A stretch of DNA of 36,771 nucleotides from Alphaproteobacteria bacterium. GTDB taxonomy: Bacteria > Pseudomonadota > Alphaproteobacteria > M2410. This document shows, piece by piece, positions 1 to 36,771 of the stretch. Within the stretch, counting starts at the first letter, position 1. Each line of letters opens with the position of its first letter. A model generated the notes under the pieces. It worked only from the letters and a program-made list of their open reading frames with translations, ran no database searches and was not told the DNA's origin. The DNA lies in NCBI GenBank assembly GCA_030614785.1, contig JAUWTJ010000040.1, positions 1 through 36,771 of the forward strand, in the 5' to 3' direction. The translations under genes were made by a program, and so were the position numbers.

Positions 1-206
1 AACGCCATCAGCGCTGAAACAAAAACCAGCGACAAGGCAAACGGCCAACCGCCGACATAGACAAAGCCAAGGGAAACCGGAATCAAGATCACTGCCGAGA
101 TGAGCCGTGCTTTCAGCCCCTCATTCAGCGTCGGCTCGCGCGCGCTCTCATCCGAACCAACGCCGTCAATTGCCTCGCTTTGCTGATCATCGCTACCTGC
201 TGTCAC
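1..206 (-). CDS. cdsA: Phosphatidate cytidylyltransferase, N-terminal part (cut by window edge)
   Basis: CdsA makes CDP-diacylglycerol from phosphatidic acid and CTP in the inner membrane, the branch point of phospholipid synthesis. Only the first 68 codons are visible. After a hydrophilic leader of about 30 residues comes a typical CdsA opening: LKARLISAVILIPVSLGFVY, then a Gly-Gly-Trp turn and a second hydrophobic stretch. I chose the GTG at 206 because GAGGG lies four bases upstream and no in-frame ATG precedes the conserved part. It sits 43 bp downstream of the UppS-like gene, the usual position of cdsA after frr and uppS. The identification rests on the first membrane segment and on this context. 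Confidence 0.8.
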   Translation of the reverse strand, partial: MTAGSDDQQSEAIDGVGSDESAREPTLNEGLKARLISAVILIPVSLGFVYVGGWPFALSLVFVSALMA

Positions 207-249
207 AAATCCCTCTTTTCATTGCTCGCAGCCTCTCGGCCCCGGCATC

Positions 250-984
250 CTATACGGCCCCGAACCGCCGTTCGCGCAATCGGAAGTCTGCGAGCAGATC
301 TGTCAGATCGTTGGCACTGAATGAATGCCAGGGCTGATCCAAAAAAGCAAATTCTGAATACGCCCCCATCCAGACGCCAACCTCGCCCACCCTTCGGCGG
401 CCACCGAAAAAAACAATCAGATCCGGCTCCCGAAGTGTTCCTGCCTGCAAACCCGCCCCTAATTCAGCTTCAAGCCGCACGGCGTCCCGTTTGTCAGAAA
501 TTCTTTTTTCAGGCTGCCTCTGAAAATCCCCGGCGATCCTTTTTACAGCGTCGACGATATCCAGCTTGCCCCGATAAGAGGCGATCATGTTTACGCAGAG
601 GCGGGCACCAACTTTCAGTGAAATTCTTCCTTCATCCATTACATTAAACGTAGAGAGTATATTTTTACTATCAACATGTTGCACCAAAAAATCAAAGTAT
701 GACTTGAGATTGGTAGTGCTACTAAATTCTTCGATGAGTGTGAGATTGGCAATATCATTCCGGTCCGCCGCTTCAAAAATCGACTGAACACGATCAGCGT
801 CATTGCCCGTGAGCAACCCGGGCCCACAGCCCTCGGCATCAAGCACAAACATGATGTGGATGTCAGCAGCGCACGATATGGATCTACCAGCCTCATCGAC
901 CAATTGACCTTCCAAAGCATCGCCTGCCTGTTGATCGACCTTTGCGATCCTGATCTCCTCTCGATCTCTATGGCCGATAGTCAT
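250..984 (-). CDS. Divergent UppS-like (cis-prenyltransferase family) protein, probably catalytically impaired
   Basis: This 244-residue protein occupies the normal uppS slot between frr and cdsA and aligns with UppS along much of its length, but key residues differ. Around residues 42-54, IHIMFVLDAEGCG stands where UppS has IAIIMDGNGRW: the Asp (49) remains, while Asn, Arg and Trp are replaced. Near residue 192, FFGGRRRVGE replaces RTSGEQRISN, so the first substrate-binding Arg and the Ser are lost and the second Arg (198) is kept. The end is family-like: AYSEF, a WHSFSANDL segment and a final RERRFGAV. The middle is about 20 residues short and AT-rich. AGGAAG precedes the ATG. I infer loss or change of isoprenyl transfer activity. 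It might act as a partner subunit, have a new role, or be decaying slowly. An intact uppS lies at 5594. Confidence 0.72.
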   Translation of the reverse strand: MTIGHRDREEIRIAKVDQQAGDALEGQLVDEAGRSISCAADIHIMFVLDAEGCGPGLLTGNDADRVQSIFEAADRNDIANLTLIEEFSSTTNLKSYFDFLVQHVDSKNILSTFNVMDEGRISLKVGARLCVNMIASYRGKLDIVDAVKRIAGDFQRQPEKRISDKRDAVRLEAELGAGLQAGTLREPDLIVFFGGRRRVGEVGVWMGAYSEFAFLDQPWHSFSANDLTDLLADFRLRERRFGAV

Positions 985-1008
985 GCATGATCTTCCTGGC
1001 CGATAGTC
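971..1008. repeat. 12-bp direct repeat at the start of the UppS-like gene
   Basis: TGGCCGATAGTC occurs at 971-982 and again at 997-1008. One copy overlaps codons 2-5 of the UppS-like gene and the other lies just upstream of its ribosome binding site. This may be a small duplication that reshaped the gene's start. Confidence 0.6.
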
Positions 1009-1031
1009 CTTGCGACTTGCACATGCGGTCG

Positions 1032-1601
1032 TCAGACCTGCATGATCTCACCTTCCTTGGTGGCAAGAGCTTCATCGATAGCCTTGATCATATCATCCGT
1101 CAGGCTCTGGATTTCCCCCGCCCACATCTTGTGTTCATCCTCACTCATGTGGCCGTCTTTTTCAGATTTTTTGAGCCCGTCCATGCCGTCGCGGCGGACA
1201 TTACGCACCGCAACTCTGGCCTGCTCGGAATACCGGTGCGCAACCTTTGCAAGCTCTGCGCGGCGCTCTTCGTTGAGTTCAGGGATTGGAACACGCACCA
1301 GCTGCCCGTCAGCGATTGGATTGAGACCCAGATTAGCATTACGGATAGCTTTTTCGACCGCCCCGACCATGCCCTTGTCCCAGACCTGAACTGTAAGCAT
1401 GCGCGATTCAGGCACACCGATTGTGCCCACCTGGGCCATTGGCATCTGCGTGCCATAGGCTTCAACGGTTACAGGTTCCAGAAGACTGGCGGAGGCGCGC
1501 CCTGTCCGCAAACCCGAAAATTCCGTCGAAAGTGCCGCGATTGCGCCCTTCATCCGCCTCTCAATGTCATCAAGGTCCGGTTCGTCATGTTTGTCTGCCA
1601 T
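1032..1601 (-). CDS. frr: Ribosome recycling factor
   Basis: RRF works with EF-G to split post-termination ribosomes in the cytoplasm. The 189 residues match the usual length (about 185). The sequence shows the conserved core: [20 protein letters not shown] near residues 31-50, a [16 protein letters not shown]-type segment, and the C-terminal domain with [19 protein letters not shown] lies seven bases before the ATG. It follows pyrH by 42 bp in the rpsB-tsf-pyrH-frr operon. Nothing unusual is seen. Confidence 0.97.
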
Positions 1602-1643
1602 GTTCTTTCTCCCTTAAAGAAGTGGGCCCGCAAGGGGTGCCTG

Positions 1644-2390
1644 TCAGGAAACGATTGTACACTCGCCCTTGCCGGCAAGAACATCGACAAAATTACCCTT
1701 CTCCTGAATGGAAAAGACAATAATTGGAATATTGTTCTCGCGGCTGAGGCTGACGGCTGAAGCGTCCATGACCTTCAGATCCTTTGACAGCACTTCCAGG
1801 TAGGAAAGCTGATCGTAGCGGATCGCCGTCTTGTCGGTTTTGGGATCGGCCGAATAGACGCCGTCCACGTTGGTTCCCTTGAACAGGGCATTGCAGCTCA
1901 TTTCTGCGGCCCTGAGGGCCGCAGCTGTATCCGTCGTAAAGAAGGGGTTACCGGTGCCAGCTGTAAAGATAACCACCCGCCCCTTTTCCATATGGCGCAC
2001 GGCGCGGCGGCGAATGTAGGGCTCGCACACCGTCATCATGGGAATGGCGGACATGACCCGCGTGTCCACGCCCTGGTGCTCAAGCGAGTTTTGCATCGCA
2101 AGCGCGTTCATGACTGTCGCCAGCATGCCCATATGGTCAGCGGTGGAGCGTTCCATCCCCGAGGCAGCACCGGCAACACCTCTGAAGATATTGCCGCCGC
2201 CAATGACAAGACAGATCTGATATCCAGCGGTAATCGCCTCCTTGACCTCGCCGGCCACCCGGTCAACGGTCTTACCATCGATCCCGAACTCGCCGGAGCC
2301 CATCAGCGCCTCACCGGAGATTTTCAACAAAACGCGTTGATAATTCGGTCGTACGCCGGGAACATCGTTATCTGTGGTGGCAAGGGACAT
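1644..2390 (-). CDS. pyrH: UMP kinase
   Basis: PyrH phosphorylates UMP to UDP and is a hexameric, allosterically controlled enzyme of the amino acid kinase fold. The sequence has [12 protein letters not shown] at the front, the nucleotide-site segment [10 protein letters not shown], the acceptor region [14 protein letters not shown], and a late [13 protein letters not shown] prefer the ATG at 2390 (248 residues, starting MSLATT), because GAGG sits seven bases upstream. A possible ATG at 2402 has AAGG directly abutting it, which is too close. It lies between tsf and frr, transcribed leftward. Essential housekeeping gene with no anomalies. Confidence 0.96.
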
Positions 2391-2442
2391 CAGTTGCCTC
2401 ATCCTTTTTGCCAGAAGGGATCCATTCCGGGTTCAATTCAAG

Positions 2443-2487
2443 CGAAATGGCTTTGATCCTCCAATTCAGGAGAATCAAGCCATTTCG
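2443..2487. promoter_or_regulatory. Strong hairpin in the tsf-pyrH spacer
   Basis: The arms CGAAATGGCTTTGATCCTCC and GGAGAATCAAGCCATTTCG pair almost completely around a six-base loop, with a single bulge. No T-run follows on the minus strand, so it is not a standard terminator. It could be an attenuator, an RNase processing site or a 3'-end stabiliser that sets pyrH-frr expression below rpsB-tsf. Confidence 0.55.
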
Positions 2488-2515
2488 ACAATTTGTTATA
2501 TCACTTTGAGCGCGA

Positions 2516-3442
2516 TTAGGAAGACACAGCCGCCGCAACTTCCGCGGCAAAGTCAGCTTCTTCTTTTTCGATGCCTTCCCCAAGCTGGATCCGGACGAAG
2601 CCGGTCATCTTGATCGCGCCGCCAACGTCGCCCTCGGCGTTCTTGATCGCCTTTTCAACAGTATTTTCGCCATCAATGACAAAAGTCTGCTTCAGAAGAA
2701 CAACTTCCTGGTAATACTTGCGCATCCGGCCCTCGATCATCTTCTCGATGATTTCCTCAGGACGGCCACTTTCGCGCGCCTGTTCGATAAGGAAGACTTT
2801 TTCCTTTTCGACAATTTCCGGATCGAGGCTGTCTGTATCGAGAGCGAGCGGATTGGTCGCCGCAATATGCATGGCAATTTGCTTGCCCAGCGCTTCGAGT
2901 TTAGCCGCGTCGCCTTCTGATTCAAGCGCAACCAGCACACCAATTTTGCCAAGACCCGGGGCAATTTGATTGTGCACATAGGCGCTAACGGCACCGCTGC
3001 CGACAGAAAGACCTGCGGTCCGCCGCAGGTTCAGGTTTTCACCAATGGTGCCAACCTGGGTGGTGACGTGATCCTTGATGCTTTCGCCGGTTCCGGGAAA
3101 GTCGGCGGCACAGGTCGCATCGAAATCACCGCCACTTGCAAGAGAAATCTCGGCGATCTTGCTTGCCAGCGCCTGGAAATTTTCGTTCCGGGCGACAAAA
3201 TCGGTTTCGGAATTGAGCTCAATGACAGCGCCCTTGTTACCCGCTACGGCGACGCCCACAAGACCTTCAGCGGCAACACGGCCAGCCTTTTTGGCAGCCT
3301 TTGCGAGGCCCTTGTTGCGCAACCAGTCAACAGCAGCTTCCATATCGCCGTCAGTTTCCTTCAGCGCATTCTTGCAATCCATCATGCCTGCGCCGGATGT
3401 TTCGCGCAGTTCCTTCACCAGTGATGCGGTAATCGTCGCCAT
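2516..3442 (-). CDS. tsf: Translation elongation factor Ts
   Basis: EF-Ts is the nucleotide exchange factor that reloads EF-Tu with GTP. At 308 residues it is in the normal range. The N-terminal UBA-like module carries [20 protein letters not shown]. It is followed by the [24 protein letters not shown] signature and a core with [14 protein letters not shown], the EF-Tu contact region. AGGAAT lies eight bases before the ATG at 3442. It sits downstream of rpsB by 82 bp, with a stable hairpin in the gap, and upstream of pyrH. Confidence 0.97.
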
Positions 3443-3477
3443 GACAATATTCCTGTATTTCGAGTTTAAGGTATCTG

Positions 3478-3514
3478 TTTCCCTGGCGCGGCAATCGATG
3501 CGGCACCAGGGAAA
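3478..3514. promoter_or_regulatory. Hairpin between rpsB and tsf (possible attenuator)
   Basis: TTTCCCTGGCGC (3478-3489) pairs with GCACCAGGGAAA (3503-3514), giving a 12-bp stem with one G-U pair and a 13-base loop. No uridine tract follows it in the minus-strand transcript. By position it resembles the partial terminators known between rpsB and tsf in other bacteria. The role is inferred. Confidence 0.5.
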
Positions 3515-3524
3515 AGTTGTTTGG

Positions 3525-4367
3525 CTATTTGGCCGGCGCGGCTTCTACGGCAGGCGCCGCCTCAGCTGCAGGCGCCTCTTCTGCTGCAGGTGTCTCCTCA
3601 GCTGCAGGAGTCTCCTCTGCCGGAAGGTCTTCCATGACAGGATTAACCTCGGCTCCGGTGTCTTTGCCAGAAGCTCCAGCACCTTTGGAAATCCCGTCAA
3701 TGACTGCGCGGGAAAACAGGTCGCAATAAAGCAACAGGGCGCGCGCAGCGTCATCATTACCCGGGATCGGATAGGTAATTCCATCAGGATCACAATTGGT
3801 ATCGACAACCGCGATGACCGGAATGCCCAGCTTGCGCGCTTCGGCGATAGCAATGGCTTCCTTGTTGGTGTCGATAACGATCATAAGATCCGGGATACCG
3901 CCCATATCCTTGATGCCGCCAAGGGCCCGCTCCAGCTTGTCCCGCTCACGGGTCAGATGAAGAAGCTCTTTCTTGGTAAAGCCCGAAACTTCCTTTGACA
4001 GGGTTTCCTCGAGCTCGCGAAGGCGCTTGATCGAATTTGAAATCGTCCGCCAGTTGGTCAATGTGCCGCCAAGCCAGCGGTGATTGATATAATACTGGGC
4101 GCAGCGCTGGGCAGCTTCAGAAAGCGGCGTTGAAGCCTGGCGCTTGGTGCCGACAAAAAGAACGCGCCCGCCGCCGGCAACCGTTTCCTGTATGGCCAGA
4201 AGAGCCTGATGCAGGAGCGGAACCGTCTTCGACAGGTCCATAATGTGGATGTTGTTGCGGGTGCCATAAATGTAGCGACCCATTTTCGGGTTCCAGCGGT
4301 GAGTCTGGTGGCCGAAATGCACGCCAGCTTCAAGCAGCTGACGCATAGAAAAGTCAGGTAGAGCCAT
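3525..4367 (-). CDS. rpsB: 30S ribosomal protein S2
   Basis: S2 binds the platform side of the 30S subunit and is needed for S1 docking. The protein is 280 residues. It opens with the S2 hallmark [20 protein letters not shown], followed by [20 protein letters not shown] and later [14 protein letters not shown] and [15 protein letters not shown]. After about residue 245 there is a low-complexity Ala/Glu/Pro tail of repeated AEETPAAEE units. Such tails are common on alphaproteobacterial ribosomal proteins. AAGGAG lies eight bases before the ATG. It is the first gene of the leftward operon, with a promoter about 135 bp upstream. Confidence 0.97.
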
Positions 4368-4500
4368 GCTCTTTTTCTCCTTTACCGGTTATACCTCCGC
4401 AGGACCTCATCACCCCGCCAAAAACGGCTTATGGGTGCACCGGAGCGGTTTCAGGTGAATTTGCACAAGAAACCGAACGCCTGCGTGTGGAATGAGCGGG

Positions 4501-4529
4501 GATATAGGGGGTTTTTGGGCGGAAAGCAA
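4501..4529 (-). promoter_or_regulatory. Probable sigma-70 promoter of the rpsB operon
   Basis: Read on the minus strand, TTGCTT (4529-4524) and TATATC (4506-4501) are separated by exactly 17 bases. This predicts a start near 4494 and an untranslated leader of about 125 bases before rpsB, long enough for S2-type autoregulation. No other convincing promoter is seen between the DUF502 gene end and rpsB. Confidence 0.5.
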
Positions 4530-4574
4530 GGGGGAGATTGCAACCCTGTTCCAGGCCCCGAAGCCACTCGTGCC

Positions 4575-5366
4575 TCACCGTGCCCCGACCGCCTTCTCTG
4601 CCCTTTTCAGGAACCGCCGTGCTCTTGAGTCCGAAACGCCGGTCTCTGCCGGATCAGGGACATCCTTCGGCATCACGAGGCCGGCTGAAATAACCAGTTT
4701 GGCGCCATCCTCAACGGACATTTCCAGGATATGCGCCTCGGCCCTGTCTACAAACAGCAAGAATCCAGAGGTCGGATTGGGTGTTGTCGGCACGAACACG
4801 CTGATCAGTTCCTTGCCGGCGGCCCGCCTGATTTCCCCTCCGATCCTGGAGGTCACAAAGCCAATCGCATAGATCCCCTTGCGCGGATATTCGAAAAGGC
4901 AAACCTCCTTGAAGGTATTGTCTCCCTGCGCCACCACAGTCTGCATGATCTGCTTGATGCCGGTATAGATCGTGCGAACGACGGGCATTCGTGAGACGAT
5001 ACGCTCGCCAAGCACCAGCAGGGCATTGCCAAACAGATTGGCGGCAAGGAACCCCAGAAACGTAATCCCGACCACAAGGATAATTACCCCGAGACCCGGG
5101 ATATTGTACGGCAGAAGCGCATCGGGATTAAGGCGGTCCGGGATCAGAGGCAGGATATTGCGGTCAATAAAGGCCACAAAAGACCACGCCAGATAGATCG
5201 TCGCACTGATCGGAACGCCGACGACGAGACCGGTGAGAAAGTATCTCTTGAGCCGCGCGCCAAGCCGCTTGTCAGCTCGCGGCTGTAAGGCACCGCCCGC
5301 ATCTGATGTCACATCAGTCTTCACATCCGCATCTTGATTGGCGGGTTCGGGTTTGTCTTCGCTCAT
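4575..5366 (-). CDS. DUF502 family membrane protein
   Basis: The protein has 263 residues. An acidic, Asp-rich leader of about 35 residues precedes two membrane segments, at about residues 40-68 (YFLTGLVVGVPISATIYLAW) and 93-118. A soluble C-terminal part follows, carrying the family pattern MPVVRTIYTGIKQIMQ, then FKEVCLFEYPRKGIYAIGF, then VFVPTTPNPTSGFLLFV. These match DUF502, a family of unknown function. The gene ends 207 bp upstream of rpsB on the same strand and starts 227 bp from uppS on the other strand. The ribosome binding site is weak (TTGAG just before the ATG). The family call is firm; no function can be given. Confidence 0.85.
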   Translation of the reverse strand: MSEDKPEPANQDADVKTDVTSDAGGALQPRADKRLGARLKRYFLTGLVVGVPISATIYLAWSFVAFIDRNILPLIPDRLNPDALLPYNIPGLGVIILVVGITFLGFLAANLFGNALLVLGERIVSRMPVVRTIYTGIKQIMQTVVAQGDNTFKEVCLFEYPRKGIYAIGFVTSRIGGEIRRAAGKELISVFVPTTPNPTSGFLLFVDRAEAHILEMSVEDGAKLVISAGLVMPKDVPDPAETGVSDSRARRFLKRAEKAVGAR

Positions 5367-5413
5367 TTTCTCAACCGTTTTGAATGGGGTAGCTCAAGTG
5401 ACACTCTTGATCA

Positions 5414-5545
5414 GGTTTTGGTCAAAACCATGACCGGGTCATCCATATCTGATTTGCGGCTGCCTCAGCCACAAATTATCAAACACTCGCTCGATACCAT
5501 GTTTTCGCCATATGGTGTCTGACCCCATTTTCGAAAAACATGGTG
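5414..5545. promoter_or_regulatory. Three dyad symmetries between the DUF502 gene and uppS
   Basis: The divergent 227-bp spacer holds GGTTTTG-GT-CAAAACC (5414-5429), the 11-bp palindrome TGACCGGGTCA (5431-5441), and a longer inverted repeat, ACCATGTTTTCG at 5496-5507 against CGAAAAACATGGT at 5532-5544 (one extra A). They are placed where operators or a leader hairpin for either gene would be. I found no convincing -35/-10 pair for uppS. Confidence 0.4.
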
Positions 5546-5593
5546 AAGCAAATCTGTTGCTACCTCAATTGAACCAGCGTAACGCTTTGCCCC

Positions 5594-6301
5594 ATGTCGG
5601 ACCGGAATCAAACCTGCGCAGCGCGCGCCATGCCTCGCCACATTGCCATCATCATGGACGGCAATGGCCGATGGGCCAAGGCACGCGGCCTGCCGCGGCT
5701 CGAAGGTCACCGGCGCGGGGTCGAGGTGGTGCGCGACATAGTCCGCGAGGCCAGCGATATGGGACTGGGCTATCTAACGCTGTACAGCTTTTCGACCGAG
5801 AACTGGCAAAGACCCAAATCCGAGGTCTTCGGCTTGATGCAGCTATTTCGGGTTTTCTTCCGCCGAAACCTCAAGGAGCTTAATGAGAAAAATGTCCGCA
5901 TTCGCGTGATCGGTCGCCGCGACAGGCTGGACGACGACATTCTCGACCTTATTGACAAAGCCGTCGAGACGACAAAATCCAACACGGGCCTGGGTCTTAC
6001 CCTCGCCTTCAATTATGGCGCCCGCGCCGAGATGGCCGACGCCGCAGCCTCAATCCTTGACGATGTCGCCGCAGGCACCCTCGCCCTCGACGACATAGAT
6101 GAACAGCTTATTGAAAACCGTCTTTATACGGGTGATATTCCTGACCCTGAAATCATCCTGCGCACCTCAGGCGAACAAAGGATTTCCAATTTTCTGCTGT
6201 GGCAATCCACAGAGGCCGAGTTCCATTTCACGGAAACCCTGTGGCCCGAGTTCTCACGCGCCGATCTGGAGAAGGTTATTCGCGATTACTGCGAGAACTA
6301 G
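5594..6301 (+). CDS. uppS: Undecaprenyl diphosphate synthase (canonical copy)
   Basis: UppS adds isoprenyl units from IPP to farnesyl diphosphate in cis, making the C55 carrier used for peptidoglycan and surface polysaccharide. All signature residues are present: IAIIMDGNGRWAKARGLPRL (catalytic Asp at residue 22), EGHRRGV, LTLYSFSTENW, FNYGARAEM, and RTSGEQRISNFLLWQ with both phosphate-binding Arg residues, followed by EAEFHF. Length is 235. Start is uncertain: ATG at 5594 and ATG at 5630 both lack a clear ribosome binding site. Unlike its relatives it is a lone gene, away from frr-cdsA, and its end is two bases from the convergent glmS. It is presumably the working enzyme, given the state of the copy at 250. 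Confidence 0.95.
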   Translation: MSDRNQTCAARAMPRHIAIIMDGNGRWAKARGLPRLEGHRRGVEVVRDIVREASDMGLGYLTLYSFSTENWQRPKSEVFGLMQLFRVFFRRNLKELNEKNVRIRVIGRRDRLDDDILDLIDKAVETTKSNTGLGLTLAFNYGARAEMADAAASILDDVAAGTLALDDIDEQLIENRLYTGDIPDPEIILRTSGEQRISNFLLWQSTEAEFHFTETLWPEFSRADLEKVIRDYCEN

Positions 6302-6303
6302 CC

Positions 6304-8127
6304 TCACTCGACCGTCACAGATTTTGCCAGGTTCCTCGGCTGATCCACATCCGTGCCCTTGAACACCGCCGTGTGATAGGCGATCAGCTGTACCGGCAGC
6401 GCGTAGAGGATCGGCGCGATAAAGCTGTCAATTTCAGGCATTTCAAACGAAACCGAAGTATCGGCGCCCGCCTGCCGGATGCCCCTGGCGTCGGAGACAA
6501 GGATCACCTTACCGCCGCGTGCGATGACCTCATGCATATTGGAAACCGTTTTATCGAAGATCGCATCGCACGGCGCGATGACCACGACGGGCATATTCTC
6601 GTCAATGAGTGCGATCGGCCCATGCTTCAACTCGCCCGCTGCGTAGCCTTCGGCATGAATATAGGAAATTTCCTTCAATTTCAGAGCCCCCTCAAGGGCG
6701 ATGGGGTAGTGAATACCGCGCCCGAGGAACAGCACATCCTGAGCCCTGGAAAGATCCTGTGCGATCCGCTTCAGCTGCTCGTCGCTGGACAAAACTTCAG
6801 CCATATGACGCGGCACTTCCTGCAACAACTTGACGAGCCGCTTTTCGCCATCGGGTTTCAGCCTGCCTCGTGCCGAGGCCGTGGCAATGGCCAGCAGTGC
6901 CAGCACAGTTAACTGACAGGTAAAGGCCTTGGTCGAGGCGACGCCGATCTCCGGCCCCGCGTAGGTCGGAACAATCACATCGCTTTCTCGCGCAATAGTC
7001 GATTCCGCCACATTGACGATTGAGAGCACATGCTGACCCTCGGCCTTGCAGTAACGCAGAGCCGCCAGCGTGTCGGCCGTCTCCCCCGACTGAGAAATCA
7101 TAATGGCCAGGCCACCTTTTGGCAGCGCCGCCTCTCGGTAACGAAACTCCGACGCGATATCGACCTCAACCGGCACCCGCGCAATTTGCTCAAACCAGTA
7201 TTTGGCGACGATCCCGGCATAGGATGCCGTCCCGCAGGCCACAATGGTAATCTTTGGAACATCAGCCAGATTAAAAGGCAGATCCGGCAAGGCAATCAGG
7301 GCTTTTGCCGCATCCACGTAACGTCCCAGCGTATGACCAATCACATCAGGCTGTTCATAGATCTCCTTGGCCATAAAATGGCGGTGGTTACCCTTGTCAA
7401 CCAGCGCGGCACTTACAGAAGTGGTCGAAACAGGACGCTCAACCTCATTGCCAGTCATGTCATAGATCTCGACACTGGTTCGTGACAGGACGGCCCAGTC
7501 ACCGTCTTCAATGTAGATGACCTTGTTGGTAATCGGGGCAAGCGAGAAAGCGTCGGAGCCAATGTAATGTTCGCCGTCACCGATCCCGATCGCAAGCGGC
7601 GAGCCCTGGCGCGCAGCGATAACAAGATCATCCTCGCCCTCAAACACCATGGCCACGGCATAGGCGCCCTCAAGCCGCCCCAGCGCGGCAAATGCGGCCT
7701 CTTTTGGCGTCTTGCCCTGGCCAAGATGAAAACTCACCAGCTGGGCAATTACTTCGGTATCCGTTTCGGTATCAAACCCCTTGCCGGCGTCCCTGAGTTC
7801 GTCACGAAGGGTCATGAAATTTTCGATGATACCATTGTGGACAATCGCCACCCCGGTGGCCACATGCGGATGAGCGTTTCCCTCCGTGGGCGCACCATGC
7901 GTCGCCCACCGCGTGTGTCCAATACCAATCGTGCCCTCAAGCGGATTATTCGCCAGAACCTCCACGAGATTGGAAAGCTTGCCCTCGGCCCGGCGCCGAC
8001 AAACTTTGCCATCAACAAGCGTGGTAACACCGGCGGAATCATATCCGCGATATTCAAGACGCTTCAGACCCTCAATCATGAAGTCCGTCGCATCCCGGTT
8101 ACCAACAATTGCTACAATTCCACACAT
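6304..8127 (-). CDS. glmS: Glutamine-fructose-6-phosphate aminotransferase (isomerising)
   Basis: GlmS makes glucosamine-6-phosphate from fructose-6-phosphate and glutamine, feeding UDP-GlcNAc for peptidoglycan and LPS. The 607 residues have the usual layout. The Ntn amidotransferase domain starts MCGIVAIVG with nucleophile Cys2, and HTRWATHG and HNGIIEN follow. Two SIS domains come next (VACGTASYAG, SQSGETADTLAALR, then STKAFTCQL). The tail DQPRNLAKSVTVE is the conserved C-terminus. GAGG lies six bases before the ATG. It is the last gene of galE-epimerase-glmS, 27 bp after the epimerase, so amino-sugar supply is linked to this polysaccharide block. I see no glmS ribozyme. Confidence 0.97.
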   Translation of the reverse strand: MCGIVAIVGNRDATDFMIEGLKRLEYRGYDSAGVTTLVDGKVCRRRAEGKLSNLVEVLANNPLEGTIGIGHTRWATHGAPTEGNAHPHVATGVAIVHNGIIENFMTLRDELRDAGKGFDTETDTEVIAQLVSFHLGQGKTPKEAAFAALGRLEGAYAVAMVFEGEDDLVIAARQGSPLAIGIGDGEHYIGSDAFSLAPITNKVIYIEDGDWAVLSRTSVEIYDMTGNEVERPVSTTSVSAALVDKGNHRHFMAKEIYEQPDVIGHTLGRYVDAAKALIALPDLPFNLADVPKITIVACGTASYAGIVAKYWFEQIARVPVEVDIASEFRYREAALPKGGLAIMISQSGETADTLAALRYCKAEGQHVLSIVNVAESTIARESDVIVPTYAGPEIGVASTKAFTCQLTVLALLAIATASARGRLKPDGEKRLVKLLQEVPRHMAEVLSSDEQLKRIAQDLSRAQDVLFLGRGIHYPIALEGALKLKEISYIHAEGYAAGELKHGPIALIDENMPVVVIAPCDAIFDKTVSNMHEVIARGGKVILVSDARGIRQAGADTSVSFEMPEIDSFIAPILYALPVQLIAYHTAVFKGTDVDQPRNLAKSVTVE

Positions 8128-8154
8128 AAGAACCTCATTCGGGTTTACCTAAAC

Positions 8155-9135
8155 TCATTTCAAACCGTTGTACCCGCGATACCAGTCAACAAACCGCGGG
8201 ATACCTTCCTCAATCGAGGTCTTGCTCTCAAATCCGCAGGCCGCTTCAATCGCGCTTGTATCGGCATAAGTCGCATAGACGTCGCCAGGCTGCATCGGCA
8301 GTAGCCGGGTCTTTGCCTTCTTGCCAACGGCGGTCTCAATGATCTCAATAAAATGCATGAGATCTTCCGGTCGCTTGTTGCCGATATTGAAAATCCTGTT
8401 ACGCAGACCCTTTTTATCTGGTTCGGGGAGCGTATCGAGACTTGCCAAAATTCCCGCAACAATGTCATCGATATAGGAAAAGTCCCGTTTCATGTCGCCG
8501 TGGTTATAAATATCAATCGTTTCGCCGCGCATGATCTTGTCCGTAAAAGACCAGTAGGCCATATCCGGACGCCCCCACGGGCCATAAACTGTAAAGAAGC
8601 GCAGACCCGTTTGCGCAAGACCGTAGAGGTGCGCATAGGTATGGCTCATCAACTCGCCGGACTTCTTCGTCGCAGCATAAAGCGATACCGGCTTGTCAAC
8701 ACGGTCCTCTTCAGAAAACGGCATCTTCTCGTTCAGACCATAGACCGAACTCGACGATGCATAAACCAGGTGCTCAATATCCTCCGTATGACGACAAAGC
8801 TCCAGCACCGCCAGATGGCCAACCAGATTTGACTGCGCATAGGCCATCGGGTTCTCAAGTGAATAGCGCACCCCGGCCTGCGCGGCCAAATGAACCACTT
8901 TAGTAATTTTGTGTCCAATAACGCTTTGTTTCAAAGCCTCAAGATCCGCGATATCCACTTTCTTGAAGGAGAACCCTGCCCGATCACCCAGCCGCTCGAG
9001 CCGTGCCAGCTTCAAGTCTACGGCATAATAGTCATTGATATTGTCGATGCCCAGGACCTCATCACCGCGATCAAGTAGCGCATGAGCGACATAGGACCCG
9101 ATGAAACCGGCGGCACCTGTGACGAGAATGGTCAT
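8155..9135 (-). CDS. NAD-dependent nucleotide-sugar epimerase, UDP-glucuronate 4-epimerase type
   Basis: This 326-residue extended SDR protein has the NAD motif VTGAAGFIGSYVAHALLDRG, then GIDNINDYYAVDLKLARL. The latter is characteristic of the UDP-glucuronate 4-epimerase (LspL/CapI) group. Catalytic residues are visible in YASSSSVYG and YAATKKSGE (Tyr-x3-Lys), and FFTVYGPWGRPDMA follows. It would convert UDP-GlcA, made by the neighbouring ugd product, to UDP-GalA. Substrate choice within this family is not certain from motifs. It starts one base after the galE stop, with AGGA nine bases upstream, so translational coupling is likely. Confidence 0.85.
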   Translation of the reverse strand: MTILVTGAAGFIGSYVAHALLDRGDEVLGIDNINDYYAVDLKLARLERLGDRAGFSFKKVDIADLEALKQSVIGHKITKVVHLAAQAGVRYSLENPMAYAQSNLVGHLAVLELCRHTEDIEHLVYASSSSVYGLNEKMPFSEEDRVDKPVSLYAATKKSGELMSHTYAHLYGLAQTGLRFFTVYGPWGRPDMAYWSFTDKIMRGETIDIYNHGDMKRDFSYIDDIVAGILASLDTLPEPDKKGLRNRIFNIGNKRPEDLMHFIEIIETAVGKKAKTRLLPMQPGDVYATYADTSAIEAACGFESKTSIEEGIPRFVDWYRGYNGLK

Positions 9136-9136
9136 G

Positions 9137-10129
9137 CTAATCCTGACTGTTCTTTTGTGCGAGCGCCTCTTCCCAGCGCAGGGCGCTTTCGACTATCCCC
9201 TTGAGATCATCATATTTTGGCTCCCAGCCAAGCAGCGACTTGATTTTCGTGTTGTCGGCGATGATCGAGCCAATATCTCCGGGCCGCCTCGGGCCTGTCT
9301 TCACTGGCAGTTTGCGGCCTATCACCTGTTCCAGAGTCTCAATGACCTCGCGAACAGAAAACCCTTTGCCATAACCGCAATTGAGCGCAATCGCTTCTCC
9401 GCCGCTGCGCAAATATTGCAACGCGGACCAGTGCGCCTCGGCCAGATCACTTACATGGATATAGTCCCTGACGCCGGTACCATCCGGTGTGTCATAATCC
9501 TCGCCAAAAATTTCGAGGTATTCTCTTTGTCCAAGGGCCACCTGATTGGCAATTTTGAGCAGGTGTGTCGCATTTGGCGTTGATTGCCCCGTTCGTTTTT
9601 TCGGATCCGCGCCGGCCACATTGAAGTAGCGCAAAGCGACATAGTCGAAGTCATGAGCGAAGGCGACATCTTTCAGCATCATCTCGGTCATCACTTTTGA
9701 CGTGCCGTAGGGATTGAATGGGGCAAACGGAAAATCCTCCGTTACCGGATTTTTCTTTGGTTCGCCGTAAACTGTCGCCGTGGACGAAAAAATGAAGTGC
9801 TTCACCCCGTTCTCGACGCAGACCTCAATCAGATTGCGCGAATTGGCCGTATTATTCTTGTAATACTTGAGCGGGTCCGAAACTGATTCTGGAACAACAA
9901 TCGAACCGGCAAAGTGAACAACCGCGTCCACGTTATGCTGTTTTATGACGTTGGCGATCAGCTCGATGTCGCCGACATCACCAACAATGAGATCTCCCTG
10001 CGGCGGTATCGCAAATTCTCGTCCCGTGGACAGATTGTCCACGACAACGAACTCTTCGCCCTGATCGGCCAGAAGCCAGCACAGATGGCTACCTATATAG
10101 CCGGCCCCGCCACTTACCAGTACAGTCAT
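9137..10129 (-). CDS. galE: UDP-glucose 4-epimerase
   Basis: GalE interconverts UDP-glucose and UDP-galactose. The 330-residue protein has VSGGAGYIGSHLCWLL at the N-terminus for NAD, VVHFAGSIVVPESV, the Ser in FSSTATVYGEP, the Tyr-x3-Lys in PYGTSK, and the GalE segments LRYFNVAGAD and GTGVRDYIHVSDLA. It is the promoter-proximal gene of the leftward galE-epimerase-glmS group and is divergent from galU, whose product makes its substrate. AAAGG about ten bases upstream is a modest ribosome binding site. Confidence 0.94.
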   Translation of the reverse strand: MTVLVSGGAGYIGSHLCWLLADQGEEFVVVDNLSTGREFAIPPQGDLIVGDVGDIELIANVIKQHNVDAVVHFAGSIVVPESVSDPLKYYKNNTANSRNLIEVCVENGVKHFIFSSTATVYGEPKKNPVTEDFPFAPFNPYGTSKVMTEMMLKDVAFAHDFDYVALRYFNVAGADPKKRTGQSTPNATHLLKIANQVALGQREYLEIFGEDYDTPDGTGVRDYIHVSDLAEAHWSALQYLRSGGEAIALNCGYGKGFSVREVIETLEQVIGRKLPVKTGPRRPGDIGSIIADNTKIKSLLGWEPKYDDLKGIVESALRWEEALAQKNSQD

Positions 10130-10400
10130 CGCCCGAGCCTTTCGGTTCTATGCTTCGAAATGGATCCCTCCAGGATTCCGGTTACAGAGTTCCCATAACC
10201 ACCTGCAAGCTATCGTTGCTGTCTGGTCTGCCGTAACATCATTTCCTAACACCCGCAACAAAGGGTTAAGTCCCGAAAAACAATAGACTTTCCCTCGTGC
10301 CAATACATTCGAAAAGGCGGCACGGGACTTGCGATCCTTTACCTCGCATGGCAGAAGCTGTGCCAATGCAGGACCAATTTTGAGGAAACAAGCAGATATA
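10130..10400. promoter_or_regulatory. Divergent galE/galU control region with nested inverted repeats
   Basis: No gene is seen here. AAGTCCCG (10268-10275) is matched by CGGGACTT (10323-10330). Inside that pair, CTCGTGCC (10294-10301) is nearly matched by GGCACGGG (10319-10326). The arms overlap, so alternative structures or an operator are possible. I could not fix a -10/-35 pair for either gene with confidence. Confidence 0.35.
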
Positions 10401-11288
10401 ATGCCGAAACCGATAAAAAAAGCTGTTTTGCCTGTCGCTGGCCTGGGAACCCGTTTCCTGCCAGTGACCAAATCTGTACCCAAAGAGCTGCTGCCCATCG
10501 TCGACACGCCGCTGGTCCAATATGCCATCGACGAGGCGCGGGCGGCCGGGATCGAGGAGTTCATCTTCGTCAATGGCCGGTCCAAGGGCGCCATTGAAGA
10601 CTATTTTGACCATGCCTGGGAGCTCCAGTCCTTGCTGAAAGAGCGCGGCAAGGACAGCGAACTCGAAGCCCTCACCGCTTTGATGCCCGGGCCTGGCAAG
10701 ACGGCCTTTATTCGCCAGCAAGAGCCGTTGGGTCTCGGTCATGCCGTCTGGTGCGCCAAAAGCTATATTGGCGACGAGCCTTTCGCGGTGATGTTGGTGG
10801 ATGACCTGGTCGTTTCGGACACTCCCTGCCTCGCCCAGATGATAGAGGTCTACAATGAAACTGGCGGCAATGTGGTTGCCGTCGAAAATGTTCCCCGCGA
10901 GCACACCAACCGCTACGGCGTCCTCGATATCGGCGAAACAAGGGGCAACCGCGTCGAGGTCAAGGGTCTGGTCGAAAAACCCGCCCCTGAAGACGCCCCC
11001 TCAACGCTGTCGATCATCGGCCGGTATATCCTCCTGCCGGAGGTTATGAGCCATCTTGATGCCCATGAAACCGGCGCCGGCGGTGAAATCCAGCTCACCG
11101 ACGCCATGGCCAAAATGCTCGGCGACAAGCCTTTCCACGGACTGCAGTTCGAAGGCATTCGCTACGACTGTGGCTCAAAGCTCGGCTTTCTCCACGCCAA
11201 CATCGCCCTCGCCATGGCAAGGCCGGAATTCACCGACGGGCTTCTGCCCCTGCTCAAGGATGCTGTGGCAAAAGCCGAAAAGCCGTAA
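10401..11288 (+). CDS. galU: UTP-glucose-1-phosphate uridylyltransferase
   Basis: GalU forms UDP-glucose, the parent of UDP-Gal and UDP-GlcA. I start at ATG 10401 (295 residues, MPKPIKKAVLPVAGLGTRFL), because the conserved nucleotidyltransferase motif begins at once and the 24 in-frame codons upstream read as non-coding leader. Other signatures are TKSVPKELLPIVDTPLVQYA, EPLGLGHAVW, LVDDLVV, VEKPAPEDAPS and FEGIRYDCGSKLG. GAGGA lies about 15 bases upstream, rather far. ugd follows after 54 bp on the same strand, so the pair channels glucose-1-P to UDP-GlcA. Confidence 0.95.
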   Translation: MPKPIKKAVLPVAGLGTRFLPVTKSVPKELLPIVDTPLVQYAIDEARAAGIEEFIFVNGRSKGAIEDYFDHAWELQSLLKERGKDSELEALTALMPGPGKTAFIRQQEPLGLGHAVWCAKSYIGDEPFAVMLVDDLVVSDTPCLAQMIEVYNETGGNVVAVENVPREHTNRYGVLDIGETRGNRVEVKGLVEKPAPEDAPSTLSIIGRYILLPEVMSHLDAHETGAGGEIQLTDAMAKMLGDKPFHGLQFEGIRYDCGSKLGFLHANIALAMARPEFTDGLLPLLKDAVAKAEKP

Positions 11289-11342
11289 TTCTCACAAGCC
11301 CAACAGCTTCAAGTATTAGTTACAAAGACAAAGGATCACGCC

Positions 11343-12659
11343 ATGCGCGTCGCAATGATTGGAACCGGATATGTCGGCCTCGTCTCAGGTGCCTGTTTCT
11401 CGCACTTCGGGCACGATGTGATCTGCGTCGACAAGGACGAGGCCAAGGTTGCCTTTCTGAACGAAGGCGGTATTCCGATCTATGAGCCAGGCCTTGATGC
11501 ACTCGTCGCCGAAAATGTAAGCGCCGGACGCCTCGCCTTCACAACCGACCTTAAGGCAGCCGTTGCCTCGGCCGATGCGGTGTTCATCGCCGTGGGCACG
11601 CCCAGCCGGCGCGGCGATGGCTACGCCGACCTGACCTATGTTTACGCCGCAACCGAAGAAATCGCCGAGGCTCTGTCGGGCTATACGGTGGTCGTAACAA
11701 AATCCACGGTCCCGGTCGGCACCGGCACTGAAGTTGAAAACATTCTCAAACGGGTCAACCCGGGCGGCGATTTTGACGTCGCCTCCAACCCGGAATTTCT
11801 GCGCGAAGGCTCCGCTATCGAGGATTTCAAGCGGCCGGACCGCGTTGTCGTCGGCGCCGAATCAGAGCGCGCCAAAACGCTGATGAGGGAGCTCTACAGG
11901 CCGCTTTATATCAACGAGACGCCGGTGATGTTCACGACGCGCGCCACGTCCGAGCTGATCAAATATGCCGCCAATGCCTTCCTTGCGACCAAAATCACCT
12001 TCATCAATGAAATGGCGGATATCTGCGAAAAAGTCGGCGCCGATGTTCAGGCGGTCAGCCGCGGCATCGGCCTCGACAAGCGCATCGGGGCAAAATTCCT
12101 GCATGCGGGGCCAGGCTACGGCGGCTCCTGCTTCCCCAAAGACACCCTCGCGCTTGTGAAAATTGCGTCCGATGCCGGAGTTCCGACAAAAATCATCGAA
12201 GCCGTCGTCGACATCAACAATGCCCGCAAGAAACAGATGGCGCAAAAGATCATCGACGCGGCCGGTGGCTCCGTCAAAGGCAAGACCATCGCGATCCTCG
12301 GGCTGACCTTCAAGCCCGGCACCGACGACATGCGCGACAGCCCCAGCCTCGACATCGTGCCCATCCTGCAACAAAACGGCGCCACAATCCGCGCCTATGA
12401 CCCCCAGGGCATGAAAGAGGCCCAAAAGGATCTCAAGGACATCCTGATGTGTGACGGCGCCTGGCACGCCATGGAAGGCGCCGACCTCGTCGCCATCCTC
12501 ACCGAATGGAACGAATTCCGCGCCCTCGACATGAACAAGCTCAAAAGCTTCCTGAAGACGCCGGTGATGGTGGACCTGAGGAATATCTACTCACCAGCGG
12601 AGATGGCGACAAACGGGATCGAATATCATTCGATCGGGCGAGTTTTGGTGGAGGGATAA
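11343..12659 (+). CDS. ugd: UDP-glucose 6-dehydrogenase
   Basis: The enzyme oxidises UDP-glucose twice with NAD to UDP-glucuronate. The protein is 438 residues. It has an N-terminal Rossmann motif (MRVAMIGTGYVGLVSGACFS), then FIAVGTPSRRGDGYADL, TKSTVPVGTG and NPEFLREGSAIEDF. The catalytic Cys is in GPGYGGSCFPKDT (about residue 260). The C-terminal domain carries ILGLTFKPGTDDMRDSPS. AGGA lies nine bases upstream. Six bases separate its stop from the convergent gmd-like gene. With the epimerase at 8155 it would give UDP-GlcA and UDP-GalA for acidic polysaccharide. Confidence 0.96.
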   Translation: MRVAMIGTGYVGLVSGACFSHFGHDVICVDKDEAKVAFLNEGGIPIYEPGLDALVAENVSAGRLAFTTDLKAAVASADAVFIAVGTPSRRGDGYADLTYVYAATEEIAEALSGYTVVVTKSTVPVGTGTEVENILKRVNPGGDFDVASNPEFLREGSAIEDFKRPDRVVVGAESERAKTLMRELYRPLYINETPVMFTTRATSELIKYAANAFLATKITFINEMADICEKVGADVQAVSRGIGLDKRIGAKFLHAGPGYGGSCFPKDTLALVKIASDAGVPTKIIEAVVDINNARKKQMAQKIIDAAGGSVKGKTIAILGLTFKPGTDDMRDSPSLDIVPILQQNGATIRAYDPQGMKEAQKDLKDILMCDGAWHAMEGADLVAILTEWNEFRALDMNKLKSFLKTPVMVDLRNIYSPAEMATNGIEYHSIGRVLVEG

Positions 12660-12665
12660 GCCTCG

Positions 12666-13721
12666 CTAGTGTCGGACCGCCCGCTCCAGTCTGGCAATAT
12701 CGGCTGCTACCATCTCCGAGACAAGCTCCTCAAAAGAGATCTTCGGCTCCCAGCCGAGCACCTTGCGAGCCTTTGAAGCATCGCCAACGAGCAACCCTGG
12801 CGATTCCGGTCTAAAAAACTCTTGGCTGACCGCTATCCTGACTTCGCCTGTCTTCGCGTCACGCCCGACTTCATCAACGCCCTCCCCTTCCCAGACGAGA
12901 TCCATATCGATTTCCCGGAAGGCGGCGGAAACAAAATCCCGCACTGAATGAGCCTTGCCTGTTGCAAGTACAAAGTCATCCGCCACCTCATGCTGCAACA
13001 TGAGCCACATGCCCTCCACGTAATCCCTGACATGCCCCCAGTCCCGGCGCGCATTGAGATTGCCGAGGATGAGAGGTTCTTTGGATTCAAATAGTGCGGC
13101 GGCAACAGATCTACTGATTTTGCGTGTTACGAAATTCTGTCCTCTGGTCGGTCCTTCGTGGTTGAAGGTAATGCCATTTGACACCTTCACTCCATAGAGC
13201 TTTCTGTAGTGAACGCCCATCAGGTGAGCCAGATGTTTGGAAATGCCATACGGATTTTGTGGATTGAATGGCGTTTCCTCAATTTGCGGATTATCTCCAC
13301 CAAATCCGAAAAGTTCTGAACTCGAGGCCTGATAGAGACGGATGCGGCGCTCGGGATCAGTCGAGCGCAAGATCTCGAGCAGCTTGACTACGCCGTCGGC
13401 GTTAACACGCACTGTGTCGATCGGGCGGTCGAAGCTTTCCCCCACATCGCTCTGTGCCGCCAGATTATAAATCTCGTCCGGCCTTATATTTTCAACCAGA
13501 TGTTCGAAGGATTGAGAGTCTGTTATGTCTCCATTTATCAATGTGATTTGTGGTGCCAAGTCCTTTCGGTCGCCAACAATGCCAGCAACGTAGTCGTCCT
13601 GCTCAGGCAGGACCCGCCTGCTGACGCCAAAAACCCTATAGCCTTTCAACAGCAAAAAGCGCGAAAGCTCGCCGCCATCCTGTCCCGTAACGCCTATGAC
13701 CAGAGCTCGCTTCTCATCCAT
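12666..13721 (-). CDS. GDP-mannose 4,6-dehydratase-like protein (second, divergent copy)
   Basis: The 351-residue protein is clearly of the GMD branch of extended SDRs. It has VIGVTGQDGGELSRFLLLKG at the NAD site, [30 protein letters not shown] and RRDWGHVRDYVEGM. It differs from the gmd at 16150 in catalytic surroundings: YQASSSELFG replaces [10 protein letters not shown] (Thr to Ser), and the Tyr-x3-Lys is PYGISK. It also lacks the [15 protein letters not shown] segment, reading RRVLPEQDDYV instead. It may act on GDP-mannose for a second 6-deoxy sugar (for example a GDP-rhamnose route, though no Rmd-type reductase is seen) or on another nucleotide sugar. It is the last gene of gmd-fcl-manC-gmd-like, 23 bp after manC. 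Confidence 0.82.
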   Translation of the reverse strand: MDEKRALVIGVTGQDGGELSRFLLLKGYRVFGVSRRVLPEQDDYVAGIVGDRKDLAPQITLINGDITDSQSFEHLVENIRPDEIYNLAAQSDVGESFDRPIDTVRVNADGVVKLLEILRSTDPERRIRLYQASSSELFGFGGDNPQIEETPFNPQNPYGISKHLAHLMGVHYRKLYGVKVSNGITFNHEGPTRGQNFVTRKISRSVAAALFESKEPLILGNLNARRDWGHVRDYVEGMWLMLQHEVADDFVLATGKAHSVRDFVSAAFREIDMDLVWEGEGVDEVGRDAKTGEVRIAVSQEFFRPESPGLLVGDASKARKVLGWEPKISFEELVSEMVAADIARLERAVRH

Positions 13722-13744
13722 GCTGCTTCAAATGCTCCCAATAA

Positions 13745-15190
13745 TCACTTGTCTTCAAGCCGCCCATAGACATCTTCCAAGCGTACGATATCATCCTCCC
13801 CGAGATATGCCCCGGTCTGAACTTCTATCAAATGAAGCGGATCCTTTCCCGCATTGGCAAGGCGATGCTTCGCCTCAATCGGGATATAGACGGACTCATT
13901 TTCCCCAAGTGTCTTTTGCTTCTCGCCGACAACAACTTCGGCAGTGCCTTTCACAACAATCCAATGCTCGGCTCTCTTGTGGTGATACTGCAATGACAGA
14001 GATGCACCGGGATTGACGCATATGTGTTTCACCTGGTGCGACACTCCCTCATCCAGCCCTTCATAGTACCCCCAGGGACGATAAACACGTTTGTGCAATT
14101 CATGTTCTGGTCGGTCGGCTTCTTTCAGGCGATCTACAATCTTCTTCACATCCTGCACTTTGGTCTTGTCGGCAATCAGAACTGCATCTCTGGTTTGGAC
14201 AACAATCAAATCACTGACGCCCAAGGCCGTCACAAGAAGGTTCTCCGCCTTGATCAGGCTGGACCTCGTATCAATTGCAATGACATCCCCGACCAGAACA
14301 TTGTCATCCTGATCCTTCGCGCCAACATCCCACAGAGCACTCCATGACCCTATATCGCTCCAGCCGAAGCTTGAGGGAACCACGGCTGCCCGGTCAGTTT
14401 TCTCCATGATCGCATAGTCTATTGAATCAGATGGACAGATCTCAAAAGACTTGTTGTCCAGACGCAGAAAATCCAGATCCCGATTGGCATTATCATAGCT
14501 CAGACGACAGGCCGCCAGAATTTCAGGGCAATGTTTTTCGGCCTGCAGAAGAAGACCGGAAACCGGAAAAAGAAATATGCCGCCGTTCCAGTAGTGTCGG
14601 CCAGCAGCAATCATCTTCTCGGCATTCGCCTTGTCAGGTTTTTCGACAAACCGATCAACACCGAAGGCACCAATGACTTTCGTCTCATGACCAGACTTGA
14701 TGTATCCAAATCCTGTCTCCGGCCCGGTAGGTTCAATGCCGAATGTGGTCAAATATCCTTCTGCTGCAGCTTTTGATGCAATATCGATCGCATCGTGAAA
14801 TTTGTCCAACTCCGGAATGTGATGATCCGCTGACAGAAGGAGCATCAATCCGTCAGGATCGCTGAAAGCAATATGAATTGCCGCAACAATGGCTGCCGGT
14901 GCCGTGCCGCGGCCAAAAGGTTCCAGAATGTGAACGTCAGACGTTATGCCCATTTCCTCCATTTGGGCGGCAATAATGAACCGGTGGGTGTCATTGGAGA
15001 TTATTATTGGATCAGAGAATTTCGGACCTGCGCCGGATACGCGTTGTCCGGTTACGCGTTGCGCGGTCTCCTGTAACATGGATTGATCAGAGATCAGGGG
15101 GAGCAATTGCTTGGGGTAATGGGACCGCGACTCAGGCCAGAGCCTTGTGCCTGATCCTCCTGATAATATTACCGGATGGATTCGCTCCAT
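13745..15190 (-). CDS. manC: Mannose-1-phosphate guanylyltransferase / mannose-6-phosphate isomerase
   Basis: A bifunctional type II enzyme that isomerises fructose-6-P to mannose-6-P and makes GDP-mannose from mannose-1-P. Residues 1-340 form the pyrophosphorylase, with HPVILSGGSGTRLWPESR, ADHHIPE and FVEKPDKANA. From about residue 360 a cupin isomerase domain carries VYRPWGYYEGLD, NPGASLSLQYHHKRAEHWIVV and an EAKHRLANAG segment. Length 481 matches ManC/AlgA/XanB. It lies 16 bp after fcl and supplies substrate to the gmd upstream. No separate phosphomannomutase gene is in the window. Confidence 0.94.
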   Translation of the reverse strand: MERIHPVILSGGSGTRLWPESRSHYPKQLLPLISDQSMLQETAQRVTGQRVSGAGPKFSDPIIISNDTHRFIIAAQMEEMGITSDVHILEPFGRGTAPAAIVAAIHIAFSDPDGLMLLLSADHHIPELDKFHDAIDIASKAAAEGYLTTFGIEPTGPETGFGYIKSGHETKVIGAFGVDRFVEKPDKANAEKMIAAGRHYWNGGIFLFPVSGLLLQAEKHCPEILAACRLSYDNANRDLDFLRLDNKSFEICPSDSIDYAIMEKTDRAAVVPSSFGWSDIGSWSALWDVGAKDQDDNVLVGDVIAIDTRSSLIKAENLLVTALGVSDLIVVQTRDAVLIADKTKVQDVKKIVDRLKEADRPEHELHKRVYRPWGYYEGLDEGVSHQVKHICVNPGASLSLQYHHKRAEHWIVVKGTAEVVVGEKQKTLGENESVYIPIEAKHRLANAGKDPLHLIEVQTGAYLGEDDIVRLEDVYGRLEDK

Positions 15191-15206
15191 GTCGCCGTCC
15201 TCGCTG

Positions 15207-16157
15207 TCAGGCCAGTGCTTTCAGGTACCAGCCATAGGTCTGCCTGATGCCATCGATCAGGGATGTCTTTGCAGTCCAACCCAGGTCACTCAATTTGGTG
15301 ACATCCAGAAGCTTCCGAGGTGTCCCGTCAGGCTTCCCGGTATCTTGGATCAGCGCACCTTCAAACCCTACAACATCCGCAATGAGTTCCGCCAGGTCTC
15401 GTATCGAAAGGTCCGTCCCTGTGCCAACATTGACGTGGCCTTGACCGGAGTAAACCTTCATTAGATGAACCAGGGCATCGGCACAATCATCGACAAACAG
15501 GAATTCGCGCTTCGGCGTTCCGGTGCCCCACAAAACGACCTCACTCGCCCCCTCTGCCTTCGCCGCATGCATTTTTGCCATCAAAGCCGGCAGAACGTGC
15601 GATGACTGGAGATCAAAATTATCATTTATACCGTAGAGATTGGTCGGCATGGCCGAAATGAAATTGCAACCATATTGCAACCGATAGGACTCGCACAGTT
15701 TCAATCCCGCAATTTTCGCAATCGCATACCACTCATTCGTCGGCTCAAGCGGTCCCTCCAGAAGTTCTGTTTCTGTCATCGGCTGCCTGGCAAACTTGGG
15801 ATAGATACATGAGGATCCGAGGAAAAGTAGCTTTTCTACATCGCACTCCCGGGCCGTGTGAATAATATTGGCTTCAATCATGAGATTCTCATAAAGGAAC
15901 TCGGCCGGATGGCTGTCATTGGCCAGGATGCCGCCAACCTTCGCCGCCGGAACGAAGACGCAATCCGGTCGAACACCCTTCATCCACGCTTCGACATCAC
16001 TCTGACGACGCAGATCCAGTCCCTGACGATCGACCGTAGTGATTTCACAATCTTCATTCTGCAGACGGCGAACCAGGGCGGAGCCGACCATCCCCTTGTG
16101 GCCCGCAACCCATACCGATTTTCCCTTCAGATCATAGTGGGAGATCCGGTCAGTCAT
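15207..16157 (-). CDS. fcl: GDP-L-fucose synthase
   Basis: Fcl (WcaG) epimerises and reduces GDP-4-keto-6-deoxymannose to GDP-L-fucose with NADPH. The 316-residue sequence has [16 protein letters not shown] at the N-terminus, [11 protein letters not shown], the catalytic Ser in [15 protein letters not shown], the Tyr-x3-Lys in [13 protein letters not shown], and [12 protein letters not shown]. The start overlaps the end of gmd by eight bases, with GGAAG upstream inside gmd, so the two are co-translated and work in sequence. Confidence 0.95.
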
Positions 16158-17220
16158 ATCTATTCTTCCGGTCCAGTTCGCTCTTCATCTCAAGCATATC
16201 AGCATCCACCATATCCTGAACCAAAGTCTTGAACGGCGTTTCGCTGACCCACCCAAGCTTTTCTTTCGCCTTTGTCGGATCCCCCAGGAGAAGCTCCACT
16301 TCTGTTGGGCGAAAATAGCGTGGGTCAATCTTCACCAACGTGTCACCCGATGCCTTGCACCGTCCAACTTCATCAATACCCCCGCCGCTCCATTCTATCT
16401 GCCGGCCGGTATGCGCAAACGCCAGCTCGACAAATTCTCGCACGCTGTGCGTTTCACCTGTCGCAATGACATAGTCATCGGGTTCGTCTTGCTGCAGCAT
16501 CAGATGCATCCCCTTGACATAATCCTTGGCATGCCCCCAGTCCCGCTTTGCGTCAATGTTACCAAGGAAGAGTTGATCCTGCAGGCCCTGCGTAATTGCC
16601 GCGACGGCACGCGTGATCTTGCGCGTGACGAAAGTTTCACCCCGTGTCGGGCCTTCATGATTGAAAAGTATCCCGTTAGAAGCGTGCATGCCGTAGGCTT
16701 CACGGTAGTTCACTGTAATCCAGTAGGCATAAAGCTTTGCAGCTGCGTAGGGACTGCGCGGATAGAAGGGCGTGGTTTCGCTTTGCGGTGTTTCCTGGAC
16801 TTTCCCGTAAAGCTCAGACGTGGACGCCTGATAAAACCTTGCTTTGTCACCAATATTCAAAATTCGCATCGCCTCAAGTATTCGAAGCGTTCCGACGGCA
16901 TCCGCATTGGCAGTATATTCGGGTGTTTCAAAACTGACCTGGACATGACTCTGGGCCGCCAGATTGTAAATCTCGGTAGGCTGACATTCCTGAATGATGC
17001 GGATCAGATTGGTCGAATCCGTCATGTCGCCATAGTGCATAAAAAACTCTGCACCTGGCTCATGTGGGTCCTGATAGAGGTGGTCGATCCGCTGTGAATT
17101 GAACGAGGAGGAACGACGTTTGATCCCGTGAACTTCATAGTCTTTCGACAGCAAAAGCTCCGCCAGGTAGGCTCCATCCTGGCCGGTCACGCCGGTAATC
17201 AAGGCAACTTTTTTCGCCAT
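16150..17220 (-). CDS. gmd: GDP-mannose 4,6-dehydratase
   Basis: Gmd carries out the first committed step from GDP-mannose to GDP-fucose. At 356 residues it is typical. It shows [19 protein letters not shown], the [15 protein letters not shown] segment of canonical Gmd, catalytic Thr/Ser/Glu in [18 protein letters not shown], Tyr-x3-Lys in [12 protein letters not shown], and [17 protein letters not shown]. It overlaps fcl downstream. The ribosome binding site is weak. Upstream, 78 bp separate it from the remains of a glycosyltransferase on the same strand, so the original operon began further up and is now broken. Confidence 0.96.
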
Positions 17221-17298
17221 ATCTCAAACATCCGTTATCGCTTGTAAAGCGGCCTCAAAAAGCGTTAAACTGCTCCTCAAGCCGCACAAATGGTTAGC

Positions 17299-17775
17299 TC
17301 ATCCGCGATTGATCAACAAGGCCTCAATTCGCCCTATATCGGTATCACGAGCCAAGTTTTCGACATCATAGTCCCAACCATTTTTCCCATGATACCCTGC
17401 GCTTCCGGGTCATTCAACAATTCAGAAATTCGATCTGCAAATTGCTTCGATTCGCTAAGTGGCGTGATCACAAAGGCTTCACTTTTCCTCGCGGGACCGC
17501 CAAGGGGCGAATCAGGCAGAGCCGCACAAATGAACGGCCGCCCCGACGACATAATCGGAAAAAAACTTCTGGGAATTGCAAATTCCGCCCCTTCTGGCAA
17601 TTGCGGGACCAAATGTATTTCGGCGGCAGCCACACTTGCGTTTAGTGAACCCTTCGGAACGCAATTCTCGAACTCGACATTTCCCAGCCCGAGGGCGCTG
17701 GCATCAGATATTAACTCTTCTGCAAGGTTGCCATTACCTCGAGTGATCTTACGGGCTGATATGGACTTGCCCATC
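17299..17775 (-). pseudogene. Glycosyltransferase (GT4, WcaI-like) C-terminal half, frameshifted
   Basis: Only the second half of a GT-B family 4 transferase survives. The frame reads LGLGNVEFENCVPKGSL, then EIHLVPQLPEGAEFAIPRSF (the acidic nucleotide-sugar site) and SSGRPFICAA. Near the end the frame breaks in the T5 run at 17381-17385. Adding one base restores MGKNGWDYDVENLARDTDIG and then RIEALLINRG with a stop at 17299, a far better family-like C-terminus than the shifted reading. The N-terminal acceptor domain is absent: at about 17771 the sequence passes into IS5-family transposase coding sequence. It presumably once headed the gmd-fcl-manC operon. If the missing base is a sequencing error, the gene is still truncated. 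Confidence 0.8.
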
Positions 17776-18168
17776 GCAAACCGCGTGCAGCTTGCTGTTC
17801 AGGCCACCTTTTTGTGCGGTCAATGTCGCGCGGAACATCCCCTTTTCAAGCAGACTGGAGGCTGTTCGGTGAGCTTTCAGGTGAGTGGCATCAATCTGAA
17901 ACTGCTCGGGCACATCATGATCCGTCGCAAGGCTCGTGAAGATCCGGTCAAAGACACCCATCTCACTCCAGCGGATAAAACGGTTATAAAGGGTTTTGTG
18001 CGGACCATATTCCTTCGGAGCGTCACGCCACTGAAGGCCACGTTTCAACACATAAATAATGCCGCTGATCACTTTTAGATCATCAACTCGAAGGACGCCA
18101 TGTGGCTTGGGGAAACAGGGTTCAATGCGTTCCAGCTGATCGGAAGTCAGGTAGAACAGGCCATTCAT
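17749..18168 (-). pseudogene. Truncated IS5-family transposase
   Basis: The frame of 139 codons contains YLTSDQLERIEPCFPKPHG, then LKRGLQWRDAPKEYGPHKTL (the DUF4096-type N-terminal domain), RWSEMGVFDRIF, and the first catalytic Asp region FQIDATHLKAHRTASSLL, ending GGLNSKLHAVCDGQ. About half of a usual transposase is missing, with the later catalytic Asp and Glu. The last few codons already belong to the joined glycosyltransferase DNA. Not functional. Confidence 0.85.
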
Positions 18169-18247
18169 CAGAAGAGAATCCTTTTCCTAAATGAATCACA
18201 GCTGAAACCCTTTTGGGAATCCTCAAAATTAATAGGTCCTGACCCTA
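17771..18247 (-). mobile_element. IS5-family insertion sequence remnant
   Basis: The left part of an IS5-family element is present. Its probable terminal repeat (minus strand AGGGTCAGGACC, 18247-18236) is followed by a short leader with AAAGGA and the first half of the transposase. The rest of the element, including the second end, is gone; the break near 17771 runs straight into the glycosyltransferase fragment. I found no second copy of the terminal sequence in the window, so the element is immobile as it stands. The terminal repeat assignment is by position and resemblance only. Confidence 0.75.
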
Positions 18248-18249
18248 GA

Positions 18250-19029
18250 ACGCACCTCTCATCATCACAGGTTCGTCCACCGACGGCGAAATGAGAGTTC
18301 GCTGCAGCAATGCTGCTATCTGCAAAGGAATGCCGTTTCCATTGCTGTCAATCACCCCAAAATCGCCTTCATTTTCCCGACGGTTTTCCCGGTCAAACTT
18401 ACCTCTGTCCAAATATTGCCATCACGGATCTTGAGACTCACCGCGCATCGCCAACAATCTCGATAAACTATATGTAGGCCAGATGGAATGAAGTGCCCTC
18501 ACTAAGGGTCTCAAGGCCATCGACCGAGCTATCAGCGCTGGAGAGGAGGCACTGCAGCTTCATGAGTTTAAGGCATGATGGAGCAGTCAATGTTCTCCCG
18601 CCTTGCAGATGTTGTATCAGTTCGGTTGAGGAGACTACTCTTGAAAGACTCTATCGACTGACAAAATCCACTCAGCTCTTCCGCCTCAATACGTTCAAAC
18701 ATTGAGGGCGTTGTCGAGCCAAACGGCGGATCGCTTGAAGTTGTTGTCAAGACTATCGCTGCACGTCATGAATTTGAAATACTTTACTGTCGGGTCTCGC
18801 GAAATGTGGCCATACCTTTCACCATGCCCCCTTGCATTCTCTCTTGTATTTGGCCCCCAATTCTGGTTAAACCCCACTTCCTGTGATGGCGGTCCTTTTT
18901 CGCCTCGGGTTTTCCTGAGGTTTCGGCGCTTTATGTGCAAGCGGCGAGGAAAAGCGAACCATCGTTTGGGCCGGCGAATGAGCGCCGCGTCCACGCGCCG
19001 CTGTCACTTTGATACCGAAAGGAAGAGCC
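18250..19029. other. Gene-poor, degraded stretch between the IS remnant and rpsF
   Basis: I see no convincing intact gene in these 780 bases. Weak coding-like remnants exist. On the minus strand an open stretch of 58 codons without a start (about 18246-18420) ends exactly at the IS edge. On the plus strand a frame beginning at 18576 (MMEQSMFSRLADVV) continues to about 18880 through one in-frame TGA. Neither is recognised. The last 100 bases presumably hold the rpsF promoter and leader; AGGA precedes the rpsF start. Confidence 0.5.
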
Positions 19030-19488
19030 ATGTCTCTTTACGAGCACATCTTTATTGTGCGGCAGGATGTGTCGCAACAAGCGGCCGAAGGTCTCGCTGA
19101 AACCTTCAAATCCATCATCACAGAAAACGGCGGCAAGGTCGAAAAGACCGAGTACTGGGGTATTCGCACCCTGGCCTACAAGATCCGCAAGAACCGCAAG
19201 GGTCATTATATCCTGATGAACATTGACGCGCCGCATGCTGCGGTTGCTGAAATGGAGCGGCAAATGAAATTGAACGAGGACGTGCTGCGGCTTCTGACAC
19301 TGCGCGTTGATGAGCTGGAAGAAGGCCCCTCGGCTGTTCTGGCATCACGTGGCCGCGATGATCGCCGCGGCGGGCGGGATGATCGCAAGGGCGGTGACCG
19401 CCCAAAGAGAGACTTCACGCCTCGTGATGACGCACCGCGTGTTAAAGCACCAGAGCCTGCTCCGGCAGCAGCAAAAGAGGAGGCATAG
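19030..19488 (+). CDS. rpsF: 30S ribosomal protein S6
   Basis: S6 binds the central domain of 16S rRNA as a heterodimer with S18, encoded next door. I use the ATG at 19030 (MSLYEHIFIVRQDVSQQ), with AGGA upstream; a TTG 21 bases earlier is less likely. The 152 residues have the S6 core (VEKTEYWGIRTLAYKIRKNR, HYILMNIDAP, LNEDVLRLLTLRVD). A basic Arg/Asp/Gly-rich tail with GRDDRRGGRDDRKGG follows, and then an Ala/Pro end. Such tails are usual in this class. First gene of rpsF-rpsR-rplI. Confidence 0.96.
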   Translation: MSLYEHIFIVRQDVSQQAAEGLAETFKSIITENGGKVEKTEYWGIRTLAYKIRKNRKGHYILMNIDAPHAAVAEMERQMKLNEDVLRLLTLRVDELEEGPSAVLASRGRDDRRGGRDDRKGGDRPKRDFTPRDDAPRVKAPEPAPAAAKEEA

Positions 19489-19491
19489 ATC

Positions 19492-19749
19492 ATGACAGAC
19501 AGAAAACCATCTGAAGGTGATGGCGGCCGCCGTCCCTTCTTCCGTCGCAGAAAGACCTGCCCGTTCTCCGGTATCAATGCACCGAAGATCGATTACAAGG
19601 ACACGCGTCTTTTGCAGCGTTACATCTCCGAACGTGGCAAGATCGTCCCGAGCCGTATCACCGCTGTTTCCGCAAAGAAGCAACGTGAACTGGCCAAGGC
19701 TATCAAGCGCGCCCGGTTCCTGGCACTCCTGCCATATCTTGTGAAATAG
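19492..19749 (+). CDS. rpsR: 30S ribosomal protein S18
   Basis: An 85-residue basic protein with the S18 pattern [20 protein letters not shown], then [20 protein letters not shown] and the end [14 protein letters not shown]. It pairs with S6 in the platform of the 30S subunit. It begins three bases after the rpsF stop, with GAGG just upstream inside rpsF, so coupling is likely. Confidence 0.97.
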
Positions 19750-19760
19750 GGAGAACAGCC

Positions 19761-20399
19761 ATGGAAATCGTACTTCTCGAACGCATTGCCAAGCTTGGGC
19801 AGATGGGCGACGTCGTCAAGGTCAAGGACGGTTACGCGCGTAACTTCCTTTTGCCGCAAGGCAAGGCCCTCAGAGCCAACGAACGCAACTTGAAAATCTT
19901 TGAAACGCAGAAAGCGCAGATTGAGACGAAGAACCTTGAAGCCAAAGGGGAAGCTGAAAAGGTCGGCGAAAAGCTTGCCGGACAGACCTTTATCGTCATC
20001 CGTCAGGCTGGCGAAACCGGCCACCTTTATGGTTCGGTGTCGACTCGCGACATCGCAGAGGCAGCAACAGACGGCGGCTTCACGATCACCAAGGATCAGG
20101 TCGAGCTTTTTGCGCCAATCAAGACAACCGGTCTCAACGAAGCCACCATTCGGCTTCATCCGGAAGTCAGTGTGACAATCACCATGAACGTCGCACGGAC
20201 CGAAGATGAAGCGGCCCGTCAGGCACGCGGCGAGGACGTCAATATTGACCTCTCCGACGAAGAGCAGGACGTTCTGGCCATGGCCGAGGAAGTCTTCGAA
20301 AGTGAAGAGCTGGCGCAGGAAGCCGCTGCCGATCTTTCGGATGAGGGCGCTTCAGACAAGGAAGCCCCGGCCGACGAAGAAGAAAAATCCAACGCCTGA
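19761..20399 (+). CDS. rplI: 50S ribosomal protein L9
   Basis: L9 binds 23S rRNA near the L1 stalk and helps hold reading frame. The N-terminal domain is standard ([32 protein letters not shown], split by the usual Gly-rich turns), followed by the long helix and the C-terminal domain ([15 protein letters not shown]). From about residue 150 there is a very acidic tail of some 60 residues rich in Glu, Asp and Ala, giving 212 residues against about 150 in E. coli. GGGAG precedes the start, and a terminator follows 23 bp after the stop. Confidence 0.96.
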
Positions 20400-20422
20400 T
20401 TTCGGTTTGGACATACAATATG

Positions 20423-20458
20423 AAAGGGCGGCTCCAATCGGGCCGCCCTTTCTTCTTT
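20423..20458 (+). terminator. Rho-independent terminator after rplI
   Basis: AAAGGGCGGC (20423-20432) pairs perfectly with GCCGCCCTTT (20442-20451) around a nine-base loop and runs into TTTCTTCTTT. It closes rpsF-rpsR-rplI. Confidence 0.9.
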
Positions 20459-20504
20459 AAGGTGCCCTCATGCGAAATTGCACTTACCCCCAATGTTCCC
20501 AGGC

Positions 20505-20513
20505 TGTGGATAA
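20505..20513 (-). promoter_or_regulatory. Exact DnaA box upstream of dnaB
   Basis: TGTGGATAA on the plus strand is TTATCCACA on the minus strand, the strict DnaA consensus. It lies 74 bases before the dnaB start, in the 128-bp gap after the rplI terminator. A poorer look-alike, TGTGGGTAG, follows at 20520-20528. The location suggests DnaA control of dnaB; one box alone does not make an origin. Confidence 0.55.
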
Positions 20514-20586
20514 GTCTTTTGTGGGTAGACTGGTAACTGATTCGATTTGAGTATTGTTCCCGACGAATCACACGTAGACAAAGCCC

Positions 20587-22272
20587 ATGACAACAGAATA
20601 TCCAGATAGCGATCTCATCCCTGACGGCCCTCATGCCGGCCTCTCTGACGTGCCGCCCGATGTTCCCCATGATGGGCCTTATGACGGGCCGCATGATATG
20701 GAGGCAGGCCGGGGGGGTGCAGGCGAGCCGATTATGCCGCTTGAAGGACCGATCATCGGTGACTATGACGCCGCGCCGCAAAATGGTGCTGACAATGGCG
20801 GGGACTATGGCGGGCGCATCGCGCCTTGTAACATTGAGGCCGAGCAAGCGGTGCTGGGCGCGCTTTTGCTGCAGAACGAAACCTATTTTCGCCTCTCGGC
20901 CTTTCTCAAGGCGGACCACTTTTATGAGCCGCTCCACGCGCGGCTTTACTCCGCCATGGAAGACCTCATCGCATCCGGACGGGTCGCCGATCCGGTGACC
21001 CTGAAGCCACGGTTTGAGGATGACGAAGATATGGCCGAGGTTGGCGGGATCGGCTATCTGGCCAATCTGGCGAGCGCCTCGATCAGCCTGATGAACGCGG
21101 TTGATTATGGCCGGGCGATCTTCGACATGGCGATCCGCCGCGGCCTCATTCATATCGGCGAGGAGATGGTCTCAAACGCCTTTGATGCCAATGCGGACCA
21201 TGAGCCCAGGGACCAGATCGAAGCGTCCGAAGCATCGCTCTATTCGCTGGCCGAGGCTGGCCAGGCTGAAGGCGGCTTTGTTGATTTCTCCAAAGCGATC
21301 AAGGAAAGCCTCGACATGACCACCGCCGCCTATCAGCGCGGTAGCCGTCTGTCGGGACTGTCCACGGGCCTGCGGGATCTCGATGCCAAACTTGGCGGCC
21401 TGCAATCGTCGGACCTCGTCATCCTTGCCGCGCGTCCTGCCATGGGGAAATCGGCGCTATCGTGTAACATCGCCTTCAATGTCGCCAGGGCCTATCGCCG
21501 CGGCAAGAACGAAGATGGCGAGGATGTTGTCACAGATGGCGCCGCAGTTGGCATCTTCTCTCTGGAAATGTCTTCCGAGCAGCTTGCCACCCGTCTGATT
21601 GCCGAGGAAAGCGGCGTGCCGTCAAACCAGATCAGGCGCGGCCAGATTGATGAGAGCGAATTCCGGCGCATTCAGAAAACCGTGCAGGTTATTGAAAGTA
21701 TTCCACTTTTCATCGATGACACTGGCGGTATCTCCATCGCCCAGCTGACCGCCCGCGCCCGCCGCCTTAAACGGAACCATGGCATTGGCCTGTTGATTAT
21801 CGACTATATCCAACTGATTGCCGGATCGGGCAAAGCCAGCGACAACCGGGTCCAGGAAATCACCCAGATCACTATGGGCCTGAAGGCCCTTGCCAAGGAA
21901 CTGAACATTCCGATCATCGGCCTCGCCCAGCTTTCCCGGCAAGTTGAAAACCGCGAAGACAAGAGACCCATGCTGTCTGATCTCAGGGAATCCGGATCGA
22001 TCGAGCAAGACGCAGACGTCGTCATGTTTATCTACCGCGAGGAATACTACCGCGAAAGAGATATCGCTGCCGCAACAGCCAGCGGTGACCAACTCAAAAT
22101 CGATCAGGCGCAGCAACTGGGCGCCGATATTCACAACAAGGCAGAAGTCATTATTGCCAAGCAAAGACATGGCCCGACAGGCACTGTCCACCTTCACTTC
22201 CAGGGCGAACTCACCAAATTCTCCGATCTGGCGCAAGACGGTCACTACGATCCGAGCAATCTGGAAAGATAG
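20587..22272 (+). CDS. dnaB: Replicative DNA helicase DnaB
   Basis: DnaB is the hexameric helicase that unwinds DNA at the fork. The N-terminal primase-binding domain begins near residue 78 (IAPCNIEAEQAVLGALLLQN). The RecA-like domain has SDLVILAARPAMGKSAL (Walker A), LIIDYIQLI (Walker B), and LSRQVENREDKRPMLSDLRESGSIEQDAD with the arginine finger region. In front lies an unusual 77-residue extension rich in Asp, Pro, Gly and His, with repeats such as DVPHDGPYDGPHD. The ATG at 20587 lacks a good ribosome binding site, so an internal start such as ATG 20698 is possible. No intein is seen. Confidence 0.95.
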   Translation: MTTEYPDSDLIPDGPHAGLSDVPPDVPHDGPYDGPHDMEAGRGGAGEPIMPLEGPIIGDYDAAPQNGADNGGDYGGRIAPCNIEAEQAVLGALLLQNETYFRLSAFLKADHFYEPLHARLYSAMEDLIASGRVADPVTLKPRFEDDEDMAEVGGIGYLANLASASISLMNAVDYGRAIFDMAIRRGLIHIGEEMVSNAFDANADHEPRDQIEASEASLYSLAEAGQAEGGFVDFSKAIKESLDMTTAAYQRGSRLSGLSTGLRDLDAKLGGLQSSDLVILAARPAMGKSALSCNIAFNVARAYRRGKNEDGEDVVTDGAAVGIFSLEMSSEQLATRLIAEESGVPSNQIRRGQIDESEFRRIQKTVQVIESIPLFIDDTGGISIAQLTARARRLKRNHGIGLLIIDYIQLIAGSGKASDNRVQEITQITMGLKALAKELNIPIIGLAQLSRQVENREDKRPMLSDLRESGSIEQDADVVMFIYREEYYRERDIAAATASGDQLKIDQAQQLGADIHNKAEVIIAKQRHGPTGTVHLHFQGELTKFSDLAQDGHYDPSNLER

Positions 22273-22291
22273 TCAAAAGGATAGCCGCTGC

Positions 22292-23461
22292 GTGTCACCC
22301 TTTTCTCGAGACCTGATTGATCTTCCTGCGAGCGACGGACGGCCGGTTCTGACCATCGATCTGGCGGCCGTGCAGGCAAACTGGCGCTTGGTCCGCAACA
22401 GTGCCCACGGCGCAAGAACCGCCGGGGTCGTCAAGGCAGATGGCTACGGATGCGATGCCATCCACGTTGCCCGGGCGCTGAAGGTTGCCGGATGCGATCT
22501 TCTGTTTGTTGCGAGCGCCGACGAGGGGCGCGCCTTGCGCCAGGACCCACAACTGGACGACATCGCAGTGTGCATCTTCTATGGATGCATGAAAGGTGAT
22601 GAACTTGATTTTAAAAACAACAGGTTGATCCCGGTTCATAACTCTCTGGATGATTATGAGAGGTGGAAACCTTTCTGGTTTGACGGGCCCGATCCGGCTG
22701 GGTTCGCGCTTCATATCGACACCGGCATGAACCGCCTGGGGATGAGCGCCGATGATGCCGCCGCCATCGCCGCTGACCCTGATTTCAGATCCGCGCCAAT
22801 CGTCTTTGCCATGAGCCATCTTGCTTCGGCCAATACTCCACAAAGTCCTCAAAACGACGAACAAAGGAGAGCCTTCGCGGCGGCAGCCAGCGGACTGAAG
22901 ACCGTTCATCCCGGCCTGCCCCTCAGTCTGGCCAATTCCGCCGGGGTGTTTCTGGGCGCTGATTACTGCCTCGACATAGTTCGGCCCGGTATCGCGCTTT
23001 ATGGCGGGCAGCCGATTTCGGCAAAACCGTTACCTCTCGAGCCCGTGGTCCAGCTCCATGCGCCAATTCTTCAGGTACACCACGTTGGACCGGGCGAGAC
23101 CGTGGGGTATGGCGGGACGCATACGACTGCCCGGAAAAGCCGGATTGCCACCCTGCCCCTTGGCTATGCAGATGGCATTTTGAGAGCCGCCGGCAATCAA
23201 GGATTTGGCATCTTAAGCGGTGCGAAAGTCCCCATGGTCGGGCGCATTTCCATGGATCTCACAACCGTCGATGTCACCGACGTGCCCGAAAGCGATGCGC
23301 AGCCTGGCTCTTATGTCGAAATTCTGGGGAAAAATGTCACAATTGACCAATTAGGTGCAGCTTCAGGTTCATTTGGATATGAGATATTAACCGGTCTGGG
23401 CAATAGATACAGGTGGCGACATATTAACCAGCCGGATCCGGGTCCTTCTGCGGGGAGGTAG
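22292..23461 (+). CDS. alr: Alanine racemase
   Basis: Alr is a PLP enzyme that makes D-alanine for peptidoglycan. A GTG at 22292, 20 bases after the dnaB stop and with AAAAGG about 11 bases upstream, gives 389 residues. No nearer start fits better. The PLP lysine is in VVKADGYGCDA. Other signatures are HIDTGMNRLGM, ANSAGVFLG and RPGIALYGGQP, the catalytic Tyr in GETVGYGGTH, GRISMDLTTVDVTDVP, and a C-terminal EILTGLGNRYRWRHI. It is transcribed with dnaB. Confidence 0.94.
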   Translation: MSPFSRDLIDLPASDGRPVLTIDLAAVQANWRLVRNSAHGARTAGVVKADGYGCDAIHVARALKVAGCDLLFVASADEGRALRQDPQLDDIAVCIFYGCMKGDELDFKNNRLIPVHNSLDDYERWKPFWFDGPDPAGFALHIDTGMNRLGMSADDAAAIAADPDFRSAPIVFAMSHLASANTPQSPQNDEQRRAFAAAASGLKTVHPGLPLSLANSAGVFLGADYCLDIVRPGIALYGGQPISAKPLPLEPVVQLHAPILQVHHVGPGETVGYGGTHTTARKSRIATLPLGYADGILRAAGNQGFGILSGAKVPMVGRISMDLTTVDVTDVPESDAQPGSYVEILGKNVTIDQLGAASGSFGYEILTGLGNRYRWRHINQPDPGPSAGR

Positions 23462-23506
23462 ATATCACACCTGGGTGCGGACGGCATTTCAGGGGTAAGC
23501 CACGAG

Positions 23507-24322
23507 ATGGCAGCGGAGAGAACCACAAAGATTCCCGGGGCAAGATCCCGGATTAATTTCGTCGGCGCGATTGGTGCCGGCTGGATCTATTTGATGGCCC
23601 TGATCGGGCGTGTTTCGATCTTCACCTTCAAGTCTGTGAGCCATTGCTTTCGTCCACCATGGTATCCTTCCCAGGTTGCTGCCCAGATCCTGCGGATCGG
23701 CTATTTCTCCCTGCCTGTCGTAGCCCTGACGACGGTCTTTACCGGCGGAGCCCTCGCGCTTCAAATCTATCTCGGCGGCGACCGGTTCGGCGCAGAAGGC
23801 TTTGTGCCCAATATCGTTGCGCTCGGCATCACTCGTGAGCTCGGGCCAGTGCTCGCCGGTCTCATGGTCGCAGGACGCGTCAGCGCCGCTATTGCGGCTG
23901 AACTGGGCACCATGCGGGTCACGGAACAGATTGACGCCCTTTCGACACTGTCGACCAATCCGTTCAAATACCTCATCGCGCCGCGCATCATTGCTGCCGT
24001 GCTGACCCTGCCGTTCCTCGTCCTCGTTGGCGATGTAATTGGCATTATGGGGGGCTATCTCGCCGGGGTTTATTCGCTGGGGTTCAACCCCACCGTCTAT
24101 ATCGTCAACACGGTTGAATTTATCACCGTTGGAGATGTGACCTCGGGCCTCTGGAAATCAACTGTCTTCGGCTTCATCGTCGCGGTCATGGGCTGTTACA
24201 ACGGCTTCTACTCAAAGGGCGGCGCGCTCGGCGTCGGGACCGCGACAACAAATGCTGTGGTGTGGTCCTCGGTCCTGATCCTCACCGCCAATTTCATTCT
24301 CACCTCCCTCCTGTTTAGCTGA
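23507..24322 (+). CDS. mlaE: MlaE-family ABC transporter permease
   Basis: The 271-residue membrane protein matches the MlaE permease family that moves phospholipid between inner and outer membranes. Visible hallmarks are FTGGALALQIYLGGDRFGAE, GITRELGPVLAGLMVAGRVS and the coupling region AAELGTMRVTEQIDAL. Five or so hydrophobic segments follow, ending in a TNAVVWSSVLILTANFIL stretch. It is followed 14 bases later by its ATPase. Neither the MCE protein MlaD nor MlaB/MlaC is adjacent, so substrate and partners are not certain. Confidence 0.9.
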   Translation: MAAERTTKIPGARSRINFVGAIGAGWIYLMALIGRVSIFTFKSVSHCFRPPWYPSQVAAQILRIGYFSLPVVALTTVFTGGALALQIYLGGDRFGAEGFVPNIVALGITRELGPVLAGLMVAGRVSAAIAAELGTMRVTEQIDALSTLSTNPFKYLIAPRIIAAVLTLPFLVLVGDVIGIMGGYLAGVYSLGFNPTVYIVNTVEFITVGDVTSGLWKSTVFGFIVAVMGCYNGFYSKGGALGVGTATTNAVVWSSVLILTANFILTSLLFS

Positions 24323-24336
24323 GGGCAAAACGCATC

Positions 24337-25122
24337 ATGACAACCACGCCGATGATCGAACTGAAGAATGTCCACAAGAAGTTTGGCGACAAGACTGTCC
24401 TGAACGGCCTCGACCTCGTCGTTCCCCGGGGCTCATCTCTTGTCGTCATCGGCGGATCGGGCACCGGCAAGTCGGTTATGCTGAAGTGTATTCTGGGGCT
24501 CATCAAACCCGACCATGGCTCAATCAAGATCGACGGCAAGGAAATCACAAGGCTGGGCAGCACAAAACGTGACGAGCTGATGGCCCGCTTCGGCATGCTG
24601 TTTCAGGGGGCGGCTCTCTTCGACAGTGTAAGAGTCTGGGAAAACGTTGCCTTTGGCCTCCAGCAAGGCCCGAAGAATCGACGCGTCAGCCACAGACAGG
24701 CAAAAGACATCGCCATAGAAAACCTGGCGCGGGTTGGCCTCAGCCCTGAAGTTGGTGAGCTTCACCCCTCCGAGCTTTCCGGCGGCATGCAAAAGCGCGT
24801 TGGCCTCGCCCGGGCCATCGCAACCTCCCCCGAAATCATCTTCTTTGATGAGCCGACAACCGGCCTTGATCCGATTATGGGCGATGTCATTGATGATCTG
24901 ATCGTCAAATGTGTCCAGGAACTGGGCGCGACGACCCTTTCGATCACCCATGACATGGCGTCCGCTCGCAAGATTGCCGATACCATTGCCATGATCTACA
25001 AGGGCCGAATTGTTTGGACGGGGCCAGCCGACTCAATCGATAATAGCGGCAATGCTATGGTCGATCAGTTTGTGAACGGCCGGGCCGAGGGCCCGATTCA
25101 AATGGAAATCCTCAGGTCGTAA
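24337..25122 (+). CDS. mlaF: MlaF-family ABC transporter ATPase
   Basis: Cytoplasmic ATPase partner of the MlaE-type permease. In its 261 residues are Walker A (GGSGTGKSVMLKCILGL), the Q-loop (FGMLFQGAALFDSV), the MlaF-type signature LSGGMQKRVGLARAIA, Walker B with DEPTTGLDPIMG, and the H-loop (SITHDMASAR). GAGGG lies about 11 bases upstream. An mlaD gene would usually come next, but radA follows after 32 bp instead. Confidence 0.92.
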   Translation: MTTTPMIELKNVHKKFGDKTVLNGLDLVVPRGSSLVVIGGSGTGKSVMLKCILGLIKPDHGSIKIDGKEITRLGSTKRDELMARFGMLFQGAALFDSVRVWENVAFGLQQGPKNRRVSHRQAKDIAIENLARVGLSPEVGELHPSELSGGMQKRVGLARAIATSPEIIFFDEPTTGLDPIMGDVIDDLIVKCVQELGATTLSITHDMASARKIADTIAMIYKGRIVWTGPADSIDNSGNAMVDQFVNGRAEGPIQMEILRS

Positions 25123-25154
25123 GCGACCTCTCGATAAAACTGAAGAAGCAAAAC

Positions 25155-26576
25155 ATGGCCAGGCAATCGGCGGAATATGTCTGTCAGTCCTGCGGCGCCG
25201 CTCATGGTCAGTGGGCTGGACGGTGCGTTGCCTGTGGTGAGTGGAATTCGCTCATTGAGGAAGCCAAAGCGGGCGCGACCCACAAGGGCGCCCTGGGCTC
25301 GGTCAAGAGTGGCGGTAAGACCCGCAAGGTTGAACTCACGTCCCTTGATGCCGACCGCGAAGAACTTCCCCGACTGGTTTCCGGAATGACCGAATTTGAC
25401 CGCGTCACAGGCGGCGGGCTTGTTCCGGGCTCCGCGCTGCTGGTCGGCGGCGATCCCGGAATTGGCAAATCAACGATGTTGCTCCAGACCGCAGCGGCAA
25501 TCGCGCGCTCGGGAGGATCAGTCATCTATGTATCCGGCGAGGAGGCCGTCGCCCAGGTCGGCATGCGTGCTACGCGGTTAGGTCTGGATAAAGCGCCGGT
25601 CCAACTGGCCGCTGAAACGAATTTGCGCGACATCCTTGCCACGCTTGAAAAGGGCCCGCCGCCTGATGTCCTGATCATCGATTCCATTCAGACCATGTGG
25701 TCCGACGCGCTTGATTCTGCACCTGGTACCGTTGCCCAGGTGCGCGCCTGTTCCCAGGAGCTGGTTCGCTTTGCAAAGCGGCGCAACACCTCTGTGATCC
25801 TCGTCGGCCACGTCACCAAAGACGGCCAGATTGCCGGGCCTCGTGTGGTTGAACATATGGTCGATGCGGTGCTCTATTTTGAGGGCGAACGCGGACACCA
25901 GTACCGAATTCTGCGCGCGGTCAAAAACCGGTTCGGCGCAACTGACGAAATCGGTGTCTTTGAAATGACTGATCGCGGTCTGATGGAAGTCTCAAACCCG
26001 TCCGAACTTTTCATAACAGGGCGCGACGAGACTACTTCGGGTGCCGCGATTTTTGCCGGAATTGAAGGAACACGGCCGCTTCTGGTCGAGATCCAGGCTC
26101 TCGTTGCACCGAGCGCGCTTGGCACGCCGCGCCGCTCCGTCGTCGGTTGGGATAGCGGACGCCTCTCCATGGTGCTTGCAGTCCTCGAATCGCGATGTGG
26201 TGTCAGCCTGGGCGGCAGAGATGTTTATCTCAATGTTGCCGGGGGGTTACGGATCACCGAGCCAGCTGCTGATCTTGCGGTTGCGGCGGCCCTGATCTCT
26301 TCGGCCTTTGATCGCCCGCTGCCTCCAAATTGCATAGCGTTCGGCGAAATCTCCCTTTCCGGTGAGATCAGGCCGGTCGGGCAGAGCGACGCCAGGTTGA
26401 AGGAAGCGGAAAAACTGGGCTTTCAAACCGCCATCATGCCGCGTAGAGTTAAATCCAAGGCTTCAAAGAAAGCCTCCGGGTTAGGTGTGAATGAGATTGG
26501 GACTTTGCTAGATCTAGTCGAGCAGTTTGGCACCAGTGATCCTGTTGACCAACCTGCTGCCGCCAACGAGGGTTAA
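25155..26576 (+). CDS. radA: DNA repair protein RadA
   Basis: RadA (Sms) is a RecA-like branch-migration ATPase in recombination repair. The 473 residues show a four-cysteine zinc finger at the N-terminus (YVCQSCGAAHGQWAGRCVAC), Walker A GGDPGIGKSTML, Walker B with VLIIDSIQTMW, the RadA-specific KNRFG motif (VKNRFGATDE), and a C-terminal Lon-like domain (NVAGGLRITEPAADLAVAAA, then FGEISLSGEIRPV). The stop is one base before the cvpA start. Confidence 0.96.
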   Translation: MARQSAEYVCQSCGAAHGQWAGRCVACGEWNSLIEEAKAGATHKGALGSVKSGGKTRKVELTSLDADREELPRLVSGMTEFDRVTGGGLVPGSALLVGGDPGIGKSTMLLQTAAAIARSGGSVIYVSGEEAVAQVGMRATRLGLDKAPVQLAAETNLRDILATLEKGPPPDVLIIDSIQTMWSDALDSAPGTVAQVRACSQELVRFAKRRNTSVILVGHVTKDGQIAGPRVVEHMVDAVLYFEGERGHQYRILRAVKNRFGATDEIGVFEMTDRGLMEVSNPSELFITGRDETTSGAAIFAGIEGTRPLLVEIQALVAPSALGTPRRSVVGWDSGRLSMVLAVLESRCGVSLGGRDVYLNVAGGLRITEPAADLAVAAALISSAFDRPLPPNCIAFGEISLSGEIRPVGQSDARLKEAEKLGFQTAIMPRRVKSKASKKASGLGVNEIGTLLDLVEQFGTSDPVDQPAAANEG

Positions 26577-26577
26577 A

Positions 26578-27204
26578 ATGCCTTTTACTGCTGTTGATGT
26601 TATCATCTTCGCCGTCATGCTGTTGTCCGGGCTGCTTGCGCTCTTGCGAGGTTTTACCCGAGAGGTTGTGACCATATTCACATGGGTCGGATCGGCCTTT
26701 GCTGCGCTCCATATGCTGGCCTTGCTGGGCCCGCTGATGCACGAGCTGATTACCAAAACCTGGCTCGCTGACCTCGTCGCCTTTTCCGTTCCCTTCTTTG
26801 CCATGCTGTTTTTGCTTTCATGGGCAGGCAACAAAATGATTGTGAAGGTTTCCGGCAAACAGCCAGGCCCGATCGATGGCACCGCCGGGTTCTTTTTCGG
26901 GATTGGGCGGGGGTTCATCATGGTGACAATCGCCTATTTTGTCTTTGACCTCCTTTATGATCCCAAGACCGCACCGGAATGGATGGCAGAAGCGCAGTTT
27001 GAACCTGTAATTGCGGACACGACGGAATTCTACTACTCACTGTTTCCAGGCCTGAAAACAAACCCTCCTGCGGGCAAAATTGCCGCGCCAAAGAAACAAC
27101 CACTACCGGGTAATTCCAGTGGTGACCCCAAAGGCGAAAAGGGGTATAGCGACCGGGATCGAAACGAGATCGAAAAACTTTTCAAAAGCGCGGGCGATGG
27201 ATGA
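26578..27204 (+). CDS. cvpA: CvpA family membrane protein
   Basis: A 208-residue inner-membrane protein starting MPFTAVDVIIFAVMLLSGLL, with the family's LLRGFTREVVTIFTWVGSAF loop, about four membrane segments, and GFFFGIGRGFIMV. The hydrophilic C-terminus is Lys/Pro/Gly-rich. I chose the ATG at 26578 with GAGGG upstream rather than an earlier ATG inside radA. CvpA has been linked to colicin V production and commonly sits next to purF, as here; its last bases overlap the purF start (ATGA). Biochemical role unknown. Confidence 0.9.
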   Translation: MPFTAVDVIIFAVMLLSGLLALLRGFTREVVTIFTWVGSAFAALHMLALLGPLMHELITKTWLADLVAFSVPFFAMLFLLSWAGNKMIVKVSGKQPGPIDGTAGFFFGIGRGFIMVTIAYFVFDLLYDPKTAPEWMAEAQFEPVIADTTEFYYSLFPGLKTNPPAGKIAAPKKQPLPGNSSGDPKGEKGYSDRDRNEIEKLFKSAGDG

Positions 27205-28721
27205 CTTCTGAAGGTTCACAGGGCGGAAAACCGGGCAGCAAGACCGAAATCTCATACGGAACCAACCCTTTAGACGACGATAAGCTGCACGAAGAGTGCG
27301 GCGTTTTCGGAATTTTCGGCACCACCGATGCGGCAGCCCTGACAGCCCTGGGTCTGCACGCGCTGCAGCATCGCGGCCAGGAAGGTGCAGGCATTTGCAG
27401 CTTTGACGGCGAGAGGTTCAATCTTGTCAGGCGTCACGGCCTTGTTGGTGACCAGTTCACCAAGCAAAAAGTCATCAACCAACTCTCCGGCGACAGCGCA
27501 ATCGGCCACGTGCGTTATTCGACGGCTGGCGGCTCAGGCACGCGCAATATCCAGCCCTTCTTTGCCGATCTTGCCACTGGCGGTATCGCCGTCGCCCACA
27601 ACGGAAATCTGACCAATGCAGAAACCCTGCGCTCGGAGCTCGTTGCACAGGGTTCAATCTTCCAGTCAACATCCGACACCGAAACTATTATTCATCTTAC
27701 CGCAAGGACGGAAACGGGGCCCATCGCTGACAGACTGTCGCGTGCGCTGAGGCGCGTCGAGGGTGCCTATTCTCTTGTTGCCATCACCAACAAGAAGATG
27801 ATCGGTGTTCGTGATCCTATGGGCGTACGCCCTCTGGCGCTGGGTCGCTATGAAGGTCAGGGCTGGGTGCTTGCTTCTGAATCCTGTGCCTTCGATATCA
27901 TCGGCGCTGAATTTGTCCGTGATATTGAGCCTGGCGAAATGGTGATTATCACCGAAAGTGGCCTGGAAAGTAGACGCCCCTTCCCTCCTGCACCGAGTAA
28001 ATTCTGTGTTTTCGAGTATGTCTATTTCGCGCGACCCGACAGCACCATGGGCGACCAGAGCGTCTATGAAGCGCGCAAGCAAATTGGCCGCGAACTGGCG
28101 CGTGAAGCTGCCGCCGACGTCGACATGGTGATCCCGGTCCCCGACTCCGGTGTCCCCGCGGCAATCGGCTTTGCTGAAGAATCCGGCATACCCTTCGAGC
28201 TTGGCATCATTCGCAACCATTACGTCGGACGGACCTTCATTGAGCCTTCAGACCAGATCCGACATCTCGGCGTCAAGCTGAAGCACAACGCCTCGCGGGC
28301 CCAGCTCGAAGGCAAGAAAGTGGTTCTGATTGACGATTCCATTGTACGCGGGACGACCTCAATAAAAATTGTTCAGATGGTGCGAGAGGCAGGCGCGAAG
28401 GAAGTCCACATGCGCATCGCATCGCCGCCGACGATCAATTCCTGCTTCTATGGCGTCAACACACCCGAGACGGAAGAGCTCCTCGCATACCGAATGAACG
28501 TGGAGGAAATGGCGCGGGTTATAAACGTGGACAGCCTGGCCTTTGTTAGCCTCGACGGGCTCTACCGAGCCGTTGGCGAGGCAAAGCGTAACAACGACAT
28601 GCCACAATATTGTGATGCCTGTTTCTCCGGGGCCTATCCAACAAAACTAACCGATCGGTCTCACGCCAAATCGAATGGCCCGTCGCAACTCTCCCTCCTG
28701 ATTGAACAAGCAGCAGAATAA
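27201..28721 (+). CDS. purF: Amidophosphoribosyltransferase
   Basis: PurF takes the first step of purine synthesis, using glutamine and PRPP to form phosphoribosylamine. At 506 residues it is normal. A leader of about 32 residues precedes the nucleophile Cys in HEECGVFGIFG (probably exposed by propeptide removal). GHVRYSTAGGSG, VAHNGNLTN and SDTETIIHL follow. The C-terminal half has IPVPDSGVPAAIGFAEESGI and the PRPP loop KVVLIDDSIVRGTTS. It overlaps cvpA by four bases and the SDR gene by one. Confidence 0.96.
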   Translation: MTSEGSQGGKPGSKTEISYGTNPLDDDKLHEECGVFGIFGTTDAAALTALGLHALQHRGQEGAGICSFDGERFNLVRRHGLVGDQFTKQKVINQLSGDSAIGHVRYSTAGGSGTRNIQPFFADLATGGIAVAHNGNLTNAETLRSELVAQGSIFQSTSDTETIIHLTARTETGPIADRLSRALRRVEGAYSLVAITNKKMIGVRDPMGVRPLALGRYEGQGWVLASESCAFDIIGAEFVRDIEPGEMVIITESGLESRRPFPPAPSKFCVFEYVYFARPDSTMGDQSVYEARKQIGRELAREAAADVDMVIPVPDSGVPAAIGFAEESGIPFELGIIRNHYVGRTFIEPSDQIRHLGVKLKHNASRAQLEGKKVVLIDDSIVRGTTSIKIVQMVREAGAKEVHMRIASPPTINSCFYGVNTPETEELLAYRMNVEEMARVINVDSLAFVSLDGLYRAVGEAKRNNDMPQYCDACFSGAYPTKLTDRSHAKSNGPSQLSLLIEQAAE

Positions 28722-29440
28722 TGACATCCAAAAGACTTGAAGGTCGCATCGCCCTTGTAACCGGCGCGTCTCGCGGCATTGGCCGCTCCATCGCCCTTGG
28801 CTTTGCCCGCGAAGGCGCGCATGTGATTGCGCTTGCCAGGACGCAAGGCGCGCTCGAACAACTCGATGACGAGATCAAGGCCGCTGGCGGAACGGCCACC
28901 CTGGTGCCCGCCGACCTCAAGGATTTTGACGGCCTCGATAATCTCGGCGCCTCAATCTACGAACGCTGGGGCAAACTTGATATTTTTGTGGGTAATGCGG
29001 GTGTTCTGGGCGACCTGACGCCGCTGCCGCACCTTGAACCCAAAGTCTGGGACGAGTTGATGGCGGTTAATGTCACCGCCAATTATCGCCTGATCCGATC
29101 CCTCGACATGTTACTGCGCGCTTCTGATGCAGGCCGCGTGATCCTGGTTTCCTCCGGCGCCGGCGAGCGTTTTCGTGCCTTCTGGGGCGGCTATGCCATC
29201 ACCAAGGCCGCTCTTAACGCCATGGCCAAAACCTATGCCGATGAAGTCGCCAGCACATCCATGCGGGTCAATCTCGTCAACCCCGGTGCCACCCGCACGA
29301 AAATGCGCGCCATCGCCGTGCCCGGCGAAGACCCGGACACCCTTCCGCACCCGGATGAACTTGTTGAGATGTTCATTGAGCTGGCAAGTCCTGCGTGCCA
29401 GAAGAATGGCGAGATCGTGACGTTCAAGCGAAAGTCCTGA
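28721..29440 (+). CDS. Short-chain dehydrogenase/reductase
   Basis: A classical SDR of 239 residues. The NAD(P) motif is ALVTGASRGIGRSIALGFAR. VGNAGVLGDLTPL and the catalytic Ser in ILVSSGAGERFRAFWGGYAIT follow, with Tyr-x3-Lys in YAITK. VNLVNPGATRTKM comes after. The substrate cannot be told from sequence. An SDR directly after purF is a recurrent arrangement in alphaproteobacteria as far as I know. The start overlaps the purF stop by one base (TAATG), so translational coupling is likely. Confidence 0.9.
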   Translation: MTSKRLEGRIALVTGASRGIGRSIALGFAREGAHVIALARTQGALEQLDDEIKAAGGTATLVPADLKDFDGLDNLGASIYERWGKLDIFVGNAGVLGDLTPLPHLEPKVWDELMAVNVTANYRLIRSLDMLLRASDAGRVILVSSGAGERFRAFWGGYAITKAALNAMAKTYADEVASTSMRVNLVNPGATRTKMRAIAVPGEDPDTLPHPDELVEMFIELASPACQKNGEIVTFKRKS

Positions 29441-29448
29441 TCTTCCGT

Positions 29449-30054
29449 TTAAGGAGAGGGAAGATATCGATAGTGGCCGGTGATCTCATAGGCAAAGAGA
29501 ACATCTTCCAGTTTTGTCCCGCTGCCGATGTTGTGGACGATGAGCGGCACGCTGTCCTTTGAAACCCTGGATGATACAATGCCTGTGTGGGGCAACGAGC
29601 CTGCTGTGACCAAATTCCAGGTGACCACATCGCCGGGCAGGAAATCGTCTGCCGCGCGCGATACCGGCAGCTGCGCCCCCTGGCGTTCGAGAAAACGCCT
29701 GATATTGGGCACGCGGCGGTGATCGATATTCGAGTCGGTTGCCGCAAGGCCCCAGAGCACCGGGTAAGCGGAAAAGTGATCCCGCATGTCTTCATGAATG
29801 AGGACTTGCAGATCGATCCCGATCGCGCGATAGCTGCGCACCACAACATCGGAGCAAACACCTCGATCATCCGGCACATCGCCCATGGGATAAGGGATCC
29901 GGCGGTAGGCACCGTCATAGGAGACGTGGTGAGAGGTCCGCTCAAGAGCGGCAAGGGCCAAAAGCTCTCCTGGCTCGGAGGTCCGTTCCTGCGAAAGCGC
30001 CTGTACAGCGACGAAGGAAACCAGAACAAATGCAATCAATACAAGACGGGTCAT
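29449..30054 (-). CDS. DUF1287 family exported protein
   Basis: A 201-residue protein with a probable signal peptide (MTRLVLIAFVLVSFVAVQAL, cleavage near SQ-ER). The mature part carries the DUF1287 pattern: YDGAYRRIPYPMGDVPDDRG, VCSDVVVRSYRAIGIDLQ, then HRRVPNIRRFLERQG, a DFLPGDVVTWNL segment, HTGIVSS and a late VHNIG. The invariant Cys after RGV and the later His residues recall NlpC/P60-like fold enzymes, so a cell-wall or peptide hydrolase role is conceivable but unproven. It converges on the SDR gene, eight bases apart. No good ribosome binding site is visible. Confidence 0.82.
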   Translation of the reverse strand: MTRLVLIAFVLVSFVAVQALSQERTSEPGELLALAALERTSHHVSYDGAYRRIPYPMGDVPDDRGVCSDVVVRSYRAIGIDLQVLIHEDMRDHFSAYPVLWGLAATDSNIDHRRVPNIRRFLERQGAQLPVSRAADDFLPGDVVTWNLVTAGSLPHTGIVSSRVSKDSVPLIVHNIGSGTKLEDVLFAYEITGHYRYLPSP

Positions 30055-30152
30055 GAGAGGTAGCTTGCCTGCTCTCCATGGTCTTGATGAGGCCGCGATA
30101 TGGTAAAAACAAGGCAGCGCTTGACCACGGCGACTGGTTGAGAGCCAAGCCA

Positions 30153-30185
30153 GAGGCCGCCCACAGTAGTCCCGTGAGCGGCCTC
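30153..30185 (-). other. Hairpin 18 bases after the receptor remnant
   Basis: GAGGCCGC (30153-30160) pairs with GCGGCCTC (30178-30185). It has no U-tract in the minus-strand direction; on the plus strand GGTGTTTTT follows. It resembles the hairpin after rpsD (about 24 of 31 positions) and lies at the same distance from the stop as the hairpin after the full receptor gene. Confidence 0.5.
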
Positions 30186-30203
30186 GGTGTTTTTCAGACT
30201 TCG

Positions 30204-30605
30204 CTAAAAGACATATTCCAGTCTGACAAAGCCGTTTATCCCAACCCCGGGCAAGCGCGCACCCGGTGAGACATCTGATCCGGCAATTCTGTTGTAACCG
30301 GCAAGATGATCCTCATACGCTTCATCCAGCAGATTCTCTACACCGGCATTCAAAAACATGTTCTCGCTGATGGTCCAGCCGGCAAAGAGGTTTACAATGG
30401 CGTAACCATCGGTTGGCGCCTCACTGTTGGTCACAGACACGCGCGTTTGCTCAGCGGCAATCTCGCCTTCACCGGAAACATACCAGGTTTCTGCATGGTA
30501 CGTCAGTCCGAGACGCCCCCGTAGCGGAGCTATCCGGTAGAAATCGCCGTCCGCGCCTGGGCAAGCGGATTGTCGGTGCGGGGGACGTGACCAGGACTCA
30601 AGGAG
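30204..30605 (-). pseudogene. TonB-dependent receptor, decayed C-terminal fragment
   Basis: The last 118 codons copy the end of the receptor at 32574 at roughly 92% protein identity (YRIAPLRGRLGLTYHAETWY onward, ending FVRLEYVF). Upstream the frame breaks. Receptor-like pieces ESWSR and RTDNPLAQA followed by DGDFYRIAP are in different frames, and beyond about 30605 similarity fades. The upstream barrel and plug are absent. The fragment has its own differences (for example MFLNAG for LYLNAG), so it looks like the remains of a diverged paralogue, not a fresh copy, although one 92-base block is identical to the intact gene. Confidence 0.85.
30445..30536. repeat. 92-bp perfect direct repeat, copy 1
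   Basis: Bases 30445-30536 are identical to 32815-32906, in the same orientation, 2370 bp apart. To the left (30204-30444 against 32574-32814) the alignment continues without gaps but with many substitutions. The abrupt identity suggests recent exchange between the copies. Confidence 0.85.
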
Positions 30606-30957
30606 GCCGGAAGGCGAAGAACGGGCGCATTTGACATTTCCCGGATCGCTGAAGTCCCGATCTCCCTCGATAGCGGACACCCAATGACCAGGATTTATCT
30701 TCCCCAAATAGCCACAAGCTGACATTTGGATCATGATAGTCTAGACTTCTCCTACTAGCAAAAAAGCGGACATCAGACCAGCAGGCTTCTTGTCAAAACC
30801 AGCTGGATATGCCCTGTCATTGAATCAAATCTGAACGAAAAAACTGTGGCCGATGAGGAATCCTGCTTCTATTCGCCGCCTTCACTATTACTGACCCAGC
30901 AGACAAGGAGAAATGGGATTTCGAGTCTCCGCGTCATCAAACTGAGATATTCTTTGT
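30606..30957. other. Non-coding stretch upstream of the synthetase-like gene
   Basis: I see no supportable gene here. Only tiny frames occur, for example a 13-codon frame at 30851 and a 10-codon frame (MGFRVSASSN) at 30913 that has AAGGAG two bases before its ATG, too close for normal initiation. I looked for a lasso-type precursor (30-60 codons with a Thr before the core) and did not find one. The DNA is AT-richer than the housekeeping regions. Confidence 0.5.
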
Positions 30958-32409
30958 ATGTACTATAATGCTGCAGTTATCCTTTATGGTGACACCCCAC
31001 CCGAAATACAGCTGAACAAGGTCCAGAAAAGATCCATAAACACTGCCGTTCTCGGGCAAAAGAAATCGCCTAACGTCACACAAATCAACATCACGGATGA
31101 AGAGGTTTCTTTTGATAGCCACTGGCTGACAAATCAACCACTTTTTGTTTTTACCGGCCGAAACAAAATGGTCATCGCACATGAGCTAAGCGTCATTTTC
31201 TCTCTTGCGCAGACAGAATTAGTCCCATCCAGGGAGGCTCTCCGCAGTTTCCTGGTACACGGGCCAATGTCGATCAATTTTTGTCCCTTTGATAATGTAG
31301 CAACCATCATGCCGGGGGATCGAACGGCGATCAGCTTGCAAACACAGAAACTCTCCATCAGCAAACAAACACGCCCTCCCGGTGTGGCGTTAGACACCAA
31401 TGAGATCGGCCCTCAACTTTGCCATTGCATTGGCAACCTCGTAGATGGTCGCGATGTTGCATTGGCTATCTCTGGGGGCATTGATAGCACGTTAATCGCT
31501 TCGCTATATCGACAGATGAATCCTGACAAGAAAATCGTAGGGTTTACGGCAGATACGGGGGCCGGAAACGATCTTCTTTTCGCAAGCAAGGTGGCGGAGA
31601 AACTGGATATCAAACTCATCAAAGTGAGTGTTCCGGAAGATGCTGACGCATTGATTTTGCATAGGGCGATGACAGCCTCATCGCTGTCACCCATGCCACT
31701 TACCGGAAATGCTATCGGGTTTGCTGCTATCTGCAGGACAGCTCGCTCTATGGGCTTTGACGCCATCCTTGATGGCAGTGGCGGCGATCAATTTTTTGGC
31801 GGTAACTCCCACATCCATGGAAGGTATTGGGCACTTGACAAACGTCAGGAAGGACACGTGGATAGAGTCCAACATTTCCTCGATTGGATAGATAGCAATA
31901 ATCTCGTTAGTACAAAGAATATAAAGTTGATGACTGAAGGTAAGTTGACTTTTGACTTTACCGAGAAAATGTATGAGGAAACGACCAGGGCCCATGCCTT
32001 CCAGTGGATTTATCAGCATTGTGCGAATGCAAAAGCTCAGGGAATAGACATATTGATGCCCTTCTTTGATGAGAAGATTGCAAACTTCATCCTCAACGAT
32101 CTGGACCATTTCTTTATTGACGGCATAAGCAAGGTTCCACTTCGGCGACTGCTTGAGAGGAGTGTCGGACGTGAAATTGCGTATCGAAAAGACAATCAGG
32201 GGCTGCGCTGGCCCGTACGTCGATTACTCGAGACCTGTCGGCCGGAAATCAGGCAGGCGATACGAAATTGCTCCTTTGGTTCTTCCTTTCTAATGCCAAT
32301 GGAGAGCAAACTCATCAGCAACATGATGTTAGGGAAGGGAAGGTTTGCGAGACTTTATGGGCTGGCTGTTCTTACTGAGATGATTGCGGAGCCACCTAAA
32401 TCTGATTAG
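30958..32409 (+). CDS. Asparagine synthetase-like ATP-dependent amide-forming protein lacking the amidotransferase Cys
   Basis: The 483-residue protein has the C-terminal asparagine synthetase fold. The ATP pyrophosphatase P-loop ALAISGGIDSTLIASLY is near residues 168-184, and ILDGSGGDQFFGG near 270-282. The N-terminal 150 residues resemble a reduced class II amidotransferase domain, but the protein starts MYYNAAV with no Cys2, so it cannot use glutamine in the usual way. This combination is typical of lasso-peptide cyclases (McjC type) and beta-lactam synthetases, which activate a carboxylate with ATP for ring closure. No lasso B-type protease or precursor is nearby. The gene is AT-richer than its neighbours and probably acquired. 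The ribosome binding site is poor; a stop four codons upstream in frame fixes the start at or after 30958. Confidence 0.75.
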   Translation: MYYNAAVILYGDTPPEIQLNKVQKRSINTAVLGQKKSPNVTQINITDEEVSFDSHWLTNQPLFVFTGRNKMVIAHELSVIFSLAQTELVPSREALRSFLVHGPMSINFCPFDNVATIMPGDRTAISLQTQKLSISKQTRPPGVALDTNEIGPQLCHCIGNLVDGRDVALAISGGIDSTLIASLYRQMNPDKKIVGFTADTGAGNDLLFASKVAEKLDIKLIKVSVPEDADALILHRAMTASSLSPMPLTGNAIGFAAICRTARSMGFDAILDGSGGDQFFGGNSHIHGRYWALDKRQEGHVDRVQHFLDWIDSNNLVSTKNIKLMTEGKLTFDFTEKMYEETTRAHAFQWIYQHCANAKAQGIDILMPFFDEKIANFILNDLDHFFIDGISKVPLRRLLERSVGREIAYRKDNQGLRWPVRRLLETCRPEIRQAIRNCSFGSSFLMPMESKLISNMMLGKGRFARLYGLAVLTEMIAEPPKSD

Positions 32410-32573
32410 ACGTTCCCCTTGTCTATTCTAGATCACAAGGAACCGATTACATCTTCAAAGCCGGTGCCTGACTTCCCTCTTCAAGCAGACGACGTCCCTC
32501 CTCATCAATCTCCGCCGCAAGGAGGGCCGCTCACCGTACTGCGATGAGCGACCACTTTGCGACTTGGGCCCAG
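32410..32573. other. Spacer with hairpin after the intact receptor gene
   Basis: No gene is seen. GGCCGCTCA (32525-32533) pairs with TGAGCGACC (32545-32553), allowing one G-U pair in the minus-strand RNA. It lies 20 bases after the receptor stop and is related to the hairpins at 30153 and 35338. It may end both the receptor transcript and the convergent synthetase-like transcript, but it lacks a U-tract. Confidence 0.45.
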
Positions 32574-34703
32574 CTAAAAGATATACTGAAGTCTCACGAA
32601 CCCATTGATGCCGCCGCCTGGCAGGCGAGCCCCGAGAGGAACGTCCGATCCGGCGACCCTGTTGTAACCCGCCAGATGATCCTCGTATGCCTCGTCCAGC
32701 AGGTTCTCTACGCCCGCATTCAGATAGAGGTTCTCGCTGATGGTCCAGCCGGCGAAGAGATTTACAATAGCGTAACCATCGGTTGGCGCTTCACTGTTGG
32801 TCACAGACACGTGTGTTTGCTCAGCGGCAATCTCGCCTTCACCGGAAACATACCAGGTTTCTGCATGGTACGTCAGTCCGAGACGCCCCCGTAGCGGAGC
32901 TATCCGATAAAGATCATCCTTGATATCACGCCGTTCTCCGCGAACCCATGACAGGCCCCCGTCGACCTGGACCCGATCCGACGCCATCCAGGAGAAATCC
33001 AGATCGGCACCAAAGAGCCTGGCATCAACGTTTTCAAATCTGAGCGGCGTCGGATCGCCGTTCATGCCCGACACCATTTCAACCGTGCTGTCGACAACGC
33101 CAACGGTGGTATCAAACGGAACACCCTGGATGAAGTCATCAATCCTGCGGTAGAAAATGGTTGGACGCGCAGTCAGCCGACTGAATCGAACGTCGGCTCC
33201 AAAATCTGCAATGAGAGCGGTCTCGGGTTTCAGCTCAAGATCGCCAACATAAGTGTTGCCGTCTGCAAGGCCCCCACTTGCCGGTGTTGGCAGCCAGGCA
33301 AACCGCTCGACATAGCCCGGCGCGCGGTTCTTGCGCGCCAGCGTTCCCCTGAGCGTCACCTGATCATTGATGTCGCGCCAGGACTGAAGCACAGCATCGA
33401 CAGTCGTGTCGTCCCATGTCCGGTCCTGCATCGAAAACGCCATGGCCAGCATCCCCGGCATCATGGGCACGCCCGGCCCTACAGTGGCAACACCGCTTTC
33501 CGCCGACAGATGATCCATGCGCAGGCCGATTTCAACACCGCCGGTGTCGGAGTCCCGGTACCATTCGGCAAAGAGGCCGCTTCGTTCCATAGTGATGTCC
33601 GGTAATGAGTTCAGGAAGAAGTCAGGATCGTTCGGATTGGTGATCAGGACATTGTGATCGTTCTGCTCATAATCCACACCCAGCCTCAGCTCGCCGCCTT
33701 TCAGTGGTTTTGTCAGACGCGCCGAGGCAGTCCTCGTTTCTCCGTCGGCGATCGTACGCCGCTGCTTCATCATCACAGGCGCAGGCCGAGACAGATAATT
33801 GGTCATGCCGTGACCGATATCAACGGACCCGAAGTCAAGGTTGATCCTGAATCCGTCAAATTCACCCTCATAAGCGGCCCTGGCAAAGTCGCCCTCGATA
33901 TATTCGATATCCATCGCAAAGGGTGGGTTACCTGTTTCACCTGTCTCATGACGCCTGAAATCGAAAGACAGGGAATGATGACCGTCGCTGGTTCGCACGC
34001 CAGCGCCGCCGCCCAGGACCTGCCGATCATGAAACGTATTGGCAATTTCACCATCCGGAAACTTGAGGTTGTCTCCCTCCTCCCGGGATCCCAACACATG
34101 AATGCGAAACTGGTCGTTTGATGTGCCCAGAATGCCGCCAAAGGCCGTGCTGCTGTCGGCCGAGCGGCCAATCAGGGTAAGATCCCCTGAGGTGACGAAG
34201 GTCGCCTCGTTTGAAAAACCCACTGTCTTGTATCGCGCGTTGACAGACCCAGCGAGGCCCGGTCCTTTTGAGACAGAACCGACACTGCGAGCGACATCCA
34301 GTGACGCCAAAAGCGTTGGCGGTGCATATTGCATTGCCGGGTCCATGAGATTTGGGCCGCCGGAGCCAAAACGCTGCCCGTCAACCGTTACATCGATGCG
34401 CGCACCGGTCAGCCCGCGGAATTGAACCTGACCGGACACGGCTCCATTGTTGATCAGGGCGCCTCCGGGCATCAGCGCAATAAGACTGGCAGAATCCGCC
34501 GCCTGCACCCGGACCGGCTCTATCCCGGCTTCAAGTTTTGTATCAGCTTTGCCGCGCCTGGCACCAACAACAATGATTTCTTCCAGTGTGTTCCCGTTGG
34601 AAACGGGGTTGGTTTCAGAGGCCATAGCTCCCTGAAAACCGGGCATCGCGCAGAGGGACAATCCAAGACCCAGAGCCCATGCCGAAGAGTTCGACGGTTT
34701 CAT
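32574..34703 (-). CDS. TonB-dependent outer-membrane receptor, probable copper type
   Basis: I start at ATG 34703 (709 residues), because AAGGAG lies six bases upstream. A signal peptide (MKPSNSSAWALGLGLSLCAM and on to about residue 30) is followed by a TonB box-like EEIIVVGARR, a plug domain (QVQFRGLTGARIDVTVDGQR, then NLMDPAMQYAPPTL) and a long beta-barrel ending in FVRLQYIF with terminal Phe. The MDP-x-x-x-Y-x-x-P segment and a Met-rich loop (VPMMPGMLAMAFSM) recall the OprC/NosA copper receptors, and the small upstream protein fits that reading. Metal choice is inferred. The 3' end is duplicated at 30204. Confidence 0.88.
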   Translation of the reverse strand: MKPSNSSAWALGLGLSLCAMPGFQGAMASETNPVSNGNTLEEIIVVGARRGKADTKLEAGIEPVRVQAADSASLIALMPGGALINNGAVSGQVQFRGLTGARIDVTVDGQRFGSGGPNLMDPAMQYAPPTLLASLDVARSVGSVSKGPGLAGSVNARYKTVGFSNEATFVTSGDLTLIGRSADSSTAFGGILGTSNDQFRIHVLGSREEGDNLKFPDGEIANTFHDRQVLGGGAGVRTSDGHHSLSFDFRRHETGETGNPPFAMDIEYIEGDFARAAYEGEFDGFRINLDFGSVDIGHGMTNYLSRPAPVMMKQRRTIADGETRTASARLTKPLKGGELRLGVDYEQNDHNVLITNPNDPDFFLNSLPDITMERSGLFAEWYRDSDTGGVEIGLRMDHLSAESGVATVGPGVPMMPGMLAMAFSMQDRTWDDTTVDAVLQSWRDINDQVTLRGTLARKNRAPGYVERFAWLPTPASGGLADGNTYVGDLELKPETALIADFGADVRFSRLTARPTIFYRRIDDFIQGVPFDTTVGVVDSTVEMVSGMNGDPTPLRFENVDARLFGADLDFSWMASDRVQVDGGLSWVRGERRDIKDDLYRIAPLRGRLGLTYHAETWYVSGEGEIAAEQTHVSVTNSEAPTDGYAIVNLFAGWTISENLYLNAGVENLLDEAYEDHLAGYNRVAGSDVPLGARLPGGGINGFVRLQYIF
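32815..32906. repeat. 92-bp perfect direct repeat, copy 2
   Basis: Identical to 30445-30536 and inside the intact receptor gene. Recombination between the two copies would remove 2370 bp, including the asparagine synthetase-like gene, and leave one full-length receptor. Confidence 0.85.
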
Positions 34704-34765
34704 AACATACTCCTTCACCCGCATGGAAATGCGGTGACAATCAAATTGGAAAATTGAAATGTGAC

Positions 34766-35296
34766 TTAGAGGAGAATGTGCGGCGGTCCGCGTGCGGAGA
34801 ATACGATGGTTTCGTGAGCACTGAAGTGGCGCTCCTCTTTTGAGGGCGACATATTGTCCGCGCGGACGGTATCAACCGAAACTTCCTGCAAGGCGGCCAG
34901 CGCAACCAGACCCGCTGCGCAGATGCCGTCGGCACAATCGCAATCGCCAGATCCACCACCAGAGCCGTGGCCCGCGTGGCCTTGAAAAGCGCCAGCCCCC
35001 ATGGCCTGGGCCCATAGTTCAAAGGCAGCATGGCGTTCGGCGGTATCCGTTTCAGCGTCTTCGCCGTCGGTGAGGCAAAGAGACGCTTGCGCCTCTGCCC
35101 AGAAGCTGTTGCCGCCTGCGCTCTCAATCGCGCCAACACAGCATTGAACCTGTGTAAAGGCGTTGAGCACCAGCGCAAAAATCGCGAACTGGACTGGCAG
35201 GAGTTTACTACGCAAGATTGACAACATGGACAAGTGGCTCGATTTTACCATTTTCGGCGTTTGATCCAGCAGGATAGCAGCCATCGGGCCCGGCAA
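34766..35296 (-). CDS. Small membrane-anchored or exported Cys/His-containing protein, DUF2946-like
   Basis: Up to 176 residues. The start is uncertain: ATGs at 35296, 35284 and 35251 are all possible and none has a strong ribosome binding site. A hydrophobic N-terminal segment (LLPVQFAIFALVLNAFTQ) is followed by CC, then a His/Gly stretch (GHAGHGSGGGSGDCDCADGI), an Ala-rich segment and a conserved-looking end SARGPPHILL. The order hydrophobic segment, Cys/His cluster and Arg-Gly-Pro-Pro end recalls DUF2946 proteins found beside copper receptors. It is 62 bp upstream of the receptor gene on the same strand, so they are probably co-transcribed. The family assignment is tentative. Confidence 0.6.
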   Translation of the reverse strand: MPGPMAAILLDQTPKMVKSSHLSMLSILRSKLLPVQFAIFALVLNAFTQVQCCVGAIESAGGNSFWAEAQASLCLTDGEDAETDTAERHAAFELWAQAMGAGAFQGHAGHGSGGGSGDCDCADGICAAGLVALAALQEVSVDTVRADNMSPSKEERHFSAHETIVFSARGPPHILL

Positions 35297-35333
35297 TCAA
35301 TTGCGTCACATGGGCGCATCATCAGCTGGATGC

Positions 35334-35368
35334 AAAAAGGCCGCCCACCAGTTTCCTGCGAGCGGCCT
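35334..35368 (-). terminator. Rho-independent terminator of rpsD
   Basis: On the minus strand AGGCCGC (35368-35362) pairs with GCGGCCT (35344-35338) and is followed directly by TTTT. It lies about 27 bases after the rpsD stop. Confidence 0.8.
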
Positions 35369-35394
35369 CTTCGATATCTGTCTTCGCCCAAATC

Positions 35395-36015
35395 CTAGGA
35401 ATAGAATTCGACAACCAGGTTTGGTTCCATCCGCGTTGGATAGGGAACGTCTGCCAGATCCGGCGTGCGGACGAATTTTGCGGTCAGTTTGTTGTGGTCA
35501 ACATCCAGATAGTCAGGAATGTCGCGCTCCGCGCTTTGGATGGCTTCAAGGACCAACTGCATTTGCTTTGACTTCTCGCGAATTTCGACGACGTCACCTT
35601 CCTTGAGGCGCATCGAGCCGATGTTGGTTTTGACGCCATTTACCAGCACATGACCGTGGTTGATGAACTGACGAGCAGCAAAAACTGTCGGAACGAACTT
35701 GGCGCGGTAGACGATGGTGTCAAGACGACGTTCCAGAAGACCGATGAGGTTTTCAGCCGTGTTGCCCTTTACGCGAACAGCTTCCGCATAAATGCGGCGG
35801 AACTGCTTTTCGGTAATGGAACCGTAATAGCCCTTGAGCTTTTGTTTGGCACGAAGCTGGATGCCGAAATCGGAAAGTTTTGACTTGCGTCCCTGACCGT
35901 GTTGGCCTGGACCGTAATCGCGCTTGTTAACCGGGCTTCTGGGACGACCCCAGATGTTTTCGCCCATGCGGCGGTCGATCTTGTATTTCGCGGATTGTCT
36001 CTTGGACATGTCCAC
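35395..36015 (-). CDS. rpsD: 30S ribosomal protein S4
   Basis: S4 nucleates 30S assembly on 16S rRNA. The 206 residues match the usual length. The N-terminus [20 protein letters not shown] is of the alphaproteobacterial type. [21 protein letters not shown] follows, then the S4 RNA-binding domain ([34 protein letters not shown]). It ends in a [17 protein letters not shown] stretch. It stands alone here, as is common in alphaproteobacteria, with its own terminator and a free upstream region of 358 bp shared with icd. Confidence 0.97.
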
Positions 36016-36373
36016 CTTCCTTATCTTTTATGCCGCTTCTCAACTCCACTGGGCAACTTGACCCTGTGGCGAGGCGGCTTCATGCCAAACAAAACGAGGC
36101 AAAAGCCCCGTTTGAAGCGCGCACTATACTCATGGGGGGGGCCGTGTCAAACGCTTTGGGACTATTCTTCGGGTTTCTCGCGCCAGCCCCGTCGTCGCCC
36201 ATGGCGGTCTCAAGATCAGACTGTGGCAGACACGCGCGCTCCAGGTGTTTGGTCCCGGAAAATCACCATTTTTAGGATCTCGAGGTTTTATAAGTCACGT
36301 TGCAGCAAATCGTGGACAAGGGCCTCCTAGTATACTATTGCATGCAAAAAATCGAGGCTGAAGGACAGATCCA
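36016..36373. promoter_or_regulatory. Divergent rpsD/icd spacer
   Basis: No gene is supported. It holds a run of eight G at about 36134-36141 and, 26 bases before the icd start, the 10-bp palindrome TTGCATGCAA (36338-36347), next to a -10-like TATACT (36331-36336). AAGGA lies eight to nine bases before the icd ATG. The promoter calls are weak. Confidence 0.35.
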
Positions 36374-36771
36374 ATGACTGAACAGAATACTCCTGATGTA
36401 ATTTACACTATCGTCGACGAAGCTCCCGAGCTTGCTTCGGCCTCTCTCTTGCCGATTATTCAGCGTTTCGCCGGGGCCGCCGGTGTGAGTGTCGGCACGC
36501 GGGACATTTCATTGGCGGGGCGGATCCTCGCAACCTTCCCGGAGAGTTTGACCGAGGAACAGAGACAGGTCGACGATCTGGCGGTTCTCGGAGATCTGGT
36601 CAAAACACCTGGAGCCAATGTGATCAAACTGCCGAATATCTCGGCCTCCGTTCCTCAGCTTGTCGCCGCCATCAAGGAATTGCAGGGACAGGGCTATGCC
36701 CTCCCCGATTATCCCGAAGCGCCAGCGAGCGCCGAGGAAGAAGCCGTGCGTGCCCGTTATGACGCGATCAA
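36374..36771 (+). CDS. icd: NADP-dependent isocitrate dehydrogenase, monomeric type (N-terminal part)
   Basis: The first 132 codons are visible before the window ends. They match the monomeric (about 740-residue) isocitrate dehydrogenase family, which oxidises isocitrate to 2-oxoglutarate with NADP and is unrelated in length to the dimeric Icd. Signatures are [47 protein letters not shown], and [20 protein letters not shown] followed by [14 protein letters not shown]. The start has AAGGA upstream and no better alternative. Confidence 0.95.

Follow-up and report, generated by a model that had tools for sequence, protein, structure and literature searches.

A putative UppS-like pseudoenzyme in the native uppS slot and an RxG-less UppS: a candidate heteromeric undecaprenyl pyrophosphate synthase in Alphaproteobacteria

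Results

Two uppS-related genes in one alphaproteobacterial genome

The window, the whole stretch of 36,771 nucleotides analysed here, belongs to an alphaproteobacterial genome of 3.86 Mb that is 99.1% complete (G000). This genome contains exactly two genes with a match to the Pfam family PF01255, at 250-984 and 5594-6301 of the window. The host order is represented in the collection by four genomes, G000, G001, G002 and G003. G001 (SBHG01000170, isolate M3011) and G003 (SBGZ01000010, isolate M2410) are both Alphaproteobacteria bacterium MAGs and belong to a second genus. The features of the window are as follows.

1..206, minus strand: cdsA, truncated by the contig end; downstream neighbour of 250-984, in the same place in G001 and G003
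250..984, minus strand: candidate partner subunit, a UppS-like putative pseudoenzyme of 244 aa (PF01255 match, profile alignment, AF2 model, orthologues in G001 and G003)
259..276, minus strand: RERRFG, the C-terminal RxG motif, kept in 3/3 partner orthologues
352..360, minus strand: Tyr209-Ser210-Glu211, at the positions of Y211 and E213 of E. coli UppS; Tyr and Glu kept in 3/3 partners
385..411, minus strand: FFGGRRRVG, replacing the IPP-site motif RTSGEQRIS; R194, E198 and S202 lost
823..840, minus strand: DAEGCG, replacing DGNGRW; Asp kept, R30 lost
1032..1601, minus strand: frr, upstream neighbour of 250-984, marking the native uppS slot
5594..6301, plus strand: candidate catalytic subunit, a UppS with complete cis motifs, without the C-terminal RxG and with Glu at the Y211 position (PF01255 match 1-212/219)
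5657..5674, plus strand: DGNGRW motif of the candidate catalytic subunit (from the sequence)
6161..6187, plus strand: RTSGEQRIS motif of the candidate catalytic subunit (from the alignment)
6304..8127, minus strand: glmS, convergent neighbour of the catalytic uppS; arrangement repeated in G001

A DUF502 protein (PF04367) is encoded at 4575-5366 on the minus strand, adjoining the catalytic uppS.

The degenerate homologue between frr and cdsA

UppS, which makes the carrier lipid of the cell wall, is normally essential. A recognisable UppS is encoded at 27 of the alphaproteobacterial reference loci, and in each of these uppS is located beside frr and is followed by cdsA, which in one of them (L005) is beyond the contig end. 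Since these loci share the order frr-uppS-cdsA, the locus of 250-984 is considered to be the native uppS slot.

The open reading frame in this slot starts with ATG, contains no internal stop codon and encodes 244 aa. The protein scores 60 bits against PF01255 (cut-off 27), and the match covers model positions 113-219 only. Profile comparison with hhalign aligned residues 39-244 to UppS with E 2e-17, and the N-terminal 176 residues alone matched the UppS profile with E 4e-4. The score above the curated cut-off and the match to the cis-prenyltransferase (cis-PT) fold place the protein in the family. The preliminary description of this DNA had proposed a degenerate UppS in the frr-cdsA slot with an open frame of 244 codons, and the frame, the replacements DAEGCG and FFGGRRRVG, the loss of the H43 region and the intact RERRFG were all confirmed.

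Residues were assigned in E. coli numbering by alignment to the 27 reference UppS, and in the N-terminal half from the profile alignment. The window partner has no equivalents of R30, R39, N74, R77, R194, E198, S202 and Q208, while it keeps Asp26 (as DAEG), Tyr211, Glu213, Arg239, Arg241 and Arg242. Due to the eight losses, it should not bind both pyrophosphates. Four residues were used to define a catalytic UppS (R30, R194, R200 and S202). R194 and S202 are lost in all three partners, R200 is kept in the window partner only, and R30 is lost in the window partner. The middle of the gene is AT-rich, with a GC content of 0.32-0.35 at codons 81-120.

The window partner was modelled with AF2 (pTM 0.63, pLDDT 60) from a nine-row alignment that includes UppS sequences, and the model thus is not independent of UppS. 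UppS structures were matched at E 7e-8 with Foldseek and at Z of up to 11.6 with VIA; the match to the human NgBR chain 7pax_B had Z 9.8 and rmsd 6.3. For the G001 partner, AF2 gave a low-confidence model, and the fold search with it gave no informative match. The PDB sequence search with E up to 1 returned UppS-type chains and no NUS1, and by sequence the partner is thus not an orthologue of NgBR/Nus1.

The UppS beside glmS lacks the C-terminal RxG

The protein encoded at 5594-6301 shows 266 bits against PF01255, and carries both DGNGRW and RTSGExRIS. The match ends at model position 212 of 219, and the C-terminal RxG, present in 27/27 reference alphaproteobacterial UppS, is absent. The preliminary description had reported an intact, canonical uppS about 5 kb away from the degenerate gene. 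This holds for the cis motifs, which are complete, but not for the C-terminal tail.

The UppS of G001 (locus L038, 9782-10555, minus strand) also lacks the RxG, and its PF01255 match ends at 213/219. Among 80 follow-up genomes of the class, picked for several hits or weak scores, the match extends to 217-219 in all uninterrupted UppS except that of G001, contig-end genes aside. Loss of the RxG by a frameshift or an assembly error was ruled out, as no frame at the end of either gene holds an RxG, and as the tail is missing in both genomes. The catalytic subunits of the window and G001 form one clade with support 99/99; the tree including the partners has very long branches, and only this grouping was used from it.

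Complementary residue losses

Tyr211, Arg239, Arg241, Arg242, Arg194, Glu198 and Ser202 are invariant in the 27 reference UppS, as are R30 and Q208. Y211, R239, R241 and R242 are lost in both catalytic subunits (window and G001) and kept in all three partners. Conversely, both catalytic subunits retain R30, R194, E198, S202 and Q208, which no partner has; the status of R30 in the partners of the second genus depends on an uncertain alignment. Both G000 and G001 thus encode a catalytic UppS without the RxG and a noncatalytic homologue with it.

The Tyr211 position is occupied by Glu in the window catalytic enzyme and by Asp in that of G001. Tyr211 and Glu213, besides the RxG, may be residues that act across the dimer interface. 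Glu213, kept in 27/27 references and 3/3 partners, is replaced by His in the G001 catalytic UppS, and human DHDDS lost both Tyr211 and Glu213.

Orthologues, synteny and selection

The orthologue check suggested in the preliminary description gave a positive answer: both MAGs of the second genus have a partner gene in the frr-cdsA slot, with an open frame of exactly 203 codons and an RxG. In the gapless C-terminal block, to which residue statements refer because the N-terminal half of these proteins is not reliably aligned, both lost R194, E198, R200 and S202 and keep Tyr211, Glu213, Arg239, Arg241, Arg242 and the RxG tail. The N-terminal half, which has drifted most, is hardly alignable between the two genera.

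The comparison between the G001 and G003 partners showed dS 1.35, dN 0.52 and dN/dS 0.39. For the last 78 codons, dN/dS is 0.31 and the identity is 68%. These ratios are rough, as dS is near saturation. The neighbouring genes frr, pyrH, cdsA and dxr show dN/dS of 0.02-0.08. In a neutral simulation with one substitution per site, the frame acquired 8.4 stop codons on average and none of 5000 runs was stop-free. The partner dN/dS, for which the preliminary description had taken values near 1 as a sign of decay, and the stop simulation indicate constraint on the partner, albeit much weaker than on the genes around it.

In G001, the RxG-less catalytic uppS adjoins glmS, as in the window. The complete pair is observed in two genomes, the window genome and G001; G003 and G002 have assembly gaps. 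The catalytic gene was not found in G003, whose assembly has no true glmS. In G002, neither gene was found; glmS ends at the contig end, frr was not found, and cdsA is a contig-end fragment of 47 residues. Real absence was not concluded for either genome, as glmS is missing or cut by the contig end, and the missing catalytic gene may reflect an assembly gap rather than absence.

Discussion

A candidate two-subunit undecaprenyl pyrophosphate synthase

The RxG arginine is contributed by the counter-subunit in homodimeric cis-PTs and by NgBR in the human complex. In the decaprenyl enzyme of Mycobacterium tuberculosis (DPPS), the RxG arginine from the counter-subunit contacts Mg-bound waters and the catalytic Asp (PMC6450523). 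The inactive human subunit, NgBR, extends its RxG tail across the interface to the active site of DHDDS, where backbone nitrogens of the tail bind the S2 phosphate. On its own, DHDDS shows ~400-fold lower activity than the complex (PMC7573591).

It is likely, with a probability of roughly 0.8, that the products of 250-984 and 5594-6301 constitute a heteromeric undecaprenyl pyrophosphate synthase resembling DHDDS-NgBR, in which the partner completes the active site in trans. This reading draws on sequence comparison: homology, complementary motif loss, synteny, orthologues and purifying constraint. The product of 5594-6301 would bind the allylic substrate, IPP and Mg2+ through the residues of its own DGNGRW, FSTENW-R and RTSGEQRIS motifs. 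It has no RxG tail, the element by which one protomer normally closes the active site of the other. The product of 250-984 would be a catalytically dead cis-PT fold that replaces the second protomer. Its C-terminal RERRFG(A/G)V tail is predicted to cross the interface, where its Arg and Gly would contact the pyrophosphates of the substrates as well as the Asp26-Mg2+ centre. We infer that the two proteins form a physical heteromer, that activity depends on the partner, and that the product has the chain length expected of this enzyme.

A partner subunit of the NgBR/Nus1 type had been suggested in the preliminary description. It is the best-supported reading of the sequences, and is stronger than could be known at that time because the RxG, the very element that a partner would contribute, is missing from the second UppS. 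Counting against the pair, ~5 kb separate the two genes, which lie on opposite strands.

Alternative explanations

Loss of the RxG alone does not prove dependence on a partner, since the archaeal cis-PT MM_0014, which has no RxG, is an active enzyme and formed a homodimer in the crystal (PMC8131916). On this precedent, the catalytic UppS might be a self-sufficient RxG-less homodimer and 250-984 a regulator or another non-catalytic protein, for example one that couples carrier-lipid synthesis to CdsA or to cell-wall demand. The weaker constraint on the partner than on its neighbours (dN/dS 0.39 vs 0.02-0.08) would fit such a role. We consider it unlikely, however, because the partner conserves the RxG tail and the Tyr position, exactly what both catalytic subunits lost, and a mere regulator has no evident reason to keep them.

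It is very improbable that the original uppS is decaying at 250-984 as a pseudogene, superseded by the copy at 5594. Fast evolution, the loss of most catalytic residues and the AT-rich middle are what decay would produce, and the preliminary description had left this possibility standing. It is disfavoured by open frames in the same slot in three species of two genera (203 aa in two of them), by the dN/dS of 0.39 with 68% C-terminal identity, and by the stop simulation; simple replacement also does not predict that the 5594 copy is without an RxG tail.

An enzyme with a changed activity, such as short-chain or unusual prenyl transfer, has the slightest chance of all, as the equivalents of R30, R39, N74, R77, R194 and S202, and with them both pyrophosphate sites, are lost, although the window protein keeps the catalytic Asp (in DAEG) and Glu211.

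Comparison with known prenyltransferases and origin of the pair

The fold and the cis motifs of the 5594 protein are shared with the bacterial homodimeric UppS of E. coli and Staphylococcus aureus and with M. tuberculosis DPPS. In these enzymes the active site and the RxG are on one chain, whereas in the present pair they are on two proteins. The combination of an RxG-less catalytic cis-PT with a dead RxG-bearing homologue is likewise seen in human DHDDS-NgBR, yeast Rer2/Srt1-Nus1 and plant CPT-CPTBP/CPTL. Known noncatalytic subunits resemble cis-PTs at the C terminus only (PMC7839719), like the window partner, whose Pfam match is confined to the C-terminal part.

The resemblance to the DHDDS-type systems extends to the Tyr211 position, where the catalytic subunit of either system no longer has the Tyr. 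At the site of WQIAYAELYF in E. coli UppS, DHDDS (PDB 6z1n_A) reads WQTSHSCLVF, with neither the Tyr nor the Glu. The NgBR chain has WHIRLTEI and ends with CEQRLGK, keeping the Glu and the RxG. At the Glu213 position, the partner thus has the Glu and the catalytic subunit does not, in the human enzyme as in the G001 pair. Unlike DHDDS, the present catalytic subunit is bacterial and has no DHDDS-type C-terminal extension. Unlike NgBR/Nus1, the present partner is encoded at the native uppS locus of a bacterium, and the PDB sequences that it matches are of the UppS type.

MM_0618 and MM_1083 of Methanosarcina mazei are described as a two-component cis-PT held responsible for a glycosyl carrier lipid (cited in PMC8131916). 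They are also prokaryotic, but archaeal, and are a possible parallel to the present pair. The large and small subunits of GPPS form heteromeric trans-prenyltransferases, in which a catalytic subunit is joined by a homologue with less or no activity (PMC7839719). The present pair shares this logic of a catalytic and a homologous subunit. GPPS-type trans-prenyltransferases are unrelated in fold and chemistry to cis-PTs.

The partner probably descends from the resident uppS of the bacterium, because it occupies the native uppS slot. The catalytic copy on the glmS side would have arisen by duplication or transfer before the split of the two genera. An origin independent of the eukaryotic and archaeal two-subunit enzymes is likely. 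Cis-PTs have been reviewed as homodimeric in bacteria and plants and heteromeric in eukaryotes (PMC7839719), and no bacterial precedent for a split of UppS into a catalytic and a dead subunit was found in the literature searched. As judged from the sequences, there is a reasonable chance, somewhat better than even, that the pair is the first bacterial heteromeric cis-PT, with an NgBR-like pseudoenzyme made from the resident uppS, and that it arrived independently at the same partition of active-site residues.

If true, the pair would show how an essential homodimeric enzyme becomes a pair of a catalytic subunit and a pseudoenzyme, and it could serve as a compact bacterial model of DHDDS-NgBR in which to study the contribution of the dead subunit. 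The residue partition points to Tyr211 and Glu213 besides the RxG, and their possible role across the interface is directly testable.

Distribution among genomes

The class (385 genomes) and the phylum (397 genomes at least 90% complete) were surveyed, and genomes with several matches or weak scores were followed up. No second complementary pair, i.e., an RxG-less UppS with an RxG-bearing degenerate homologue, was found among the matches listed in either survey. Many genomes have two full-length UppS among these matches, and most second paralogues are full-length. Other partial PF01255 matches looked like contig ends or split frames. A scan of the contigs of the collection with a single partner protein as the query gave no matches, and a scan with patterns from the alignment of the three partners returned only the G001 and G003 MAGs. 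Within the alphaproteobacterial and phylum genomes sampled, the arrangement looks confined to the host order.

Three minor observations were made on PF01255 genes elsewhere. In two alphaproteobacterial genomes of one genus (G450 and G703; family f174, genus g281; 1.5-1.6 Mb, 100% complete), a PF01255 gene was not found. In three genomes of one family of the same phylum (f199; G438, G452 and G473), a second, near-full-length UppS paralogue ends at model positions 215-216. A full-length UppS stands beside it, and the C-terminal tail of the second copy may be altered. Several viral contigs from IMG/VR (L053-L056) carry full-length UppS genes, most of which have RxG-like tails such as RKRNYG and RKRNFG.

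Follow-up and report, generated by a model that had tools for sequence, protein, structure and literature searches.

The gene examined here lies on contig JAUWTJ010000040.1 of an Alphaproteobacteria bacterium (GCA_030614785.1), of which positions 1 to 36,771 form the window, the whole stretch of DNA that was analysed. It encodes a relative of asparagine synthetases and stands beside a gene for a TonB-dependent receptor, which raised the question of whether it belongs to a lasso-peptide cluster, as a sequence-only reading had suggested, or performs another kind of amide chemistry. The single open frame (30958-32409, + strand), stop-free over 483 codons, gives a protein of 483 aa, P0001. PF00733 (Asn_synthase) is its one Pfam domain (E=2.6e-26; 93.6 bits at a gathering cut-off of 21), which places P0001 in the asparagine-synthetase superfamily. 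As that reading had noted, the motifs of the ATP site are present, namely the SGGIDST pyrophosphate loop (residues 172-178, 31471-31491) and DGSGGDQ (residues 272-278). The latter forms part of DGSGGDQFFGGN (residues 272-283, 31771-31806), which includes the DG[ST]GG motif. Motif comparison delimited a PLxGN motif (residues 247-251, 31696-31710) and an NQGLRW motif (residues 413-418, 32194-32211), and Lys392 (32131-32133) stood out by its conservation across the aligned rows; all these elements are on the + strand. The earliest cysteine of P0001 is residue 109, so the N-terminal nucleophile required for glutamine use is absent, likewise as noted before. Alignment and structure model identify residues 1-136 (30958-31365, + strand) as the remnant of a class II glutaminase, in which part of the glutaminase strands and sheet and the linker helix are kept and the Cys nucleophile is missing; residues 12-37 were modelled with low confidence. 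The gene was also confirmed to lie in an AT-richer stretch, with GC and third-position GC mostly below those of its neighbours. Its GC content is 0.45-0.50 in surroundings of approximately 0.51-0.61, and its third-position GC is 0.51 versus 0.62-0.68 in those seven measured neighbours whose identity is clear (TBDR, SDR, purF, radA, dnaB, DUF1287, and rpsD) and 0.52, 0.64, and 0.75 in three further unnamed ones. PADLOC gave no match for P0001 as a defence-system protein, and a literature search turned up no paper on its family, by which an absence from print is not proven.

The structure model of P0001 (pLDDT 81, pTM 0.85) displayed a complete asparagine-synthetase fold. It was built on 45 rows after 43 of 79 viral AsnB-like proteins had been taken into the fold alignment; an earlier model with a pLDDT of 42 was not used. 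The best fold matches were largely tied: carbapenam synthetase (1q19) and human ASNS both reached Z 22.8 and AsnB (1ct9) Z 22.2, while the beta-lactam synthetases ranged from Z 21.1 (1mbz) to 20.2. Structures of lasso C proteins were absent among the PDB matches listed, which excludes nothing. Pfam domain, fold model, and Cys position together bear out the description of P0001 as an amide-ligase fold without glutaminase. P0001 shares with AsnB the fold, the SGGxDS loop, and Lys392, but differs from the glutamine-hydrolysing enzymes in lacking the Cys nucleophile and the glutaminase domain, and with 86.7 bits it stays below the curated cut-off of 267.1 of the asparagine synthase model (TIGR01536, NCBIfam). 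Beta-lactam and carbapenam synthetases likewise consist of a synthetase without a working glutaminase, and P0001 has their overall fold. The catalytic Tyr of their Tyr-Glu dyad, which we take to be the middle residue of a GxG motif, corresponds to Ser274 in P0001, and the annotated ORFs around the gene included none recognisable as belonging to carbapenem or clavam synthesis. P0001 would be neither one of these synthetases nor a lasso cyclase, although the chemistry that we propose for it below would be similar to theirs.

Two orthologues were found, in the genomes G716 (Hyphomicrobium sp. Bin_30_7) and G1040 of the same genus. Searches with P0001 in overlapping genome samples returned the gene itself and distant amidotransferases in 2 of 96, 2 of 385, and 4 of 398 genomes (the last including G716), and one hit among 249 genomes in the order of G716, namely G716 itself. 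A profile of two rows found 2 of 103 genomes in the family of G716, which were G716 and G1040, and none of 78 genomes in another class. Scanning the genome contigs of the whole collection gave no relative in a first pass and the family protein L018 alone in a second. Both orthologous proteins are approximately 400 aa long, with the glutaminase region almost wholly gone, and they are 50% identical over the synthetase domain. The differences between them are distributed over the three codon positions as 163/125/262; at this level of protein identity the weighting to the third position indicates protein-level constraint and hence that the protein is maintained. Nothing is common to the surroundings of the two genes, nor does either share anything with the window. 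The G716 gene neighbours a DUF1499 gene, a CHAD gene, and, approximately 2.6 kb off, a serine recombinase gene. In G1040, an M3 peptidase gene lies 35 nt upstream, and a GNAT/TacA pair starts 23 nt downstream, followed by aconitase and household genes. The gene is an orphan without an operon in any of the three genomes. As judged by these comparisons, the P0001 family, with its three members, forms a branch of the asparagine-synthetase superfamily that is rare and mobile and lacks the glutaminase. A Hyphomicrobium island (L014:1480-5402) with a serine recombinase, a DUF2924 gene, and an ABC-3C-type protein was observed within approximately 7 kb of the orthologue.

The proposed link to lasso peptides was not supported. 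Of the hallmarks of a lasso C protein (NF033535; NF033561), P0001 shows the missing glutaminase Cys and a synthetase domain of the asparagine-synthetase type, but neither a B protein nor a precursor accompanies it. No PF13471 match was found anywhere in its own genome, which is 99% complete, in agreement with the earlier remark on the absence of a B-type protease; the domain is present in 28 of 282 good-quality genomes of the class. The NCBIfam lasso cyclase model gave 19.2 bits at a cut-off of 525, a threshold so strict that none of 142 class genomes passes it, lasso clusters included, and the low score alone therefore excludes little. The statement that no precursor is visible was also correct for frames of at least 20 codons, where the ORF listing starts: none in the window is plausible. 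The sole same-strand frame of this size that ends just upstream is a GTG frame of 40 codons (30846-30968), which overlaps the gene start by 11 nt in a coupling-like geometry; it has no Asp or Glu after residue 5 and no lasso-like core. In stretches of 17.0 kb and 11.1 kb around the two orthologues, the annotated ORFs included neither receptors nor B proteins; orthologues away from receptors had been named beforehand as an observation that would refute the lasso idea. The 35 and 23 nt flanking the G1040 gene leave no room for a precursor. Without B protein and precursor and with a low model score, a lasso cluster was rejected as the main reading. A TonB receptor next to an Asn_synthase gene that lacks the Cys is thus not necessarily the sign of such a cluster.

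The question of ancestry was approached by comparing P0001 with AsnB-like and lasso-C-type proteins. The lasso set consisted of C-type proteins adjoining B proteins (20 regions, of which 13 yielded a full-length C and seven none or a fragment). The Cys-less proteins L020, L022, L024, and L025 were moved to it from the AsnB-like set after the first tree; L020 adjoins a B protein, L022 lies approximately 2.2 kb from one, and L024 and L025 are lasso-type by the tree only. L006 and L013, which have long branches, were left out of the later trees and of the motif and residue counts, whereas L112, whose frame is broken, was left out of one tree and kept in the counts. The motifs PL.GN, DG[ST]GG, and [KN]QG[FL]R[WFA] occurred in five of five proteins (P0001, L018, L114, L002, and L012), in none of 25 other AsnB-like and in none of 17 lasso-C-type proteins; since they were picked after viewing the alignment, these counts describe rather than test. 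In a fresh check set of 79 viral AsnB-like proteins, PL.GN and DG[ST]GG were not found. L002 (genome G060) and L012 (G464) are full-length AsnB-like amidotransferases whose synthetase domain carries the same motifs as P0001, and their profile was the best two-row match to the P0001 family: in hhalign, the three family proteins reached 163 with it, while the scores ranged over 67-107 for three further AsnB pairs and over 33-83 for three lasso pairs. Among larger profiles, those of AsnB scored 179.8 with 24 rows and 131.1 with 4, and those of lasso proteins 125.9 with 13 rows and 100.9 with 4, so that the 24-row AsnB profile scored slightly above that of L002/L012, at unequal profile sizes. In the profile check called for by the sequence-only reading, neither the cut-off of TIGR01536 nor that of the lasso model was reached; the motifs and the comparison of profiles indicate a relation to AsnB-type amidotransferases. 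L002 (1054-2907) and L012 (829-2751) themselves represent a small AsnB-like subfamily, marked by PL.GN and DGTGGDE motifs. Their chromosomal contexts are unrelated, and no shared function was seen among their gene neighbours.

When a tree was built from the synthetase domains of 41 rows, P0001 and L018 grouped with L002 and L012 (98/97) inside the AsnB side (99/98). The join to L002/L012 fell to 69/93 when the third member was added, and the first full-length tree had placed the P0001 family between the lasso groups and the rest. P0001 was outside lasso C in the best trees, and AU tests did not reject the lasso placements (p 0.141, 0.155, and 0.093; 0.311 with the third member). With such unstable joins, the trees alone do not settle the placement, but they favour an origin from amidotransferases of the L002/L012 type. 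A cyclase of the lasso type or of another RiPP class, with a precursor from a distant locus as its substrate in trans, would fit the missing Cys and the common clade with lasso C that the AU tests allow. The second-best NCBIfam match of P0001, the albusnodin/ikarugamycin cyclase model (43.9 bits, far from its cut-off of 300), and the nearest plasmid match in tblastn, an Acinetobacter lasso C protein beside a B2 protein (E=1e-7), point the same way, and Gln278, which 2 of 17 lasso-C-type rows but none of the AsnB-like rows have, hints at a lasso-like site. We nevertheless regard such a cyclase as very unlikely, given the genome free of PF13471, the score with the lasso model, the missing space for a precursor in G1040, motifs separate from those of lasso C proteins, and Lys392, at whose position 12 of 17 lasso-C-type rows have Arg. 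In a plasmid lasso cluster of Acinetobacter indicus (L013:7441-9666, pB18-1), the C protein is annotated as 7-cyano-7-deazaguanine synthase, and the precursor may be encoded by the 126-nt gene that separates C from the ABC transporter. Two further Cys-less lasso-C-like proteins (L024:868-2808 in G007 and L025:835-2796 in G036) may likewise represent C proteins that have no B protein next to them; G007 has no PF13471 match at 1e-8, and the match in G036 lies on another contig than L025.

The active-site residues bear on the reaction that P0001 may catalyse. The SGGxD loop is kept in all three family members, and Lys392 is Lys in the three of them, in both L002 and L012, in 24 of 25 other AsnB-like rows, and in 4 of 17 lasso-C-type rows. 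With ATP loop and Lys392 intact, adenylation of a carboxylate is plausible, whereas the usual nitrogen source is impossible after the loss of the glutaminase. Within DGSGGDQFFGGN, the AsnB-invariant Glu and Tyr are replaced by Gln278 and Asn283 in P0001. The position of Tyr283 is Y in 25 of 25 AsnB-like rows and in L002 and L012, but N/S/S in the three-member family; that of Arg366 is R in the same 25 and two rows and L/L/H in the family, and that of Glu278 is Q/E/E. L002 and L012 thus differ from P0001 in retaining these Glu, Tyr, and Arg residues together with an N-terminal MCG glutaminase. Both orthologues lack Asp277 (GGGE) and may therefore not share the activity of P0001.

Enzymes related to asparagine synthetase are also found outside lasso clusters, as PMC13060819 describes for PesC and for the RiPP amidases TsrC and ScdTA. 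According to that paper, PesC is a nitrile synthetase with a Glu-Tyr dyad, of which the Tyr is essential and the Glu important, and it accepts ammonia in place of glutamine. P0001 differs from it in having no glutaminase and, by motif spacing, no dyad; the PesC residues were mapped to positions 278 and 283 by this spacing rather than by alignment. The replacement of its essential Tyr at position 283 suggests a changed chemistry. An ammonia-dependent amidation, by which P0001 would form a primary amide from a carboxylate of the L002/L012 type with free ammonia, is compatible with the PL.GN and DG[ST]GG motifs common to both groups and with the ammonia use described for PesC. It seems rather unlikely to us because the Tyr and Arg that are invariant in AsnB-like proteins are gone in all three members, which suggests a change beyond the loss of the nitrogen donor. 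These replacements, together with that of Glu278 in P0001 and of Asp277 in both orthologues, would suit a pseudoenzyme, either degenerate or regulatory, that stems from an acquired gene and has a synthetase on the way to inactivity, and the orphan position without an operon in three genomes would fit as well. The retained SGGxD loop and Lys392, the 483-codon frame without stops, and the constraint between the two orthologues argue against decay, and we consider a pseudoenzyme fairly improbable, even if the activity of P0001 could be weakened or lost.

The reading that we prefer, at somewhat less than even confidence, is that P0001 works as a stand-alone, AMP-forming amide ligase after losing its glutaminase and couples a small carboxylate with either an amine or free ammonia. 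P0001 would adenylate a small-molecule carboxylate, which an amine, less likely free ammonia, would attack instead of glutamine-derived ammonia, and the product would be an amide or lactam. The loss of Tyr283 and Arg366 throughout the family and the replacement of Glu278 in P0001 favour a changed nucleophile, that is, an amine, over ammonia-dependent amidation. The ancestors would have been glutamine-type amidotransferases like L002 and L012. Loss of the glutaminase elsewhere gave rise to beta-lactam antibiotics and lasso peptides, and the amide ligase, if correctly recognised, would add another, separate instance in which a relative of asparagine synthetases lost this domain. The wider proposal of a one-gene, horizontally moving family of amide or acyl ligases, which shed the glutaminase independently and would join a small carboxylate to a nucleophile by a chemistry not known from the superfamily, is possible but rather doubtful. 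With the three shared motifs, additional members and the substrate could be sought.

The position of the gene is explained by its landing site. The intact TonB-dependent receptor next door (32574-34724, - strand; 716 aa; PF00593, E=4.1e-34), correctly pointed out before, has the copper receptor model TIGR01778 as its nearest NCBIfam model, under the cut-off. A second receptor 3' end, which had been missed, lies on the other side of the gene (30204 to approximately 30546, - strand; offset 2370 nt) and has 90% amino acid identity to receptor residues 602-716. The identity between the copies is 60/60 at 30460-30519, drops gradually to 16/30 at 30190-30219, and ends abruptly near 30546; the receptor 3' end and the adjoining downstream stretch are thus present twice, at 30154-30546 and 32524-32916, and the gradient of identity between them is steep. 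A comparison of the copies over 112 codons gave pS 0.46, pN 0.04, and dN/dS 0.06. Such a low ratio, with both copies diverged as functional gene ends, indicates recombination between related receptor loci and not the decay of a recent duplicate, and the site, as its sequence suggests, is a recombination scar in the end of a protein-coding gene. The protein gene icd is a known example of a 3' end that serves for integration, and the P0001 site resembles such an event. No recombinase gene was recognised among the annotated window proteins, a subset of all window proteins. Orthologues of the receptor in two same-family genomes (47-48% identity) have other neighbours and no P0001-like gene beside them, and the receptor was rejected as a functional partner on these grounds and that of the duplicated 3' end. 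The duplicated 3' end accounts for the position of the gene; judged from these repeats, the receptor is an insertion neighbour, part of the landing site rather than of a cluster. Arrival would have occurred by horizontal transfer and recombination at the receptor 3' end.

The idea that a small conserved gene upstream of the receptor is a partner was given up, since BLASTP between the small proteins of the window and of genome G003 gave an E-value of 1.5. A phage origin was discarded after a protein search of 50,697 phage records without a match, a plasmid origin after a search that gave three weak places only, and a viral origin because the viral contigs contained no relative of P0001 or of P0001 and L018 together. 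The genome that carries P0001 contains a second Cys-less gene of the asparagine-synthetase type (L006:859-2556, contig C90:2080-3777), which encodes 565 aa with an MTGFAG start. Its ATP loop is degenerate (YGGEVEG), the product looks like a pseudoenzyme, and the gene adjoins a dihydroorotase-like gene, named by eye from its sequence.
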